Shown here piece by piece: positions 1 to 64,000 of a stretch of DNA of 64,000 nucleotides. The stretch's first letter is position 1. Each line of letters opens with the position of its first letter. The stretch is from Bacteroidota bacterium (lineage in GTDB: Bacteria > Bacteroidota > Bacteroidia > Palsa-965): contig JADBYT010000002.1 of assembly GCA_020402865.1 (NCBI GenBank), forward strand, positions 124,001 through 188,000, given 5' to 3'. Below the pieces are notes generated by a model, which saw nothing but the letters and a program-made list of their open reading frames with translations, was not told the DNA's origin and ran no database searches. The translations under genes and the position numbers were made by a program.

Positions 1-893
1 AGTTGCATGAGCTGCCGGTTAATGGCCAGCGCCTCGTCGTAATTGCGCTGGCTGCGATGCACCACAGCCAGGTCGAACAACACGCCTGAGTATTTCGAAA
101 TCTGAAGCGGGGTAGGCGAGGGCAGGTGTTCAAACAACATGGCCAGTTTGCGCCGGTGCTGCATGGTTTTGTCGAGATTGCCCAGCACCAGGTTGCAGTT
201 GGCGTTGAGGCGGTGAAAAAAGTAGCGGGCCTCAAACGAGCGGGCTCTGGAAGCCGAGGTGAGCAGCGGATTTTTCAGTAAATCGCGGAATACTTTTTCT
301 TCTTTGGCTGTTCGCGGCCAGAGACTTCGCCTTCGGCTGAGGTCGAATCTGTCGCTAAGATGCTGGTAGGCACTCAGGTTGGCGTATTGTTCAATAAGTT
401 CTTTTTCTTCTCTGATGAGACCTTCCATTTTCCCTTCCATGGTTAGCGGATCGAAATGCCGGATCAATTGTTTTTTAAGAGCCAGCGCTTCGAGTGCATG
501 CAGGAATAGTTCTTTTTCAATGAGACGCGGATAAAGCCTGTTCAGTCTTTTGCTTGCTGCTGTAAACATGCCTTTGCGTATGAGCAGGCTTGCCGCAAGC
601 ATTTCGGCCGAAGCAGCGGCCTGCGCATTATCGGGCTGATGCAGGGCGCAAAGTGCATCGAGAATTTGTGTAAACAGGTAGTTCTTTACCGCCGGCAGCC
701 GTGATAAAAAACTCCGCCCTTTGAAATGCTGCTTCAGCGCAGCCTCATCATACTGTTTCTGTTTCAGCACTACATCAAAAACCTGCATGTAATCGGCATT
801 GGCGGCCGCCGCTCCGCACCAGGTGCGAAACCATGCTTTTTCTTTTTTATCGAGTAAGTGAATGAGCTGATGCAATTCGGAAGAAGGTGTCAT
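1..893 (-). CDS. Uncharacterised helical-repeat protein, C-terminus cut by window edge
   Basis: Read from the reverse complement. The frame is open from an ATG at 893 to the window edge, giving 297 codons. The product starts MTPSSELHQLIHLLDKKEKA and is almost entirely predicted helix. Leu, Ala and Lys/Arg are spaced as in TPR-like solenoids, and no signal peptide or membrane segment is visible. The N-terminus resembles a family of roughly 500-residue Bacteroidota proteins that open with a 'LxxLxxxEkxxFrk' segment, so perhaps half of the gene is missing. No catalytic motif is visible. I do not know its function; a scaffold or regulatory role would be a guess. Confidence 0.6.
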   Translation of the reverse strand, partial: MTPSSELHQLIHLLDKKEKAWFRTWCGAAAANADYMQVFDVVLKQKQYDEAALKQHFKGRSFLSRLPAVKNYLFTQILDALCALHQPDNAQAAASAEMLAASLLIRKGMFTAASKRLNRLYPRLIEKELFLHALEALALKKQLIRHFDPLTMEGKMEGLIREEKELIEQYANLSAYQHLSDRFDLSRRRSLWPRTAKEEKVFRDLLKNPLLTSASRARSFEARYFFHRLNANCNLVLGNLDKTMQHRRKLAMLFEHLPSPTPLQISKYSGVLFDLAVVHRSQRNYDEALAINRQLMQ

Positions 894-1043
894 GCAAAGC
901 GAAGAATAACCGGGTTTGTTTACCTTAAAAGTATTGTTAATAAAGGTAAAGATGAAGATTAAAGATTAAAAAATACAATTTGCCGGAAGAAGAATAAATT
1001 AAACCTGCCACCGCAGCTTGCCTTTTTTAACCGAAATTGCAGC

Positions 1044-2612
1044 ATGGTAAACCGGTTACTGATTTTATTTTGTCTTTGCTGTGCGGGTATGGCGAAGGCA
1101 CAAAATACGCCGCAGCATTATTTCCACAACCCCGCAAACGCCGGTGTAAATAATTCGTTTTTCCTCGACGGGCTTTGCAATAAATTTCTTTTCATTTATA
1201 CCCAGGCCGAAATTGCGGGAATGACCAATCCGGTTACTTCTTCCATTACCATTGATACCATCTGGTTCAGACACGGAGGCAGTTCGTCAAATCCCTCCAC
1301 CACATTTACCAACCTGGTTATTACACTTGGTCACACCACACTTGCGGCGCCGGTGGCTAATTTTGCGGCCAATTTCAATGCGGGGACACCGCAGGTGGTG
1401 CTCAGTGCCACAAGTTATACCTACACCAACAACACCGGTGCCTGGAATGTACCTGCCGACAACTGGACGCCCATTGTACTGCAAACGCCATTCACCTACA
1501 ATTTCACCGACAATCTTGCCGTGCAGTTTGAGTTTGCCGTTTCGTCGGCCGCTATTGCGGGGCATTATGCCGATAACGGCGGTATTCCCATTACGCAGTA
1601 TGCATCACCATCTACTTCGGCCACGGCTACGGCGTTTACATCGCGGCCCATGTTTGGCATTTCGCGCGGGTGCGGTGCGCCGGTGCAGCTGGGTGCCGAT
1701 ACTACATTGTGCGGCGGACAGCAGCTTACACTCAATGCCGGCAGTCCGAGCGCCACACACAACTGGAGCACCGGCGCCACTTCGCAAAGCATTACCGTGA
1801 GCACGGCAGGCACTTACTGGGTTACAGTGAGCGACAGCTGCGGCACACGCACCGATACCATTGTGGTGGCCGTAAACACACAGCCCGTGGCCGATGCCGG
1901 CAACACCGAACTCATTTGCCTCGGCAGCGGTGCACAGCTTACCGCCAGCGGAGGAAGCAACTACGCCTGGCAACCGCCTGCAGGCTTATCATCGGTCAAT
2001 ACAGCCATTACGTTTGCATCGCCGGTGGTTACCACAACCTACACCGTAACCGTAAGCAACGGCAATTGCATCGATACCGATACGGTTACGGTAACTGTTC
2101 TCCCGCTGCCAAGCGTAAACGCCGGGGCCGATGTAAGTGTAAACTATGGAATGGATGTAACACTTACAGCTGCAGGAAGTGGCAGCTTTTTATGGTCGCC
2201 GGCAACAGGTTTGAGTTGTGTAAACTGCGCATCGCCGGTAGCATCACCGGCGGGCACCACACAATATGTGGTAACCGTAACCAGTGCCGACGGCTGTGTA
2301 GCCAGCGATACCGTGCTGGTAACGGTTGAACTGAACTGCGGCGATGTGTTTGTGCCCAATATATTTTCGCCAAACAACGACGGGCAAAACGATGAACTGA
2401 TCGTTTTTGGAAACTGCATTACATCTTATGTATTTGAAGTGTTTGACCGCTGGGGCAACCGCGTGTTTTACAATACTGATCTGAGCCGTAACTGGGATGG
2501 TACCTACAACGGCACGGCACTCGATAACGGAATATACGCCTGGCAACTCAGCGCCACACTTGTAAACGGCCAAACCGTAAAGCAAAGCGGCGATGTACAA
2601 ATTTTACGATAG
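1044..2612 (+). CDS. Secreted T9SS cargo protein with type B (gliding-motility-type) C-terminal domain
   Basis: 522 aa. The signal peptide (about 1-19) ends after 'CAGMAKA'. A beta-rich region up to about residue 210 is followed by Ig/PKD-like repeats that begin with a 'LGADTTLCGGQQLTL' segment. The last 90 residues open with CGDVFVPNIFSPNNDGQND, and with 'FDRWGNRVF' and 'DNGIYAWQL' this is the type B (CHU_C) T9SS sorting domain. The protein is expected to cross the outer membrane through the T9SS and stay on the surface or be released. Ten bases separate its stop from the next cargo gene, and the PorP/SprF-like gene follows that. The function of the N-terminal region is unknown. Confidence 0.85.
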   Translation: MVNRLLILFCLCCAGMAKAQNTPQHYFHNPANAGVNNSFFLDGLCNKFLFIYTQAEIAGMTNPVTSSITIDTIWFRHGGSSSNPSTTFTNLVITLGHTTLAAPVANFAANFNAGTPQVVLSATSYTYTNNTGAWNVPADNWTPIVLQTPFTYNFTDNLAVQFEFAVSSAAIAGHYADNGGIPITQYASPSTSATATAFTSRPMFGISRGCGAPVQLGADTTLCGGQQLTLNAGSPSATHNWSTGATSQSITVSTAGTYWVTVSDSCGTRTDTIVVAVNTQPVADAGNTELICLGSGAQLTASGGSNYAWQPPAGLSSVNTAITFASPVVTTTYTVTVSNGNCIDTDTVTVTVLPLPSVNAGADVSVNYGMDVTLTAAGSGSFLWSPATGLSCVNCASPVASPAGTTQYVVTVTSADGCVASDTVLVTVELNCGDVFVPNIFSPNNDGQNDELIVFGNCITSYVFEVFDRWGNRVFYNTDLSRNWDGTYNGTALDNGIYAWQLSATLVNGQTVKQSGDVQILR

Positions 2613-2622
2613 CGTAAACAGA

Positions 2623-4467
2623 ATGAAGAAACTGAAAGTACTTTTCCTGCTTTGTGTATGTGCAACTTCAGTACATGCACAAACCATTTGTAACGCCGCA
2701 GGTAACGTAATGATTTACTCCAATTACGAAGGAGGAAATCTCACCATTGATGTGGATGTAAATATCCCCAACCTTAAAATTGGTATCTGCACTTACGAAG
2801 CAGTGGCGGTAAATATTACCGGTGCGTTTGCCGGAAATGTAACCGGTGTAATTTATGCGGGATTTGAAGGACTGAACAATACCAGTTGCGGACCTACGGT
2901 AGGATCCGTATCTATAAGCGGTGTACCGGCATCCATTGTAAATACCTACACCACAACTGACGGGAATACAGCCATCGCGAATTTTTTGGGCGATACGCTT
3001 CAGTTTATGACCATTCCGCTTGTAAACTGCATGGTAGGTGCCGAAGGCTGCGGACAAACGGCCAGCGGAGGCGGCAATTCATCGCCGCAGATTGTGCAGT
3101 TTTTTCTTTCCGAATTCGGCCCCGGAAGTACGCTTTACGCGCATTACACCGATTATATCTGTTTCCCTTCTTCAACCATGCTGGTGAGTAATGGTGGCAA
3201 CTGTTGCCTGCAAACACCGTCCACTGCACCCAATCCCATTTATCGTCCGGCAGCCACTTATGATTTTATTCCGTCAGACGATACATTGCTGTGTAACGGC
3301 AGTATTACCCTTGATCTTTCGTTTTACCCCGTGCTGTTTCAGCCGCCCACTTACCCCGGTTACGTGTGGAGCGACGGAACCATCGGACCGGTAATCAATA
3401 TTACACAACCGGGCGTGTATTCATTTACCGTGGGCGACTACTGTCATGGTTCATGGTCCACATTTTTAACCGATACGATTGTTGTACTGCCATGCTGTTC
3501 GCTCACCAATAGTGTGGCAGTGGCTACGGCTGTGGCCTGTTTCGGCGATGCCACGGGCACAGCCACAGCCACACCGGGCAGTGGCAATGCGCCGTTTACC
3601 TACAACTGGCAGCCCGCAGGTGGCAATGCCGCTACGGCCACCGGTTTGCAGGCCGGCAACTACATCTGTATCATTGCCGATTCATCAGGCTGTCTGGACA
3701 CAGTAAGCGCAGTTGTTTCGCAGCCACCTGCGCTTACGGCCACAGTTTCTTCCACACCGGCGCTTTGTCCGACCGATAATTCAGGCACAGCAACGCTTGC
3801 TGCCGGCGGCGGCACACCGGGCTATCAGTACAGCTGGAGCACATCGCCGGTGCAAACCACGGCTACAGCCACCTCGCTGCTGCCCGGCACCTATTCCTGC
3901 ACGGTTACTGATCTCAACAACTGCTCATCCACATTTACCACATCAGTTGCATCGGGAAGCGGGCCTGTAGTTACAGTGAGTCCCGGCGCTACTATTCTTT
4001 TCGGAAACTCAATCACACTCAGCGCAGGCGGAGCAACAAGCTACACGTGGCTGCCGCAAACCGGACTCAGCTGCAGCAATTGTGCAAGTCCGGTTGCCAC
4101 GCCATCAGTTACCACTACTTACACCGTAACCGGCACCGATGCCAACGGCTGCAGTAATACAGCCGTGGTAACCATTGTGGTGGATGTGCAGTGCGGCGAT
4201 GTGTTTGTGCCGAATGTGTTTTCGCCCAATGGTGATAACATAAATGATGTGTTCAGGGTGTTTGGAAATTGTGTGGTGAGTATGCAGCTTGATGTGTTTG
4301 ACCGCTGGGGCGTTCGCGTGTATTCGGGCAATGATCCCGGCAGCGGCTGGGACGGTACCTGGCGCGGCAACCTGCTCGACAACGGCATTTATGCATGGCA
4401 GCTCCGGGCCACACTCATTACCGGCGAAACAATAGCGCTTGCGGGCGATGTTCAACTTATGCAATAA
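2623..4467 (+). CDS. Secreted protein with SprB-type repeats and type B T9SS sorting domain
   Basis: 614 aa from ATG 2623. The upstream ATG at 2593 would overlap the previous gene and place residues before an otherwise normal signal peptide (KKLKVLFLLCVCATSVHAQ). Residues about 20-215 form a Cys-containing domain that is also present in the protein at 5518. Two SprB-type repeats lie at about 290-445 ('ACFGDATGTATATPGSG', 'ALCPTDNSGTATLAAGGG'), then an Ig-like module. The type B C-terminal domain (about 527-614) starts CGDVFVPNVFSPNGDNIND. The last two modules closely resemble those of the preceding gene, which suggests module duplication. Likely an adhesin-like surface protein; the ligand is unknown. 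Confidence 0.85.
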   Translation: MKKLKVLFLLCVCATSVHAQTICNAAGNVMIYSNYEGGNLTIDVDVNIPNLKIGICTYEAVAVNITGAFAGNVTGVIYAGFEGLNNTSCGPTVGSVSISGVPASIVNTYTTTDGNTAIANFLGDTLQFMTIPLVNCMVGAEGCGQTASGGGNSSPQIVQFFLSEFGPGSTLYAHYTDYICFPSSTMLVSNGGNCCLQTPSTAPNPIYRPAATYDFIPSDDTLLCNGSITLDLSFYPVLFQPPTYPGYVWSDGTIGPVINITQPGVYSFTVGDYCHGSWSTFLTDTIVVLPCCSLTNSVAVATAVACFGDATGTATATPGSGNAPFTYNWQPAGGNAATATGLQAGNYICIIADSSGCLDTVSAVVSQPPALTATVSSTPALCPTDNSGTATLAAGGGTPGYQYSWSTSPVQTTATATSLLPGTYSCTVTDLNNCSSTFTTSVASGSGPVVTVSPGATILFGNSITLSAGGATSYTWLPQTGLSCSNCASPVATPSVTTTYTVTGTDANGCSNTAVVTIVVDVQCGDVFVPNVFSPNGDNINDVFRVFGNCVVSMQLDVFDRWGVRVYSGNDPGSGWDGTWRGNLLDNGIYAWQLRATLITGETIALAGDVQLMQ

Positions 4468-4474
4468 CCGATTT

Positions 4475-5491
4475 ATGAAAAAAAACAGTCTGCTTTTTTT
4501 ATGCCTTCTTGCATGGTATTATTCCTACGGACAGGATGTGCATTTCACGCAGTTTACCTCAGGCATCGACTGGCTGAATCCTGCGGGGGCGGGTGCACTT
4601 TCGCCGGTTACGGCCAATGTAATTTACCGTGATCAGTGGGGGGGCATTGGCGATTTTTATCAGAGTTCCTATGCCTCCGGACAATTCAGGCTGGGTGAGG
4701 CGAAGGCAAAAAAAGGATTTTCGGCTGCCGGTGTTATGGTACTTAACGACCGTGCGGGTACAGCGCGTCTGAATACACTTAATGCGGGGCTTACGTATGC
4801 ATACCATGTACGCCTCGGGCTCAAACAAACGCTGGGTGCGGGTGTATATGCGGGCTATTTGCAGCGGAGTTTTGGTGATGCCGGTTTGCAGTGGGGCTCG
4901 CAGTACGATGGTATGGCTTACAACAATGCGTTGCCGGGCGAAGCCACCACAAATCTGCGCCGGAGCATGATGGATTTTGGTGCGGGTATTTGCTGGACAT
5001 TCAAAAGCAGCGAGTCGTATATGACGGCAAATAACCAGCGAATGTTTCGTTTGGGCGGCGGTGTGTGGCACCTGGCAGCGCCCAATATTGCATTCAACGG
5101 CACCGATGCTGTGGCGCGGCGCTATTCGTTTCACGGCGATGCATTGATCGGTATTTCCAATACACCGCTGGCCTTGCTGCCTGCCGTGCTGTTTCAGTAT
5201 CAGCAAACCAGTGAACTTGTAGTAGGTTCGCTCATCCGCTATACCGTAAAAGAGGCATCGCGCTACACGGGCTTTGTATCGTCATCGTCGGTTGCAGTGG
5301 GTGCATACTGGCGTAACCGCGATGCCCTGGCTGTTGCGGCGCAACTGCAATGGAGCAACTACAGCCTCGGACTGAGCTATGATGCCAATATTTCATCGCT
5401 CAGCAATTCAACCAACGGACGTGGTGGTTTTGAAGTCACCTTCCGCTACACCGGCGGAAAATCAATAGGCGGAAAAACGCCCATTCTCTGA
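4475..5491 (+). CDS. PorP/SprF family type IX secretion partner, outer-membrane protein
   Basis: 338 aa from ATG 4475; the longer frame from 4439 would overlap the previous gene. After a signal peptide ending 'YYSYGQ' comes 'DVHFTQFTSGIDWLNPAGAG', the hallmark N-terminus of PorP/SprF proteins, then 'YRDQWGGIG' and alternating beta-strands of an outer-membrane barrel. In gliding Bacteroidota, type B sorting domains such as that of SprB depend on an adjacent PorP/SprF-like protein for secretion or attachment. Its position directly after two type B cargo genes, 7 bp from the second, makes it their probable dedicated partner. The family is clear; the pairing is inferred from gene order. Confidence 0.9.
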   Translation: MKKNSLLFLCLLAWYYSYGQDVHFTQFTSGIDWLNPAGAGALSPVTANVIYRDQWGGIGDFYQSSYASGQFRLGEAKAKKGFSAAGVMVLNDRAGTARLNTLNAGLTYAYHVRLGLKQTLGAGVYAGYLQRSFGDAGLQWGSQYDGMAYNNALPGEATTNLRRSMMDFGAGICWTFKSSESYMTANNQRMFRLGGGVWHLAAPNIAFNGTDAVARRYSFHGDALIGISNTPLALLPAVLFQYQQTSELVVGSLIRYTVKEASRYTGFVSSSSVAVGAYWRNRDALAVAAQLQWSNYSLGLSYDANISSLSNSTNGRGGFEVTFRYTGGKSIGGKTPIL

Positions 5492-5517
5492 TTGTTTCAC
5501 CCTTAATACAAATGCCG

Positions 5518-6360
5518 ATGAAAAAAACACTACACACGCTTCTTTTGGCCGGGTCGCTGTTGTTTGCTGCACACACGCAGGCGCAAACTATTTGCAATGC
5601 CAACGGCAATTTGTTTCTCTATTCAAATTACGATGGTGGTGCGCTTACGCTGAATGTGGATGTGAATATTCCCAACATTCACATCGGCATTGTATCCTAT
5701 GAGTATGTGCGTGTGGCCATCACCGGCACGTATGCAGGTAATGTAACGCAGGTGTACTATGCGGGATACAACGGGACCAACAACAACTGTAATCTTCAGG
5801 GTTCGCCGGTTACTACAATTACCGGTGCAACCAATGCAACCAGCAACATTGTGTTTGCACCCAATGTTACGCTGAGTAATCCGAACGGCTATTCAAGCAT
5901 CATCTGCGGCTATTCGTGCGATACGGCCAGTACGCAGGGAGGCTGCAACACGGTTGATCAGATTGTGGATTACTTCCAGCAAACACTTGGCAGCACGCTC
6001 TATTCGCACCGTGTGCAGTATGGCTGCTGGCCGTCGCAGCCGGTACCGCTGAGTTCGGGTGGCAACTGTTGTATTGGTTCGTCGGGGCCAAGTACGGCTG
6101 TGGCAGCATTGCCTGCGCTGCAACTGGGAATTTTGCAGCAAAACAATACTTGTGTGGTTACACTGCCTGCTGTAGCGGCGGCGCAACAGGTTACGCTTGA
6201 GGTGCTGGATATAACGGGGCGTGTGGTTTATAGCCAGCAGGTGCAGCCGGGTACTTCACAAACCACATTACTGCTTCATGAATTTACTTCGGGATTATTG
6301 TTCGTTCGTGCACACTGGAAAGATGGTACAGCAAGTGCTAAAATAATGATGACACAATAA
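5518..6360 (+). CDS. Secreted protein sharing the N-terminal domain of the 2623 gene, probable type A sorting tail
   Basis: 280 aa from ATG 5518 (ATG 5512, two codons upstream, is also possible). The signal peptide ends 'HTQAQ'. The mature part starts TICNANGNLFLYSNYDGG and aligns along about 170 residues with the start of the protein at 2623 (TICNAAGNVMIYSNYEGG), including 'DVNIPN', 'YAGNV' and 'GGNCC'. The C-terminal 75 residues ('LEVLDITGRVVYSQQVQPG' to the end) look like a type A T9SS sorting domain rather than type B. The gene follows the PorP/SprF gene by 26 bp, so it is probably in the same transcript. The function of the shared domain is unknown. Confidence 0.75.
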   Translation: MKKTLHTLLLAGSLLFAAHTQAQTICNANGNLFLYSNYDGGALTLNVDVNIPNIHIGIVSYEYVRVAITGTYAGNVTQVYYAGYNGTNNNCNLQGSPVTTITGATNATSNIVFAPNVTLSNPNGYSSIICGYSCDTASTQGGCNTVDQIVDYFQQTLGSTLYSHRVQYGCWPSQPVPLSSGGNCCIGSSGPSTAVAALPALQLGILQQNNTCVVTLPAVAAAQQVTLEVLDITGRVVYSQQVQPGTSQTTLLLHEFTSGLLFVRAHWKDGTASAKIMMTQ

Positions 6361-6379
6361 TTTTTTTTTGGTCAGGTGA

Positions 6380-6414
6380 AAAGGCGCATCCGGCTGTGGC
6401 TGTGGTGCGCCTTT
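6380..6414 (+). terminator. Stem-loop after the T9SS cargo cluster
   Basis: A 9-bp stem, AAAGGCGCA paired with TGCGCCTTT, closes a 17-nt loop 20 bases after the stop codon at 6360. Only a short T-run follows. It probably ends the transcript from 1044. It also argues against the longer reading frame for the next gene, which would run through it. Confidence 0.55.
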
Positions 6415-6462
6415 GATTTGCAGCCTGCCTGCCCTTTGTATCTTTACTCAAACCCGAGCCGG

Positions 6463-7188
6463 ATGAATAACACCCACGAAGTACTTATTATCGTTCTCTC
6501 CTCACTGGGACTGATGGCAATTGTGGCTTTGCTGACCCGGCGGTTTGTAAATAAACGTCCGCTTACTTCGGTATTGTATTTCATGGCCGATAAGCAACGG
6601 CCTGTTTTGCATATTCTTGGCTACGAGCGCATCATTCCCGAAGACGGCGATTCATTTGATGTGTATAAACATTATCTCTTTCACCTGCATACAGGTAAAT
6701 TTGAACTGCTTGCCAAACAACGCGGCACCGGAATTGATTTGCAGAGTGAATTTGTGAAACGCAGCCTTTCCGCATATGCATCTAAGCATGGCGTGCAGCT
6801 CGAATTTGGCATACGTGCTTTAAAAAACAAATTTACACACCTCTATTCCCGGAACAGCAGCGATCCCGTTTTTGAAATTTACCACGAAGACAGCCGCCGC
6901 TCGGACACAGAACTTCCTCCGCAATTTTCGCCAAACGCTCTCCTCTTTACACGCTACACCGAACACGGTGTGGGTATGTTTACGCTTACAATCCGTATAA
7001 ACGGACAAACCACACATACCTGCAAAATGAACGGAGCACCAGATCAGGACTGTTTCGGGTTTTACGACAACAACAGAAAACGATTGTATCTGGTTTATCT
7101 CCGTTCGAAATTAGTGGCTGTGGGAACTGGTTTTATGGTGATTGATTATGCGGAGGGGAAGTTGGTGAGTGATGAGTTTGTACGGTAA
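6463..7188 (+). CDS. Uncharacterised single-span membrane protein
   Basis: 241 aa from ATG 6463. An upstream in-frame start at 6376 would read through the preceding stem-loop and a promoter-like TATCTTTA at about 6439, so the internal ATG is preferred. Residues about 7-25 (LIIVLSSLGLMAIVALLT) form one membrane helix. The remaining 200 residues are soluble, mixed and beta-rich, with no motif I recognise. It stands alone between the T9SS cluster and the converging infB operon. I do not recognise the family. Confidence 0.6.
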   Translation: MNNTHEVLIIVLSSLGLMAIVALLTRRFVNKRPLTSVLYFMADKQRPVLHILGYERIIPEDGDSFDVYKHYLFHLHTGKFELLAKQRGTGIDLQSEFVKRSLSAYASKHGVQLEFGIRALKNKFTHLYSRNSSDPVFEIYHEDSRRSDTELPPQFSPNALLFTRYTEHGVGMFTLTIRINGQTTHTCKMNGAPDQDCFGFYDNNRKRLYLVYLRSKLVAVGTGFMVIDYAEGKLVSDEFVR

Positions 7189-7483
7189 ACGGATGAAGCG
7201 TAAAGATGTATATCCAATTTACATTTATCAATACTATCGAACGGGTCGCTATCTCTTCAATACAAATATTAGCAGTATTGTCTGCGTAGCCCTTGCCTGA
7301 TCTGATTTGGTTATTCATGAATAGAACATACCGTTATCAGCTTGTTCTATCTGTCTTTTTGCAGCTGTATTATAGTTACGATCAATTATTATAGAAGTAT
7401 TTATGTTGTTTCGATACAGTTGTATCTGCCTCTAACGTTAACACAGATCATATCCCGGGGTATTTTCTCCGGTTCAGAAGTAC
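7189..7483. other. Intergenic stretch without a gene
   Basis: About 295 bp of AT-rich DNA between two convergent genes. I see no plausible coding frame, RNA gene or clear repeat; only the infB-side terminator follows it at 7484. Confidence 0.5.
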
Positions 7484-7515
7484 AAAAAAAGCGGCCTGAA
7501 TTGCTTCAGGCCGCT
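7484..7515 (-). terminator. Rho-independent terminator of the rimP-nusA-infB operon
   Basis: An 11-bp perfect stem (AGCGGCCTGAA with TTCAGGCCGCT, loop TTGC), followed on the minus strand by seven T residues. It lies 24 bp past the infB stop codon. Confidence 0.9.
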
Positions 7516-7539
7516 GTGTAGTTGAAAGGAAGTGGAAGA

Positions 7540-10500
7540 TTACAGCTTGCGCTTGATTTCCACCATTTCGAAACCTTCGATGAGGTCGCCCACTTCGATG
7601 TTGTCGAACTTATCAATGTTGAGACCGCATTCGTAGCCGGCGTTCACTTCTTTCACGTCGTCTTTGAAGCGTTTGAGTGAGCCGAGTGAACCTTCGTGCA
7701 GTACAATGCCATCGCGGATGACACGCACTTTGGTGTTGCGGTTTACTTTGCCGTCGAGTACATAGCAGCCTGCGATGGTGCCCACTTTCGAGATGCGGAA
7801 TACTTCGCGGATTTCGATGTTGCATACCACTTTCTCTTCGAATTCCGGGGCAAGCATGCCAAGCATGGCCGCCTTGATTTCGTCGATGGCTTTGTAAATA
7901 ATCGAGTAGAGGCGGATGTCGATCTGCTCGGTTTCGGCCAGCTTCTTGGCGTTGGCCGTGGGGCGTACCTGGAAGCCGATGATAATGGCGTTTGACGCAG
8001 AGGCGAGCAGCACATCGCTTTCGCTGATGGCACCCACGCCTTTGTGTACAATGCGGATCTGAATCTTCTCGGTCGAAAGCTTGAGCAGCGAGTCGGCCAG
8101 CGCTTCGATAGAACCATCCACGTCACCTTTAATGATGATGTTGAGTTCTTTGAAGTCGCCGAGCGCGATACGGCGTCCGATTTCTTCGATGGTGATGTGC
8201 TTCTGTGTGCGGATCGACTGTTCGCGCTGGAGCTGGAGGCGGCGTGTGGCAATGTCGCGGGCTTCGCGTTCATCAACCATTACGTTAAACTTATCGCCGG
8301 CCTGCGGAGCGCCGTTTAAACCGAGAATCTGCACCGGAGTAGCCGGGCCAACGGTTTCTACTACGCCGCCGCGCTCGTTGTGCATGGCTTTTACGCGGCC
8401 GCTGTAGCAGCCGGCCAGAATTACATCGCCCACATGCAGTGTACCGTTTTCAACCAGCATGGTAGCTGTGTAACCACGGCCTTTGTCGAGGGTTGATTCG
8501 ATAATCGTTCCCAGTGCGCGCTTGTTCGGATTGGCTTTGAGGTCGAGAATTTCGGCTTCGAGCAATACTTTCTCAAGCAGCACATCAATGTTCAGGCCTT
8601 TCTTGGCCGAAATTTCCTGACACTGGTATTTACCGCCCCACTCTTCCACCAGAATATTCATGGCGGCCAGTGCTTCGCGGATTTTGTCGGGGTTTGCACC
8701 CGGCTTGTCAATTTTGTTGATGGCGAACACAATGGGAACGCCGGCAGCCTGTGCGTGGTTAATGGCTTCCACAGTTTGGGGCATCACGCTGTCGTCGGCC
8801 GCAACCACAATAATGGCTACGTCGGTTACCTGCGCACCACGGGCACGCATGGCGGTAAACGCTTCGTGACCCGGCGTATCGAGGAAGGTGATGTGCTTGC
8901 CGTTTTCGAGTGTTACGCTGTAGGCACCGATATGCTGGGTAATACCACCGGCCTCGCCCGCAATAACGTTGGCTTTGCGGATATAGTCGAGCAGCGAGGT
9001 TTTACCGTGGTCAACGTGACCCATTACTGTAACAATGGGCGGACGTGACACAAGCTGATCGGGCGTATCTTCTTCTTCCTTGATGGCTTCCTGCACTTCC
9101 ACGCTCACAAACTCCACCTTGTAGCCCATTTCTTCGGCCAGGATGGTAATTGTTTCGGCATCGAGGCGCTGGTTGATCGACACAAACAGGCCGAGCGTCA
9201 TACAGGTGGAGATGATTTTCGTCACAGGTACGTCCATCATGGTAGCCAGCTGGTTGGCGGTTACAAACTCGGTAACCTTGAGTACGCTCTTTTCGGCTTC
9301 GGCGCGATCGAGCTGGTCCTGCATACGCTGGCTCACAATCTCGCGTTTGTCGCGGCGATATTTCGAGGCTTTCGATTTACCTTGTCCGCTGAGGCGGGCA
9401 AGTGTTTCTTTAATCTGTGCCTGGATTTCTTCTTCAGTGAGTTCAGCTTTGGGCTGATCGCGCTGGTTGCGGTTTTGGTTATTGCCGCCTTTGTTCTGAT
9501 TATTTCCGCCGCGGTTCTGGTTATTTCCGCCCTGACCCTGATTTCCGCCGCGGTTCTGGTTGTTTCCGCCGCCACGGTTCTGGTTGTTTCCGCCACCCTG
9601 CTGGTTGTTTCCGGCAGGTGAGCCGTCTTTATTAATGCGTTTGCGCTTTTTCTTCTTTTCGGCTTCAAACGCAGCCGACGAGGAGGCAACCGGTTTTTTC
9701 TTGTCTTCTTTCACCGGCAGCTCGATGCGACCCATGATTTTTGGGCCTTCGAGTTTTTCTACAGTGCGGCGGAAGAGTACTTCTTCTTCGGGTTTTGGGG
9801 GTTCGGGGGGGGCTGTTTCTTCGGGTTTGGCTACCGGAGTTTCTACTACCGGAGGAGGCGTTTCGGTTTTGGGCTGGGGTTTCTCCTGCTGGGGAGTAAC
9901 TGCGGGAGTTTTGGGCGTTTCCTTTTTGGGTTGCTGCTTATCGGCAGCGGGCGCCTGTTTTTTATTCTCCTTTTCTTTTTCCTTCTCCTTACCGCGGTTT
10001 TTGGGTTTTGTGTCGCCGAGATCAATTTTAGAAATGATCTTCAGACCAATGCCCGTTTCGGGTTTTGTTTCTTTCACTTCCGGCTCCGGAGTTACTTCGG
10101 CTACCGGAGTAACCACAGGCTCGGGTGTTTCAACCACGGGTTGTTTTACTTCGGGCTCGGGAGTTTCGGTTTTCACCTCAGCGGCGGGCTCCACAGCGGG
10201 AATTTCCACAGGCTGTGGTTTTTCTTCTTTCTTAACTGCCGGAGTAGGGGCAGGTGTGGTCTTGGCCGAGGGTGTGGTTTCTTTGATCAGGATTTCTTCC
10301 TGTTCACGCTCGCTCGGCTTTTTATTGCGCGAGTCGTCCTGGAGCGAAATGGTTTCCTTGCGTGTTTTGGTGCTAAGGCCAACCATCTTGGCTTCTTCTT
10401 TTTCCTCGCGGTCAATGGCAAATTCATCCTGAAGAGATTTGTACATCTCATCGGATATTTTGCCGTTCGGATTACGCTCAACTTGAAATCCCTGATCTTC

Positions 10501-10584
10501 GAGGTATTCAAAGATCCGTTCGAGCGAAACATTAAATTCGCTCTTGACTTTGCTGAGACGGATAGTTTTTTCGGTTTCTGCCAT
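7540..10584 (-). CDS. infB: Translation initiation factor IF-2
   Basis: 1014 aa. The GTPase IF-2 positions initiator fMet-tRNA on the 30S subunit and promotes subunit joining. An IF2 N-terminal domain (about 1-55) is followed by a long Pro/Glu/Lys-rich linker, then an Asn/Gly/Gln-rich stretch at about 325-378 with repeated 'GGNNQNR' units. The G domain begins near residue 515 with GHVDHGKT, followed by DTPGHEAF and NKID, then domains II-IV. Its length is at the long end for the family, as is usual in this phylum because of the N-terminal linker. It is the last gene of a rimP-nusA-infB operon. A large hairpin lies between nusA and this gene. Confidence 0.98.
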
Positions 10585-10662
10585 AATGTGCCTTCCTCAG
10601 GCTTGCGGGTGCAAAGGTCGGAAAACAAAGCGGATTTAGCACCATAATTTCCGCATTATCGC

Positions 10663-10710
10663 AAACAGCAGCAGCGAAAAGCGATGTTTTTCTCTTCGCT
10701 GCTGCTGTTT
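10663..10710 (-). promoter_or_regulatory. Large hairpin between nusA and infB
   Basis: A 16-bp perfect inverted repeat (AAACAGCAGCAGCGAA with TTCGCTGCTGCTGTTT, 16-nt loop) lies in the 135-bp nusA-infB spacer. On the minus strand it starts about 10 nt after the nusA stop. Only TTT followed by GCG comes after it, so it is not a canonical strong terminator. It may act as an attenuator, a processing site or an mRNA-stability element that sets the infB:nusA ratio. The structure is read directly; the role is inferred. Confidence 0.6.
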
Positions 10711-10719
10711 TGTAATTGT

Positions 10720-11970
10720 TTATTCAAACTCAGAGCGCAGGATGCGCTTCACTTCGCGTACTGTTTCTTCCTCAAGATCAGTGCGTTTCACTAATTCCTC
10801 ATCGTTAAGTTCGAGTACTGATTTGGCGGTGTCGCAGCCAATCGACTTGAACTCGTCAATGATCCACTGTTCGATTTCGTCGCTGAATTCGTCGAGTTTT
10901 ACGTCTTCCACATCTTCGTCGGTATCGCGGTACACGTCTATTTCATAGCCGGTTAAGCGGCCGGCGAGGCGGATATTGTGGCCGCCTTTGCCAATTGCCA
11001 GCGATACCTGGTCGGGTTTGAGGTAAACTTCGGCGCGTTTGTTTTCCTCGTCCAGTTTCACGGTAGTGATTTTGGCCGGATTGAGGGCGCGGCGGATGAA
11101 CAGGTCGTTGTTGGAGGTATAGTTAATTACGTCGATATTTTCGTTGCGCAGTTCGCGCACGATGCCATGAATACGCGAGCCTTTCATACCCACGCAGGCG
11201 CCTACCGGGTCAATACGGTCGTCGTATGATTCTACGGCTACTTTGGCGCGTTCGCCGGGTTCGCGAACAATTTTCTTGATGGTGATGAGGCCGTCGTAAA
11301 TTTCGGGCACTTCGTTTTCGAAGAGTTTTTCGAGGAACACGGGTGAGGTGCGCGAGAGGATAATTACGGGCGTGTTGTTGCGCATATCCACTTTAGAAAC
11401 TACAGCACGCACGGCATCGCCTTTCTTGAAGAAATCGCCGGGGATTTGTTCGTTTTTGGGCAGAATGAGTTCGTTGCCTTCGTCGTCAAGCACAAGCGTT
11501 TCTTTTTTCCACACCTGATACACTTCACCGGTAATTACATCGCCCACACGCTCCTTGTACTTTTTGTAGAGTTCATCTTTCTCCAGATCAAGCACGCGTG
11601 ATACGAGGTTCTGGCGGATAGCCAGTACGGCGCGGCGGCCAAAATCTTCGAGCATGATACGGTCTGTAACCTGCTCGCCGATTTCGAAGTCGGGCTCAAT
11701 CTTACGCGCATCGGTAAGACTGATGTGCTTGTTCTCGTCGTAATCGAAGCTGTCTTCGGCAAACTCATCGTCCACAATTTCGCGGTTACGCCATATCTCA
11801 AGGTCACCGCGTTCGGGGTTTACGATAATGTCGAAGTTTTCATCGCTTACGTAGCGTTTACGGATCATGCTGCGAAACACATCTTCGATGATGCTCATGA
11901 GCGTGGCCCGGTCTATGTTCTTCGTATCCTTAAATTCTGAAAAGGATTCGATGAGATTGATGTTTTCCAT
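10720..11970 (-). CDS. nusA: Transcription termination/antitermination factor NusA
   Basis: 416 aa. It binds RNA polymerase and nascent RNA, affecting pausing, termination and antitermination. Visible parts are the N-terminal polymerase-binding domain (to about 130), an S1 domain (about 135-200, 'GDVITGEVYQVWKKETLVL'), then two KH domains including 'GACVGMKGSRIHGIVREL' and 'VSLAIGKGGHNIRLAGRL'. The C-terminal acidic repeats found in enterobacterial NusA are reduced, which accounts for the shorter length and is usual in this phylum. It sits 31 bp after rimP in the classic operon order. Confidence 0.98.
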   Translation of the reverse strand: MENINLIESFSEFKDTKNIDRATLMSIIEDVFRSMIRKRYVSDENFDIIVNPERGDLEIWRNREIVDDEFAEDSFDYDENKHISLTDARKIEPDFEIGEQVTDRIMLEDFGRRAVLAIRQNLVSRVLDLEKDELYKKYKERVGDVITGEVYQVWKKETLVLDDEGNELILPKNEQIPGDFFKKGDAVRAVVSKVDMRNNTPVIILSRTSPVFLEKLFENEVPEIYDGLITIKKIVREPGERAKVAVESYDDRIDPVGACVGMKGSRIHGIVRELRNENIDVINYTSNNDLFIRRALNPAKITTVKLDEENKRAEVYLKPDQVSLAIGKGGHNIRLAGRLTGYEIDVYRDTDEDVEDVKLDEFSDEIEQWIIDEFKSIGCDTAKSVLELNDEELVKRTDLEEETVREVKRILRSEFE

Positions 11971-12001
11971 TGTATTTGGATTGAAAAACGGTTATTCGGA
12001 T

Positions 12002-12469
12002 TTAGAATTTGATTACGATTTTGGTTTCTTTTATGCTGGCAAACGGAACCTCGTGGCGGTAGGTCACGTTTTGTTTTGATTTTTTGCCTTCTACTTTTTC
12101 GCGTTTCTTCTCTTCAATCACAATACCTTCTCCTTCGGCAGCACTAACGAGTATGCCGCCCAGTTTTTTGCCGTCGGTTTGTTTTACTTCCACCTCGCGG
12201 CCAATGTTTTTTACATACTGGCGAAATACTTTAAACGGCTGGTCGAGCCCAGGCGAAGTTACATCAAGCGAAAAGTCTTCCGCTTCACGGTCAAGCTGGT
12301 TTTCAATCCAGCGGCTCATGGCCACACAATCGGCAATACCCAGTCCTTGCTCATTGTCAATTGTAACAACGATGCGGTTGCCGGGAGCCACAGACACATC
12401 AACCAGATAGCTGCCACTGTCGGCAAGCTTGGCTGAGGCCAGATCGGCTATATATTGAGGTGTAATCAT
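12002..12469 (-). CDS. rimP: Ribosome maturation factor RimP
   Basis: 155 aa from ATG 12469. A longer frame to 12559 would cross the hairpin and promoter, and 155 aa fits the family. RimP assists maturation of the 30S subunit. The N-terminal alpha/beta domain includes 'APGNRIVVTIDNEQGLGIADC' (split by motif: VVTIDNEQG, ADCVAMSRW) and 'DFSLDVTSPGLDQPF', the conserved RimP signature, followed by a small SH3-like C-terminal domain. It is the first gene of the rimP-nusA-infB operon and has its own consensus promoter and a leader hairpin. Confidence 0.95.
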   Translation of the reverse strand: MITPQYIADLASAKLADSGSYLVDVSVAPGNRIVVTIDNEQGLGIADCVAMSRWIENQLDREAEDFSLDVTSPGLDQPFKVFRQYVKNIGREVEVKQTDGKKLGGILVSAAEGEGIVIEEKKREKVEGKKSKQNVTYRHEVPFASIKETKIVIKF

Positions 12470-12481
12470 CAGACAAAGAAA

Positions 12482-12501
12482 CAGGGGGCACTGGCCCCCT
12501 G
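12482..12501 (-). promoter_or_regulatory. GC-rich hairpin in the rimP leader
   Basis: A perfect 8-bp stem (CAGGGGGC with GCCCCCTG, 4-nt loop) lies 12 bp upstream of the rimP start and downstream of its promoter. On the transcript it is followed by a short U-rich stretch. It could slow ribosome access or act as a weak attenuator for the whole operon. The structure is certain; the role is inferred. Confidence 0.5.
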
Positions 12502-12528
12502 CATAGTTATTTTTTTGAAAATGCGATG

Positions 12529-12559
12529 CAAAAGTAAAACAAGTTTTCCGAAAAAGCAA
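12529..12559 (-). promoter_or_regulatory. Promoter of the rimP operon
   Basis: On the minus strand TTG (12557-12559), a 20-bp spacer and TACTTTTG (12529-12536) match the Bacteroidota -33/-7 consensus exactly. The leader would be about 55 nt and contain the hairpin at 12482-12501. Confidence 0.75.
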
Positions 12560-12581
12560 CAGTTTTATTTTGCTTGAACTC

Positions 12582-12613
12582 TTGACAAATCACCCGATAA
12601 TGTTATATTTTTG
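12582..12613 (+). promoter_or_regulatory. Promoter of the small membrane protein gene, divergent from rimP
   Basis: TTG (12582-12584), a 21-bp spacer and TATTTTTG (12606-12613) match the Bacteroidota promoter consensus exactly. It faces away from the rimP promoter, with about 20 bp between the two. Confidence 0.75.
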
Positions 12614-12709
12614 TTAGACGAATTAAAGATTAGGTTCGATAATTCGTATTTACGGTTGTTTGCACCCCGCAAAATACCGGTTTGGCAAAACAAAAACACA
12701 ATAAAAGTC

Positions 12710-12988
12710 ATGGAAAAGCAAACACAAACGACCCAGACAAGCCGCAATGTAGCGTTGCTTGCCGGAGCAATGGCAGCAGGGAATGCGCTTTTTGCAGCAG
12801 GCACCACCATTTCGGCCGGTGAAATTTTCATGTATATCGCGCTCATTATCGGCGTTATACTGGCTGCATGGTTCCTGAGCAATGGCAAATCTTCCGGCTC
12901 AAACCAGTCGCAAAACAATGCTAACCGCCCGCATTTCGATCATCCCAATGATCCGCACTTCCGCCGCCTGCGCAAGAAAACGTCCTAA
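12710..12988 (+). CDS. Small membrane protein of unknown function
   Basis: 92 aa from ATG 12710. A longer frame from 12611 would start inside the promoter. A polar Thr/Gln-rich N-terminus is followed by a weak hydrophobic stretch (about 15-33) and a clear membrane helix (about 38-57, EIFMYIALIIGVILAAWFL). The C-terminal tail is Ser/Asn-rich, then His/Arg-rich ('RPHFDHPNDPHFRRLRKK'). It has its own consensus promoter and a strong terminator, so it is monocistronic and divergent from the rimP operon. I do not recognise the family. Confidence 0.7.
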   Translation: MEKQTQTTQTSRNVALLAGAMAAGNALFAAGTTISAGEIFMYIALIIGVILAAWFLSNGKSSGSNQSQNNANRPHFDHPNDPHFRRLRKKTS

Positions 12989-13085
12989 TTATCAGAAACT
13001 TAAGTTTAATTAGCAAAGCAAAACCGCTTTGCCTGATTTTATGCACCATCCATCCACTCCGCTCAATAAGCCTCTGGCAGGCTGA

Positions 13086-13121
13086 AAGGCTGTCTTCGAA
13101 CACGAAAGACAGCCTTTTTTT
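13086..13121 (+). terminator. Rho-independent terminator of the 12710 gene
   Basis: An 11-bp perfect stem (AAGGCTGTCTT with AAGACAGCCTT, 9-nt loop) followed by a run of T. It lies about 100 bp past the stop codon, just before the end of the convergent gene at 13120. Confidence 0.85.
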
Positions 13122-13680
13122 ATCTGCGGCAGGCATACATGCTTCCGGTTTCAACACAATAAATCAGCGTAATTCCGCCATTCAGGCGTTTTTGCAACTC
13201 CTTTGAGTTTGCCGGGGTGTGCAGATGTAAAACTATTGAAACACGGTCATAAATTAACCCCAGCCCCGCTCCCGGAAGCCAGCGGCGCTTATCGTATTGC
13301 CACAATCGCTGAACCGACGGGCCAATGCGGATCATTGAAGGAATAATTTCAATAAGGCTGTTAGTTTCCTTCCGCAACCACAAATCACTCATTACCAGCG
13401 AAAACGATTGCTTTGTGGCCAGCGGTGCCACATTGGCCAGAATCAGCCAGTGATGATCGCACATGTGTTTGCGGTTGCTGCGTATAATTCTGTACCACAG
13501 CGTACATCCGAACGAGCCGTAAAATCCTTGCCGGCAGTTTACACCAGCTCCTGCAAACACGAATGTTTTGTAGTTGATAGCCGTTACGCAGCCACGGCCA
13601 AAATCGCAGAAACGGTTGCTTTGCTGGGCAAATGCAGCAAGAGAAAGAAAAAACGCGAGCAAAAAAGCAGCCGGTTTCAT
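13120..13680 (-). CDS. Uncharacterised secreted or periplasmic protein
   Basis: 186 aa with a clear signal peptide (MKPAAFLLAFFLSLAAFAQ). The mature part has seven Cys, several aromatic beta-strand segments and no recognised motif. 'PGAGLGLIYDRVSIVLHL' hints at strands of a small barrel or an envelope-associated fold, which is speculative. The stop overlaps the T-run of the convergent terminator at 13086-13121. Fifty-two bp separate it from the upstream MORN-repeat gene on the same strand, so co-transcription is possible. Confidence 0.55.
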   Translation of the reverse strand: MKPAAFLLAFFLSLAAFAQQSNRFCDFGRGCVTAINYKTFVFAGAGVNCRQGFYGSFGCTLWYRIIRSNRKHMCDHHWLILANVAPLATKQSFSLVMSDLWLRKETNSLIEIIPSMIRIGPSVQRLWQYDKRRWLPGAGLGLIYDRVSIVLHLHTPANSKELQKRLNGGITLIYCVETGSMYACRR

Positions 13681-13732
13681 TATCCTTTTCCCGAATAACG
13701 AAACCGGCTGTTATAGTTACAGCGTATAACCG

Positions 13733-15589
13733 CTATAGCCGCACGCCTTTTTTATACTTCACGTCAAAAAGCACCTTGCCTTCGGGGCTGTAATACACCC
13801 ACTTACCGTGCGGTTTGCTCACCAGCCGGGTTTTGTACACCTTCTTCCCGTTGGTTTGCGTGAGCACATATTCCTTCTCTTTGAAAATCTTGTTTTTGGT
13901 GATACTTTGCACCTTGCCGTCCATGTAGTAATTTTTGGTTTTACCCGTTACACGGCCTTCCTTGTATTTCATTTTGCTTTTCAGTGCACCGGTTTCATAG
14001 TAGTAAACCCAGTTACCGTTTGTTTTGTCGTTTTTATAGGTGCCTGATTCGTCGAGAATGCCGGTTTTAAACCATGACGACCATTTTCCTTCGCGAATGC
14101 CCATGCGGTAGTTGCCCACCGAAAGTTTATTGCCATTGTCCCACCAGAATTGCCAGGGCCCGTTTTTCACGCCGTTTTTGTAACCTCCGCGGTAGTTTTG
14201 TTTGCCGTTGTAATACCAGCCTTCCCAGAGGCCAATCATCATACCTTTATCAAAGCTGCCTTTATCTTTAATCTGTCCATTGTCGTACCAGCTTATCCAG
14301 TCGCCGTCTTCCTTGTTCATCACGTAGCGGCCTTCCTGTAGTTTTTGTCCGTTTTCGAACCAGAATGTCCAGCTTCCGTTTTTCTTGCCTTCTTTAAACG
14401 TGCCCTGTTTGTATTGCTGCCCGTTCGGGTACCAGAAATTCCAGAGGCTGTCTTCTTTATCGTCTTTGTACCAGCCTTCCATTTCCATTTGCGGTTTGTT
14501 TTCAAACCAATAGGTCCAGTGGCCGTTGCGGAGGTCGTTTCTAAACTCGCCTTCCATTTCTTTGCTGCCATCTTTTTTGTACCAGATCCACACACTGTCT
14601 TTCTGGTCGTTCAGGTATTGACCGCGAATGCTTACGCTGCCATCTTCGAACCAGGCGGTGGTGGGGCCGTTTCGTTTACCGCGGGCAAATGTTTCTGTGT
14701 AATCTTTTGTGCCCGACGGTTTCCAGTGTGTCCATACGCTGTCGCGCAGGCCGCCGCGGTAGTAGCCCAGTGTTTGGCGGTTTCCGTTTTCGTAAGCGAG
14801 CAGAATGGTGCCGTTTCCGTTTTTGATCACCTGCACATTGTCTTCGCCCCAAAGATTCCAGATGTATTCCAGTTCATCTTTGTATTCAACTTCACGCAGT
14901 GGTTTTCCGTTTGCATACCATTCATTCCACGTCCCCGATTTTTCTCCCTTCACATAGTTTCCGTTTTCTTTTTTATTTCCGTTTGTATGCCAGGCCGTAA
15001 ACTCACCATGTAAGGTGTCGCTCACAAACCATCCGTCGTTTTCGGGTTTTCCGTCGGCCGACCAATACCGGAAATGGCCGTGTTTCTGGGCTTTGTACTG
15101 GAAGTTCACCCACACCACACGAAACTGTTCTTCCGATTTGACTTGTCCGTTTTCGTACCAGCTTGTCCATACACTGTCGGGCAAATTTTTCACATAGCGG
15201 CTGCGCAGGGCCATTTGTCCGTTTTTGTACCAGTAAATAGCCGGGCCGTATTTATCGCCCTGATAGTAATATTCTTTGGCTTTCTGTTTTCCGTCGTCGT
15301 AAAAATAGTTCCAGGTGCTGTCTATTTTTCCGTTGTAGTACCAGCCTGTGCGGGCTACTTTGCCATTTTCGTACCAGTAGGTGCATTTTCCATGCAAACG
15401 GCCGTCGAGCATGGCTTCTTCGCTCTTTTTCACTTTCTTTTTTTCGTCCCAGAACTGGGTTTTCACTTCCTGTTTTGCACGGGCGGGTTTGCGCGTTTTT
15501 TGTTTTGATTCGGGCTGGGTAGGGACGAGCTGTGCTGATGCGGCGAGAGGGAGCAGCAGCAGAAGCAGCAGAGCGGTGAGTTGTTTCAT
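13733..15589 (-). CDS. Secreted MORN-type (YwqK-like) repeat protein
   Basis: 618 aa from ATG 15589; the ATG at 15625 would add a non-signal stretch ahead of the signal peptide MKQLTALLLLLLLPLAASAQ. From about residue 60 to the end it is a long array of about 23-residue repeats of the form G-x-W-x-x-W-Y/F-x-N-G-x-x-x-x-x-G-x-Y/F, for example 'DGDWISWYDNGQIKDKGSF' and 'NGPWQFWWDNGNKLSVGNY'. This is the MORN_2/YwqK repeat common in Bacteroidota. Such arrays form elongated beta structures, and their molecular role is mostly unknown. The array ends in Lys-rich strands without a T9SS sorting domain, so a periplasmic or outer-membrane-associated location is more likely. Confidence 0.8.
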   Translation of the reverse strand: MKQLTALLLLLLLPLAASAQLVPTQPESKQKTRKPARAKQEVKTQFWDEKKKVKKSEEAMLDGRLHGKCTYWYENGKVARTGWYYNGKIDSTWNYFYDDGKQKAKEYYYQGDKYGPAIYWYKNGQMALRSRYVKNLPDSVWTSWYENGQVKSEEQFRVVWVNFQYKAQKHGHFRYWSADGKPENDGWFVSDTLHGEFTAWHTNGNKKENGNYVKGEKSGTWNEWYANGKPLREVEYKDELEYIWNLWGEDNVQVIKNGNGTILLAYENGNRQTLGYYRGGLRDSVWTHWKPSGTKDYTETFARGKRNGPTTAWFEDGSVSIRGQYLNDQKDSVWIWYKKDGSKEMEGEFRNDLRNGHWTYWFENKPQMEMEGWYKDDKEDSLWNFWYPNGQQYKQGTFKEGKKNGSWTFWFENGQKLQEGRYVMNKEDGDWISWYDNGQIKDKGSFDKGMMIGLWEGWYYNGKQNYRGGYKNGVKNGPWQFWWDNGNKLSVGNYRMGIREGKWSSWFKTGILDESGTYKNDKTNGNWVYYYETGALKSKMKYKEGRVTGKTKNYYMDGKVQSITKNKIFKEKEYVLTQTNGKKVYKTRLVSKPHGKWVYYSPEGKVLFDVKYKKGVRL

Positions 15590-15677
15590 GTATGAATAAA
15601 CGGAGGAAAGCGTGTTTTGGTACAAAGTAAAAACGGGTTTGAGACGGTGTGCAAAGCTAAATTTTATCGGCCTACTT

Positions 15678-16826
15678 TCACAGGAGGCGAAGTTCGAGTA
15701 CGGCAGCGGCTATTTCGCGGGCGGCCTGCAGGGTTTCGGTTTCTGGTGTGTGTGTGCCGAGTGAAAAGCGTATGCTGGCGTGGCTTTCGGGGGCACTCAG
15801 GCCCATAGCGGTAAGCACGTGCGAGGGTTCGGGCAGGGCTGATGTGCAGGCCGAGCCGGTGGCCATGCCGATGTGTGGCAGCCGGGCAATGAGCTGATCG
15901 GCGCGGATGCCGTTGAAGGTGAGGTGTGTGGTGTTTGGCAGGCGGTTGCGGATGCTGCCGTTTACGAATACGTCGGGCAAATCGGTGAGGATTTGTTCGA
16001 AACGGGTGCGTAGTGAGGAAATACGCGAGGCATTGTCCCACCATTCGGCCGCAGCCAGCTGGCAGGCTTTACCGAGTGCGGCAATGCCGGGCACGTTGAG
16101 TGTGCCGGGTCGCAGGCCGCGTTCGTGTCCGCCCCCGGTAAATACCGGATGCAGGGTAACACGCGGATCGCGGCGGCGGATGTAGAGTGCGCCGGCGCCT
16201 TTGGGGCCATACATTTTATGCGCCGAGATGCAGCAGATGTCGATACCAAGTTCCTGCACATCGACCGGAATTTTGCCGGCGCTTTGGGTGGTATCGCTCA
16301 TAAAGAGTGCGCCGGCGGCGTGTGTAATATCGGCCAGCTGACGTATTGGCTGCACGGTTCCGGTTTCGTTGTTGGCGTGCATGATGCATACGAGCACGGT
16401 ATCGGGCCTGAGTGCGGCGCGCAGTGCGGCGGGGTCCACAAGGCCTTCGCGGTTTACGGGCAGCAGGGTAAGCTGGCAGCCCTGCTGCTCAAGATCGCGG
16501 CAGGTATCGAGCACGGCTTTGTGTTCGGTGGCGGCTGTAATAAGGTGTTTGCCGCGGCTGCTCCACGCGCTCATTACGCCACGAATGGCGAGGTTTATGG
16601 CTTCGGTAGCCCCGGAGGTGAAAATTATTTCCTGCGGAGTGCAGTTCAGCAGCCCGGCCACCTGCGCACGGGCGGTGTCCACAGCCTGTGCGGCTTCCCA
16701 GCCTTTACGGTGTGTGCGGCTGGAGGCGTTGCCGTAATTTTCGGTAAACAAGGGCAGCATGACATCCAGCACGCGCGTGTCAACAGCAGTGGTAGCGTTA
16801 TGATCGAGATAAAGAAAACCGGCCAT
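15678..16826 (-). CDS. Cysteine desulfurase (NifS/IscS family)
   Basis: 382 aa. This PLP enzyme removes sulfur from L-cysteine as an enzyme-bound persulfide for Fe-S cluster or thio-nucleoside synthesis. Visible landmarks are 'YLDHNATT' at the start, 'TSGATEAINLAIRG', 'HANNETGTVQP', the PLP-binding Lys204 in 'SAHKMYGPKG' and the catalytic Cys327 in 'ATGSACTSALPEPSHVL'. The short Cys loop is of the IscS/NifS type rather than the SufS type. No iscU or suf gene adjoins it, so the partner scaffold must lie elsewhere. A -7-like TAACTTTA ends 4 nt before the ATG. Confidence 0.93.
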   Translation of the reverse strand: MAGFLYLDHNATTAVDTRVLDVMLPLFTENYGNASSRTHRKGWEAAQAVDTARAQVAGLLNCTPQEIIFTSGATEAINLAIRGVMSAWSSRGKHLITAATEHKAVLDTCRDLEQQGCQLTLLPVNREGLVDPAALRAALRPDTVLVCIMHANNETGTVQPIRQLADITHAAGALFMSDTTQSAGKIPVDVQELGIDICCISAHKMYGPKGAGALYIRRRDPRVTLHPVFTGGGHERGLRPGTLNVPGIAALGKACQLAAAEWWDNASRISSLRTRFEQILTDLPDVFVNGSIRNRLPNTTHLTFNGIRADQLIARLPHIGMATGSACTSALPEPSHVLTAMGLSAPESHASIRFSLGTHTPETETLQAAREIAAAVLELRLL

Positions 16827-16830
16827 GCGG

Positions 16831-16838
16831 TAAAGTTA
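16831..16838 (-). promoter_or_regulatory. -7-like element next to the cysteine desulfurase start
   Basis: TAACTTTA on the minus strand differs from TAnnTTTG at the last base only. Just four bases separate it from the ATG, so transcription would begin at or within a few bases of the start codon. Confidence 0.45.
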
Positions 16839-16880
16839 CGCAGCAGGCCGGTTCTGACCAGAATGATTCATAAACGGATA

Positions 16881-16920
16881 AAAAAAGCCGGAAGCGCCAT
16901 CTCCCTTCAGCGCTTCCGGT
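16881..16920 (-). terminator. Rho-independent terminator of the PKD protein gene
   Basis: A 10-bp perfect stem (CCGGAAGCGC with GCGCTTCCGG, 12-nt loop), followed on the minus strand by seven T residues. It separates the PKD gene from the cysteine desulfurase gene. Confidence 0.85.
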
Positions 16921-16972
16921 CTTAATTACCTGCGGATACACACACAACCACAGGAGTTTGGGGATGTATTGT

Positions 16973-17818
16973 TTATTCGGGTTGAACAGTAAGGCGTGTT
17001 ACGGCCTGCTGTCCGCTTTCGTTTTCAATTTTCACCAGATAAACACCACCGGGCAGTTCAGCAAGGGGAAGGCTAATTAATTGTTGCCCGGTGGTGTATG
17101 GCGTGTTGAGCGCGGTATATACAGTGCGACCTGTTAAGTCGAGTATGGTTATTTTATGCGGGGCTGTGGTGTTTTGCTCCCAACGGAGTGTGGCCGTGCC
17201 GGTTGCAGGATTTGGATACAGGCTCACATTACCAGTAAGCCCCGACTGTTCGTTTAAGCCGGTTTGTGCCACGTAGTTTACGGTTAATTGCTGGCAAAGT
17301 GTATCGCAGGGAAACTGACTGGAGTCGAGTATGAGTAAACAAACCGAGTAAATACCGGGCTGGGCGTAGGTGTATGAAGGGTCGGCATCGGTGGAGTAAC
17401 CGCCATCACCAAAGTCCCACACAAATGTGTTGCCCGAATCGGCTATGCTTGTATTTACAAAGAAGGTAATGTTGAGGGAGTCGAATGTATAAAATGAAGC
17501 ATTGCAGCCTGATTGCTGAAAGACGTAAAAGCATGCCGAATCACTGCACTGGCTCAGTGAATCATATATCCACACACAGGAATAAAACATACCATTTGCG
17601 GGCATTGTAAAATTGTAGGTATTTGCCGGCGATAGGTTGGTGTAGCTGTTTGTAGCCGGGTCATACCATGAATACAGCGGATAAGTTGCATTGGTGGATG
17701 TGGCTGTAGCATTAATATTACTTCCGTTGATAGTTAAGGAAACACTTACTGCGCAGTTTTGTGCAAACGAAACTTTGGCAAGCAATAAAAAGGCCGATAT
17801 GAAAAGGAGAATACGCAT
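16973..17818 (-). CDS. Secreted PKD-domain protein with type A T9SS sorting domain
   Basis: 281 aa. The signal peptide is MRILLFISAFLLLAKVSFAQ. An Ig-like N-terminal part is followed by a PKD domain at about 105-170 ('FVWDFGDGGYSTDADPSYTY', 'PGIYSVCLLI'). The C-terminal 75 residues ('VSLYPNPATGTATLRW' to 'GGVYLVKIENESGQQAVTR') are a type A T9SS sorting domain, so the protein is exported across the outer membrane and the tail is probably removed. There is no catalytic module. Its likely role is structural or adhesive at the surface. Confidence 0.85.
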   Translation of the reverse strand: MRILLFISAFLLLAKVSFAQNCAVSVSLTINGSNINATATSTNATYPLYSWYDPATNSYTNLSPANTYNFTMPANGMFYSCVWIYDSLSQCSDSACFYVFQQSGCNASFYTFDSLNITFFVNTSIADSGNTFVWDFGDGGYSTDADPSYTYAQPGIYSVCLLILDSSQFPCDTLCQQLTVNYVAQTGLNEQSGLTGNVSLYPNPATGTATLRWEQNTTAPHKITILDLTGRTVYTALNTPYTTGQQLISLPLAELPGGVYLVKIENESGQQAVTRLTVQPE

Positions 17819-17954
17819 GTGCTTTTTTCTAACGATACAAATATGTGTTGAGATTTATCCTGCTGCAAATCGTTTGCAAAAAAATCTTACGCGTTCAAAA
17901 TACCTGCACAGGTAGCAGCAAAGTGTTTACTTTCGCTTCACACGGAATTAATAG

Positions 17955-19244
17955 GTGAAAAGGATAAAAAAATTTCTGCTCGAAACGCCCGAAAAGGGAT
18001 GGCATTACAGGCGCATGCTGGTTGAAATGCTACTGTTGCTGGTGCCTTATGTGTTTTTTTTAGTGCAGTGGGATTTTGATCGCGTATTACCAGACACTCT
18101 TTATTCGGCGGTGGATTCGCAACAGTATCAAGCCTATGGCGCTTATCTAACCGGTTCGGGCGATTATGCTTCAGACACACGCCCGTATCTTTACCCGTTG
18201 TTCATACAGCTCTCGGCAATGGCCGGCGGTGAGTTCGGGGTTTGGTTTATGCAGGCTTTGCTGCATGTGTGTGGTGGTTTGCTGTTGTTTGCGGCCATCA
18301 GGCAAACCTCAAAAAATTTGTTTGGCTGGTTGATGGTTTGGTTTTTTTATGCGCTGCATCCTTCGCTGGCGGTGCATACGCTTTACGCCTTAACCGAAAC
18401 AGTATCGGTGTTTCTGATGGCGTTGTTTGTTTATTTTCTCACGCGTAAGCCGCATGCCGATGCACTGCGCCGGGTGAAGGCTGTGGCGGTGCTTGCAGTG
18501 GCTGTGGTGGTAAAGCCGGTGTATCTGTATATGTATGTATTGGCGCTATGCTGGCTTTGCTGGCGCGAAAGAACCTTCCTGCTGCGGCGCCGGGCTGCAC
18601 TTATCTTAAGTCTTTCGCTTATGGTGGTGTTGGTTCAGCCGGTGCTGATGAAGGTGCAGCAGGGCGAGTTTTTTCTTTCACGTATTGGCGAAATTACGTT
18701 GCGTGAATACTACTACCGGCTTTTGTATGCCCGTACTGAAGGATTTGTCTTTAGTTTGACTGAAGGGGGGGCTGCAACCGATAAGTCAACCATAGACAGT
18801 GCCGTGCATGCGGCGAGCACGGGAACGGTTATCAAATTAGCGGCCAAACATCCGCTCATTACAGCCCAAACATCCGCTGAGGTGATTTATGGCAATGTGG
18901 ACAGCGGTTCTCAACTAATCAAAAAACTGAGCGAAGTTGAAATGACCGCGCATTGGGGTTACATCATGCGAAAAACGTCGCTTTATGCACATTTCCTTGC
19001 ATTGGCCGGCTGGCTTTATTTGCTCTTACGCCGCCGGCGCAGGCAGTTGTTTCCCGGTTTCAGGGCTGTAAGTGTATTGCTGGTGTATATTTTGCTTGTG
19101 TCGGGCATTAGTTTCTGGCAGGGCGACAGGCTGGTGATTTTTGCGCTGCCGCTTTGGGTGGTGATTTATGCTGCGGTTTACAAGGCCGTGTGGACTGATT
19201 TGTTCAGGCGAAGAATGTCTGAGCAACCAAATTTGCAGGAATAA
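17955..19244 (+). CDS. Polytopic membrane protein, possible GT-C-type glycosyltransferase
   Basis: 429 aa from a GTG start; no ATG lies near the N-terminus. About ten hydrophobic segments are visible. An early acidic loop ('PDTLYSAVDSQQYQAYGAYL', followed by 'DYASDTRPYLYPLFI') sits just after the first helix. This recalls the first extracytoplasmic loop of GT-C glycosyltransferases (ArnT/PMT-like), where an Asp is catalytic. A basic loop and a C-terminal tail rich in Arg follow. The family call rests on topology only. The gene is followed by a DMT exporter on the same strand with 60 bp between them. Confidence 0.6.
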   Translation: MKRIKKFLLETPEKGWHYRRMLVEMLLLLVPYVFFLVQWDFDRVLPDTLYSAVDSQQYQAYGAYLTGSGDYASDTRPYLYPLFIQLSAMAGGEFGVWFMQALLHVCGGLLLFAAIRQTSKNLFGWLMVWFFYALHPSLAVHTLYALTETVSVFLMALFVYFLTRKPHADALRRVKAVAVLAVAVVVKPVYLYMYVLALCWLCWRERTFLLRRRAALILSLSLMVVLVQPVLMKVQQGEFFLSRIGEITLREYYYRLLYARTEGFVFSLTEGGAATDKSTIDSAVHAASTGTVIKLAAKHPLITAQTSAEVIYGNVDSGSQLIKKLSEVEMTAHWGYIMRKTSLYAHFLALAGWLYLLLRRRRRQLFPGFRAVSVLLVYILLVSGISFWQGDRLVIFALPLWVVIYAAVYKAVWTDLFRRRMSEQPNLQE

Positions 19245-19277
19245 TACGGCCGCATACTTTGCTAATGCCTAACCTTT

Positions 19278-19285
19278 TACCTTTG
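19278..19285 (+). promoter_or_regulatory. -7 promoter element of the DMT transporter gene
   Basis: TACCTTTG matches TAnnTTTG exactly and lies 19 bp upstream of the GTG start. No TTG at the usual 19-21 bp spacing is visible. Confidence 0.45.
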
Positions 19286-19304
19286 CCCTGCTCAACTCAA
19301 CCAC

Positions 19305-20216
19305 GTGAATCCACACAAAACCGATTACCTGCTGCTGCATTTTATTGTTTTCATCTGGGGCTGGACAGCTATACTGGGTGAATTAATTACGCTGCCCACC
19401 GATCAGCTTGTGTGGATACGTATAATGATTGCATCGTGCGGTATTATTTCATGGCTGCTTATTACACGGCAAAGTCTTTTTGCTGCGCCACGCAATATTC
19501 TGAAGTATCTCGGCACCGGACTTATTGTGGGTTTGCACTGGATTTGTTTTTACGGGTCTATCAAGGTGAGTAATGCTTCGGTTACGCTGGCAGTGTTTGC
19601 TTCGGGATCGTTGTTTACGGCGTTTATTGAACCGCTGTTTTTTAAACGCCGCATACGCAGCTACGAAATTTTTTCGGGCATTCTGGTCATTATTGCCATC
19701 GGACTCATTTTTGGTGTGGAAACAGAGTATGCATGGGGCATTGTGCTGGGGATTCTTGCTGCATTAACCTCTTCCGTATTCGGGGTAATTAACAGCACGT
19801 TTGTGCGGGGCGGCCACCAGTCGGCGGTGGTATCGGTGTATGAAATGCTGGGCGGTTTGGGAGGATTGAGTATTTACATGTTTTTTGCGCACGACGATTT
19901 GGGGAGTATGTTTGTGATGAGCGATAAAAACTGGATGTACATGCTGCTGCTGGGCATTGCCTGCACGTCGCTGCCATTCCTGATCAGTCTGCGCGTGCTT
20001 AAATCGGTGAGTCCTTATACGGTTTCGCTTACGCTTAATCTCGAATCGGTTTACGGCATTATTCTTTCGTGGCTGATACTCGATCACAACAAATTCCTCA
20101 CTGTCTATTTTTACATCGGCACCGGCATTATCCTTTCCACGTTGTTTTTGAATGCGTGGCTGAGCCGCCGCTACGATCAGCGGTTGAAAGCGGCGGAAGC
20201 CGGAACGGGCGGGTAA
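19305..20216 (+). CDS. EamA/DMT family transporter
   Basis: 303 aa from a GTG start. Ten predicted membrane helices are arranged as two five-helix EamA repeats (about 5-140 and 150-290). Typical features are the early 'FIVFIWGWTAILGELI' helix, 'SNASVTLAVFASGSLFTAFIEPLFF' (read as two adjacent motifs: SNASVTLAVFASG and FTAFIEPLF) and a second repeat with 'LAALTSSVFGVINSTFV'. Members export amino acids, metabolites or drugs, and the substrate cannot be told from sequence. It is flanked by the 17955 gene and ispG with short spacers. Confidence 0.85.
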   Translation: MNPHKTDYLLLHFIVFIWGWTAILGELITLPTDQLVWIRIMIASCGIISWLLITRQSLFAAPRNILKYLGTGLIVGLHWICFYGSIKVSNASVTLAVFASGSLFTAFIEPLFFKRRIRSYEIFSGILVIIAIGLIFGVETEYAWGIVLGILAALTSSVFGVINSTFVRGGHQSAVVSVYEMLGGLGGLSIYMFFAHDDLGSMFVMSDKNWMYMLLLGIACTSLPFLISLRVLKSVSPYTVSLTLNLESVYGIILSWLILDHNKFLTVYFYIGTGIILSTLFLNAWLSRRYDQRLKAAEAGTGG

Positions 20217-20252
20217 ACAATTTCCTTTTCCTGTTGTTGAAGAGTTACGCCG

Positions 20253-20260
20253 TATCTTTG
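20253..20260 (+). promoter_or_regulatory. -7 promoter element of ispG
   Basis: TATCTTTG is an exact TAnnTTTG match 17 bp upstream of the ispG ATG. The nearest TTG upstream is at sub-optimal spacing (16 bp). Confidence 0.55.
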
Positions 20261-20277
20261 CGGCATTCTAAGCGCTC

Positions 20278-22242
20278 ATGGATTCACTTTATTGCAACAG
20301 CCTCACTCAGTTTTCGCGTTACAAAACCCGCGTGGTTACCATTGGCGATGTGCCGCTGGGCGGCGACAATCCCATCCGCGTACAATCAATGACCACTACT
20401 GACACGCTTGATACGGCGGCTACCGTAGCCCAGTCGGTGCGTATGATTGAGGCGGGCTGCGAGTATGTGCGCATTACGGCGCCCAGCATCAAAGAGGCGC
20501 AGAATCTGGAGAATATCAAAAAAGAACTTCGTGCGCTGGGTTATAAAACGCCGCTGGTGGCCGATATTCATTTTACGCCCAATGCAGCCGAACTTGCGGC
20601 CCGGCTTGTAGAAAAAGTGCGCGTAAACCCGGGTAATTACGCCGACAAAAAGAAGTTCGAGCATATTGAATACACCGAAGCCGCCTACCAGGCCGAGCTT
20701 GAGCGTATCCGCGAACGCTTTGTGCCGCTGGTGCGCATTTGTAAGGAATACGGCACGGCCATGCGCATCGGTACCAATCACGGTTCGCTTTCCGACCGTA
20801 TTCTGAGCCGTTATGGTGATACACCGCTGGGCATGGTAGAATCGGCCATGGAGTTTTTGCGTATCTGCGAAGACGAAGGCTACCACAACATTGTGCTTTC
20901 TATGAAAGCCAGCAACCCGCAGGTGATGGTGCAGGCCTACCGCATGCTGGTGCAGCACATGATGCAGGCCGGCATGAACTATCCGCTGCATCTGGGCGTA
21001 ACCGAGGCCGGCGATGGCGAAGACGGACGCATCAAATCGGCAGCGGGCATTGGTACATTGCTTGAAGACGGTTTGGGCGATACCATCCGCGTGTCGCTTA
21101 CTGAAGATCCTGAGTTTGAAATTCCCGTAGCCAAAGCTCTTGCCGAACGCTACACCCGCCGTGCAGGCCACGCAGCCATTGCGCCGATGCCTGCCGAAAA
21201 CGGCAAAATCATTCTGCCTTATTCGCCGTTCGACTACACACGCCGCACCTCGCACGAAGTGCTGAACATGGGCGCCGGTCAGGTGCCGCGCATTGTGGCC
21301 GATTTCAGCGCAAAGCAGGAAATTACCGCCGCCTCGCTGTTTGCCGTGGGCTACAACTATTCAGTGCCGCTTGATAAATGGAACCTTACCGATCAGGCCT
21401 GCGACTTTTTATACCTCGGCGATAATACCCTCGGCTTTGAGATTCCCGGCACACTGGGGCTTATTCTCAACTCCGAAAGCTGGAAACAGCATCAGGGCGA
21501 ACGGCGCTATCCGCTGTTTTGCGGCAACGAGTTTTTCGAAAGTGAGGCGCAGCACGATACGCTCAACTTTGTGGCGGCCGATATTTCCACGCTTACGCCT
21601 GAGTTTATTGAAAAACTCAACGGCGAAAACCGCGTCGTGCTGGTGCTCGATACATTTAACGAAGCAGCCATGCCCGAAATGCGCCGCGCGGCTGTTTTGC
21701 TTACGCAGGCCGGCTGCACCACGCCGTTTATCATCAAACGCAACTACATGCACGAAAGTGCTGATGACGCCGTGCTGTTTGCCGCCACCGATGCCGGTGC
21801 GTTGCTGCTTGATGGATTTGGCGACGGGCTTTGGATAAAAACAGCCGGACAGGTGCCGCCGCGTACCGTAAACAGTGCCGCTTTCGGCATTTTGCAAGCC
21901 ACACGTACACGTATTTCCAAAACCGAATACATTTCCTGCCCTTCGTGCGGACGCACACTTTTTGATCTGCAGGAAACCACCAACAAAATCCGCAAGCGCA
22001 CCGAGCATCTCAAAGGCGTTAAAATCGGCATTATGGGCTGCATTGTAAACGGCCCCGGCGAAATGGCCGATGCCGATTACGGCTACGTGGGCACCGGCGT
22101 GGGTAAAATTACACTCTACAAAGGCCGCGAAGTGGTACAGCGCAACATCGACGAAGCCAATGCCGTGGAAGCACTGGTAGAACTCATCCGCAGTCATGGC
22201 GACTGGGTGGAAGCGCCGGTAAATGAAGCGGTTCAGGCGTAA
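20278..22242 (+). CDS. ispG: 4-hydroxy-3-methylbut-2-enyl diphosphate synthase, long form
   Basis: 654 aa. This [4Fe-4S] enzyme of the non-mevalonate (MEP) isoprenoid pathway reductively opens MEcPP to HMBPP. The TIM-barrel half starts 'VTIGDVPLGGDNPIRVQSMT'. The C-terminal cluster-binding domain carries Cys554 and Cys557 (SCPSCGRTLFDL), Cys588 and Glu595 (GCIVNGPGE), the expected three Cys plus Glu ligands. The length, far above the roughly 370 aa of the E. coli enzyme, reflects the extra central domain (about 280-540) found in plant, Chlamydia and Bacteroidota forms. It implies the cell uses the MEP pathway. Confidence 0.97.
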   Translation: MDSLYCNSLTQFSRYKTRVVTIGDVPLGGDNPIRVQSMTTTDTLDTAATVAQSVRMIEAGCEYVRITAPSIKEAQNLENIKKELRALGYKTPLVADIHFTPNAAELAARLVEKVRVNPGNYADKKKFEHIEYTEAAYQAELERIRERFVPLVRICKEYGTAMRIGTNHGSLSDRILSRYGDTPLGMVESAMEFLRICEDEGYHNIVLSMKASNPQVMVQAYRMLVQHMMQAGMNYPLHLGVTEAGDGEDGRIKSAAGIGTLLEDGLGDTIRVSLTEDPEFEIPVAKALAERYTRRAGHAAIAPMPAENGKIILPYSPFDYTRRTSHEVLNMGAGQVPRIVADFSAKQEITAASLFAVGYNYSVPLDKWNLTDQACDFLYLGDNTLGFEIPGTLGLILNSESWKQHQGERRYPLFCGNEFFESEAQHDTLNFVAADISTLTPEFIEKLNGENRVVLVLDTFNEAAMPEMRRAAVLLTQAGCTTPFIIKRNYMHESADDAVLFAATDAGALLLDGFGDGLWIKTAGQVPPRTVNSAAFGILQATRTRISKTEYISCPSCGRTLFDLQETTNKIRKRTEHLKGVKIGIMGCIVNGPGEMADADYGYVGTGVGKITLYKGREVVQRNIDEANAVEALVELIRSHGDWVEAPVNEAVQA

Positions 22243-22343
22243 GTTCAACGTACGCTGTTAACAGCTGTTTATTAATAACTCAGGTTTCCGTTTGCCGGCG
22301 GGCCCGCAATGCTGCTTTACCTTTACAGGGTAAACTGAACTTC

Positions 22344-23747
22344 ATGTACAGAAAACTACTCGTTTCAGCCGCCATGTTGCTGGCTGTGTCTCTTTCAGCA
22401 CAGATTACGGTAACCAACGCCATCGTTCCCCAATACATTCAGGGTGTAAACGGTACCAACAACAACCGCACACCCTTTTATTTCTGGGCCGAAATTTCAG
22501 GACTTACCCCAAACGCCACCTACCGTTTTTATCCCGGAATGGATACATTGGGTTCGTCAAACACATCAAACGGTGCAGGCAATCCGCTGCTTATTGATAA
22601 CAACACCGGTACTTTCCGCCGCACCACAAACGTGAGCCTTTCCAACGTAGGCGGTCACGACTCGCTTACGGCTGATTCAAACGGTGTGTTCCGCGGCTGG
22701 TTTGGTGTGGAGTCAACCGGCAACGGTCGTTACACACCGGGCAATCTGGTGCATCCCCAACTGAACATGAATAACGGAGCCGGAGGAACATCAGTAGCCA
22801 CACGTTTAAAACTCACGTCCTACATGGTGAATGTGGTAAACTATGGCACCAATGCGGGCAATCCGAACCAGTGTTCGTTCCTTTACGACCGTGCCGATAG
22901 TTTCGAAGTAATGCAGCGTAGCATCGTGTTACTTTATGACGACGTGTCGGGCAGTGGCCGTCCGGTTTCGTCGGCAGTGGTAGAACTGGAAGGTATCGGG
23001 CAAAACGTAATTACTTCCACTGTGGGCGTTTACCGCGACAGTGTGGATCAGTTTCCTTACCGCTGGGGTACAATCAATCCGAACTCCAACACCAGCGGCA
23101 TCCGCCGTGTGGAGTATCGTGATTTGCTTAACGATACAGTACTTGCAGCCGAAACTGATGCCGATGGCTGGTGGTGTTCGGGTGTAAATACCGTTTCTCC
23201 GTCGAGCGGAAACATTGGTATTTATCTCAATGAATATTTTACACTGGGCAGCACCGCTAATATTCCGGATACTGCTTACACTACTATCTCAGCTTTCTTC
23301 ACCGCCACATCAAACGACCCGGTGGCTTATTACAACTGGGATTTTGGCGATAATTCAGTACCCGGCACCACTTCCTCCACTTCACATGTGTACACAGCAC
23401 CGGGCGTGTATGTAGTAACGCTGGTCATTAACAACGGTGCCTGCTACGATACGATTTCTGAAAACATTGTGGTGCTGCTTGGCACAAGTGTAGGCGCGCC
23501 GCAGCCCGGCCTCTGGTTTACCGTGCAGCCCAACCCGTCAAACGGACAATTCTTTGTAAACCTGCGTCAGCCCGGCGAGCGTTCCGTGGTGGTGTACAAT
23601 ATGCTTGGCGAAGTGGTACTCACCCGCCAGTTTATGGGCACACAGGCTGAGGTTGATCTCAGCGGCATGGGTAAAGGCATTTACCTGATTCACGTAACCG
23701 ATGAGGCTACCGGTAAAACTGGTGTGCGTCGGGTGGTGATTCAATAA
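22344..23747 (+). CDS. Secreted PKD-domain protein with type A T9SS sorting domain
   Basis: 467 aa. The signal peptide is MYRKLLVSAAMLLAVSLSAQ. A long beta-rich N-terminal region (about 20-310) starts 'ITVTNAIVPQYIQGVNGTNN', a pattern seen in phylum members with lamin-tail-like or surface functions, though I cannot name the domain. A PKD domain follows at about 320-375 ('YYNWDFGDNSVPGT'), then a type A sorting domain ('FTVQPNPSNGQFFVNLRQPG' to the C-terminus). A -7-like TACCTTTA lies about 25 bp upstream. It is monocistronic, with a strong terminator after it. Confidence 0.8.
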   Translation: MYRKLLVSAAMLLAVSLSAQITVTNAIVPQYIQGVNGTNNNRTPFYFWAEISGLTPNATYRFYPGMDTLGSSNTSNGAGNPLLIDNNTGTFRRTTNVSLSNVGGHDSLTADSNGVFRGWFGVESTGNGRYTPGNLVHPQLNMNNGAGGTSVATRLKLTSYMVNVVNYGTNAGNPNQCSFLYDRADSFEVMQRSIVLLYDDVSGSGRPVSSAVVELEGIGQNVITSTVGVYRDSVDQFPYRWGTINPNSNTSGIRRVEYRDLLNDTVLAAETDADGWWCSGVNTVSPSSGNIGIYLNEYFTLGSTANIPDTAYTTISAFFTATSNDPVAYYNWDFGDNSVPGTTSSTSHVYTAPGVYVVTLVINNGACYDTISENIVVLLGTSVGAPQPGLWFTVQPNPSNGQFFVNLRQPGERSVVVYNMLGEVVLTRQFMGTQAEVDLSGMGKGIYLIHVTDEATGKTGVRRVVIQ

Positions 23748-23775
23748 GTTTAGCATATTTTATTATCCATCAAAT

Positions 23776-23808
23776 AAAAAGGCATCGCAATTTTTGCGAT
23801 GCCTTTTT
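23776..23808. terminator. Bidirectional terminator between the PKD gene and lepA
   Basis: A 15-bp perfect stem (AAAAAGGCATCGCAA with TTGCGATGCCTTTTT, loop TTT). The A-run and T-run ends let it work in both directions between two convergent genes. Confidence 0.9.
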
Positions 23809-23913
23809 GTTTGATGTAATGAGCTGGTTGCAATGAATGGGGTCTGAAGATTTCATTCAGCATTACGGAAACTTTCGTCGGCAAGCCGACTAAACAATCC
23901 GCTGCTTCGCTGC

Positions 23914-25701
23914 TTAGTCGAGCTTCAGCACCGCCATAAACGCACTTTGCGGTACTTCCACGCTACCAATCTGGCGCATGCGTTTCTTGCCTTCTTTCTG
24001 CTTCTCAAGCAGTTTGCGTTTACGCGAAATATCACCACCGTAACACTTGGCCGTTACGTCTTTGCGAATGGCCGAAATGTTTTCACGCGCCACGATTTTG
24101 GCGCCGATGGCAGCCTGAATAGCAATCTGAAACTGCTGGCGCGGAATAAGTTCTTTCAGTTTTTCGCAAATGCGTTTACCGAAATCGTGTGCGCGCGAGC
24201 GGTGAATGAGTGCCGAAAGGGCATCCACCTGATCGCCGTTAATGAGTATATCGAGCTTGATGAGATCAGAGCGGCGGAAGTCGATGGGGTGATAATCGAA
24301 CGATGCGTAGCCTTTTGAAATGGTTTTGAGTTTATCGTAAAAGTCAAACACAATTTCACCGAGCGGGAGTTCAAAAATAAGCTCTACGCGGTCGGTGGTG
24401 AGGTAGGTTTGGTTTACGATGGTGCCGCGTTTTTCCATGCAAAGTTTGAGGATGCCGCCTACAAATTCAGACTTGGAAATAATGCTGGCTTTAATGTAAG
24501 GTTCTTCAATATAGTCGAGATGCGTGGGGTCGGGCATGTCGCTGGGGTTGTGCATGGTAATTTTTTCGCCTTTGCTGGTGTAGGCGTAGTATTGTACGTT
24601 GGGCACGGTGGTAATTACCGTCATGTTAAACTCGCGCTCCAGGCGTTCCTGCACAATTTCCATGTGCAGCATGCCAAGGAATCCGCAGCGGAAACCAAAG
24701 CCCAGCGCGGCCGATGCTTCGGGCTCCCAGGTAAGCGAGGCATCGTTCAGCTGCAGTTTCTCCATCGAGTAACGCAGCTCTTCAAAGTCGTCGGTGTCCA
24801 CCGGGTAAATGCCGGCAAAAACCATCGGCTTCACATCTTCAAAGCCCTGAATGGCCGAACTGCACGGATTGGCTACGGTGGTAATGGTATCGCCCACTTT
24901 TACTTCGCGGGCATCTTTAATGCCGGAAATAATGTAGCCTACATCGCCCGTTTTCACACTGTCGCGCGGCTCCATGCCCAGTTTGAGGATGCCCACTTCA
25001 TCGGCAAAATACTCGCTGCCGGTGTTGAAGAATTTTACTTTCTCGCCTTTTTTGATTTCACCGTTCAGCACCTTGTAGTAGGCAATAATGCCGCGGAAGG
25101 AGTTGAATACCGAGTCGAAAATGAGAGCCTGCAGGGGCGCATCGGAATTTCCTTCGGGGTGCGGAATGCGTTCAACAATGGCTTCGAGGATATTGTCAAC
25201 CCCCATGCCGGTTTTGCCCGATGCGGGAATGATTTCTTCGCGTTTGCAGCCCAGCAGGTCCACAATCTGGTCTTTCACCACTTCCGGCTCGGCGCTGGGC
25301 AGGTCAATTTTGTTGAGCACCGGAATAATTTCCAGGTCGTTTTCCAGCGCCAGATACAGGTTTGAAATGGTCTGTGCCTGAATGCCCTGCGCCGCATCCA
25401 CAATCAGCAATGCACCTTCGCACGAGGCAATGGAGCGCGATACTTCGTACGAAAAATCCACGTGGCCGGGCGTATCAATCAGATTCAGCACATACTGCTG
25501 GCCTTTGTAGGTGTAGTTCATCTGAATGGCGTGGCTCTTGATGGTGATGCCGCGCTCTTTTTCCAGATCCATATCGTCAAGCACCTGAGCCTCCATATCG
25601 CGGGCGGATACCGTTTTGGTAAATTCCAGCAGGCGGTCGGCCAGGGTTGATTTTCCGTGGTCAATATGGGCAATAATGCAGAAGTTGCGGATGTGTTTCA
25701 T
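23914..25701 (-). CDS. lepA: Elongation factor 4 (LepA)
   Basis: 595 aa from ATG 25701 ([20 protein letters not shown]). The frame extends to 25878, but the extra residues precede the family's normal start and would span the promoter. LepA is a ribosome-associated GTPase that affects initiation and back-translocation under stress. G motifs [17 protein letters not shown] and NKIDLP are visible, followed by EF-G-like domains and the LepA-specific C-terminal domain ending with '[19 protein letters not shown]'. The length is standard. A consensus -7 element lies about 34 bp upstream. Confidence 0.98.
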
Positions 25702-25734
25702 GGTACGTTGCGTAACCGGGCTTAAATAAGTGTG

Positions 25735-25742
25735 CAAAGATA
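25735..25742 (-). promoter_or_regulatory. -7 promoter element of lepA
   Basis: TATCTTTG on the minus strand matches the consensus exactly, 33 bp upstream of the lepA start. No clear TTG sits at the expected distance. Confidence 0.5.
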
Positions 25743-25997
25743 CGGGTTTTTTGGGGGAGGGAATGCGAATGAATGTATTTGTATTTTGTTGAAAAACAGC
25801 GATATAATGCAAGGTATAGGGTGAAGCTAAATATTGTTCAATATACATTGATGTAAAACCAGAATATTGAGAAGTCATTTACTCACGGTTGTCATTTTCT
25901 GTTGTACAGGGCCGTAAAATCAATAATCAATGCTCTTATTTAGTTTCATTCCTGTTATTTTTACCGTGTCAATACTTAATTAACTAATCCCACCCTC

Positions 25998-27209
25998 TTG
26001 AAAAAGTACCTTTCACTTTTAGTATTTGTCCTGTCTGTCTTTTCAGCCAAAGGGCAGTTGCACTACGGTGTAGTGTGGCCTGTATTAAGGTCTGCTTCTG
26101 ATGTGGATTCGAACGTGGCGGTTTACTGCAAAGAACATGTGCAACAGGTGGTAGATTCCGTTTTTTTTAAACCATCAGGCACGCCCCGCCAGCTTGAAGA
26201 AATTCATAAATCGAGGCTTGATGATAAAGGAAGGGTAATTGTTTTTGAGAAAAAAATAATCTCAGCCGCTGTGCGTGAAATTTGGAACTATGCGTATGAT
26301 AACGCCGGAGTGATATATCAGATGGAATACATTCATTTGAAAGATGAGGATACTATTGACAACTGGATCTACAAGGCGTTGAAAACGGATGATCTTAAAC
26401 GCCCGCTGCTTTTACATAAAAAGTGGAAGAGGAGAAATACGTCAATGCCCGCTTCGTCTGAATTCAGTAACAGAGTTTTATGGGATTATGTAGGAACAGA
26501 AGCAGCAAAGCAATATTCCTCAAAATCAATTTCCGATGATTATTATATCTACAGCTATTTTCCTTCAGGCGAATTTTGTATTACCGCTGTTTCTTTGGCA
26601 GGTTATGATACTTTGAGCGTAAACTCCCTGGCTTATACTGCCGACGGAGGTTTTCTTGAACGTATATACACTTACTATAGTCCCAACGGAAGAAAAGGAA
26701 CCATTGTATGGAAAGCTGTAAACCTTAGAATAACACTTGTTGAAACCATTACGTGGCGTGGCGATTCGATATTTGAATACACTACCTATCATGGTCAGTT
26801 GGATGAATATGCCGGTGGAATAAAAGCATACCGGAAAGAGAATAATGACAGTTCGTTGCTGTGTACATTTATTTTTAAGTCCGGCTCTGTTACTGTTTTG
26901 CGCCCTGGAATGGAGGATGTAAAAACAGATGAATTATGGAACGCATGGTCGCCAAATTCTATCAGCTACAATAAACCGGAAAAGCCCATAAGTATTGTAA
27001 AGTCTATGCAAATACCCCAGATGACGACAACAGCTTATGCATTCAGTTCGCCAAATGATACTTACTATGTGATGACGAATTCAAAAGGATTACGCGTATT
27101 CTACAAAAAGGGCAATGTGGAGAAAATGAGAGTTTATGTATATCGTGATACCCGTAAAGGCCGCCGAAACAGTAATGTGCCAAAGTTCACAATCACATCA
27201 AACGATTGA
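25998..27209 (+). CDS. Uncharacterised secreted protein
   Basis: 403 aa from a TTG start, chosen because it gives an intact signal peptide (KKYLSLLVFVLSVFSAKGQ). The mature part is rich in aromatic and charged residues, with repeated strand-like segments such as 'GRVIVFEKKIISAAVREIW' and 'GGFLERIYTYYSPNGRKGTI'. These are reminiscent of RHS/MORN-like beta repeats but not clear enough to assign. There is no sorting domain or lipobox. Base composition is more AT-rich than the neighbours by eye, which could mean recent acquisition. Function unknown. Confidence 0.6.
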   Translation: MKKYLSLLVFVLSVFSAKGQLHYGVVWPVLRSASDVDSNVAVYCKEHVQQVVDSVFFKPSGTPRQLEEIHKSRLDDKGRVIVFEKKIISAAVREIWNYAYDNAGVIYQMEYIHLKDEDTIDNWIYKALKTDDLKRPLLLHKKWKRRNTSMPASSEFSNRVLWDYVGTEAAKQYSSKSISDDYYIYSYFPSGEFCITAVSLAGYDTLSVNSLAYTADGGFLERIYTYYSPNGRKGTIVWKAVNLRITLVETITWRGDSIFEYTTYHGQLDEYAGGIKAYRKENNDSSLLCTFIFKSGSVTVLRPGMEDVKTDELWNAWSPNSISYNKPEKPISIVKSMQIPQMTTTAYAFSSPNDTYYVMTNSKGLRVFYKKGNVEKMRVYVYRDTRKGRRNSNVPKFTITSND

Positions 27210-27280
27210 AATGTCATAGATGGTTCTAAATCCAATACAATAATTTCCATCAATTATTAACCCTTAAAAACTAACCCGCC

Positions 27281-27727
27281 ATGCAACAAGGCCAGGATTA
27301 CCTTTTCTTCCCGAACATTTTCACCATGTCATCCATTTCACCGCTCAAGCAGGTGCAGGGCGTAATGATAGGGACACCCAATTTCGTATTCCTTATTCCG
27401 CAGCAAAGTACAGGCATCTATCTTTTTGTAACCACATTCAAAACGCATCATTATTTTGCCAACAGCAATGTGGCCGATGGTTGCGCGAAGTTGCTTTCGG
27501 AAATGAAATCGGTACAGGAGCTTGAACAAACATTCATCAATTTGCTTGAAAATGATGCGAAGTATGTACACAAGCTTGATGATAAGGAATGGTTTAAACT
27601 CAACAAGTGGTTTAAAACCTACAATTTCCGTTTTGGCAAAGGCAAGTTAAGCTGGTCGGCTTTTGTGGTGAAAGGGCATGATGCCGGTCAGGCAATCAAG
27701 TCGTTTTACACAGCCCGCATTAAGTAG
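27281..27727 (+). CDS. Uncharacterised cytoplasmic protein
   Basis: 148 aa from ATG 27281. No signal peptide or membrane helix. Mixed alpha/beta, with an aromatic-rich C-terminal half ('EWFKLNKWFKTYNFRFGKGK'). No motif is recognised. Its stop lies 11 bp from the stop of the convergent GH25 gene with no terminator between them, so the two transcripts may overlap at their 3' ends. Confidence 0.55.
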   Translation: MQQGQDYLFFPNIFTMSSISPLKQVQGVMIGTPNFVFLIPQQSTGIYLFVTTFKTHHYFANSNVADGCAKLLSEMKSVQELEQTFINLLENDAKYVHKLDDKEWFKLNKWFKTYNFRFGKGKLSWSAFVVKGHDAGQAIKSFYTARIK

Positions 27728-27738
27728 TTGCCGCAGCA

Positions 27739-28383
27739 TTAATAACTCTGCTGGCTGTAAATCGGCCCCAGCAACACATCCGTACTCCGGTCCAGGTCGC
27801 ACTGGCCGCTCACGCCGTTTACCGTGCCCGATCCGCTGTACTGCCAGATTACATAGCTGCTCCAGCCATGCGGCAAAACGGGCTGCGCGGCGGTAGTGTA
27901 GTCGGCAATCCACAGCGGCAGCGAACCAAACGGATGTGTGGCTGGCAAATTGGCGTTCAGGAAAGCCGGGTAGCTGTAAATGAATACCAGCGGAAAACCG
28001 TTTGCTTTCATCTGCGCCATAAACGCACTTATCCAGGTTTGCACGTCGGCTGCTGGCAGGCCGCCTGCGTTGGCCTCAATGTCAAGCATGGGAATAAGCG
28101 TGCATTGCGGCAGCTTGCTCATGGTTTGTGCAAACCAGTTGGCCTGCTGCTGTGCATCGGCGGTAACGTTGCCGGTGTTTTCAAGCGTGGCAAAGTGGTA
28201 GTAGCTAAACTTCATTTGCGTGGTGGTGCTCACGGCGGTGGCATTTGTGGCGCACATCGGGTCGGTGTAGCCGGTGCCCTGTGTGGCTTTTATATATACA
28301 AACGCGTGTGCGGCGGCTACTTCGGGCCAGTTAATGTTGCCGTTAAAGTGCGATACGTCTATGCCGTTAATGATGTTTGCCAT
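27739..28383 (-). CDS. Glycoside hydrolase family 25 (lysozyme-like) protein
   Basis: 214 aa. GH25 muramidases cleave the MurNAc-GlcNAc bond of peptidoglycan. The family signatures are intact: Asp9 in 'NGIDVSHFNGNINW', 'FVYIKATQGTGYTD', the catalytic Asp101-x-Glu103 in 'PMLDIEAN', and the terminal 'VIWQYSGSGTVNGVSG' strand followed by CDLD. The length is that of the bare catalytic domain. There is no signal peptide or membrane helix, so any export must be by another route or by lysis. The gene stands alone, with no holin or phage gene near it. It may be a housekeeping or effector-type lysozyme. Confidence 0.88.
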   Translation of the reverse strand: MANIINGIDVSHFNGNINWPEVAAAHAFVYIKATQGTGYTDPMCATNATAVSTTTQMKFSYYHFATLENTGNVTADAQQQANWFAQTMSKLPQCTLIPMLDIEANAGGLPAADVQTWISAFMAQMKANGFPLVFIYSYPAFLNANLPATHPFGSLPLWIADYTTAAQPVLPHGWSSYVIWQYSGSGTVNGVSGQCDLDRSTDVLLGPIYSQQSY

Positions 28384-28577
28384 GTGCAGCGGTGTTCATG
28401 TTATTGTTCAAACGTCGGCAAATATCATCTGGCAAATTAGCGTAATAATACTTATTTATTTGAATTGTTTATTTTTTCTCTGCCGCCAGCGGCAGCAGTC
28501 CTGCTATTAACGCTGTGCTGTATTCCATGTGTATTTTTCTTTAGCTGTATATGTTGCAAAAACAAAATTGCTTTTGG

Positions 28578-28618
28578 GCCCCAACCCGACGAGGTTCAAA
28601 AAAAACCTCGTCGGGGCC
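28578..28618. repeat. Inverted repeat with A-rich loop
   Basis: A 12-bp perfect stem, CCCGACGAGGTT (28585-28596) with AACCTCGTCGGG (28604-28615), around a CAAAAAAA loop. GGCC on both outer sides could extend it across a small bulge. It lacks a T-run on either strand after the stem, so it is not a typical terminator. It lies 25 bp past the end of the NTF2-like gene. Confidence 0.5.
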
Positions 28619-28642
28619 TTTGACTAATTTTGTTTTAGCATT

Positions 28643-29104
28643 TTATTCACCCCCATTATCATAATACGTACAATCCTTCACAATCACTCCGTTTTCAATC
28701 GTGAACACCGTACACACCGGCAGTTCAAACGGAGTGCCGTCAGGCGCAGTGCCGGTAGAGGTAAATTCCACCACCACATTCTTTTCGCCCGCCGCATATA
28801 TTCCCGTTACTCGGTCGTGTATATCGGCAAATAAATTTTGAAGCTGTGTGTATTTGGCAATGGTCTGCTGCCGTGTCTGGGGCACAGGTTTTACTCCCAG
28901 CGATGGATCGAGGAAAATGGCAGTGTCTTTATACAAAGCAGCCATTTCCTTCCACTGGTGTTTATTAAAATATTCAAACAGTTTATTCGCTGTTTCAGTA
29001 TTCTTCTTCTGAATTTCGGCCAGCGATTTCATCTGTTCATTTGGCGCGGGTGTTTGCGTGCAGGCTGCGCAAAGCAGCAGTGTAAATACGATGATTTGTT
29101 TCAT
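28643..29104 (-). CDS. NTF2/SnoaL-like lipoprotein
   Basis: 153 aa. The signal peptide ends in a lipobox (LLCAAC), so the mature protein is predicted to be lipid-anchored in the envelope. The remaining residues fit the NTF2/SnoaL cone fold: 'NTETANKLFEYFNKHQW', 'MAALYKDTAIFLDPSLG', and C-terminal strands 'VVVEFTSTGTAPDGTPF' and 'VCTVFTIENGVIV'. Proteins of this type bind small ligands or act as isomerase-like enzymes, and no specific activity can be assigned. It lies downstream of the ECF sigma gene on the same strand, across a 186-bp GC-rich palindromic spacer. Confidence 0.75.
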   Translation of the reverse strand: MKQIIVFTLLLCAACTQTPAPNEQMKSLAEIQKKNTETANKLFEYFNKHQWKEMAALYKDTAIFLDPSLGVKPVPQTRQQTIAKYTQLQNLFADIHDRVTGIYAAGEKNVVVEFTSTGTAPDGTPFELPVCTVFTIENGVIVKDCTYYDNGGE

Positions 29105-29173
29105 GTAAATCGTTTTTTAAAAATGATATTTTGGGCGTGTGTCCGCGCTGAAAAAGCGCGGCCACCGGGCTTT

Positions 29174-29281
29174 CGGCTGTGGTTTTGCACCACCGGCCGT
29201 GGGCTGCTCGCGCTGCGGTGGCTCACTCCGGTCGCCTCCTCGCTGCGGCAGCCCATCGGCCGCCGGCACAAAAGCCGCCGC
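29174..29281. repeat. GC-rich long imperfect palindrome
   Basis: The core arms GGGCTGC (29211-29217) and GCAGCCC (29248-29254) are extended outward by matching blocks (CGGCCG on both sides, then CGGCTGTGGTTTTGC against GCACAAAAGCCGCCG). Together they form about 108 bp of interrupted dyad symmetry. A smaller hairpin (CGCGCT/AGCGCG) lies just before it at about 29147-29163. No coding potential is needed to explain it. It resembles the GC-rich REP-like spacers found in many genomes. Confidence 0.5.
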
Positions 29282-29290
29282 CTCAATCCC

Positions 29291-30538
29291 TCACGCACAT
29301 TGTGCCGCGCGCTTCAGGTACAGCCGCCGTTCGGGCACTGATTCGGTGGCTGCGGCCGCAGCTTCAAACGCTTTAAAAGCTTCTTCGCGGCGGCCGGCGC
29401 GCTCCAGTACATCGGCTTCCGAGGCCAGCAGCAGCGCCGTGTGTTGCAGCGCAGCATCCCTGCCCAGCGCGCGCAGCTCCTCAAGCACGGCGGCGGGCGT
29501 TTCGGCATAACTCCGCGCCAGCAGCAAATTCAGCTTCACCACCGGCGATGGATTTACCTCCAGCAGCTGCCGGTACAAAAACACCAGCCGTGTCCAGTTG
29601 GTGGCCGCAAAATCTGCCGCCGTGCAATGTACCGATGCAATGAGCGCCTCCAGATAAAACCGCTTTCCGTGCCGCGCCTTGTGCAGGCAGGCAAATCCTT
29701 CGGCCATGTACTGCCTGTTCCACAGGTTGCGGTTTTGCTGCGCCAGCGGCACAATATCGCCCTGCGCATCCACACGTGCTTCAAAGCGGGCCAGCGCAAA
29801 AAACATCAGCGCCAGCAGGCCGTGGCTTTCGCTGCGCAGCACATTTATATGGCGGCAAAGCAGCTGTGTTAGCCGCATGGCTCCAAAGCACAGGTCGTGA
29901 TTGATGAGTACGCTGCTGCGTGTGGTTTTGCAGCCTTCGTTAAACATCAGGTACAGCACCAGTTGCACATCGGCGGTGCCTGTGGCCGAAAGCAGCGGCC
30001 AGCCGGTTTCGAGCATGCCGGGGCGGCTGCGCAGTTCGGCTTTCATGCGTTGCAGGGCTTTCTTCACGGCTTCGGGCTGCATCAGCAGGGCTGCGGCCAG
30101 TTCGCGTGTGTCCATGCCACACATCAGGTGCAGCGTAAGCAGTATGCGGTTGCGCAGCGGAAAGTCAAGCTGCACGCAGGCAAAAAGCAGGCGCAGTTCA
30201 CTGTCGGCAAGCTGTCCGGGCAGGGTGGCGGCCGCCTCATCGGTTTGCTGCAGCAGGGTGGTCAGTTGCTTTTCTTCCAGCCGCGTTTGGCGGGCGTGGC
30301 GCTTTAGTGCATTCAGTGCATGGTTTGCCGCCACGCGCATCAGCCATGCGGCGGGGTTGGCAGGCATGCCGGTTTGCGGCCAGTGCGTAAGTGCGGCAGC
30401 AAACGCATCCTGCACTGCATCTTCCACCAGCTCCAGCTGCTGCATACCCATGCGGCGCAACAGCACGGCAGTTATCTTTCCCCGTTCGCTTTTAAACAGG
30501 GCTGCCGTGTGTGCCTGCATGTGGCTGGCCGCTTCCAC
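29291..30538 (-). CDS. ECF-family sigma factor with DUF6596/TPR extension (ECF42-like)
   Basis: 415 aa from a GTG start; ATG at 30520 is the alternative. Sigma region 2 ('LVEDAVQDAFAAALTHWP', 'NPAAWLMRVAANHALNALKR') and region 4 ('CGMDTRELAAALLMQPEAVKKALQR') occupy the first 185 residues. The C-terminal 230 residues form the helical DUF6596/TPR-like extension ('LVLYLMFNEG', 'HGLLALMFFALARFEAR', 'YRQLLEVNPSPVVKLN'). This is the ECF42-type architecture, whose members are encoded with DGPF/YCII proteins and need the C-terminal domain instead of a classical anti-sigma factor. The YCII gene is 2 bp upstream. Target genes are unknown. Confidence 0.88.
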   Translation of the reverse strand: MEAASHMQAHTAALFKSERGKITAVLLRRMGMQQLELVEDAVQDAFAAALTHWPQTGMPANPAAWLMRVAANHALNALKRHARQTRLEEKQLTTLLQQTDEAAATLPGQLADSELRLLFACVQLDFPLRNRILLTLHLMCGMDTRELAAALLMQPEAVKKALQRMKAELRSRPGMLETGWPLLSATGTADVQLVLYLMFNEGCKTTRSSVLINHDLCFGAMRLTQLLCRHINVLRSESHGLLALMFFALARFEARVDAQGDIVPLAQQNRNLWNRQYMAEGFACLHKARHGKRFYLEALIASVHCTAADFAATNWTRLVFLYRQLLEVNPSPVVKLNLLLARSYAETPAAVLEELRALGRDAALQHTALLLASEADVLERAGRREEAFKAFEAAAAATESVPERRLYLKRAAQCA

Positions 30539-30540
30539 GC

Positions 30541-30885
30541 TTATCCGGCCGGAATAACTTCGGTAATTTCAAGCGTGGCACCCGCTCTCAGCGAGGGGCA
30601 TCCACGCGCAATTTCGGCCGCCTGCTCAAGCGATTCGGCCAGCAGAAAATAGTAGCCGCTCACACCTTCCTTCACATCGGCAAACGGACCATCGGTAATA
30701 ATTCCCTCGCTTGTACTTAAGCGTTTACGCTCAGGCATAAGCGGATTACCACCTTTAAAATGCCCTTTAGCCACCAGTTCTTCCACCCATTGCATGTGGC
30801 CGTGTATATCGGCTTCCATTTCTTCGGGTGTCATTTTACCGTAGTCGTTCAGGTTTTCGCGAATCAGGAGAAGATACTCTTTCAT
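30541..30885 (-). CDS. YCII/DGPF-domain protein, partner of the ECF sigma factor
   Basis: 114 aa. The ferredoxin-like YCII fold is indicated by 'MKEYLLLIREN' at the start, 'MQWVEELVAKGHFKGGNPL' in the middle and the diagnostic 'TDGPFADVKE' motif (DGPF), with 'SGYYFLLAESLEQAAEIARG' near the end. Proteins of this type are the conserved neighbours of ECF41/42-type sigma factors, with an unclear biochemical role. Its stop codon lies 2 bp before the sigma GTG, so the two are translationally coupled. Confidence 0.88.
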   Translation of the reverse strand: MKEYLLLIRENLNDYGKMTPEEMEADIHGHMQWVEELVAKGHFKGGNPLMPERKRLSTSEGIITDGPFADVKEGVSGYYFLLAESLEQAAEIARGCPSLRAGATLEITEVIPAG

Positions 30886-31015
30886 GTTTTTTCAGATTGG
30901 TTTACCCAACCGACAATCGGGCCCGGTTGCAGGGGACAAAAAGTAGAAAAAAAATTTGTGGGCAATTGTGTTAAGCCCGCTCTTTGCTGAAATACAGTAA
31001 ATTAAAATCGGCCGC

Positions 31016-31822
31016 TTATTTCTTTTCGCTCTCCATCATCACCTGCCACGTCATGTAAAACCGGGGTGGGCTAAAGAGCCATACATTACCCTTGTAACCG
31101 TTATCCTTTCGCAAAAGAAAACTGGTTACCGTATTTTCCCCGACAATTTCAAACGCAAGCTCTTCGCCCCGCATCACCAGAAATTCGCCCGGCAGGTTGT
31201 TGTGCGGCATGCGGAATTCAAGCATGCAGTAAAAGGGCGAATCGTTAGGAGGGTAGGTGCGGAATTTTCCAGACTTTTTTCCTTTAAGGCTTAGTTTTAC
31301 CTCGCCCATGCTGCTGTCGGGCGAATTATACACTACTACCCGGTTTTGCGCCGTGTACACTAGTTTTTCCGTGTCTGAAAGGTGAATGATAAATGTATCA
31401 GGCAGTGTGGCGTGAAAAAGTCTGAAACCGATATAAAGTGTATCGCCACCGGCGCGGAAGTAAGGCGGTTTAGCCTGCCGGCGTTCCTCCGGATCCATTA
31501 CGCCCAGATTTTGATGCCACTCCATTTCCGGATTGTTCGCGTAATGTCTGAATCCGCATTGCACCTGAAACACCAGGCTGTCTTTGGTTTCGCGCAGCAG
31601 TTTGCCTTTTGCGCCTTCGGGTTGTGCGCGGTAGCCGGTTGCATTTAATACGAAAGCAGAATCTGTTGTGCTGATCTGCAATTGTGCAGGCTGCGGAAAT
31701 TGATGGGTGTGGCCGATAGCAGTGCCTTGCAATGCGCGTATATATGGGCTTGCGCCCGTTTGGGCATGCAGCATCGGTGCAAAAAGGCAGAGGAGCAGGA
31801 GGCTGGTCAGGGTCAATTTCAT
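31016..31822 (-). CDS. Uncharacterised secreted protein
   Basis: 268 aa from ATG 31822, which gives a signal peptide ending 'LFAPMLHAQ'. The open frame continues upstream to 32152, but that part runs through the 93-bp repeats and is not credible as coding. The mature part is beta-rich, with 'YIGFRLFHATLPDTFIIHL' and 'RTYPPNDSPFYCMLEFRMP' as prominent strands. No known motif, sorting domain or lipobox. Function unknown. Confidence 0.6.
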   Translation of the reverse strand: MKLTLTSLLLLCLFAPMLHAQTGASPYIRALQGTAIGHTHQFPQPAQLQISTTDSAFVLNATGYRAQPEGAKGKLLRETKDSLVFQVQCGFRHYANNPEMEWHQNLGVMDPEERRQAKPPYFRAGGDTLYIGFRLFHATLPDTFIIHLSDTEKLVYTAQNRVVVYNSPDSSMGEVKLSLKGKKSGKFRTYPPNDSPFYCMLEFRMPHNNLPGEFLVMRGEELAFEIVGENTVTSFLLRKDNGYKGNVWLFSPPRFYMTWQVMMESEKK

Positions 31823-31904
31823 GTTTGCAGGATGCACAGGGAGCGTGGTTTGCATAAAGGTAGGGTGAATTTGTTGTTCAATGCCTCGGCTGGCAGCTGC
31901 AACA

Positions 31905-31997
31905 GCTGCGTCGAGTCTCCCGACTCGACGTAGCATTTGTGGCAGTCTGCGACTGCCGGGTAGTAATGCTGCGGCATTTTCCCCGGCGGTTGCAAAC
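31905..31997. repeat. 93-bp intergenic hairpin repeat, copy A
   Basis: It contains two perfect hairpins, CGTCGAGTC/GACTCGACG (31909-31930) and GGCAGTC/GACTGCC (31941-31957), then AATGCTGCGGCA. The last bases, with those just beyond, form GCGGT/ACCGC. It differs from copy B at two positions. Confidence 0.85.
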
Positions 31998-32061
31998 CGC
32001 ATCAGGTTTTGCAGAAAGTTTAATTCGTCTTCCGGCGAATAAAACTTCCCGCAGCTTTTAG

Positions 32062-32154
32062 GCTGCGTCGAGTCTCCCGACTCGACGTAGCATTTGTGGC
32101 AGTCTGCGACTGCCGGGTAGTTATGCTGCGGCATTTCCCCCGGCGGTTGCAAAC
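32062..32154. repeat. 93-bp intergenic hairpin repeat, copy B
   Basis: Same orientation and length as copy A, 157 bp downstream, with two substitutions (TAGTTATG for TAGTAATG, and one T/C in the pyrimidine run). The segment AAACTTCCCGCAGCTT occurs just before it (32042-32057) and at its end (32151-32166), so the duplicated unit is larger than the 93-bp core. Confidence 0.85.
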
Positions 32155-32227
32155 TTCCCGCAGCTTCTCGGCAGATGCCTTAAGCGGCAAGCCTCCTGCC
32201 TCAAAAAAACTTCCGACATTTGCACCC

Positions 32228-33385
32228 ATGAGCAACAACGAGCAGCACGGCTTCGGCACAAAAGCCATTCACGCAGGGCAGCAGCCCGATCCTACTACCG
32301 GCGCCATCATGACGCCCATTTACCAAACGTCAACCTACGTGCAGGAATCGCCCGGTGTGCACAAAGGCTATGCCTACGCTCGCGGCAAAAACCCCACGCG
32401 TGTGGCGCTCGAACAATGCCTTGCTGCGCTCGAAGGGGCAAAACACGGCCTCTGCTTTGCCAGCGGCATGGGTGCGGCCGACAGTATCATCAAACTTCTC
32501 CGCCCCGGCAATGAGGTAATTTGTACCGACGACCTTTACGGCGGCTCTTACCGCATGTTTGAGCGCGTGTTTGCGCATTTTGGTATCAAGTTTCACTATG
32601 TGAGCATGCAGGATGCCGAAAACATCCGTCCGCTCATCAACAGCAATACCAAAATGCTGTGGGTTGAAACGCCTACCAATCCCACCATGAAAATTATCGA
32701 CATTGCTGCCTGCTCGGCCATTGCCAAAGCGCATAACCTGCTGCTGGTTGTCGATAATACATTTGCTTCGCCCTATCTGCAAAATCCGCTCGCGCTCGGA
32801 GCCGATATTGTGATGCACTCCGCCACCAAATACCTCGGCGGTCACAGCGATGTGGTGATGGGCGCCATAATGACCAACGACGACAAGCTGCACGAGCAGC
32901 TTGCATTCCTGCTCAACAGCTGCGGTGCCAATCCGGGGCCTATGGATTCATTTCTTGTGCTGCGCGGCATCAAAACATTGCACGTACGCATGGAACGCCA
33001 TTGCAGCAACGGACGCGCCATTGCTGAGTTTCTGCGCACGCATCCCAAAGTAGATAAAGTATATTGGCCCGGCTTCACCGATCACCCCAACCACGAGGTG
33101 GCCAAAAAGCAAATGCGCGATTTCGGCGGCATGATTGCATTCACGCTCAAAGGCGACAGCTTCGAAGAGGCGTCGCGCGTGGCATCAGCCGTAAAAGTAT
33201 TCTCGCTGGCCGAATCGCTCGGCGGTGTGGAATCACTGCTCGGCCACCCGGCAACCATGACACACGCTTCCATTCCCAAGCCCGAACGTGAGCGTGCGGG
33301 CATCACCGATTCGCTCATCCGCCTCAGCGTAGGCATCGAAGATATTGCCGACCTCATTGCCGATCTGAAGCAGGCGCTGGGGTAA
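32228..33385 (+). CDS. Cystathionine gamma-synthase/lyase-family PLP enzyme
   Basis: 385 aa from ATG 32228; the frame upstream runs through the repeats. This Cys/Met-metabolism PLP enzyme of fold type I shows 'GFGTKAIHAGQQPDPTTGA' at the start, 'SGMGAADSIIKLL', 'WVETPTNPTMKIIDI', 'VVDNTFASPYLQNPL', the PLP-binding Lys201 in 'MHSATKYLGGHSDVV', and 'SLGGVESLLGHPATMTHAS'. The most likely role is cystathionine gamma-synthase in methionine synthesis, or gamma-lyase in cysteine synthesis; sequence alone does not separate them. metF lies about 11 kb away, consistent with an active methionine pathway. Confidence 0.9.
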   Translation: MSNNEQHGFGTKAIHAGQQPDPTTGAIMTPIYQTSTYVQESPGVHKGYAYARGKNPTRVALEQCLAALEGAKHGLCFASGMGAADSIIKLLRPGNEVICTDDLYGGSYRMFERVFAHFGIKFHYVSMQDAENIRPLINSNTKMLWVETPTNPTMKIIDIAACSAIAKAHNLLLVVDNTFASPYLQNPLALGADIVMHSATKYLGGHSDVVMGAIMTNDDKLHEQLAFLLNSCGANPGPMDSFLVLRGIKTLHVRMERHCSNGRAIAEFLRTHPKVDKVYWPGFTDHPNHEVAKKQMRDFGGMIAFTLKGDSFEEASRVASAVKVFSLAESLGGVESLLGHPATMTHASIPKPERERAGITDSLIRLSVGIEDIADLIADLKQALG

Positions 33386-33411
33386 ACATTCTCCGCAAAT
33401 TAATTTTGTAC

Positions 33412-33549
33412 CAATGCTGCGGCGAGTTTAGTGGTCGAAGACCACACAACGCGCCGCAACGCTTTTTGCAGGTCTCCGGACTAGCGAAAACGTGTGTACC
33501 AGCGCTGTATTCACTATATTAGTAATAGAATCAGTCGTTCATAATAAGC
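33412..33549. repeat. 138-bp tandem repeat, copy 1
   Basis: It starts CAATGCTGCGGCGAG and ends TTCATAATAAGC. It contains the hairpin GTGGTC-GAA-GACCAC (33431-33445) nested in a longer imperfect stem (TGCGGCGAGTT against AACGCGCCGCA), then a degraded second hairpin. It differs from copy 2 at about 12 positions. Confidence 0.85.
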
Positions 33550-33550
33550 C

Positions 33551-33688
33551 CAATGCTGCGGCGAGTTTAGTGGTCGAAGACCACACAACTCGTCGCAACA
33601 CTTTTTGCAAGTCTCCAGACTTGCGAAAACGTGTATGTCAGCGCCATATTCCCTATATTAGTAATAGAATCAGTCGTTCATAATAAGC
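33551..33688. repeat. 138-bp tandem repeat, copy 2, adjoining the 33691 start codon
   Basis: Same length and orientation as copy 1. The first hairpin is conserved (33570-33584), and the second is perfect here (GCAAGTCT-CC-AGACTTGC). Its last bases form the leader of the 33691 gene, so the duplication has copied that gene's probable promoter region. Confidence 0.85.
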
Positions 33689-33690
33689 TC

Positions 33691-34494
33691 ATGAAAATAA
33701 AACTGCTTTCGCTTTTCCTGTTTTTATTTTGCACGTCGCACCTTCCGGCGCAAATCACTACATACTACCGCGCCAAAGCCGATTCCTGCATCAAAGCCGG
33801 CAATACAGCCACAGCCGATTCGCTTTACACGTATCTGATTGCTTTTCAGCCCGAAGCACAGGACTATATTTCCCGCGCCGCCATACGCAAACAAAAAACA
33901 CCCTGCCGCGCCTGCGGCGATTTGTTTTCGGCCTCGCTGCTGGGCGATAAAAATGCGATTAAGCAATTCCGCCGCGACTGCTACCGTGCCAACATCACAC
34001 AACAATGTACGCCCGATAGTTTCTCTCTTTTTTGCGAGCGCGGAAAAGTGACGATGAAACAGCAGTTGCAAGCCAATCATTACCGTGTGCTGCACACAGA
34101 TACTACTTTCAGAAAGGTAAGCACCACTTATTTATCCGGAAAAGATACGCTGCCGCTTTTTACGAATACATGCCCGATGCCCGACTCGTTGCGATTCAAA
34201 ATTTACAAGTATATCGGAGAACATAATCACTACGGAAACGGCACTATTTTGCCCTTTGTAATCGGGCACTACTTAAAGCCGGAGGAAAGTGACACCTCCG
34301 TACTTTTCACACTTACTTTTTCGCATCAGGGCTTATTGCTGCATGCAGAAACAGCCGGTGGACGCCGGCGCAACCGCTTTGACGATGCAGAAATACTCAG
34401 AATACTCAACACTATGCCGGCTGTAGGGAAATTGAACTGCGAACCGGGTGCTTATCGTTATCAGTTTGTAATCTACTTCGGCCATCAGTGGTGA
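33691..34494 (+). CDS. Secreted protein with possible TonB-C-like C-terminus
   Basis: 267 aa from ATG 33691, with signal peptide MKIKLLSLFLFLFCTSHLPAQ. The first 90 mature residues look like a short helical repeat ('ADSCIKAGNTATADSLYTYL') followed by a Cys-rich segment (CRAC). The C-terminal 90 residues ('GLLLHAETAGGRRRNRFDDAE', split as GLLLHAETAGG and FDDAEILRILNTMPAVGKL, then 'YRYQFVIYF') follow the order of strands and the MP motif of TonB C-terminal domains. No membrane anchor or Pro-rich spacer is present, so classical TonB function is unlikely. The fold assignment is tentative. Confidence 0.55.
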   Translation: MKIKLLSLFLFLFCTSHLPAQITTYYRAKADSCIKAGNTATADSLYTYLIAFQPEAQDYISRAAIRKQKTPCRACGDLFSASLLGDKNAIKQFRRDCYRANITQQCTPDSFSLFCERGKVTMKQQLQANHYRVLHTDTTFRKVSTTYLSGKDTLPLFTNTCPMPDSLRFKIYKYIGEHNHYGNGTILPFVIGHYLKPEESDTSVLFTLTFSHQGLLLHAETAGGRRRNRFDDAEILRILNTMPAVGKLNCEPGAYRYQFVIYFGHQW

Positions 34495-34666
34495 TTTGCA
34501 CGTCATGGCCAATCAACGGCTTTTGTCACAACAAATTTCAATACTTAAATTCAATTCCGGCACGGATCTGCACCCATCACAAAAATCTGTTGCGCGGAAA
34601 AAAGATGATATAATTAAGTCGAAGAACCAAAGCCTTTGCATTTCCAATGCACAGACTATTTTCCCT

Positions 34667-35986
34667 CTAACGTGTTGTTCTCATATACACCTCTTTTACT
34701 CCTCCTTTAGTTACAATTACACAGTTATATTTTCCTGATTTATCTTGCACAAATTCAAAAGTTCGGTCATTATTATCTGCTCTGAAAAATTTAGTCTTTG
34801 ATTCGGGTAAAAGTTCTGTTTCTATGCTATTATAATACAGTTTTCCGTTTTCTTCAATTATTTTTATTTTCCCGAAATCACCTGTGTATTTCTTGTAGAG
34901 CGCCTTGTCTATATCTATCTGATGGTGTGTGTAAGGTAGTTCTACTTCTTTCCCGAATAGTATAGCAGAAAGACCATAACTTATGATATAGGAAGCGGAT
35001 TCATTGTTGGAAAGTACAGCAATGAAAATCTTATCATCCGTATATCGGTTAAATGAAGTCATGGTTCCAAGAAAACCTCCGTCGTGCGCGATTAGTTGAT
35101 GGCCATGATTGTAAAACGGATTTACCATAAACCCATAACCATACTCATGATTGTTATATGCTGTAAACATTCGCTTTTTCATTTCTCCCGACAAGATGGT
35201 AGTTCCATACAAGGCTTTATCCCATAAGGCAAGATCTTCAACCGTTGAATACACCCCGTCGTGCCCAATGTTAATTGACCAGTTTATGTATGGGTTGTGT
35301 TTATAACCACTTTCGGTTCGATGATATACGTTTGCTTTTTTATGTATGATCGAATCATTGTTACAGACACCTGTATTCTTCATTCCCACTTTTTCAAATA
35401 TATTTTCGCTCAGAAAATCAGCATACTTTTTGCCCGATGCCTTTTCTATTATTTTGGCGAGGAGATAATAGCCGATATTACTATATGCGCTGTTTGTACC
35501 CGGGGAGAATAAATACGGCATCTGTTTTATTCGTTCATAAGCTGAATCGGGTGAAATGGTTGTAAGAATTAAATCCATAAAACCCATTGAAAGTCCCGAT
35601 GAATGACAGAGCAGCATGTGAATGGTCACACTGTCTGCTTTGGGGAAATCAGGAAAAAATGTGCTGAGTTTATCATTGAGCGATAGTTTTCCTCTTTCCA
35701 CTAACAGGAGAATGGCTGTAGCCGTAAATTGTTTGGTTACCGATGCTAATTGGAATTTCGTATCAACCGTGTTATTTATTCCCCATTCATAATTGGCAGA
35801 GCCATAGGCTTTTTTCAGCAAAACGGAATCGTTTCGGGTTACAATAACTGTTCCGCTAAAATTATTTACATCTACCTGAGCCTGCATATATTTTTCAAGC
35901 GCCAAAGCAGCGTCATTCTGCGAAATGCCCTGTTTTGCAAGGAGCAAAACACAAACGAGTAATAGCCATATCGTTTTCTGATTCAT
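34667..35986 (-). CDS. Serine hydrolase of the beta-lactamase/class C PBP family
   Basis: 439 aa with an N-terminal signal peptide (TIWLLLVCVLLLAKQGISQ). The active-site Ser-x-x-Lys is in 'FQLASVTKQFTATAILLLV', the Tyr-x-Asn is in 'NSAYSNIGYYLLAKII', and a late 'AHDGGFLGTMTSF' supplies the third element. A C-terminal beta domain of about 90 residues follows. Such proteins include esterases, D-aminopeptidases and PBP-like enzymes, and the true substrate is unknown. It starts 3 bp after the MarR gene stop and is probably controlled by it. AT-rich relative to its surroundings. Confidence 0.85.
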   Translation of the reverse strand: MNQKTIWLLLVCVLLLAKQGISQNDAALALEKYMQAQVDVNNFSGTVIVTRNDSVLLKKAYGSANYEWGINNTVDTKFQLASVTKQFTATAILLLVERGKLSLNDKLSTFFPDFPKADSVTIHMLLCHSSGLSMGFMDLILTTISPDSAYERIKQMPYLFSPGTNSAYSNIGYYLLAKIIEKASGKKYADFLSENIFEKVGMKNTGVCNNDSIIHKKANVYHRTESGYKHNPYINWSINIGHDGVYSTVEDLALWDKALYGTTILSGEMKKRMFTAYNNHEYGYGFMVNPFYNHGHQLIAHDGGFLGTMTSFNRYTDDKIFIAVLSNNESASYIISYGLSAILFGKEVELPYTHHQIDIDKALYKKYTGDFGKIKIIEENGKLYYNSIETELLPESKTKFFRADNNDRTFEFVQDKSGKYNCVIVTKGGVKEVYMRTTR

Positions 35987-35989
35987 AGT

Positions 35990-36427
35990 CTATCCGATGC
36001 AGTTGGCAATTATTTTGCTTAGTAAATTGTTCAGCGTTTCTATTTCGGTTTCAGATAATCCCTTTAAGGCTTTTTGCCTGTTTTTGGTAATAACAGGTTT
36101 TAATAGTTCAATGGTTCTCTTGCCATTCTCAGTGATCTCAAGGGTAAATTTTCTTCGGTCAAGATCATTTATTCGTCTTTTCAGATACCCTTTTTTAACC
36201 ATTAACTCGATTATTCGTGTAATGGAGGCATTATCCTTATACAGGTATTCCGCAATATCTTTTTGCGAGTAATCAGAATTCTTATGCAGCAGTATCAGCA
36301 CTAAACATTGATCAACTGTTATATCGGATACCAGTTTCTGAATGTTTTTCTGTGATATTTTTCTGTACTCTTTAATTGTTTGCTCAATTGTATAAAGTAC
36401 AGTACCGGTTGGGTTTTCTTTTGGCAT
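35990..36427 (-). CDS. MarR-family transcriptional regulator
   Basis: 145 aa from ATG 36427; the frame upstream to 36463 covers the operator region. The winged-helix core shows 'ITVDQCLVLILLHKNSDYSQ', 'DIAEYLYKDNASITRIIELM' and the wing 'KKGYLKRRINDLDRRKFTL', with long terminal dimerisation helices. MarR proteins are dimeric repressors released by small ligands. It probably represses its own operon with the serine hydrolase: two inverted repeats lie around its -7 element. No ligand can be inferred. Confidence 0.9.
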   Translation of the reverse strand: MPKENPTGTVLYTIEQTIKEYRKISQKNIQKLVSDITVDQCLVLILLHKNSDYSQKDIAEYLYKDNASITRIIELMVKKGYLKRRINDLDRRKFTLEITENGKRTIELLKPVITKNRQKALKGLSETEIETLNNLLSKIIANCIG

Positions 36428-36433
36428 GTTCAA

Positions 36434-36463
36434 TATTTGATACAAATATAATTGATATATCAA
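36434..36463 (-). promoter_or_regulatory. Promoter and probable MarR operators
   Basis: On the minus strand TATATTTG (36443-36450) is a perfect -7 element. It overlaps the inverted repeat TATTTG-ATA-CAAATA (36434-36448) and adjoins the perfect 12-bp palindrome TTGATATATCAA (36452-36463). Dyads of this kind at a MarR gene's own promoter are typical autoregulatory operators. Confidence 0.6.
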
Positions 36464-36688
36464 ATAAAATTTCTTGTTGCCCGGATTTTCATGATTTCGG
36501 AGGTACAGGTTTTTGAGATTTTATCGATTCTTTGATTGATTTTGGGGTAGATTATTTGCGTCTGGAATCAGTATGTAGTTTTTATAGTATTGAAAAACAG
36601 TTGATTGTAAATTATTTCAGGTTGTGCTGTAATAAATCTCCCCGCCCCGCTACCAATGTGTCAGAAACATCAAAAACACTGACATAAA

Positions 36689-37582
36689 ATGGTTCACTAC
36701 ATTGCCCGTACTGCTCTTTTCGCCACATTTTTCATGTTGGCCAAGTTCAACCTTTACGCTTTAGAATATCCGTTTACGGCAACCGTGAGCGGTAAAGGCT
36801 CACCGGTAATTCTTATTCCGGGTTATACCTGCGGCGGTGCGGTGTGGGACAGTACGGTGGCTGAGCTGCGGACTTTGCATCAGTGCCATGTGCTGAATAT
36901 CCGCGGATTTGGCGGTGTGGCTCCGGCTGCAAAGGATTTTTCACTGCGTGATGTGAAAGACGGAATCAAGGCCTACATTAAAGACAATAAGCTAAAAAAC
37001 GTAATTGTGGCCGGGCACTCTATGGGTGGCTTTCTGGCTATGTGGACGGGTGCTGAAATGAAGAAGCCTGAACTGGCGGGCGTTATTGTAGTAGATGCTG
37101 TGCCTTTTATTTCGCTTATCGGCGACAGCACGGCTGTAGAGCACGCCATTGATACTGCGTCGGCCCGCAAAATGGAGGAGCTGATGAAAGCTCAGACTTA
37201 TGAAATGCGCAAGTTTTATGGCAAGCCCATGGCCAGCTATTACTGCCTTGATTCGACCTACCATCCGCTTATTGCTGAATGGAGTGCCGTGTCTGATCCG
37301 CATACTTCGGCCTCGCTGATTATGGAAATGGCGGCAACCGATCTGCGCGATGAAATTGCAGCCATTGAAGTGCCTGTGCTGGTACTTTGTGCCTGGGAAC
37401 CCGGCTACAATGTGCCTATGGAAAGCATTCGCAGCGCATGGAGCAAACAGTATGCGGCGGTAAAGAACCTGCAGTTTCACATGGTGCCGGGTTCGCGCCA
37501 CTTTATTATGTATGATGCGCCCGAAACATTTTACCGCGAATTGAATACTTTCATGGCCCAAACCGTTCCGGGTAAAAAGTAA
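36689..37582 (+). CDS. Secreted alpha/beta hydrolase
   Basis: 297 aa. N-terminal hydrophobic segment (ALFATFFMLAKFNLYAL), probably a signal peptide or anchor. The fold landmarks are the oxyanion strand 'PVILIPGYTCGGAVWD', the nucleophile Ser111 in 'VAGHSMGGFLAMW', an acid in the 'VPVLVLCAWEPGY' strand region, and His271 in 'GSRHFIMYDAP'. The reaction is unknown; esterase- or lipase-like activity fits. Its stop overlaps the start of the ECF sigma gene (TAATG), so the two are translationally coupled. That is unusual for an enzyme of this type and suggests a shared response. Confidence 0.85.
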   Translation: MVHYIARTALFATFFMLAKFNLYALEYPFTATVSGKGSPVILIPGYTCGGAVWDSTVAELRTLHQCHVLNIRGFGGVAPAAKDFSLRDVKDGIKAYIKDNKLKNVIVAGHSMGGFLAMWTGAEMKKPELAGVIVVDAVPFISLIGDSTAVEHAIDTASARKMEELMKAQTYEMRKFYGKPMASYYCLDSTYHPLIAEWSAVSDPHTSASLIMEMAATDLRDEIAAIEVPVLVLCAWEPGYNVPMESIRSAWSKQYAAVKNLQFHMVPGSRHFIMYDAPETFYRELNTFMAQTVPGKK

Positions 37583-38082
37583 TGAGCGCCGAGAAAGAAA
37601 AGCAGTTTACCGAACTGCTGGCCCGATACAAAGCCAGCATCTGGCGTGTGTGTTATGCTTACCTGCCCGACCGGAGTTTTGCCGAAGACGTATTTCAGGA
37701 CATTCTCGTGGAGCTTTGGAAAAGCATGGGTCGCTTCAGGGCAGAGTCGGGCTGGCATACCTTCATCTACCGTATTGCCGTAAACACGGCCATCAGTCAC
37801 GGCCGGCGCGAAACCCGGCGGCCGGTTGATTTCAGCGAAAAAACTGTCGAGGTAGCGGATACAGCCATGGCAGAATCGCAGGATAAAGAACAGCTTCACC
37901 GCCGCCTGCACACCTGCATTGCGCAGTTACCCGAACAGGATCGTCTTGTGGTTTCGCTGTTGCTCGAAGAGTTAAGTTATCAGGAAATTGCCGATGTAAC
38001 CGGATTAACGGTGAGCAATGTCGGTGTACGCATTAACCGAATTAAACCCAGATTACATGCCTGCATTACCTCCGGAATCTGA
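37582..38082 (+). CDS. ECF-family RNA polymerase sigma factor
   Basis: 166 aa. Region 2 ('IWRVCYAYLPDRSFAEDVFQ', 'GWHTFIYRIAVNTAISHGRR') and region 4 ('LPEQDRLVVSLLLEELSYQE', 'TVSNVGVRINRIKPRL') are complete. The length is normal for a simple ECF sigma. Its 3' end overlaps the start of the downstream membrane protein gene by 26 bp, as expected for a sigma/anti-sigma pair, and its ATG overlaps the stop of the hydrolase gene. Target promoters are not evident in the window. Confidence 0.9.
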   Translation: MSAEKEKQFTELLARYKASIWRVCYAYLPDRSFAEDVFQDILVELWKSMGRFRAESGWHTFIYRIAVNTAISHGRRETRRPVDFSEKTVEVADTAMAESQDKEQLHRRLHTCIAQLPEQDRLVVSLLLEELSYQEIADVTGLTVSNVGVRINRIKPRLHACITSGI

Positions 38083-38683
38083 TTTGTTTGACGCCCTGCG
38101 TGCGAACTGGCAGCAGGACAATGCTGCGCCTGCTGTGGATATGGTCCGCCTGCGCGAAACAGCTGAAACGGAACTCCGCAAACAGCACCGCCGTCACCTG
38201 CGCGCTACACTGTTCATGTCGGCCTCGTTTGCGGCAGCTATTGGCGTAACCAGCTGGATCTATCTGAGATTTGATGATCATGGTCCGCTGTTTTACGGGA
38301 GCATCATTGCAGTAAACCTGCTGATGATATTTATGGCTGTGCTGATGTGGCTGGGTGTGCAGCGCGACAAAAGCAGCGCGGTATTAAACAGCCGCGAGCA
38401 TCTGACGCAGGAGTTGAAAAAACTGAACTACCGCCGCTTTACATTGCTTTATGCGTTACCGGCATATATGGTTATTCTGGCTGTTGCGCTCATTTGTTAT
38501 TATGTGGATGTGCTTGAGCGCGCCAGTATGCTGTTTAAGGTGTTAACGTATGCGGGCACATTTGTGTATTGCGGTGGTGTGTGGCTGCTCTCACGCCGGA
38601 AAACAAAGAAAAAGCTGGCCGACACCAGCCGGTTGATTGACGAATTACAGCAATTGAAAACGGCGCTTGAAAAGCCGGAATAA
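38057..38683 (+). CDS. Membrane protein, putative anti-sigma partner
   Basis: 208 aa from ATG 38057, inside the 3' end of the sigma gene. A soluble N-terminal segment of about 55 residues ('PESDLFDALRANWQQ') is followed by four membrane helices (about 57-77, 82-103, 136-157, 165-186) and a short coiled C-terminal tail. The arrangement of a cytosolic head, membrane part and overlap with an ECF sigma gene is that of anti-sigma factors. I see no zinc-binding HxxxCxxC motif, so the assignment rests on context. Confidence 0.6.
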   Translation: MPALPPESDLFDALRANWQQDNAAPAVDMVRLRETAETELRKQHRRHLRATLFMSASFAAAIGVTSWIYLRFDDHGPLFYGSIIAVNLLMIFMAVLMWLGVQRDKSSAVLNSREHLTQELKKLNYRRFTLLYALPAYMVILAVALICYYVDVLERASMLFKVLTYAGTFVYCGGVWLLSRRKTKKKLADTSRLIDELQQLKTALEKPE

Positions 38684-38743
38684 CTGCCTGATTTCAACCG
38701 ATTTTTAATAATCTTCCATCACTTAAAACCGGTTGCTGCTTGT

Positions 38744-38751
38744 TATCTTTG
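38744..38751 (+). promoter_or_regulatory. -7 promoter element abutting the SDR start codon
   Basis: TATCTTTG matches the consensus exactly and ends only 4 bp before the ATG at 38756. Transcription would start at or next to the A of the start codon. Confidence 0.55.
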
Positions 38752-38755
38752 TTAG

Positions 38756-39517
38756 ATGCGTTATGCATACATAACAGGAACAGGCAGCGGCATTGGCCGT
38801 GCACTTGCTGAGCGGCTTCTTTCGGAGGGCTGGCGGGTTACCGGCTTTTCGCGCTCGGCGGGGCCGGTGCACGCGCATTATACGCATGTGCAGGTTGATC
38901 TTAGCAACGAGGCGGCAGTAATGAATGTGGCTTTTGCTCCGCACCCTGATGCCGAACGCATTGTGCTGGTAAACAACGCCGGCATGCTTGGCCACATTGC
39001 GCACACCGCTGCCGCCGATCCGGCGCAGCAGGCCACGCTGTTCAGGCTTAATGTAACTGCGCCGGTGCTGCTTACCGGTGCTTTTCTGCGTGCTTACCAA
39101 AACCACAAAGCCGCACAGGTAATCTTAAACGTAAGCTCCGGCGCAGGTAAAAATCCGGTTGATGGCTGGGGTGCTTACTGCGCATCAAAAGCGGCGCTTG
39201 ATATGCACACACGTGTGGTGGATGCCGAACTGCGCATGGACGGCCGCACACACATCCGCATATTTTCGGTAGCGCCGGGCGTGGTGGATACACCCATGCA
39301 GGCACAGATTCGTGGCAGCGTAATAAGTGATTTCAGCCGTGCCGAAGAATTCAAACAACTTTATCACACCGGTCAGCTTCTTTCGCCCGATGAAGTGGCC
39401 GCACGTTATACATTTCTGCTGAACAATCCGGAGGCTTTTGAGCAGCCGGTGTTTGCCGCCAAGGAAATTCAAGTCAATCATCCCCATAATTTAATCAGCA
39501 CACCCATTCACCAATAA
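38756..39517 (+). CDS. Short-chain dehydrogenase/reductase (SDR)
   Basis: 253 aa. Classical SDR fold: the nucleotide-binding 'YITGTGSGIGRALAERLL', 'LVNNAGMLG', the catalytic Ser in 'ILNVSSGAGKNPVDGW' and Tyr-x-x-x-Lys in 'GAYCASKAALDMHTRV', then 'SVAPGVVDTPMQAQIRG'. The Arg-containing loop near the first strands ('TGFSRSAG') suggests NADP. The overall pattern resembles sepiapterin/benzil reductase-like SDRs, and the true substrate is unknown. It may be translated from a leaderless transcript (see promoter). The metalloprotease gene follows 7 bp later. Confidence 0.88.
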   Translation: MRYAYITGTGSGIGRALAERLLSEGWRVTGFSRSAGPVHAHYTHVQVDLSNEAAVMNVAFAPHPDAERIVLVNNAGMLGHIAHTAAADPAQQATLFRLNVTAPVLLTGAFLRAYQNHKAAQVILNVSSGAGKNPVDGWGAYCASKAALDMHTRVVDAELRMDGRTHIRIFSVAPGVVDTPMQAQIRGSVISDFSRAEEFKQLYHTGQLLSPDEVAARYTFLLNNPEAFEQPVFAAKEIQVNHPHNLISTPIHQ

Positions 39518-39524
39518 TTACTGC

Positions 39525-41636
39525 ATGAAACAGATCCTCTGCGCGCTCACTGCGGCTGCGCTGCTCAGCACCGCTGCACTCAACGCCCAGTCGCCGCACA
39601 ATGGCCACAACCACAATGGCCTCATTCCCTGCGGTACCGACCAGCAAATGGCCCGCGTGTTTGCCGAAAACCCGCAACTCAAAGCCGAGTTCGAAGCCCG
39701 CGAAGCCCAGGCCGAAGCGGCCGACCGTGCTGCATTTGCTACTGGTTACATGGACAATACACGTTCGGTAATGCCGCCCGTGTATATCATTCCCATTGTG
39801 TTTCACATTATTCACAATTACGGAGCAGAAAATATCAGCGATGCGCAGATTATTGATCAGGTGCGTATCCTGAACGAAGATTTCCGTAAACTGAATGCCG
39901 ACACAAGTCTTGTTGTGCCCGGCTTTCAGGGCATTGTGGCCGATGCCGAAATTGAATTCCGCCTGGCCAACCTTGATCCCAACGGAAACTGCACCAACGG
40001 TATCGACCGTATCGTTTCGCAGGAAACCTACATTGGCGACGATGGCTCGAAACTGAATTACTGGCCGCGCGCCAATTACCTGAACGTGTGGGTGGTAAAC
40101 ACCATTTCGAGCGGTGCTGCGGGTTATGCCTATCTTCCCGGTACCGCACCCAGTGCTTCGGTTGACGGCATTATGATTCTGTCCACCTACATCGGCAGCA
40201 TTGGCACCGGCAACCCCGGTACCTCGCGCGCACTCACACACGAAATCGGTCACTTCCTCAACCTGCAGCACACCTGGGGCAGCACAAACAATCCCGGCGT
40301 ATCCTGCGGAAACGACGGTGTAAGCGATACACCGGTAACGGAAGGCTGGACATCGTGCAACCTTACCAACAACGATGTATGCAATCCCGGTATCGACGAA
40401 AACGTGCAGAACTTTATGGAGTATGCCTACTGCTCACGCATGTTTACCACCGGCCAGCGCTCCCGCATGCGCACTTCACTCACCAGCTCGGTGGCCTCAC
40501 GCAGCACACTCTGGTCGGCAGCCAACCTCACCGCTACGGGTGTAAACAACAATCCGCCCAACGTATGTGCACCCGAAGCCGATTTTAAACCCGGCAGCAT
40601 TGTAACCATTTGCTCCGGCGGTTCGGTAGTATTTACCGATCAGTCGTGGAAAGGCACGCCCACGAGCTGGAGCTGGTCGTTCCCCGGCGGTACACCTTCC
40701 ACATCAACTGCACAAAACCCAACCATTACCTATAACACACCGGGTTTGTACAGCGTAACACTCACCGCCAGCAATGCATCGGGCAGCGACGCATTTACAC
40801 GTACCAACTTTGTGCAGGTGCTTTCATCTACTGCACAATACGCTAACCCGTCGTTTGTGGAAGGCATGGAAAATGCAGCCACATTCAGCGCCGACTGGAC
40901 CATTGTGAACCCAAGCGGAAACGGTTGGGCACGCACTACCAGCACAGCATACACCGGCGCGGCCTGTGTGCGTTATGACAATACGGGCAACTCGGCTGGT
41001 CAGATAGAAGAACTCATCGGACCCACCATCAACATGTCGGCCATTGCCAGTCCGGTATTTACCTTCCGCGTAGCCTACGCCCTGCGCGCCACCGGCGATA
41101 ACGACCGCCTGCGTGTGCTGGTTTCTACCAACTGCGGGCAGACCTGGACACAGCGTTATGCCAAGAGCGGAAGCATACTGGCCACAGCGCCAACCACCAG
41201 CGGCTCGTTTACACCCACGGCCAGCCAGTGGCGTTTGGAAACGGTATCGCTCAACAGCTCCCTCAACAACGCTGCAAACGTTCGTATTAAGTTTGAATTT
41301 GAAAGCGATGGCGGAAACGATATTTACATCGACGATATCAACATTGTATCGCCCGCCAGCGTATCCTCGCCCGATCTGAATATTTCGCAATTCACCGTAT
41401 TCCCCAATCCGGCACAGGAAAATACCACGGCCATGTTCACACTCACCGAGTCGATGCAAACCGATATTCAGGTAATTGATCTTACCGGCCGCGAAGTAAT
41501 GGCGGTGTACAGCGGTGAGCTTCAGCCCGGCGCACACCGTTTTGATCTGAACACAGCCACACTGAGCAAAGGCATTTACTTTGTGCGTTTGCGTGCGGGG
41601 AATGGTTTTGTGACACAGAAATTAGTGGTGGAATAA
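39525..41636 (+). CDS. Secreted M43-type zinc metalloprotease with PKD and type A T9SS sorting domain
   Basis: 703 aa. Signal peptide (MKQILCALTAAALLSTAALNAQ), propeptide-like Ala/Glu-rich segment, then the pappalysin-like catalytic domain with the zinc motif HExxHxxxxxH at 239-249 ('THEIGHFLNLQHTW') and the downstream 'ENVQNFMEYAYC' Met-turn. A PKD domain follows at about 365-425 ('TSWSWSFPGG'), then a MAM/jelly-roll-like domain (about 440-605) and a type A sorting domain ('FTVFPNPAQENTTAMFTL' to the end). It is an extracellular protease likely to be exported and cleaved by the T9SS. A strong terminator follows. Confidence 0.92.
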   Translation: MKQILCALTAAALLSTAALNAQSPHNGHNHNGLIPCGTDQQMARVFAENPQLKAEFEAREAQAEAADRAAFATGYMDNTRSVMPPVYIIPIVFHIIHNYGAENISDAQIIDQVRILNEDFRKLNADTSLVVPGFQGIVADAEIEFRLANLDPNGNCTNGIDRIVSQETYIGDDGSKLNYWPRANYLNVWVVNTISSGAAGYAYLPGTAPSASVDGIMILSTYIGSIGTGNPGTSRALTHEIGHFLNLQHTWGSTNNPGVSCGNDGVSDTPVTEGWTSCNLTNNDVCNPGIDENVQNFMEYAYCSRMFTTGQRSRMRTSLTSSVASRSTLWSAANLTATGVNNNPPNVCAPEADFKPGSIVTICSGGSVVFTDQSWKGTPTSWSWSFPGGTPSTSTAQNPTITYNTPGLYSVTLTASNASGSDAFTRTNFVQVLSSTAQYANPSFVEGMENAATFSADWTIVNPSGNGWARTTSTAYTGAACVRYDNTGNSAGQIEELIGPTINMSAIASPVFTFRVAYALRATGDNDRLRVLVSTNCGQTWTQRYAKSGSILATAPTTSGSFTPTASQWRLETVSLNSSLNNAANVRIKFEFESDGGNDIYIDDINIVSPASVSSPDLNISQFTVFPNPAQENTTAMFTLTESMQTDIQVIDLTGREVMAVYSGELQPGAHRFDLNTATLSKGIYFVRLRAGNGFVTQKLVVE

Positions 41637-41657
41637 TTTGCATATATACAGATATGC

Positions 41658-41701
41658 AAAGACCGGCAGAAGGAATTTTCTTTCTGCCGGTCTTTTTTTT
41701 G
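41658..41701 (+). terminator. Rho-independent terminator of the SDR-metalloprotease unit
   Basis: A 14-bp perfect stem (AAAGACCGGCAGAA with TTCTGCCGGTCTTT, 10-nt loop) followed by a long T-run, 22 bp after the stop codon. Confidence 0.9.
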
Positions 41702-41728
41702 TGAACCAGCAATAACGTATATTTAAAA

Positions 41729-43588
41729 ATGAACTATTTTTTGATAACCCTGTCCCTGCTGTTTTCTGTTCAATGTATTGGGAAGCAGCCTGATTGGAAG
41801 TACTATAAAGCCTATCCAACTTATGATTCAGTATGGAGGGCATTTTCAAAATCATATAATCTCCGGGAAGTTGAAACGGATAGTTTAAAATGGAATCTTA
41901 CAAAGCGGAGAGACGGGTGGCATGTAGTGCTGGCCGAGTATTATGCGCCTGATAATATCCGGCAGGATTATTTATTCTGGTCGGCGGCATCAAAAAAATA
42001 CAAAAAAATTCCTGTTGCCCCCGAGCCTGTGCCTGATTCCTACTGGCCCGATGAAAAGCCTGAAGTGCATGGGTATTTATTTGATGTTCTTGTTTATTAT
42101 GGCTATAAGGGATGGGAAAAAGACATACTTCATGATTTTGGGGCGCTTCCTAATGTTCCTGATTTTATCTACGAAAATCTTTCGCGTGCCGCATTCAGCT
42201 GTTCTAATTCTTTTGTAGATAAATCATATCTCCAGACAACAGATAATGACGATTTGCCATTGTCTTCAAATCAAAAAGCTGATTCGGTAAAGTATTATCT
42301 GCTGAAGTGCATAAAGTATGATAGTTTATTGATGAGGCAAAACCCTGCGTATGAGTTTTTGATAGGCCGGGCCGATAACCGCTATATAAATGATATCATG
42401 CACCTGTGGTATGAACTTTCGTTATTCAATCGGGGAGAGGAAGTGAGGTATCTTATGAAAAAAGGACTTTATTCCGATTTCATGCGAAACAATGCGGAGT
42501 TATATTTAAAAAGCTGCCCTGCAAACACCATCGTTTTTACGGGTGGCGACAACGATACTTATCCGCTCTGGTATATGCAGCAGGTATATGGTGTAAGGCC
42601 TGATGTACGGGTAATAAATATTAGTTTATTAAATATTCCGCATTACTTAGCTGTTATACTTGATACAAACCGGATTAATCCCATCCGGTCTTCATTTAAT
42701 TCCTATGCGTTAAGCAGGGTAAGATCAAAGTATTACTATTCAGTTAGCAAAGAAAAAACAGGTGTATTTCCGCAGGTGCTGCGTGATTTTGCGGCACAAA
42801 TGCAGCAAGGTGAAAATGCTGTGCTGCCCTACACATTTAAAGCAGATGTAACAGGATGCCGCACTGCCGGGTTTTATCCTGCTGGTTTGTCTTATTCCGC
42901 AACATGGTTTGCCTGTGCCGGGAGTTATACTGATTTCGGGCATATAGCGGCACTGGATATTATGCTGAATAACTTTACCGAGGTGCCGGTTTGTTTTTCG
43001 GTTTCGATGACCACCACCTCTTTTTTTTCGGAAAAGTATTTCTTACAAAGAGGTTTGGTAAATCAGTTTTGTCCGGCAGAAACACTGCCTCATCCAAATC
43101 CAATTTTTGGATCGGGTTATGTATTTATTGATGCAATGAAAGCATTGCTGGTAAATGATTCAGCCTTGTATGCCTGTCCGCGGCCGGGCGATTCAAATGA
43201 AAAACGTTTTTTTACAAATCTCAGAGTGAATTATGCGCTGCTTGCAAAGGCAGAAATTGAATCGGGTGATACGTTGGCGGCTGCAAAAACACTAGCGTAT
43301 GTTCAGCGGCATCTTCTTCTTGATTGTGGTGATGCTGAACCGTTTTTGTCATTTATAGTTGAGCTCATGTATCAGACCAATTATATTCAGGAGGCCGATG
43401 TGCTTGCACGAAAGCAACTTGATTACCTCAAAGCAGCATTTATTGAAAAGGACAAGGATGATAATTTGTTTAGATTACACCACTCTGTATTTATGATCAG
43501 AGAAATTGCTCATAAGTTAAACCGGGTGCAGGTTGAACAACAGGCCAATGAGTTGCTTGAGTTAATCGGAGATCCGCTTTCTGAGTAA
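41729..43588 (+). CDS. Secreted protein resembling the soluble C-terminal part of DUF2723 proteins
   Basis: 619 aa. A short signal peptide or lipobox-like N-terminus (MNYFLITLSLLFSVQCIG; Cys16 could be lipidated, though the context is weak). Residues about 265-302 include 'NTIVFTGGDNDTYPLWYMQ' and 'GVRPDVRVINISLLN', a motif I know from the soluble C-terminal region of Bacteroidota DUF2723 (protein O-mannosyltransferase-like) membrane proteins. Here the multi-span membrane half is absent, and an unrelated 230-residue region precedes the motif. The C-terminal 130 residues are helical and TPR-like. AT-richer than its neighbours. Function unknown. Confidence 0.6.
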   Translation: MNYFLITLSLLFSVQCIGKQPDWKYYKAYPTYDSVWRAFSKSYNLREVETDSLKWNLTKRRDGWHVVLAEYYAPDNIRQDYLFWSAASKKYKKIPVAPEPVPDSYWPDEKPEVHGYLFDVLVYYGYKGWEKDILHDFGALPNVPDFIYENLSRAAFSCSNSFVDKSYLQTTDNDDLPLSSNQKADSVKYYLLKCIKYDSLLMRQNPAYEFLIGRADNRYINDIMHLWYELSLFNRGEEVRYLMKKGLYSDFMRNNAELYLKSCPANTIVFTGGDNDTYPLWYMQQVYGVRPDVRVINISLLNIPHYLAVILDTNRINPIRSSFNSYALSRVRSKYYYSVSKEKTGVFPQVLRDFAAQMQQGENAVLPYTFKADVTGCRTAGFYPAGLSYSATWFACAGSYTDFGHIAALDIMLNNFTEVPVCFSVSMTTTSFFSEKYFLQRGLVNQFCPAETLPHPNPIFGSGYVFIDAMKALLVNDSALYACPRPGDSNEKRFFTNLRVNYALLAKAEIESGDTLAAAKTLAYVQRHLLLDCGDAEPFLSFIVELMYQTNYIQEADVLARKQLDYLKAAFIEKDKDDNLFRLHHSVFMIREIAHKLNRVQVEQQANELLELIGDPLSE

Positions 43589-43605
43589 ATAAGTTGCACT
43601 TAAGC

Positions 43606-43639
43606 AAAAAAAGACCGGATTTATGCCCGGTCTTTTTTT
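43606..43639. terminator. Bidirectional terminator between the 41729 gene and metF
   Basis: A 13-bp perfect stem (AAAAAAAGACCGG with CCGGTCTTTTTTT, 8-nt loop) whose A- and T-runs serve both convergent transcripts. Confidence 0.9.
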
Positions 43640-43659
43640 GTTTGAAATAAGTGTACTGC

Positions 43660-44613
43660 TCAGAACACCTGCGAGGCCACGCGGCGCGTAGCTTCCGATA
43701 CGCCCATTGTGTAGAAGTGAAGGCAGGGTGCGTTGGCTTTTACAAGTTCTTTTGATTGCTGAATGGCCCATTCAATGCCTACTTCGCGCACTTCGGCGTC
43801 GGTTTTGCATTTTTCGGCGGCTTCGTAAAGATCCTGCGGCAGATCAATGTGGAAAATTTTGGGCAGGGTAACCAGCTGCTTTTTGCCGGTAAGAATTTTG
43901 ATGCCGGGAATGATGGGCACGGTTATTCCGGCTTCGCGGCAGCGTTCCACAAAGGCAAAGTACTTCGAGTTGTCGAAGAACATTTGTGTCACAATAAAAT
44001 CGGCGCCGGCATCAACTTTGGCTTTCAGCGCGCGGAGATCGGCCAGCGGGTTGGGTGCTTCGAAATGTTTTTCGGGGTAACCGGCTACGCCCGCGCAGAA
44101 ATTGGTAGGGGCCATGTCAATTACATCTTCGTGCAGGTATTTGGCGCTGTTCATGTCCATTACCTGTTTCACGAGGTCAAGTGCGTATGAATGGCCGGCC
44201 GGATCAGGTACAAAGGCCGGTTCGGCCTTAATCGCATCGCCGCGCAGCAGCAGCACGTTATCCACACCGAGGAAGTGAAGATCAATAAGTGCGCTTTCGG
44301 TTTCTTCCTTGGTAAAGCCGCCGCAAATAATGTGCGGTACCGCATCCACATGGTAGCGGTTCATGATGGCTGCGCAAATACCCACCGTGCCGGGGCGTTT
44401 GCGGATAGATACTTTTTCGAGATAGCCGCCGTCGCGTTTTTTGTAAACGTATTCTTCGCGGTGATACGTTACATCCACAAACGAAGGCTTAAACTCCATC
44501 AGCGGATCAATGCTGTCGTATATAGACTGAATACTTTTGCCTTTGAGGGGTGGCAAAATTTCGATGGAAAACAGGGTGGACTTTGCAGCCCGGATGTGTT
44601 CGGTAACTTTCAT
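43660..44613 (-). CDS. metF: Methylenetetrahydrofolate reductase
   Basis: 317 aa. This FAD enzyme reduces 5,10-methylene-THF to 5-methyl-THF for methionine synthesis. The TIM-barrel shows 'FSIEILPPLKGKSIQSIYD' at the start, 'SFVDVTYHREEY', 'NVLLLRGDA', 'AGVAGYPEKHFEAPN', 'GADFIVTQMFFDNSKYFAF' and 'CLHFYTMG' near the end. Length and motifs are normal. It has the best-matched promoter of the window and is probably monocistronic. Together with the cystathionine synthase-like gene at 32228 it supports de novo methionine synthesis. Confidence 0.96.
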   Translation of the reverse strand: MKVTEHIRAAKSTLFSIEILPPLKGKSIQSIYDSIDPLMEFKPSFVDVTYHREEYVYKKRDGGYLEKVSIRKRPGTVGICAAIMNRYHVDAVPHIICGGFTKEETESALIDLHFLGVDNVLLLRGDAIKAEPAFVPDPAGHSYALDLVKQVMDMNSAKYLHEDVIDMAPTNFCAGVAGYPEKHFEAPNPLADLRALKAKVDAGADFIVTQMFFDNSKYFAFVERCREAGITVPIIPGIKILTGKKQLVTLPKIFHIDLPQDLYEAAEKCKTDAEVREVGIEWAIQQSKELVKANAPCLHFYTMGVSEATRRVASQVF

Positions 44614-44632
44614 AGTGTGTTGCGCAGGCGTG

Positions 44633-44664
44633 CAAATTTACAACTTACCTGCTTTCATAACCAA
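44633..44664 (-). promoter_or_regulatory. metF promoter
   Basis: On the minus strand TTG (44662-44664), a 21-bp spacer and TAAATTTG (44633-44640) match the Bacteroidota consensus at both elements. The leader would be about 15-20 nt. Confidence 0.7.
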
Positions 44665-44718
44665 TAATTTACGCAACACATATTCTGAAATACCTCAACC
44701 CCTTTATACATGAGGCTT

Positions 44719-44997
44719 TTACAGCACATCACGGTATTCGCTTACCTTGTCGAACACACTTCGGGCAAACGGGCAAAGCGGTACAATTTTAATGCCTTTG
44801 TTCCGGGCAAATTCCACAGCCTTTGCTACAAGCTGCTTTCCCGCGCTTTTCCCGCGCAGCACATCATTCACTCCCGTATGGTCAATAATTATCCGGTCGG
44901 TTCCGGCCCACACGTAAGTCATTTCTGCCTCGCGTTTACCGTTTATTTCCACATAAAACACGCCTTTGTGGCCATCGTCGGTTTGAAGTATTTCCAT
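44719..44997 (-). CDS. Small GNAT-type N-acetyltransferase (YjdJ-like)
   Basis: 92 aa. A minimal GNAT fold of the YjdJ/Acetyltransf_CG type: 'FYVEINGKREAEMTYVWAG', 'IIIDHTGVNDVLRGKSAGKQ' (the acetyl-CoA-binding loop region), then 'LVAKAVEFARNKGIKIVPLC'. The acceptor is unknown. It starts 10 bp after the stop of the 45008 gene and probably forms a two-gene operon with it. Confidence 0.85.
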   Translation of the reverse strand: MEILQTDDGHKGVFYVEINGKREAEMTYVWAGTDRIIIDHTGVNDVLRGKSAGKQLVAKAVEFARNKGIKIVPLCPFARSVFDKVSEYRDVL

Positions 44998-45007
44998 GTA
45001 GTGCGTG

Positions 45008-45367
45008 TTATATCTGTTTCAGCACGTCTTCAAGCCGCTGCATTTCATTTTTTACCTGATTCATTCCAATCAATCCGCCCGACATGCCCGACGTTTGCCG
45101 CAGCACACTGATGTTGAGCATACCGTTTCCGCCGTCGGTAATCTGAACACCAAACTTGAAGTATTTTACAAATGCGCCAAAGAGAATACGCAGGGTATAA
45201 TTACCTTTTTCGTACAAGGCCCCGCCGGGATAGGTTTGCAGCACTTTATAGCCGGCCGAATGAAACTGCTGATGCAAACGGTTACTCAGTTCTTCGTAGC
45301 TGATGCCGTTGTACTGATGGGTGTATTTGTCTTTCTGGCGTTCGAGTGTGGTTACGTAGTGTGGCAT
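45008..45367 (-). CDS. Uncharacterised small protein
   Basis: 119 aa. No signal peptide or membrane helix. It begins with charged residues ('MPHYVTTLERQKDKYTHQYN'), the middle is beta-rich ('GNYTLRILFGAFVKYFKFGV'), and a Gly/Met-rich turn precedes a C-terminal helix ('NQVKNEMQRLEDVLKQI'). No motif is recognised. The linkage to the GNAT gene 10 bp downstream suggests a joint role. Overall cytoplasmic. Confidence 0.6.
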   Translation of the reverse strand: MPHYVTTLERQKDKYTHQYNGISYEELSNRLHQQFHSAGYKVLQTYPGGALYEKGNYTLRILFGAFVKYFKFGVQITDGGNGMLNISVLRQTSGMSGGLIGMNQVKNEMQRLEDVLKQI

Positions 45368-45485
45368 GATGTGACAGGTTCAATTTAGAATTGCTAAAGT
45401 AATGTATTCTGAAAATTTAACACACGAAACATGTCTGACAACTATCTTTTCCGTAGTAAAAAAAGAGCCACTCTGCCCAACAGTA

Positions 45486-47015
45486 TCACTGCGATTGTAT
45501 GGTAAATTCTACACGCCGGTTAAGTGCGCGGTTTTCGTCGCTGCTGTTTTGCACTACCGGTTTCGATTCACCAAAGCCTTTGGCAGTAAGTCTTGTGGCT
45601 GCAATGCCTTTTGTAATGAGGTAGTTCATTACAGCCTGTGCGCGGTCGTCAGACAGTTTCAGGTTGGCCTCATCGCTGCCCACATCATCAGTATGTCCGG
45701 CAATGGCAATGGTCATGGTTGGATTATCAGTAAGCACTTTCACCAGGTTGTCGAGCTCCACAAATGATTCCGACCTGAGTTCGGCTTTACCGGTTTCAAA
45801 GAAAATATTGTTGAGCCGCACCACCTGACCTTTTTCTATGGGTGTAAGTTTCAGGTCGCGCTTCACTTCCTGATAATCTTTTGAAGTGCTGAGGTCGAGA
45901 TTTTCGCTCACCGCATAGAAGCCTGCGGCTGTGGCTTTGAAGCCATACAGTTTTCCGCAGGGTAGTACAATCTGATATTCGCCCGTTTGCGGATTGGCTT
46001 GAGCAATGCCCGCTTCGGTGCCTTCAGGCAGTGTGAAATAAGTGATGGCTGCGCCCAGCGGTGCGTCGGTTTTGCTGTTGAATACGCGACCGTTGATGAG
46101 TGCAACCGGGTTCGGCCGTTTTTCGGTTTCGGTATCAATAATGCAAATGTCGTTTTTGCCTTGTCCGCCCGGCCCGTCGCCTACAACAATGTAGGCCACA
46201 TTGCCCTGCGCAGCCAGCGTGTAGTAGGCCTGCCAGCGATTGTCATTTACTTTCGGGCCCATATTTACCGGCTCGCTCCAGTTTGTCCAGCTCTCGTCGA
46301 GGCGGCGGCTCATCCAGATATCCGCACTGCCGTAACCGCCGGGCCTTTCGCTCGAAAAATACAGTGTAACTCCGTCGGGCGCCAGAAACGGCGTGCTTTC
46401 ATCGAATTGCGTATTCAGCACTTTGCCCATGTGTTCGGGCTTTGTCCAACGGTTGCCGCTCACAAGATGCGATACATATAGATCATTTTCATTGCCATCT
46501 TCCACACGCGAATAATAAAGAATAATGGTGCGGTTGTCCACACTCATGCACATACCGCTGTAATTTCCTTTCGACATGCGTTCGTAACCGGGCATGTCGA
46601 GTGCTTCGGGATCGCTCCAGCCTTTTGCCGTGAGGCGGCACACCGAAAATCCGTCGCCGATACGCTCCGCTTTTGAAAAGCGCCCGCGTATGATGCGTTG
46701 CGTACCATCAGGACTTTGGTAGAACATTGAATTGAAGCGGGCCGTATTGAACGGGAAGCCGAGGTGTTTTGCTTCGCTCCAGCTTCCGTCGGTTTCGCGC
46801 TTGCTGAACCAGATGTCTTGCGTGTGCTGCGGCGACTGCGTATTAGCAGGGTGATCTTCGCGCACGAAGAATATCTTTTGCCCGTCGGCCGTAATGTAAG
46901 GCATGAGTTCACTGTAAGCCGAGTTTACTTTCGGGCCTAGATTGCGGTAGGCCGGTTGCTGCGCATGGATTGCGAGTACAGCAAAAAGGGAGAGAATAAA
47001 CAGGTGTGTTTTCAT
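45486..47015 (-). CDS. OmpA-family protein with PD40 beta-propeller
   Basis: 509 aa with signal peptide (MKTHLFILSLFAVLAIHAQ). Residues about 25-290 contain WD40-like PD40 repeats ('LMPYITADGQKIFFVREDH', 'TPFLAPDGVTLYFSSERPG'). A carboxypeptidase-regulatory-like domain follows at about 300-370, then an OmpA peptidoglycan-binding domain (about 395-509) with 'NNIFFETGKAELRSES', 'IAGHTDDVGSDEANLKLSD' and 'NRRVEFTIQ'. This architecture is that of T9SS-linked or envelope-anchoring proteins such as PorE, though I cannot assign it to the secretion machine. Likely in the periplasm, attached to peptidoglycan. Confidence 0.85.
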   Translation of the reverse strand: MKTHLFILSLFAVLAIHAQQPAYRNLGPKVNSAYSELMPYITADGQKIFFVREDHPANTQSPQHTQDIWFSKRETDGSWSEAKHLGFPFNTARFNSMFYQSPDGTQRIIRGRFSKAERIGDGFSVCRLTAKGWSDPEALDMPGYERMSKGNYSGMCMSVDNRTIILYYSRVEDGNENDLYVSHLVSGNRWTKPEHMGKVLNTQFDESTPFLAPDGVTLYFSSERPGGYGSADIWMSRRLDESWTNWSEPVNMGPKVNDNRWQAYYTLAAQGNVAYIVVGDGPGGQGKNDICIIDTETEKRPNPVALINGRVFNSKTDAPLGAAITYFTLPEGTEAGIAQANPQTGEYQIVLPCGKLYGFKATAAGFYAVSENLDLSTSKDYQEVKRDLKLTPIEKGQVVRLNNIFFETGKAELRSESFVELDNLVKVLTDNPTMTIAIAGHTDDVGSDEANLKLSDDRAQAVMNYLITKGIAATRLTAKGFGESKPVVQNSSDENRALNRRVEFTIQSQ

Positions 47016-47097
47016 GGACTTAAAAGCAAAAAGGCTGCTGCCTTTTGTGTAGCATTAACACGCACCACAGGCAGCAACCATTCAGGGTTCAGTACAA

Positions 47098-48012
47098 TTA
47101 TTCGGAAGTACGTACAGGTGCTGAATCTTCGGCACCCAGTGCAGTAAGTTTTTTGCGCAGTATCGGCAGCGATACCGTGCCCTGCACATATATTCCGTCG
47201 AAGCGGCGTATGCCCACTTCCATTTGCCAGCACACACCTTTGTTGTACATGCCTTTCGCTTCCTTTCTGGGCAACGAAGGCAATATCCATGCGCCAAGCC
47301 GCACACCCACGGGCAGGTTGAAATAAGCGGGGTCAGGATTTTTAAATGTGGAAATTGGTGTAAATGTGGCATCCAGATAAATACGCACATTGTGCGAGTA
47401 ACCGCGTATGCCGTATTTATCGGTTGAAATGCGCAGGTTGTCGGTACGCGTGCGGAACAGCCCCACATACGCGCCAAACACCGAATAATTTACAAGACCA
47501 AGATCGGTGTCTTCGGGCTCCGAAAGCGGCCCGCCGTAATGCATGAGTCCTGCTCGTACTCCCGCCACACGATACTGAAGCCCCGGAACCTGAATGTACT
47601 GCGTGGTAGTTACATCGTAGTTGCCCTGGCGCGATGTACTTGATTTCAATGTTACATTAAATACTTTCTGCACTTCGCGCTGAAGCAGTCCGAGGCTTAT
47701 ACCGGCTTCAAACTGCGTATGCCGGCGTGCATCCTTATCGCCCAAACGCCCCGCCGTAAACCAGCCCATTCTGAAAATATAGTCGGCACAAAGCGTGTGT
47801 TTGTAATTGGCGTAGCCCCAAAGCCCGAAATTGAAGCTAAGGCCATCAATATTTTTGAAACCGAAATCAAGCTGGGCCAGATCCATCGCCAGTACAAAAT
47901 TGTTCACATCGCGCGGACGATCATGCACAACCTTGTAGTTAATATTATCCTGAGCAGCAAGATTCACAGAAAGAAGAAGTAATGCAGGAGGTATTATTTT
48001 TCGAAGCCACAT
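47098..48012 (-). CDS. Probable outer-membrane beta-barrel protein
   Basis: 304 aa with signal peptide (IIPPALLLLSVNLAAQ). The mature sequence is a series of amphipathic strands ending in aromatic residues ('LSFNFGLWGYANYKHTL', 'FEAGISLGLLQREVQKVF', 'YSVFGAYVGLFRTRTDNL', 'VGVRLGAWILPSL'), as in outer-membrane barrels. No family motif. It lies between the OmpA-type gene (82 bp downstream) and the divergent histidine kinase. A 19-bp site shared with the response-regulator promoter lies 43 bp upstream of its start, which suggests control by that system. Confidence 0.65.
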   Translation of the reverse strand: MWLRKIIPPALLLLSVNLAAQDNINYKVVHDRPRDVNNFVLAMDLAQLDFGFKNIDGLSFNFGLWGYANYKHTLCADYIFRMGWFTAGRLGDKDARRHTQFEAGISLGLLQREVQKVFNVTLKSSTSRQGNYDVTTTQYIQVPGLQYRVAGVRAGLMHYGGPLSEPEDTDLGLVNYSVFGAYVGLFRTRTDNLRISTDKYGIRGYSHNVRIYLDATFTPISTFKNPDPAYFNLPVGVRLGAWILPSLPRKEAKGMYNKGVCWQMEVGIRRFDGIYVQGTVSLPILRKKLTALGAEDSAPVRTSE

Positions 48013-48055
48013 AGGAATTTGTTTTTTACAAACGTCCGAAAGCCATGTCCCGGCA

Positions 48056-48074
48056 GCAATACGTCATTTGCCCT
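48056..48074 (-). promoter_or_regulatory. 19-bp site shared with the response-regulator leader, copy 1
   Basis: On the minus strand the sequence is AGGGCAAATGACGTATTGC, located 43 bp upstream of the barrel gene start. It matches the site at 51111-51129 at 18 of 19 positions and has the same orientation relative to its gene. Candidate binding site of the neighbouring regulator. Confidence 0.45.
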
Positions 48075-48112
48075 AAATTATGCCCGGCATGCAATTGTAA
48101 GGGCATCATGTG

Positions 48113-48120
48113 TATTTTTG
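48113..48120 (+). promoter_or_regulatory. -7 promoter element of the histidine kinase gene
   Basis: TATTTTTG is an exact consensus match 10 bp before the ATG. A TTG at 48095-48097 has only a 15-bp spacer. Confidence 0.5.
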
Positions 48121-48130
48121 AATCACCACC

Positions 48131-51112
48131 ATGCTACGACTCCTGCTGCTTATTTTGTTTTTCTGTCCTCTGGCTTTACTGGCACAGCCCTTGCGGTTTG
48201 CGCATTACGATACGCGCCAGGGGTTGTCGCAAAATTCGGTGCATGCCTTGCTGCAGGATAGGGAAGGATTTGTGTGGATGGGCACGCAGGACGGACTGAG
48301 CCGTTTCGACGGGTATTCATTTACCGTTTACCGGCATAGTAAAAAAGATACGGCTTCATTGCCCGATAATTTTGTGATTGATCTGGCCGAAGATGTAAAC
48401 GGAAATATCTGGATTGGTACACGTTCGGGGTTATGTGTATTTCAGAAAAGTAAAAACAGGTTTTTACGACTTTATTCCGGGCGTGAAGATTCCAGACTGC
48501 ATAATAATGCTACGTATATGCTTCAGTCGGGAAGCGGAATAATTGTGAGCCTTGTTCCGATGGGGGTGTGTGAAGCTGAGCTTGCTGGCGATAAAATTGT
48601 GGTAAAACCAGTTGGCAAAAATATAACACGTGTGTGGAGACTGCAGTCGCAACTGTATATCCGTCAATCTGATTCACTCTGCACCGCCTCCAATATCCAC
48701 GCTCCTTTACGTCTGTTCGCCACGTTTGCAACAGATAAAGTGAAAGGCATTTCCGATATTGAAAATACCGGCGGTAAAACATATCTGGCAGCTGCAAATA
48801 AACTATATCGCAATTCATCTTCCGGTCGTTTTGAGCCTTTGGTTACATTACGCGAAAACATTATCTGTCTGGCCTCCGATCATACCGGGCGTATCTGGGC
48901 AGGAACAGAAAACGGGTTGTGGATTTATCACACTGCTACGGGCATGCTTGAAGAAATAAAAACGGATGTATCAGATCCGTTTTCGTTAAGCTCAAGCCAG
49001 ATATTAAGTTTAATGTGCGACCGGCAAGGGGTGATGTGGATTGGTACTTCAGGAGGAGGTGTGAATATTTGCGATTTGGGACGTGCGTTTTTCAAAGTAT
49101 ATAATTCTGCACATTCGCCTGGTTTTCCTGCGGGAGCAGTGTGGTGTATGGCAGAAACTGCAAATGCCGTTTTACTCGGTACGGAAAAAGGAGTTGTTCC
49201 GCTTCCGTCACGCAATCAGTCTGTTCCGCGTTGGACTTCGCTTGTTGCGCCCGAAGTTTTTGTAACCCAGCTTTGTTTTGATAAAAGTGGGACGCTGTGG
49301 ATCGGCACTCGGAATAATGGAATTATCCGAATAGATACAATAACATTAAAAAGAGAAAGTATTGATACCACAAACTCGCCGCTCAGCGATAACGCAATTT
49401 TTCATATTTCTGCTACTGCCGATACGCAGGTAATTATTACCACACGTCGCGGGCTCAATTTTTTTAATCCCCAAACCGGCAACTGGCGTGTCTATCGGGG
49501 AAGAGAGCAGTTGCCTACCGTTCAGGGAAATTATATCATTCAATCATTTACCGATAAGCAGCGCATACTCTGGCTCGCCCACCCGATGGGATTAACCCGT
49601 TATGCGCAAGGGAAATTTTACACCTATCGTAATTTAGCTGACGATACCTTGTCGCTTCCGTTTAATGTGGTTTCATTTGTGAGTGAGGGGAGCAACAATA
49701 CACTCTGGGTTTCGACACTTGGTGGCGGAGTTGCAAGGTTTTACAGGGGTAAAGAAACGTTTACCACCTATAACACCACGAATGGTTTGCCCAACGATGT
49801 GGTGTATGCTGCGCTTGAAGACAAGCAGGGAATGGTGTGGATGAGCACCAACGAAGGTATCTGCAGGCTTGATCCGCAAACCGGATTTATTGATGTGTTT
49901 ACCACCCGCGATGGGCTGCCTTCGAATGAGTTTGTGCAGAATTCGGGTTACGTGTTGCGCAACGGGCATATTGGTTTCGGCTCGGTTGATGGCTGGGTGA
50001 GTTTTGATCCGGCGGCTTACAGCTCGCTGGCCGATACGCTGCAGCCGGTGCTTTCGGGGCTTTTTGTAAACAACCAGCCCGTGCCGTTTTTCGGGTTGCG
50101 CGAGCTTTTGCTCGATCATGAAACGCGCAATGTATCGTTTTCATTTACTGCCGTGAATTATCGTGTGCAGGAGAAAATCCGCTACAGCTGCATGCTTGAG
50201 GGCTTTGACCAGAGCTGGATTGAGCAGGCCCCGGGGCAGCGGATGATTTCATACACCAATTTACCTTTTGGCGATTATGTGTTTAAAGTGCGCGTGCGTG
50301 TGGGCAATGGCCCCTGGCAGCAGCATGAACTGAAATTGCCGCTGCGTGTGGTGCCGCCGTTCTGGATGCAAACCTGGTTTTACGTGCTTATGGGTGTGCT
50401 GGCGGCCTTGCTGCTTGCGGGTGTTGTGGCGTGGATTGCACGACTTAACTACCGCCGCCGCATGCGTGTGCTTGAAACCGAACATAAAATCCACATCGAA
50501 CGCGAACGCATTTCGCGCGATCTGCATGATAACATTGGTGCGCAGATTACTTACATTGTAAGTACACTCGATTTTCTCTCGTTCCGCCTTGATAAGCAAA
50601 CGGCAGGCGAAAACAGGCAGCTGATTCACGAACTGGGGCAGAATGCCCGCCAAACCATGGATCAGCTGCGCGAAACCATCTGGGCCATGAATCAGCCTGC
50701 ACTCGGGCTCGACGAATTTGTGCAGAAGCTGCGCAGCTTTACACAGCGTGCGGGAGTCTCGTCGCCCATGCAAATTCAAATCGAGCATCAGGCCGAAGGG
50801 CAGGGTATTACGCTTGCATCGGCGCAGGTGCTGCATTTGTACCGCATTATTCAGGAAGCGGTAAACAACGCACTCAAGCATGCGCAGGCCACCCGGCTTA
50901 GTATTTCCTTTGTAAGCGAAGACGCAAAACTCATCACCATCATTACCGACAATGGCAGCGGTTTCGACAGTATCCGGAACCACGAAGGCCACTATGGCCT
51001 TGCCAACATGCAAACCCGTGCTGCCGAAATTGGTGCCGAAGTTAAGATCACTTCGCAGCCCGGCCACGGCACGCAGATACGTGTGGCATTACCGCTCACC
51101 ACCAGCGAATAG
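48131..51112 (+). CDS. Two-component sensor histidine kinase with Reg_prop beta-propeller
   Basis: 993 aa. After a signal peptide (LLLLILFFCPLALLAQ) a periplasmic two-bladed propeller region (about 20-640) holds repeated 'G-x-x-W-x-G-T-x-x-G-L' units such as 'DREGFVWMGTQDGLSRFDG' and 'DKQGMVWMSTNEGICRLDP'. A Y_Y_Y domain (about 640-735) and one membrane helix (about 745-768) lead to the NarL/DegS-type kinase: His799 in 'ISRDLHDNIGAQITY', then the ATPase N-box 'EAVNNALKHA', 'DNGSGFD' and 'GHGTQIRVALP'. Such sensors detect extracellular nutrients or glycans in this phylum. Cognate regulator is the gene at 51161. No SusC/D genes adjoin it, so the signal is unknown. Confidence 0.93.
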   Translation: MLRLLLLILFFCPLALLAQPLRFAHYDTRQGLSQNSVHALLQDREGFVWMGTQDGLSRFDGYSFTVYRHSKKDTASLPDNFVIDLAEDVNGNIWIGTRSGLCVFQKSKNRFLRLYSGREDSRLHNNATYMLQSGSGIIVSLVPMGVCEAELAGDKIVVKPVGKNITRVWRLQSQLYIRQSDSLCTASNIHAPLRLFATFATDKVKGISDIENTGGKTYLAAANKLYRNSSSGRFEPLVTLRENIICLASDHTGRIWAGTENGLWIYHTATGMLEEIKTDVSDPFSLSSSQILSLMCDRQGVMWIGTSGGGVNICDLGRAFFKVYNSAHSPGFPAGAVWCMAETANAVLLGTEKGVVPLPSRNQSVPRWTSLVAPEVFVTQLCFDKSGTLWIGTRNNGIIRIDTITLKRESIDTTNSPLSDNAIFHISATADTQVIITTRRGLNFFNPQTGNWRVYRGREQLPTVQGNYIIQSFTDKQRILWLAHPMGLTRYAQGKFYTYRNLADDTLSLPFNVVSFVSEGSNNTLWVSTLGGGVARFYRGKETFTTYNTTNGLPNDVVYAALEDKQGMVWMSTNEGICRLDPQTGFIDVFTTRDGLPSNEFVQNSGYVLRNGHIGFGSVDGWVSFDPAAYSSLADTLQPVLSGLFVNNQPVPFFGLRELLLDHETRNVSFSFTAVNYRVQEKIRYSCMLEGFDQSWIEQAPGQRMISYTNLPFGDYVFKVRVRVGNGPWQQHELKLPLRVVPPFWMQTWFYVLMGVLAALLLAGVVAWIARLNYRRRMRVLETEHKIHIERERISRDLHDNIGAQITYIVSTLDFLSFRLDKQTAGENRQLIHELGQNARQTMDQLRETIWAMNQPALGLDEFVQKLRSFTQRAGVSSPMQIQIEHQAEGQGITLASAQVLHLYRIIQEAVNNALKHAQATRLSISFVSEDAKLITIITDNGSGFDSIRNHEGHYGLANMQTRAAEIGAEVKITSQPGHGTQIRVALPLTTSE

Positions 51113-51129
51113 GGTAAATGACGTATTGC
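51111..51129 (+). promoter_or_regulatory. 19-bp site shared with the barrel gene leader, copy 2
   Basis: AGGGTAAATGACGTATTGC begins at the last two bases of the kinase stop codon and ends 31 bp upstream of the response-regulator ATG. It differs at one position from the site upstream of the barrel gene. Confidence 0.45.
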
Positions 51130-51160
51130 CCGTAGCGAATTAATACACTAATCTTACCAC

Positions 51161-51820
51161 ATGAAAATTACCGTAGGACTTGTTGAAGACAACGCGCAGC
51201 TCATACAATCGGTGAGCCGCAATCTTTCGTGTTTTGATAGTATAGAGCTTTTGTTTGTGGCGCGCAACGGCAATGAACTTTTGCAAAAACTCGAATCGCA
51301 GCAGCCTTCGGTTTTACTTATGGATATTCACATGCCCGAAATGAATGGCATTGAAGCCGCACGTCTGGTGAGTGAAAAATATCCCGGCATACGCATTCTC
51401 ATGCACACCGTTTTCGATACCGAAGACAAAATATTCGACAGCATTGTGGCGGGCGCTACCGGCTATCTGCTTAAAGATTCGCCGCCATCGGCGCTCATTG
51501 CCGCTATTGAAGAAGTGCTCGAAGGCGGCGCACCCATGAGCCCCAGCATTGCCCGAAAAGCCCTGCAACTGCTGCGCACCGCGCCAGTTCCCGAGCCCGC
51601 CACACAAACAGAAACATTTGACCTCACCAAACGCGAACTCGAAATTTTAGAGAAAATTGCCGAAGGCCAGAACTATCAGCAGATTGCCGATGTACTTTTT
51701 GTAAGTCCCAAAACGGTGCGCAAACACATCGAAAATATTTACCGCAAACTACAGGTGCACAATAAAATGGAAGCGGTGCAGAAAGCGAAGAAGAACAGGT
51801 TGCTTTCGGTGTTGTTCTGA
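51161..51820 (+). CDS. NarL/LuxR-type response regulator
   Basis: 219 aa. The receiver domain (1-125) has acidic residues Glu9-Asp10, the phosphoacceptor Asp55 in 'VLLMDIHMPEMNG', Thr in the 'ILMHTVFD' strand and Lys in 'GYLLKDSPP'. The LuxR-type helix-turn-helix (about 150-210) shows 'LTKRELEILEKIAEGQNYQQ' and 'FVSPKTVRKHIENIYRKL'. It is 48 bp downstream of the kinase gene and surely its partner. It probably controls its own synthesis and the barrel gene through the 19-bp site. Its stop lies 2 bp from the stop of the convergent SGNH gene. Confidence 0.95.
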   Translation: MKITVGLVEDNAQLIQSVSRNLSCFDSIELLFVARNGNELLQKLESQQPSVLLMDIHMPEMNGIEAARLVSEKYPGIRILMHTVFDTEDKIFDSIVAGATGYLLKDSPPSALIAAIEEVLEGGAPMSPSIARKALQLLRTAPVPEPATQTETFDLTKRELEILEKIAEGQNYQQIADVLFVSPKTVRKHIENIYRKLQVHNKMEAVQKAKKNRLLSVLF

Positions 51821-51822
51821 TA

Positions 51823-53400
51823 TTACCTGCGTTTCTTCCTGTACACCTTCAGCACCTGTCCCGGATGAATCGTATTACTTCTTAAATTATTCCACCGTTT
51901 CAGCTCCGTTACAGTAACGCCGTACCTGCGCCCGATTGCACTTAAACTTTCGCCCGGTCGTACACGGTGTTTTACCAGCACGCGTCCCGGCGGAACACCT
52001 GCGGTGCGTGTTTCAAGCGTATCGGCTTTGCGGAGACGTTGCTGTTGTGCGCGTATGCTGTCGGTAAAAAGTGTGAGGTTTTCGCCTTGCGGATTTTGTT
52101 GCATCCAGTTTATGGAGCGTTGCATGGCACTTACCAGCAAATCGCCTTTAAGGCGATAGCCTTTCATGGTAAGGTGTATTCTGTCGGGCTGGCCTAACCC
52201 GGTACTGTCAAATGCCACCATCGCTTTCCAGCCGCCGGCAATCCAGTACCAGTCGTACACGCCGCAGTTTTCGGCTTTGGCAATGCTGTGTATTACATCC
52301 GAAAACTGTTCGCCGGCCACAACGTGATTGTATCGGTAATACATGTCCATTGTGCTGGTAAGCAGAATGGATGCATTGGGAGCCGCAGCCCGTATTTTGC
52401 GCACCACCTGTACAATTTCCTCGCGCAATGCAGGTTTTATGCTGTCGTCGTAGAGATAATCGTTGGTGCCGAAATCCACAATCACCAGATCGGGCTTCAG
52501 TATTGGTAGCTGCTGCGAAAATAAAACTTCATACAAAGGCGACTGATAGCGCGATGCACCCACACCGCAGTTGTTGAACACCACGCCGCGGTTGGTTTCG
52601 GTTTCGAGATGCATGCCGTAGCATTCAAACTCTTTTTCCGAAGCATTCTTTTTCACTACGCGCACGGTAAGCTGTTTGCCCAGCGGCGGTACTTTCACTT
52701 CCACATAGGGCAATGTATCGCCGGGCAGCGAGTCGATAACAACCGGAATGAGTTGTGCGCCGGCATCAATAACAAGATCAAAACTCCGGCTCGATTTTTT
52801 CACGAATATTTTCAGCACAGTACGTGTGTCCGGTTCGGGCTGCATGAAGTTGAGTGTAAACGAGGCTTTCGGATCTTCGGTGCGGCAGGTCATGCCAATT
52901 ACACCCAGCGGCAGTTTGGAAGGAAGGATGAAACTTTTTCCATACGTCCACACGCCCGTGTGCGTTGATTTATACTCGATGGATGAATATGTTTTAGCGG
53001 TGGAGTAGGGGAACATGGTGCCGCGACCGCCGTCGCCATGAATTTGCTGGAGGCCTTTGCGAGCCTGGCCGGGAAAAATATCGGCCTGCAGGTGTGAATC
53101 GCCGAGATGTACTACAGCCATTTTCCGGGTGGTAGTATTCATCCACGCATTGTAAAACTGCTGCATGGCACTGCGGCTGTAAAACTGTATGCAGTTAAAC
53201 TCTTCGTGCATAAAAGGATATGCAGCCGTATCAATTACCCGTGCTGGTGGCTCGCTTGTGTTTGTTACCGTGTTGAATCCCGATGCCTGTTTAAGTTGCA
53301 GCATGAGCAGCACCGAAATAAGCAAAGGCAGTGCCAGCCACCAGCGCAGGTTTTGTGCAGAAAATAAAATCGAAATGAGTTTCACGGTACGTGCTTTCAT
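51823..53400 (-). CDS. SGNH hydrolase-like O-acyltransferase/esterase with C-terminal LysM domain
   Basis: 525 aa from ATG 53400, whose A overlaps the previous stop (TGATG). An N-terminal membrane helix at about 17-36 leaves the rest in the periplasm. The SGNH core starts with the catalytic Ser102 in 'VVHLGDSHLQADIFP', block III 'VDFGTNDYLYDD', and the late Asp-x-x-His in 'PDRIHLTMKGYRL'. The last 45 residues ('HRVRPGESLSAIGRRYGVTV', 'NTIHPGQVLKVY') are a LysM domain, a peptidoglycan-binding module. With the MBOAT and DHHW genes upstream it is the likely transfer or release enzyme of an extracytoplasmic O-acetylation system. Confidence 0.9.
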   Translation of the reverse strand: MKARTVKLISILFSAQNLRWWLALPLLISVLLMLQLKQASGFNTVTNTSEPPARVIDTAAYPFMHEEFNCIQFYSRSAMQQFYNAWMNTTTRKMAVVHLGDSHLQADIFPGQARKGLQQIHGDGGRGTMFPYSTAKTYSSIEYKSTHTGVWTYGKSFILPSKLPLGVIGMTCRTEDPKASFTLNFMQPEPDTRTVLKIFVKKSSRSFDLVIDAGAQLIPVVIDSLPGDTLPYVEVKVPPLGKQLTVRVVKKNASEKEFECYGMHLETETNRGVVFNNCGVGASRYQSPLYEVLFSQQLPILKPDLVIVDFGTNDYLYDDSIKPALREEIVQVVRKIRAAAPNASILLTSTMDMYYRYNHVVAGEQFSDVIHSIAKAENCGVYDWYWIAGGWKAMVAFDSTGLGQPDRIHLTMKGYRLKGDLLVSAMQRSINWMQQNPQGENLTLFTDSIRAQQQRLRKADTLETRTAGVPPGRVLVKHRVRPGESLSAIGRRYGVTVTELKRWNNLRSNTIHPGQVLKVYRKKRR

Positions 53401-54773
53401 CAATTGGGTCGCTTTAGCGTATCGGTAAATGAGGAGTCTTTGCGCAGCAGGGCCGTATCCATTTTCGGCAGCGAATCAGCGTTGCCGGCCGGTGCGGCAC
53501 CTTTGAGCAGTTTTTCAATGCGCATAATGTGCCAGCTTGTGTTTGCCGAAAATGAGCCGTTTATGAATACCACATCCGTAATGCCGTTTTCCCTTACAAA
53601 ATCGGGCAGGTTGTGGTTGAAATAGCGGTAGTCGATAATATATACCTTATCGAAGTTTGCGGCAAAGTAGGGGGAAAACGCATTGCCGTAGGAGTTTTTG
53701 ATAATTACCACGCTGCGCCCTGTGCGGTTGGTGGTTTCCACTTTCATGAGCGGAAAATCGCCGCCGAGATACATGCCGTAGCCGCCACCTTTGAAGTAAA
53801 GCGATGCGGGAATGGGTTTGGTAATGTTTTCGTCGGTGTAGCGGAATGTTTTTACGCTGTTGGGTACCATATAGCAGATGGCCGTGTCGGGCTTTTCTTT
53901 CAGGCGTTCATCGCGCGTGAGGGCGTAGAGCGAGCCGAGCCAGTTGTTTTGTATGCGCGTTTGCATCTGGCTCAATGCAAGCGGTTGCATGCCGGCGCGT
54001 TCGGCTGTGGCTGCGTAGGCGTAGTAAGCGCCCGCGCCCGTCCAGTGATGGTCGGTGCGGAAAAACAGGTATTCGTTCCTGTGCGCCATCATGGGTGTCC
54101 ATGCATCCACAGCAATAATGCCCGGCAGTAAATTGCTGTAGATAACATCAATATTTTTCTTTTCCGAATTTGATGAACGCCTGAACGCATCGGGCATATA
54201 CAAATCGTAATGCGAGGGCACCACTACATCGTAAATGCGCACCGAAGCGGGCAGTGCTGCTCTGAATTTATTGATGGCCTGCGCATAGCGTGCAGCCATG
54301 GTGGCATTACCGCCGAAATACTGAATGGCCATGCCATTGTGTACAACCATGTTGGCAATAATATCGCCGTTTTCGTTCACGGTTGCCGTATCGGCTGCAG
54401 CCAGCGTGTCATTCAAGGCCGATTCGGCGGTAATGATGCCGGGTTTGTTTTTTGCCAGCTGCGACGCGTCGTAAAATTTCACTTCGCGGTTGGGAATGCC
54501 CCGCCACTCGGCCAGTTGAAACGAAGTACTCACCAGTTCTTCGCGGAATGCAAAATGATCGGCCACATACTGGTCGAGGCTGTCGGTGAAATGCCCTTCA
54601 AAAAATGAATGCCATGAAAATTGCGGAAACGGTGTAAGCCTGCGGTTTTCGACTACCGATGAATTGATTTTCGGCAGCACAAAAAACAATACACCGCACC
54701 CGGTAAGCACCGTGCCAAACAGCACGAAGTTTATCCATGCCAGTTGTTTGCGCAGTTGTTTGTGTTTTTTCAT
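53400..54773 (-). CDS. DHHW/AlgX-AlgJ-like protein of O-acetylation systems
   Basis: 457 aa. N-terminal membrane helix (about 12-33, 'WINFVLFGTVLTGCGVLFF'), then a periplasmic SGNH-like domain. Landmarks are 'ENRRLTPFPQFSWHSFFEG' followed by 'DQYVADHFAFREEL', both typical of AlgX/AlgJ relatives, 'VVVPSHYDLY' and the DHHW motif at 241-244 ('FFRTDHHWTGAGAYY'), with 'IIKNSYGNAFSPYFAANF' later. In alginate and peptidoglycan modification such proteins accept acetyl groups from an MBOAT protein and transfer them to polysaccharide. It overlaps the SGNH-LysM gene and lies 4 bp after the MBOAT gene. Confidence 0.9.
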   Translation of the reverse strand: MKKHKQLRKQLAWINFVLFGTVLTGCGVLFFVLPKINSSVVENRRLTPFPQFSWHSFFEGHFTDSLDQYVADHFAFREELVSTSFQLAEWRGIPNREVKFYDASQLAKNKPGIITAESALNDTLAAADTATVNENGDIIANMVVHNGMAIQYFGGNATMAARYAQAINKFRAALPASVRIYDVVVPSHYDLYMPDAFRRSSNSEKKNIDVIYSNLLPGIIAVDAWTPMMAHRNEYLFFRTDHHWTGAGAYYAYAATAERAGMQPLALSQMQTRIQNNWLGSLYALTRDERLKEKPDTAICYMVPNSVKTFRYTDENITKPIPASLYFKGGGYGMYLGGDFPLMKVETTNRTGRSVVIIKNSYGNAFSPYFAANFDKVYIIDYRYFNHNLPDFVRENGITDVVFINGSFSANTSWHIMRIEKLLKGAAPAGNADSLPKMDTALLRKDSSFTDTLKRPN

Positions 54774-54777
54774 GGCC

Positions 54778-56190
54778 TCAGAAACGGTAGTATATAAACG
54801 GGTTGTACGATTTGCCGGTGAGCATGGCTGTAGCCAGAAACAACAGTACCAGATTCAGGGCCATGCTGCCAAGCAGAAAATACGCACGGTTGTGTTTGGT
54901 AACCTGCCTGCGCACCCTGCGGTTGAACCAGTGAAACACCGGCAGGCAAAGTATAATGGTGAGCAGCAGCCAGAACATATTCTCCCGAAGAGAATACGTA
55001 AGCTGCACATCCCACAATCCGCCACTGCGATTTACGCCAAATAAAATTTCGAAAAAAGCCCCCAGCCTCGGCAGACTTTCAAAATAAAACAACGCCCAGC
55101 CGAGAACAGCTGCAACCAACAAATACACATGCGATACCACCGCCGGAATACGGTTGAGCAGTTTGAACAAAAACAACCGCTCAATGTAAATGAGCAGCCC
55201 GAAATACAACCCCCAGAAAATAAAATTCCAGCTGGCTCCGTGCCACAATCCGGTTAAAAACCAAACCACAAACAGATTGCGCACGGCAAAACGTTTGTTG
55301 CCGCCAAGAGGAATGTAGAGATAATCGCGGAAGAACGTGCCAAGCGAAATATGCCAGCGGCGCCAGAATTCGGTGGCAGATTTTGCGATGTAGGGATAAT
55401 TGAAATTTTCGTGGTAATGAAAACCAAACATCCGCCCCAAACCAATGGCCATGTCTGAGTAGCCTGAGAAATCAAAGTAAATCTGCACCGAAAACATGAG
55501 CAGCCCGAACCAGGCTTCACCCACCGAAAGTGCCGCAAAATCGCCATCCAGATATTTCACTACCATTTCGCCGGCTACGTTGGCAATGCACACTTTTTTA
55601 AACAAGCCTATGCAAAACCGGCTCACTCCTGAACTGATGTCGCCGATATTGAATTTGCGGTTGTCTATTTCGTGCGCAATGTGGCTGTAGCGCACAATAG
55701 GCCCGGCCACCAGCTGGTGATACAAACTCACAAACATGAGAAATTTCATGGGCGAACGTTGGGCGGGTACTTCACGCCGATAGACGTCGATTACATATGA
55801 AACCGTTTGAAACGTATAAAACGAAATGCCCACCGGCAGCGCAAATTTTGGCACTTCAAACGCAGTGCCCAGCAGCAGATTTATGTTTTCTACTACAAAC
55901 CCGCTGTATTTGAATGCCATGAGAATGGCGGCATTAAAAATTACAGTCGATACGATGCCGAGTTTTGCCCATTTCGTTTCGCGGTATTTCTCAATGAAAA
56001 GTGCATTGGCATAATCTACCATCGAAGAGAATACGAGCAACAGAATCCATACCGGTTCGCCCCAGGCATAAAACACAAAAGAGAAAAGCGTGAGCAGGAC
56101 ATTTCTGTACGTACTGTTTTTGGAGAGGTAGTACAGAATGAGGTTGAGCGGTAAAAAGATGTACAGAAACGAAAGACTCGCAAAAACCAT
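54778..56190 (-). CDS. MBOAT-family O-acyltransferase (AlgI-like)
   Basis: 470 aa from ATG 56190; the ATG at 56226 would add a non-hydrophobic stretch. About eleven membrane helices. It opens 'MVFASLSFLYIFLPLNLILY', shows 'PVGISFYTFQTVSYVIDVYR', 'GPIVRYSHIA', 'EFWRRWHISLGTFFRDYLYI' and the invariant His in 'TGLWHGASWNFIFWGLYFG'. AlgI/PatA/DltB-type proteins carry acyl groups across the inner membrane for transfer to extracytoplasmic polymers. First gene of a tight MBOAT-DHHW-SGNH operon. The acceptor polymer is not identified from the sequence. Confidence 0.95.
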   Translation of the reverse strand: MVFASLSFLYIFLPLNLILYYLSKNSTYRNVLLTLFSFVFYAWGEPVWILLLVFSSMVDYANALFIEKYRETKWAKLGIVSTVIFNAAILMAFKYSGFVVENINLLLGTAFEVPKFALPVGISFYTFQTVSYVIDVYRREVPAQRSPMKFLMFVSLYHQLVAGPIVRYSHIAHEIDNRKFNIGDISSGVSRFCIGLFKKVCIANVAGEMVVKYLDGDFAALSVGEAWFGLLMFSVQIYFDFSGYSDMAIGLGRMFGFHYHENFNYPYIAKSATEFWRRWHISLGTFFRDYLYIPLGGNKRFAVRNLFVVWFLTGLWHGASWNFIFWGLYFGLLIYIERLFLFKLLNRIPAVVSHVYLLVAAVLGWALFYFESLPRLGAFFEILFGVNRSGGLWDVQLTYSLRENMFWLLLTIILCLPVFHWFNRRVRRQVTKHNRAYFLLGSMALNLVLLFLATAMLTGKSYNPFIYYRF

Positions 56191-56352
56191 TGGAATACAG
56201 GGGTAACAGCCCGGCAAGTATAGCAATAGTGGTGCGGATTACCGACTGATTCCGGCAGTTTTTATCCCACAATATTAACATCCGTCGAAAGACATAAACA
56301 TTTTACGTCCGCATTCGTTTAGCAACACGTACATACATCCAAAAACCGGAAC

Positions 56353-56706
56353 ATGAACAAAGTTTACCATCTCGGTAATTGCAGCACCTGCAAGAAAATT
56401 ATCGACGCGCTTGACCTGAAGAATAAGAAGTTTGAATTTCAGGATATTAAAGAGGAACCCATTTCGCCGGCGCAGCTTGATGAAATGGCAAAACTTGCCG
56501 GCGGATACGAACCGCTTTTCAGCCGTATTGCCATGAAGTACCGCGCCATGGGGCTCAACAACATGACGCTTACCGAAAAAGATTACCGCCGGTATATTCT
56601 GGAGGAATACACCTTTCTGAAACGTCCCACGATTATTATGGGTAAGCAGATTTTCATTGGCAGTGCAAAAAATACAGTTGCTGCGGCAAAAGAGGCGGCT
56701 AAGTAA
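56353..56706 (+). CDS. ArsC/Spx-family thioredoxin-fold protein
   Basis: 117 aa. Thioredoxin-like fold with the N-terminal 'YHLGNCSTCKKIIDALD', giving a Cys-x-x-Cys pair where classical arsenate reductase ArsC has one catalytic Cys. 'LNNMTLTEKDYRRYILEE' and 'KRPTIIMGKQIFIGSAK' match the C-terminal part of ArsC/YffB/Spx. Arsenate reductase is only one option; the absence of arsB, arsR or acr3 argues for a general thiol-redox role. 26 bp separate it from the downstream DMT transporter gene. Confidence 0.85.
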   Translation: MNKVYHLGNCSTCKKIIDALDLKNKKFEFQDIKEEPISPAQLDEMAKLAGGYEPLFSRIAMKYRAMGLNNMTLTEKDYRRYILEEYTFLKRPTIIMGKQIFIGSAKNTVAAAKEAAK

Positions 56707-56732
56707 AAGGCATTCCCGATCTTTGCGCCGCT

Positions 56733-57632
56733 ATGTCTAAAACGACGCTGGCGCACCTTGCGCTGATTGCTGCCATGTGCATTTATGCACTCAGCTTTTC
56801 ACTCATTAAAGATGTATCGCCATCGCACATTGCTCCGCTGGGCTTTGTGCTGATGCGTATTCTGGGCGCGGCTCCGCTGTTCTGGCTTAGCAGGCTGGTG
56901 ATCCGTGAGCGGGTGGAAAATAAAGACCTGCCCAAACTGCTGCTGCTTTCGGTTTTCGGGGTGGCGCTTAACCAGAGTTTGTTTATGACCGGAATGAGTC
57001 GCACGGCACCCATTTCGGCGGCAATAATTATGATTACTTCGCCGCTGCTGGTGCTGGTAATTGGCAATATTATTCTGCGCGAACGCATTACGCTGATGCG
57101 GCTTTCGGGTATTCTGCTGGGGCTTGGCGGGGCGGCATTACTTATTATCACCGGCAGCACCGGCAGTTCGAAAGAAGATGATGCGCTGGGCGATCTGTTC
57201 ATTTTCATCAATGCCCTTTCGTGGGGCACTTATCTCGTGCTGGTAAAACCGCTTATGAGTAAATACCACACGGTAACCATTCTCAGCTGGGTGTTTTTGT
57301 TTGGCGGCATACTCGTTTTTCCGTTCGGCATACAGCAGTTTGCGGCGGTTGACTGGGCTTCGTTTACGGGGCGGCATTGGTTTGCAGTGCTGTTTGTGGT
57401 ATTCGGAATTACGTTTGTGGCCTATTTGCTTAACACCTATGCGCTGAGCGCGCTGAGTCCGTCGGTAGTAAGTGCCTACATTTATCTGCAACCGCTGCTG
57501 GCCGCCGCCATTGCATTGTGGCTTGGCAAAGATGTAATGTCGTGGCAGAAAATAGTGTCGGCATTATTCATTTTTACAGGTGTCTGGCTGGCCAGTCGGT
57601 CGCCTTCAGCTAAAAGCATAGCACCGCGCTAA
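56733..57632 (+). CDS. EamA/DMT family transporter
   Basis: 299 aa. Ten membrane helices in two EamA repeats (about 5-140 and 150-292). 'ALSFSLIKDVSPSHIAPLGF', 'ALNQSLFMTGMSRTAPISAA' and 'SALSPSVVSAYIYLQPLLAA' are typical of the family. It probably exports a metabolite, and the substrate is unknown. A -7-like GATCTTTG lies 7 bp before the ATG. It is unrelated by position to the other DMT gene at 19305, and the two sequences are clearly different paralogues. Confidence 0.88.
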   Translation: MSKTTLAHLALIAAMCIYALSFSLIKDVSPSHIAPLGFVLMRILGAAPLFWLSRLVIRERVENKDLPKLLLLSVFGVALNQSLFMTGMSRTAPISAAIIMITSPLLVLVIGNIILRERITLMRLSGILLGLGGAALLIITGSTGSSKEDDALGDLFIFINALSWGTYLVLVKPLMSKYHTVTILSWVFLFGGILVFPFGIQQFAAVDWASFTGRHWFAVLFVVFGITFVAYLLNTYALSALSPSVVSAYIYLQPLLAAAIALWLGKDVMSWQKIVSALFIFTGVWLASRSPSAKSIAPR

Positions 57633-57677
57633 ACCTCCCTTTGCCAGAAACAGCGAACATTCGCTACATTTATACCG

Positions 57678-58547
57678 ATGAAATCAATGACAGGCTTCGG
57701 CAAAGCCGTATGTGAATTGCCCCAGAAAAAAGTAACGGTAGAAATCCGTTCACTCAATAGCCGCCAGCTCGATCTGAATATGCGGATGCCCTCGCAGTAC
57801 CGCGAAAAGGAGGCCGAAGTACGTTCCGAGCTCTCGCGCACGGCTGAGCGCGGTAAAATTGATTTCTCTGTATATAGCGAAACATCGGCCGAAGGCGGCA
57901 GCTCACTCATTAACACCACACTTTTTCAGGCATATTACAATGAAATGACGCGCGTGGCTGCGTTGGTAGGGCAGCCCAACCATACCGACATTCTGCAGAT
58001 TGTAATGCGCATGCCGGATGTAATGAAGCAGGAACGGCAGGAGTTTGATGAAACGGAATGGACACAGGTTTCGGCAACCATTAAACAGGCAGTGGAAGCC
58101 TTTAACAACTTCCGCGAAACCGAAGGCAAAGTACTGGCAGCCGAATTTGAACAACGCATCGGCCTTATACTTGCCAAGCTGGCCGAAATTCATAACCTCG
58201 ATCCGCAGCGTATTGCAGCCGTGCGCGAACGCCTGCAAAAAGCACTGCACGAAAATGTGAGCGTAGATAAAATAGATCAGAACCGCTTTGAGCAGGAGCT
58301 GATTTATTATTTGGAGAAATTTGATATCACCGAAGAAAAACTCCGCCTGCAAACGCATTGCGAATATTTTCTGCAAACCATGAATGAAGCATCAAGCGGA
58401 CGTAAACTGGGTTTTATTACGCAGGAAATTGGCCGCGAAATAAATACGATTGGTTCAAAAGCGAATGATGCGGGGATTCAGAAAATTGTGGTGCAGATGA
58501 AAGATGAACTGGAGAAAATTAAAGAACAACTGCTTAACGTGCTGTAA
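57678..58547 (+). CDS. YicC family protein
   Basis: 289 aa. Starts 'MKSMTGFGKAVCELPQKKVT', the family's signature, with 'VEIRSLNSRQLDLNMRMP' and the C-terminal 'RKLGFITQEIGREINTIGSK' domain. YicC proteins are linked to RNA metabolism: the E. coli protein acts as an RNase or RNase adaptor with effects on small RNAs. It is in an operon with gmk (5 bp) and nadD (10 bp), an order common in the phylum. A -7-like TACATTTA ends 5 bp before the ATG. Confidence 0.93.
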   Translation: MKSMTGFGKAVCELPQKKVTVEIRSLNSRQLDLNMRMPSQYREKEAEVRSELSRTAERGKIDFSVYSETSAEGGSSLINTTLFQAYYNEMTRVAALVGQPNHTDILQIVMRMPDVMKQERQEFDETEWTQVSATIKQAVEAFNNFRETEGKVLAAEFEQRIGLILAKLAEIHNLDPQRIAAVRERLQKALHENVSVDKIDQNRFEQELIYYLEKFDITEEKLRLQTHCEYFLQTMNEASSGRKLGFITQEIGREINTIGSKANDAGIQKIVVQMKDELEKIKEQLLNVL

Positions 58548-58552
58548 AAAGA

Positions 58553-59146
58553 ATGAGTGAAACCAGCGGAAAAGCCATTATTTTCTCAGCCCCTTCTGGT
58601 GCCGGAAAAACCACTATTGTGCATTACCTGCGCGCGCGCTTTCCTCAGCTTGAATTTTCGGTTTCGGCCACCAGCCGCGCCCCGCGTGGTAATGAGCAGC
58701 ATGGCGTGGATTATTATTTCCTTTCTCAGCCCGATTTTGACAGCCGTGTGGCTGCCGGCGATTTTATTGAGTGGGAGCAGGTGTACCAGCAGCAATGTTA
58801 CGGAACATTACGCGCCGAGGTGGAACGCATCTGGAAAAAAGGACACTGCGTAATTTTTGACGTGGATGTAAAAGGAGGCATGAATCTGAAAAAGATTTTT
58901 GGCGAAAATGCCCTTTCAGTGTTCGTTAAACCACCGTCGATAGAAGCACTCGAACAACGCCTTCGGCACCGTGCCACCGAGCCCGAAGAAAAAATTCAAA
59001 TGCGTTTAGCCAAAGCCGGGCAGGAACTTCAGTTTGCCTCATCGTTTGATTATGCGCTGCTCAATGCCGATCTTGAAACAGCCAAAGCCGAGGCGGTTGA
59101 ACTGGTTTCGCGTTTTCTGAACAGCGCGCCGCAACCTTTAGCGTAA
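58553..59146 (+). CDS. gmk: Guanylate kinase
   Basis: 197 aa. Converts GMP to GDP with ATP. The P-loop is 'IFSAPSGAGKTTIVHYL', followed by 'FSVSATSRAPRGNEQHGVDY' (GMP-binding), 'IEWEQVYQQQCYGTLRAEVE' and the lid segment with 'RLRHRATEPEEKIQMRLA'. The length is normal. Starts 5 bp after yicC, probably translationally coupled, and is followed by nadD. Essential for nucleotide metabolism. Confidence 0.97.
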   Translation: MSETSGKAIIFSAPSGAGKTTIVHYLRARFPQLEFSVSATSRAPRGNEQHGVDYYFLSQPDFDSRVAAGDFIEWEQVYQQQCYGTLRAEVERIWKKGHCVIFDVDVKGGMNLKKIFGENALSVFVKPPSIEALEQRLRHRATEPEEKIQMRLAKAGQELQFASSFDYALLNADLETAKAEAVELVSRFLNSAPQPLA

Positions 59147-59156
59147 ACATACGTGT

Positions 59157-59732
59157 ATGAAAGTAGGTTTGTTTTTCGGTTCGTTCAACCCCATTCATGT
59201 GGGGCATCTTGTACTGGCCAATTACATGCTTTCGTTTACCGATCTCGACAAACTCTGGTTTGTGGTTTCGCCACATAATCCGCTCAAGGAAAAGAAAACA
59301 CTGCTGGCCGATCATCACCGCCTCGAAATGGTGAACCGCGCCATTGGCGATCATCCCCGCCTGCGGGCAAGTGATATTGAATTTAAGTTGCCTCAGCCTT
59401 CGTTTACCGTAAATACATTGGCATGGCTTAGTGAAAAATATCCCGATTATAAATTCGCCCTTATCATGGGATCTGATAATCTTAACTCGCTCCCAAAATG
59501 GAAAAACTACGAAATTATTCTGGAGCATTATCAGATATATGTGTATCCGCGTCCGGGTTATGACGGCGGCGATTTGCGCAACCATCCATCGGTAGTGTTT
59601 ACGCAGGCCCCGGTAATGGAAATTTCATCCACCTTTATTCGCGAAGCCATTAAAAATAAAAAAGACGTACAGTACTTTTTGCCACCTGCGGCGTGGCAGT
59701 ATCTCGATGAAATGAATTTTTACCGCCGCTGA
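59157..59732 (+). CDS. nadD: Nicotinate-nucleotide adenylyltransferase
   Basis: 191 aa. Joins nicotinate mononucleotide and ATP to give deamido-NAD. The nucleotidyltransferase signature 'GLFFGSFNPIHVGHLVLANY' includes the HxGH motif, 'WFVVSPHNPLK' follows, and 'EISSTFIREAIKNKK' is the second conserved (ISSTxIR) motif. The length is normal. Last gene of the yicC-gmk-nadD operon. Confidence 0.95.
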   Translation: MKVGLFFGSFNPIHVGHLVLANYMLSFTDLDKLWFVVSPHNPLKEKKTLLADHHRLEMVNRAIGDHPRLRASDIEFKLPQPSFTVNTLAWLSEKYPDYKFALIMGSDNLNSLPKWKNYEIILEHYQIYVYPRPGYDGGDLRNHPSVVFTQAPVMEISSTFIREAIKNKKDVQYFLPPAAWQYLDEMNFYRR

Positions 59733-59857
59733 CATGAAAATGTTTCGCTGATCATTTTGTATTAATAACCCAGATTATTTTTTTTCATAATTGTTGGGAT
59801 TAATAAAATTTCTGCTTACTTCGCATTTCCCCTGCTGTTTATCAATGTATATCCACT

Positions 59858-60247
59858 GTGAAAAACGAGTCGATCAAAGAACTCAGGGTTTGTCGTATTT
59901 ACCTCAGAGGTGATATCCTCATTACCGAAATAAATGATGGTGCTGAGGTAGAGGCCGATGATATCAATGAAATACATCAGGCAGCCTTACAACTTGCCGG
60001 TGGTTCGGTAACCGGTATGCTCATTCTGGCTGAAATGCCTTTTCTGCTTTCCGCGTCGGCGCGTAATGCTGCTGCGCAGTTGTGTTCGCTCAAAGGTGTA
60101 AAGGGTGCTGCAATTTGTACTGATATAACTTCTGTACGTATGATGGTAAGCTTCTTTAACCGAATAAATCGTCCGGTTATTCCGGTACGTATTTTTGCCG
60201 AAAAGCAGGCTGCCGAAGACTGGTTGCAACAGCTTGCGATGAACTAA
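59858..60247 (+). CDS. STAS-like (DUF7793-type) small protein
   Basis: 129 aa from a GTG start. Alternating strands and helices ('CRIYLRGDILITEINDG', 'ASARNAAAQLCSLKGVKGAA', 'NRINRPVIPVRIFAEKQAAE') fit the STAS/SpoIIAA-like fold and a Bacteroidota family of unknown role with the same 'EDIxEIHxAAxxLxGG...L' layout. No catalytic residues. It is monocistronic, with a bidirectional terminator after it. Possible signalling or scaffold function. Confidence 0.55.
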   Translation: MKNESIKELRVCRIYLRGDILITEINDGAEVEADDINEIHQAALQLAGGSVTGMLILAEMPFLLSASARNAAAQLCSLKGVKGAAICTDITSVRMMVSFFNRINRPVIPVRIFAEKQAAEDWLQQLAMN

Positions 60248-60260
60248 ACGTATCAAAACT

Positions 60261-60294
60261 AAAACGCGCCACAGTGAAACCTGTGGCGCGTTTT
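60261..60294. terminator. Bidirectional terminator between the 59858 and 60313 genes
   Basis: A 14-bp perfect stem (AAAACGCGCCACAG with CTGTGGCGCGTTTT, 6-nt loop) between two convergent genes. Confidence 0.9.
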
Positions 60295-60312
60295 ACAAAT
60301 TATGGAACCGGA

Positions 60313-60699
60313 TTAATTGGCATCCAGGTTAAGCAGTAAGCCTTCTTCGGCAATGGCGGTTTGCTCTTGTGCAGCAGGTTGCTCGGTGGCAGTGGCGGTG
60401 CCGTTGGTGGCTTTTTTGGCGGCTGTGCGCGGTGCGGCAGGTGCGGGTGCTGCTGCGGTGGTAAGGCCGTTGAGTTCAAAACGGTTTTCGCGGAGGAACA
60501 TGCCCAGCAGTACACCGCGTTTTACATCGGCTACTTCAAACTCAATTTCAAACTCGTCTTTTCCGGCGGCACGGCGTACAGAAAAAGTAAAATCATTGTC
60601 GAGGCAATAGTCAAACACGGTTTGTGTGCTCTTGCGCTTTACGGTAATGGTAGGATTTTCGCTGGCGGTAAACATGGCTGAGTACTTGTTGATTTTCAC
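60313..60699 (-). CDS. Uncharacterised protein with Ala/Thr-rich tail
   Basis: 128 aa if the GTG at 60699 is the start; ATG 60675 and the longer ATG 60762 are possible. I prefer 60699 because a purine-rich stretch precedes it and the longer form approaches the purQ terminator. The first 80 residues are a compact charged domain ('NPTITVKRKSTQTVFDYCLD', 'FSVRRAAGKDEFEIEFEVAD'), then a low-complexity Ala/Pro/Thr tail. No motif is recognised. Confidence 0.5.
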   Translation of the reverse strand: MKINKYSAMFTASENPTITVKRKSTQTVFDYCLDNDFTFSVRRAAGKDEFEIEFEVADVKRGVLLGMFLRENRFELNGLTTAAAPAPAAPRTAAKKATNGTATATEQPAAQEQTAIAEEGLLLNLDAN

Positions 60700-60770
60700 C
60701 TTAAAATTACTGCGAAACGGGTCGTGCACGAAATCAAGTTGTGAACAAGTTACACACGGCATCAGCCACG

Positions 60771-60801
60771 AAAAAGGCCGGAAAGACTATACTTCCCGGC
60801 C
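60771..60801 (-). terminator. Rho-independent terminator of purQ
   Basis: A 10-bp stem with one G-U pair (GGCCGG... against CCGGCC), followed on the minus strand by five T residues, 35 bp after the purQ stop. Confidence 0.75.
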
Positions 60802-60835
60802 ATCTGATGGTCAGTGTGTTAGTGTGGTGTCTGGC

Positions 60836-61531
60836 TTATTTTGCCACGGCAGCACTTACGAGTGAGCGGAAAAGTGCAATTCCGTCGGTGTTGCTCAGAT
60901 TCTCGTCGGCAGCGCGTTCGGGGTGCGGCATCATACCAAATACATTTTTGCCTGCGTTGCATACGCCTGCGATGTTTTCGAGCGCGCCGTTTGGATTGGC
61001 TTCGTTGGTAATTTCGCCGTTTTCGTTGCAGTATCGGAACAGGATCTGTCCGTTTTCATTCATTGTCTTGAGGCTTTCGGCATCTATGAAATAGCGGCCC
61101 TCGCCGTGGGCAATAGGTATTTTAAGGGCCTTATCCTGCGGTACGGCCTGTGTTAGCAATGTATCGGCTGTTTGCGCCTTGATGTACACGTTTTTGCAGA
61201 TGAATTTGCGTTCGTTGTTGTGCAGCAAAGCGCCAGGCAGCAGGCCCGATTCGCAAAGAATCTGGAAACCGTTGCACACGCCAAACACCAGACCGCCCTT
61301 ACCTGCAAAAGCAATTACTTCGGTCATAATGGGCGAAAAACGGGCAATTGCACCCGAACGGAGATAATCGCCGTACGAAAATCCTCCGGGCAGTACCACG
61401 GCATCGCAGCCCTGCAGGTCGCTGTCTTTGTGCCAGAGTTCAACCACTTCCTGTTTCATGATGTTGCGCAGTACATAAATCATGTCCTGGTCGCAGTTTG
61501 AACCCGGGAAAATAACAACGCCGAATTTCAT
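60836..61531 (-). CDS. purQ: Phosphoribosylformylglycinamidine synthase subunit PurQ
   Basis: 231 aa from ATG 61531. The glutaminase subunit supplies ammonia to PurL in purine synthesis. Class I glutamine amidotransferase motifs: 'VVLPGGFSYGDYLRSGAIA', the nucleophile Cys86 in 'VFGVCNGFQILCESGLLPG', 'PIAHGEGRYF', and the His-x-Glu of 'MMPHPERA'. Separate PurQ (with PurS and PurL elsewhere) differs from the single large PurL of some bacteria. A consensus -7 element lies 37 bp upstream. Confidence 0.96.
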   Translation of the reverse strand: MKFGVVIFPGSNCDQDMIYVLRNIMKQEVVELWHKDSDLQGCDAVVLPGGFSYGDYLRSGAIARFSPIMTEVIAFAGKGGLVFGVCNGFQILCESGLLPGALLHNNERKFICKNVYIKAQTADTLLTQAVPQDKALKIPIAHGEGRYFIDAESLKTMNENGQILFRYCNENGEITNEANPNGALENIAGVCNAGKNVFGMMPHPERAADENLSNTDGIALFRSLVSAAVAK

Positions 61532-61567
61532 AGGCCGAGTAGTATGAGTTGAGTTTGAAATCAGCCG

Positions 61568-61575
61568 CAAAGATA
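61568..61575 (-). promoter_or_regulatory. -7 promoter element of purQ
   Basis: TATCTTTG on the minus strand matches the consensus exactly. It lies just past the end of the upstream gene at 61590, so purQ has its own promoter. No TTG at the usual spacing is evident. Confidence 0.5.
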
Positions 61576-61589
61576 CACAATGTGCCTAT

Positions 61590-62570
61590 TTAAAGCCACG
61601 GTTTGTAGCCGATAATCACAGCCAGAATCAAAATTCCGAAAAGCAGTTCGGCCATCCACAGCCGGCGGGCCAGCAGGAAGTAGTTGGCCGTTACAAACGC
61701 CAGCGGAGGCAGCACGGGCAACAGTGTGGCGGCGCTGAAATTTTGGGCTGGCAGCAGTGAAAGCAAACCGGTAAACAGAAACCAGTTCATCAGCGAAATG
61801 CCTTTGCGCGTTTTCATGGTAGCCGCACCTGAACCCGAGATGAAACGCCCCATAGCAGTGAGCAGCAGCAACGCCATAATGCCCGTAAGCGGATAAACCT
61901 CGGGCGGGAGTTTAAGAAAGAAATCGCGCTGCAACACCGGCTGAAGTACAAGGTCGTTATAAAACAAGGCCAGACTGTCGTGCCAGTAATACCAGGCGCT
62001 TACATAAATCCACGGCAGCAAAAAGCCGAAGAGCAGAATGAGCCACTCGCGCCAGACGAAGGGCCTGAGCAGCACCAATGCGGCCATGGCAAACAAGATA
62101 AAGGTGAGCGAAGGCAGGTAAATGAGTGCCGCCAATGAAATAAGCACACCACTGTTAAACACCTGCGAAAAGGCAGTATCCATACGGTAAGTACCCGCCA
62201 GAATATGCAGCGCAAGCAACAACGGCAGCAACGCCAGCAACGGCGCCGAAAGCTGAAGCAAATCGGCCGTAGAGGAACCGAGCACCACGGTAAGCAATGC
62301 CGGCAGCCACGATTTTTTGGTAAGAAGCTGATGCTGCTGCACAATGTAGTTGAGCAGAAACGCCTCTCCCAGCAGCAGCAGCAACGCCGCAAGCCGGGCA
62401 AGCATCGGGAAGCCAGCCACAAAATCCTTTGCAAACGCAAAAAGCGGCATCTGCACACCGCGCACCTCTGCCGCAGGCAAAAACATAGCCGGCGCCCAGA
62501 GCAATACGCCCACGGCCACAATTAACACGATTGCAGGCGGCGTATTTTGCCGCGCCAGACGAATAAACAA
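61590..62570 (-). CDS. Polytopic membrane protein, DUF6427-like
   Basis: 326 aa from a TTG start; no ATG or GTG lies between the promoter and this codon. About nine membrane helices, Leu/Ala-rich. The opening 'MFIRLARQNTPPAIVLIVAV' (the TTG read as Met) and the long hydrophobic segments resemble Bacteroidota DUF6427 proteins, which usually lie near DUF6341 and purine genes, as here. Biochemical function unknown. Confidence 0.65.
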   Translation of the reverse strand: MFIRLARQNTPPAIVLIVAVGVLLWAPAMFLPAAEVRGVQMPLFAFAKDFVAGFPMLARLAALLLLLGEAFLLNYIVQQHQLLTKKSWLPALLTVVLGSSTADLLQLSAPLLALLPLLLALHILAGTYRMDTAFSQVFNSGVLISLAALIYLPSLTFILFAMAALVLLRPFVWREWLILLFGFLLPWIYVSAWYYWHDSLALFYNDLVLQPVLQRDFFLKLPPEVYPLTGIMALLLLTAMGRFISGSGAATMKTRKGISLMNWFLFTGLLSLLPAQNFSAATLLPVLPPLAFVTANYFLLARRLWMAELLFGILILAVIIGYKPWL

Positions 62571-62588
62571 ACTATGCCGGTTTTATAA

Positions 62589-62596
62589 CAAAGGTA
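62589..62596 (-). promoter_or_regulatory. -7 promoter element of the DUF6427-like gene
   Basis: TACCTTTG on the minus strand is an exact match, 18 bp upstream of the TTG start, which supports that start. Confidence 0.5.
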
Positions 62597-62731
62597 AGTG
62601 CTCACTCCCAATATCGGGGAATGAAATTGTAAAATGAATGCACGCCGTGCATGTACGCCCACACCCAAAATCAACAGAAACAGGGTGCTGCATATCCGCA
62701 AAACCACTGAAAGCAGGTATTTGTGCACGGA

Positions 62732-62739
62732 TAATTTTG
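62732..62739 (+). promoter_or_regulatory. -7 promoter element of the 62766 gene
   Basis: TAATTTTG matches the consensus exactly, 26 bp upstream of the ATG, supporting the shorter start for that gene. No TTG lies at the expected distance. Confidence 0.45.
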
Positions 62740-62765
62740 TGGCTGCCTTTTCACACCCGCACCGC

Positions 62766-63047
62766 ATGAACAATCACGAAACTCAACCACGCCCTGCATC
62801 GGACAACGATTACAGCGCAGTAAGCAACACGTTTAACCCTTCTGTGCAGGTTAATCCCACCATTCATGTATCTGCCGGAAATACGCGTAAACAAAGCCGT
62901 CCGCTCAGAGGTGTGTTGCTCACTCTTATGTTGCTGCTGGCACTGGCTGTGGGCGGAATAATTATTAAAAACACCTTATTCAGCAATCAAAACCCCGCAC
63001 AGGAAGATTATCATCAACCCAAAAACAAAGCATTACGAATTAACTAA
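62766..63047 (+). CDS. Small single-span membrane protein
   Basis: 93 aa from ATG 62766; the frame upstream from 62634 would start before the promoter. A polar N-terminus with a Val/Asn stretch ('NTFNPSVQVNPTIHVSAG') is followed by a basic segment, one membrane helix (about 47-67, 'GVLLTLMLLLALAVGGIII'), and a short charged tail. No family is recognised. The next gene starts 9 bp later, so the two form an operon. Confidence 0.6.
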   Translation: MNNHETQPRPASDNDYSAVSNTFNPSVQVNPTIHVSAGNTRKQSRPLRGVLLTLMLLLALAVGGIIIKNTLFSNQNPAQEDYHQPKNKALRIN

Positions 63048-63056
63048 TTGTATCCG

Positions 63057-63575
63057 ATGAAACACACATGCAAATCAATCGCGTCGATCATTGCAATTAC
63101 GCTGCTTTTTTCACTTTTCAGTCGTTGCACCAATAGTGATGAGGCTAATCTTGTTAAGAGTTATGTGTATGAAGAAACAGTTTATGCGTGGGATTTTAAT
63201 TCAAATACCGATGAGTGGTATCATTCGGTTGCCGTGGATGGATTAACTACCAATAATATAGACCAGGCAGCAGTACTGGTGTACTTTAAAGTAGCTACGG
63301 CCTGGCGTGCGCTGCCCTACACCGAGGTGGCTTCTACCAATTATTTTATGAATTATTACTCTTTTGCGGGCAGAGTTGAAGTTATCTGGGAATATAATGG
63401 AGTTTTTGGGTCGGGTGATAGTCCGAATGTGTATTACGGTACAAATGTGAAACTTAAAATAGTAGTACTTTCAAATAGCCAGCGCCGCGCCAATCCCGAC
63501 CTCGACTGGAGTGATTATGAGGCTGTAAAACAACGTTTTAATTTGCAGGAGAAGCCCGCGCAACTGCTTCACTAA
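63057..63575 (+). CDS. Probable lipoprotein of unknown function
   Basis: 172 aa from ATG 63057. Signal peptide with a lipobox-like end (LLFSLFSRC), so a lipid anchor is plausible. The mature part is aromatic and beta-rich ('YAWDFNSNTDEWYHSVAVDG', 'YFMNYYSFAGRVEVIWEYNG'). I recognise no motif. It follows the 62766 gene by 9 bp. Confidence 0.6.
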   Translation: MKHTCKSIASIIAITLLFSLFSRCTNSDEANLVKSYVYEETVYAWDFNSNTDEWYHSVAVDGLTTNNIDQAAVLVYFKVATAWRALPYTEVASTNYFMNYYSFAGRVEVIWEYNGVFGSGDSPNVYYGTNVKLKIVVLSNSQRRANPDLDWSDYEAVKQRFNLQEKPAQLLH

Positions 63576-63657
63576 TCAGGATCAGTTATTTGTCGCAAAA
63601 TTCATGGCTGTTTTTCCAAACTCTTTCTTACTTTTGCCCAGCTAACAAAAACAAGTC

Positions 63658-63849
63658 ATGAAAAACGAAGGCTTTTGGTACAGCGTAGGTGATTTCTTTT
63701 ACACCTGCTTCGAAGGATTGGAATGGGTAAATGAAACCCTTTCACCGCAATGGATTCTTATTCTTGTAGGTGCCGGTTTCTTCAGCTACTGGATTTACCT
63801 TCAGGGCAAATACAATAAAGAAGCTGCCAAAAACGGAACACTCAAGTAA
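63658..63849 (+). CDS. Small membrane protein, DUF6341-like
   Basis: 63 aa. A Trp/Phe-rich N-terminus ('WYSVGDFFYTCFEGLEWVNE') and one membrane helix ('QWILILVGAGFFSYWIYLQG') before a charged tail. Length and layout match Bacteroidota DUF6341 proteins, which are found near DUF6427 and purD as here. Function unknown. A terminator follows 20 bp after the stop. Confidence 0.6.
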   Translation: MKNEGFWYSVGDFFYTCFEGLEWVNETLSPQWILILVGAGFFSYWIYLQGKYNKEAAKNGTLK

Positions 63850-63868
63850 TCTGTTTTTGATCTCATAA

Positions 63869-63910
63869 AAAACGGCTGTTTGCTTATGCATACAGCCGTT
63901 TTGTTTTTTT
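63869..63910. terminator. Terminator between the DUF6341-like gene and purD
   Basis: An 11-bp perfect stem (AAAACGGCTGT pairing with ACAGCCGTTTT, 12-nt loop) followed by a T-run. It serves the plus-strand gene and, with A residues on the other side, possibly purD as well. Confidence 0.85.
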
Positions 63911-63923
63911 GTGTTTTTACGTT

Positions 63924-64000
63924 TTATCGCCCTGCCTTGTGGCGGTCCATGTAGCGGAGCAGGTCCTGGCCAATATCGCGGCGGTAGTAATGTCCTTCAA
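63924..64000 (-). CDS. purD: C-terminal end of phosphoribosylamine-glycine ligase
   Basis: 25 codons are visible, ending 'EGHYYRRDIGQDLLRYMDRH' plus KAGR and TAA. The 'yyRrDIG' ending is what I expect for PurD of this phylum, and purQ lies 2.4 kb away, which supports the call. Most of the gene lies beyond the window, so the identification rests on a short tail. Confidence 0.55.
   Translation of the reverse strand, partial: EGHYYRRDIGQDLLRYMDRHKAGR

Follow-up and report, generated by a model that had tools for sequence, protein, structure and literature searches.

A DHHW/MBOAT transferase module joined to a LysM-fused Ape1-like enzyme in a probable peptidoglycan O-acetylation cluster of Bacteroidota

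Three adjoining genes in a stretch of 64,000 nucleotides from the genome of a freshwater-type Bacteroidota bacterium (hereafter the window, meaning the whole stretch of DNA that was analysed) encode an MBOAT acyltransferase, a DHHW-family protein and an SGNH protein with a C-terminal LysM, and together they probably constitute a rebuilt version of a known cell-wall acetylation and de-acetylation system. The reading that we favour, and consider reasonably probable, is that of a peptidoglycan O-acetylation cluster (OAP type) in which the transferase module has been swapped. The OAP-type cluster is an already known kind of system, and what is new here is the DHHW/MBOAT module and the LysM-fused Ape1-like enzyme. 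The peptidoglycan of Bacteroides carries O-acetyl groups at a high level, but the Bacteroidota clusters detected in this analysis encode two Ape1-like proteins and no PatB, which leaves it uncertain which protein acts as the transferase. In the natural swap, DHHW stands in for one of these SGNH genes and the other type persists in LysM-fused form, which offers a hint as to what each SGNH gene does.

Results

The three open reading frames all lie on the minus strand and span positions 51823-56190 of the window in the order MBOAT, DHHW, SGNH-LysM (Table 1). The tight packing described in the sequence-only reading holds on inspection, as the first junction is a gap of 4 bp (TGA-GGCC-ATG) and the second a 1-base overlap (TGATG). 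The operon is real and not a chance arrangement, since five congeneric genomes, and more distant Bacteroidota too, preserve the order of the genes and their open frames. On one side a response regulator gene ends at 51820, convergent with the operon, and on the other an ArsC-like gene at 56353 is divergent from it. Among the operon flanks and the other window proteins scanned, we found no glycan-polymer, glycosyltransferase or export genes, and no genes for alginate or exopolysaccharide synthesis.

Table 1. Features of the operon, with positions in the window
Feature	Position	Strand	Basis
MBOAT acyltransferase, PatA/AlgI-like, 470 aa	54778..56190	-	ATG start at 56190; Pfam MBOAT 7.5e-19; PDB DltB 1.5e-21; kept in relatives; clade of DHHW-partner MBOATs
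Predicted catalytic His317, WHG	55240..55242	-	Invariant in 12 of 12 aligned MBOATs; role taken from PMC12148441
C-terminal acyl-shuttle motif FIYYRF (FXYXXF), predicted acetyl carrier Tyr467	54781..54798	-	Sequence; Tyr invariant in 12 of 12 aligned MBOATs; motif acetylated in PatA, PMC12148441
DHHW-family protein, 457 aa, single N-terminal membrane helix; predicted acetyltransferase	53400..54773	-	Pfam DHHW 1.1e-54; PDB 4nzk 1.9e-67, B. cereus PatB1 1.8e-24 (profile)
TDHHW, residues 240-244, predicted catalytic Asp and His	54042..54056	-	Invariant in 8 orthologues; motif defined in PMC9487903
KNS, residues 359-361, predicted nucleophile Ser361 (Block I, DHHW family)	53691..53699	-	Ser and Lys invariant in 8 orthologues; aligned to KDS of PatB1
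DYRY, residues 381-384 (Block II DXRY), predicted oxyanion Arg383	53622..53633	-	D, R and Y invariant in 8 orthologues; motif from PMC9487903
SGNH O-acetylesterase, Ape1-like, LysM-fused, N-terminal membrane helix, 525 aa (predicted)	51823..53400	-	ATG at 53400; AlphaFold2 pLDDT 83.7; Foldseek Ape1 8gkd/4k3u; NmApe1 profile 1.1e-40
GDSH, predicted nucleophile Ser102	53092..53103	-	Invariant; aligned to NmApe1 GDSH
All-beta insert that follows the GDSH block and precedes block II, as in Ape1, ~residues 143-267	52600..52974	-	DSSP of model; Ape1 fold match
DRIH, predicted catalytic Asp406 and His409	52174..52185	-	Invariant; aligned to NmApe1 DGVH
C-terminal LysM, ~residues 478-520	51841..51969	-	Pfam 6.2e-16; helices and strands in model; matches LytE and MltD LysM

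The trio is found in the same order and on one strand in five further congeneric genomes (G001 to G005; loci L087-L090 lie on the very contigs of G001, G005, G002 and G003 and were counted once), with identities across these five genomes of 62-70% for the MBOAT, 43-44% for the DHHW protein and 46-49% for SGNH-LysM. Full or near-full trios also occur in the metagenome-assembled (MAG) contigs L091 and L093 (the second of which ends before a LysM would show), in G027 (L051) and, with the genes ordered differently, in G088 (L144); G058 has DHHW and SGNH-LysM. The relatives that carry names are Flavobacteriales or Bacteroidia MAGs, some of them lake-derived by isolate name. MBOAT-DHHW pairs without an adjoining Ape1-like partner are found in G205 and G259, and hybrid clusters of the form SGNH1-SGNHx-LysM-MBOAT exist as well. 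In G205 (L146, 7625-10395) a tandem pair of DHHW genes lies by one MBOAT with the C-terminus AFIYTRF, in surroundings that include a pectinesterase, a GH88 enzyme and a GDSL esterase.

The tail of the MBOAT, FIYYRF, is an exact match to FXYXXF, the motif whose tyrosine in PatA is auto-acetylated from acetyl-CoA and feeds PatB (PMC12148441). The genome's other MBOATs bear the same type of tail, and as such the motif is general and carries no information on the acceptor. In a tree, the MBOATs encoded next to a DHHW gene group together in a single clade, separate from the MBOATs of SGNH1 clusters (support 100/100), and two further MBOATs of the window's genome place beside each of these two clades. 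Elsewhere (G022, L059 5654-8500) a single 948-aa open reading frame fuses an SGNH2-type protein to an MBOAT.

The second protein, which has a hydrophobic helix at residues 16-34, is predicted to be a DHHW transferase with all three of the blocks that define PatB1-type enzymes, namely TDHHW, K(D/N)S and DXRY (PMC9487903). These blocks of the DHHW family (PF14286) are present in permuted order, with their key residues invariant in 8 sequences. A PDB profile search with this protein returned only the uncharacterised structure 4nzk and PatB1, and no match to PatB. The sole characterised DHHW enzyme is PatB1, which acetylates a secondary cell-wall polysaccharide (PMC9487903), and so membership of the family alone does not point to peptidoglycan.

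The sequence-only reading had described the third protein as an SGNH active site with a C-terminal LysM. Both parts are indeed present (Pfam GDSL lipase 1.5e-17, in addition to LysM), and the former description is to be amended in that, by sequence and modelled fold, the SGNH part is specifically Ape1-like and not a generic SGNH enzyme. The AlphaFold2 model consists of an SGNH core, the all-beta insert and the LysM, and its top five Foldseek matches are all Ape1, comprising C. jejuni 8gkd and 8gld as well as the peptidoglycan O-acetylesterase 4k3u, which we take to be N. meningitidis Ape1 (E ~1e-22). The TM scores of 0.78-0.82 by the length of Ape1, the target, denote a full-length fold match, and the next hit follows at 6e-8, which leaves Ape1 ahead by ~13 orders of magnitude. 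The best sequence match is likewise the 4k3u profile, with the GDSH and DxxH blocks aligned. The GDSH, block II Gly, GTN and DxxH elements of the Ape1 family are all present with their key residues invariant in 11 sequences, among them Ser102, Asn313, Asp406 and His409. No published description of an Ape1-LysM fusion was found in the open-licence literature.

The standard arrangement in this phylum, SGNH1-SGNH2-MBOAT, is complete in 34 named loci in our scan of named genomes (Hymenobacter, Chitinophaga, Parabacteroides, Porphyromonas and others), and it contains two Ape1-like SGNH proteins and no PatB. The Bacteroides order ape1b-ape1c-pat was described in 2005 by Weadge et al., with peptidoglycan O-acetylation of 69% in B. 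fragilis and 27% in B. thetaiotaomicron (PMC1199599). The beta insert is present in both SGNH1 and SGNH2 here and ape1c is said to lack it, and for this reason we do not equate SGNH1 and SGNH2 one-to-one with ape1b and ape1c. The window's genome (G000) also has a standard cluster (C24:42278-46288, L040), between cinA and pepP-ftsY. In G023 an MltD-like lytic transglycosylase with SLT and LysM domains lies directly upstream of the standard cluster (L054 10498-12027), which fits a role in peptidoglycan metabolism; LysM open reading frames occupy the corresponding place in L056 and L057.

Within the genus, strong matches to SGNH1 and SGNH2 (E < 1e-150) are confined to G000 and G006. G001-G005 lack the standard SGNH genes, and three of these genomes (G001, G003 and G004) have a completeness of at least 99%; the trio is present in G000-G005 and absent from G006. 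In G003 the trio has cinA on one side and pepP-ftsY on the other, at the site that the standard cluster takes in G000; it adjoins pepP-ftsY in G001 and G005, and cinA, DUF4197 and two usp genes in G002. The same flank is shared by the standard-cluster genomes G007 (pepP) and G031 (pepP-ftsY). The trio of G000, which is that of the window, is located elsewhere, away from the cinA/pepP-ftsY site. Standard SGNH genes are retained alongside trio parts in G027, G058 and G088. The genomes with the trio only form one rpoB clade (support 87/89), and we therefore count a single replacement.

Most of the LysM-fused proteins fall into one clade of 17 in the SGNH tree (100/98), a clade that holds trios together with clusters containing SGNH1 and its MBOAT (L094, L095); the fusion is also seen in G048 and in each of the two clusters of G027. 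Scattered in this manner, the fusions need at least three changes, which would mean that LysM was joined to Ape1-like enzymes on more than one occasion. A single origin of all trio operons was rejected, tentatively in view of long branches, as the trio SGNH protein of G027 falls outside the main trio clade (AU p 0.0003). It groups with the standard SGNH2 of its own genome, and the MBOAT of the same trio does fall within the clade of DHHW-partner MBOATs. This suggests, tentatively and subject to the long branch of G027, that the same partnership of MBOAT-DHHW and Ape1-like enzyme formed twice. The MBOAT thus goes with its transferase, and the Ape1-like enzyme is what the clusters have in common.

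Discussion

By analogy with PatA, acetyl groups would pass from acetyl-CoA through the MBOAT to Tyr467 on its own tail. Ser361 of the DHHW protein would then accept the acetyl group and transfer it to a glycan hydroxyl, most likely that of peptidoglycan MurNAc, and the Ape1-like enzyme, tethered to the wall through its LysM, may strip acetyl groups as Ape1 does such that lytic transglycosylases can cut. The presence of two SGNH proteins had been thought to set the operon apart from PatA/PatB, an argument that must be given up, as the Gram-negative OAP cluster patA-patB-ape1 likewise comprises one MBOAT and two SGNH proteins (PMC12148441, PMC5077204). Like the clusters of Neisseria and Campylobacter, the trio combines in one operon an MBOAT with an FXYXXF tail, a transferase-family SGNH protein and an esterase of the Ape1 fold; unlike them, it has no PatB, its transferase being of the circularly permuted, PatB1-like DHHW family, and its Ape1 carries a LysM. 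The standard Bacteroidota cluster (ape1b-ape1c-pat, or SGNH1-SGNH2-MBOAT) resembles the trio in its MBOAT and two SGNH proteins, in an SGNH2 homologous to the window's SGNH-LysM (~30% identity) and in the chromosomal site that the trio takes in sister species, whereas the trio differs in gene order, in the fused LysM, in an MBOAT of the separate clade described above and in having DHHW in place of SGNH1. The PatA1/PatB1 pair of the Bacillus cereus group is also an MBOAT with a DHHW transferase, but it serves a secondary cell-wall polysaccharide of a Gram-positive organism and no Ape1-LysM partner is described for it in the literature consulted. CcsH/CcsI, of predicted clostridial cellulose acetylation, form a further MBOAT-DHHW pair, in their case within a cellulose synthase operon.

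Peptidoglycan as the target, which had been proposed from the LysM, is now supported more strongly than by that module alone, because the third protein resembles Ape1 both in its sequence and in its modelled fold, and because in sister species the trio occupies the site that the standard cluster has in this and other genomes. Several points stand against it: the window's genome keeps a standard cluster as well, and the trio therefore has a rival there; the one characterised DHHW enzyme serves a secondary wall polymer; the exchange counts only once; MBOAT-DHHW pairs lacking an Ape1-like neighbour exist (G205, G259); and standard SGNH genes persist beside trio parts in G027, G058 and G088. It may be argued instead that the acceptor of the MBOAT-DHHW pair is some other polysaccharide of the envelope (a capsule, a secondary polymer or an exopolysaccharide) and that the LysM merely parks an Ape1-like esterase on the wall. 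The DHHW precedents, PatB1 on a secondary wall polymer and the predicted CcsI on cellulose (PMC9487903, PMC7710045), speak for this, as do the Ape1-less pairs of G205 and G259 and the neighbourhoods of other MBOATs in this genome, which adjoin capsule or export genes; the one on C39 (L165 7295-13318) lies by Wzt-like and Wzz/Wzc-like (tyrosine-kinase-like) genes and is probably concerned with capsule or O-antigen acetylation. Against this, neither a glycosyltransferase nor an export gene turned up among the scanned window proteins, flanks included, the partner within the trio is an Ape1 homologue, and the exchange at the standard-cluster site has already been noted. We hold this alternative to be unlikely. 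Still narrower is the case for an alginate-type system of exopolysaccharide acetylation. The likeness to AlgI and AlgX/AlgJ that was first noted stands at the level of families, in that AlgI/AlgJ/AlgX also join an MBOAT to SGNH-like transferases, and the DHHW protein does match the ALGX profile (6e-10) and, weakly, AlgJ (0.042). Its match to DHHW is nonetheless far better and PatB1 is its nearest characterised structure, the AlgI/AlgJ/AlgX pathway is one of exopolysaccharide, and no alginate synthesis gene or polymer locus is found among the scanned window genes. This reading was rejected as highly improbable.

A separate question is whether SGNH-LysM might be a second acetyltransferase, acting in relay or at a specific site, as opposed to a de-acetylase. 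In the standard cluster SGNH1 also matches Ape1 by fold and SGNH2 is a homologue of the window's Ape1-like protein, and with no PatB at hand at least one protein of the Ape1 fold may act there as a transferase; in alginate acetylation, too, two SGNH proteins act (PMC4148444). It follows that the fold alone cannot separate esterase from transferase, and we rejected it as a discriminator. The nearest characterised relatives of SGNH-LysM, the Ape1 enzymes of Neisseria and Campylobacter, are however esterases, the hydrolase Ser, Gly, Asn, His and Asp are retained, and the operon already possesses a transferase-family protein. By this comparison the protein is more likely a de-acetylase, and we judge a second transferase quite improbable.

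If the favoured reading of a peptidoglycan O-acetylation cluster is extended to the phylum, a broader and decidedly more tentative proposal may be made, one that we regard as possible and somewhat short of probable. Bacteroidota peptidoglycan O-acetylation would then be built from transferase modules that can be exchanged for one another, with an Ape1-like enzyme as their common partner, and the DHHW/MBOAT pair, from a family known for secondary wall polymers, would have taken over the site of the standard module. The acetyltransferase that standard clusters seem to lack would, by elimination, be SGNH1 in spite of its Ape1 fold, and DHHW proteins would represent a class not previously recognised among the enzymes that O-acetylate peptidoglycan. 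Were this true, the DHHW family would be extended from secondary polymers to peptidoglycan. The exchange makes the roles of SGNH1 and SGNH2 in Bacteroidota testable.

Two further observations concern the window at large. The response regulator that adjoins the operon is of the LuxR type and is accompanied by a propeller-type sensor kinase (Reg_prop, Y_Y_Y, HisKA_3, HATPase); this pair occupies 48131-51820 and converges on the operon, with ends 2 bp apart. At 33411-33688, between a gene for a PLP enzyme of Cys/Met metabolism and the next start codon, there is a direct tandem duplication of 139 bp in 2 copies that are 91% identical, each with a short inverted repeat (GTGGTCGAAGACCAC).
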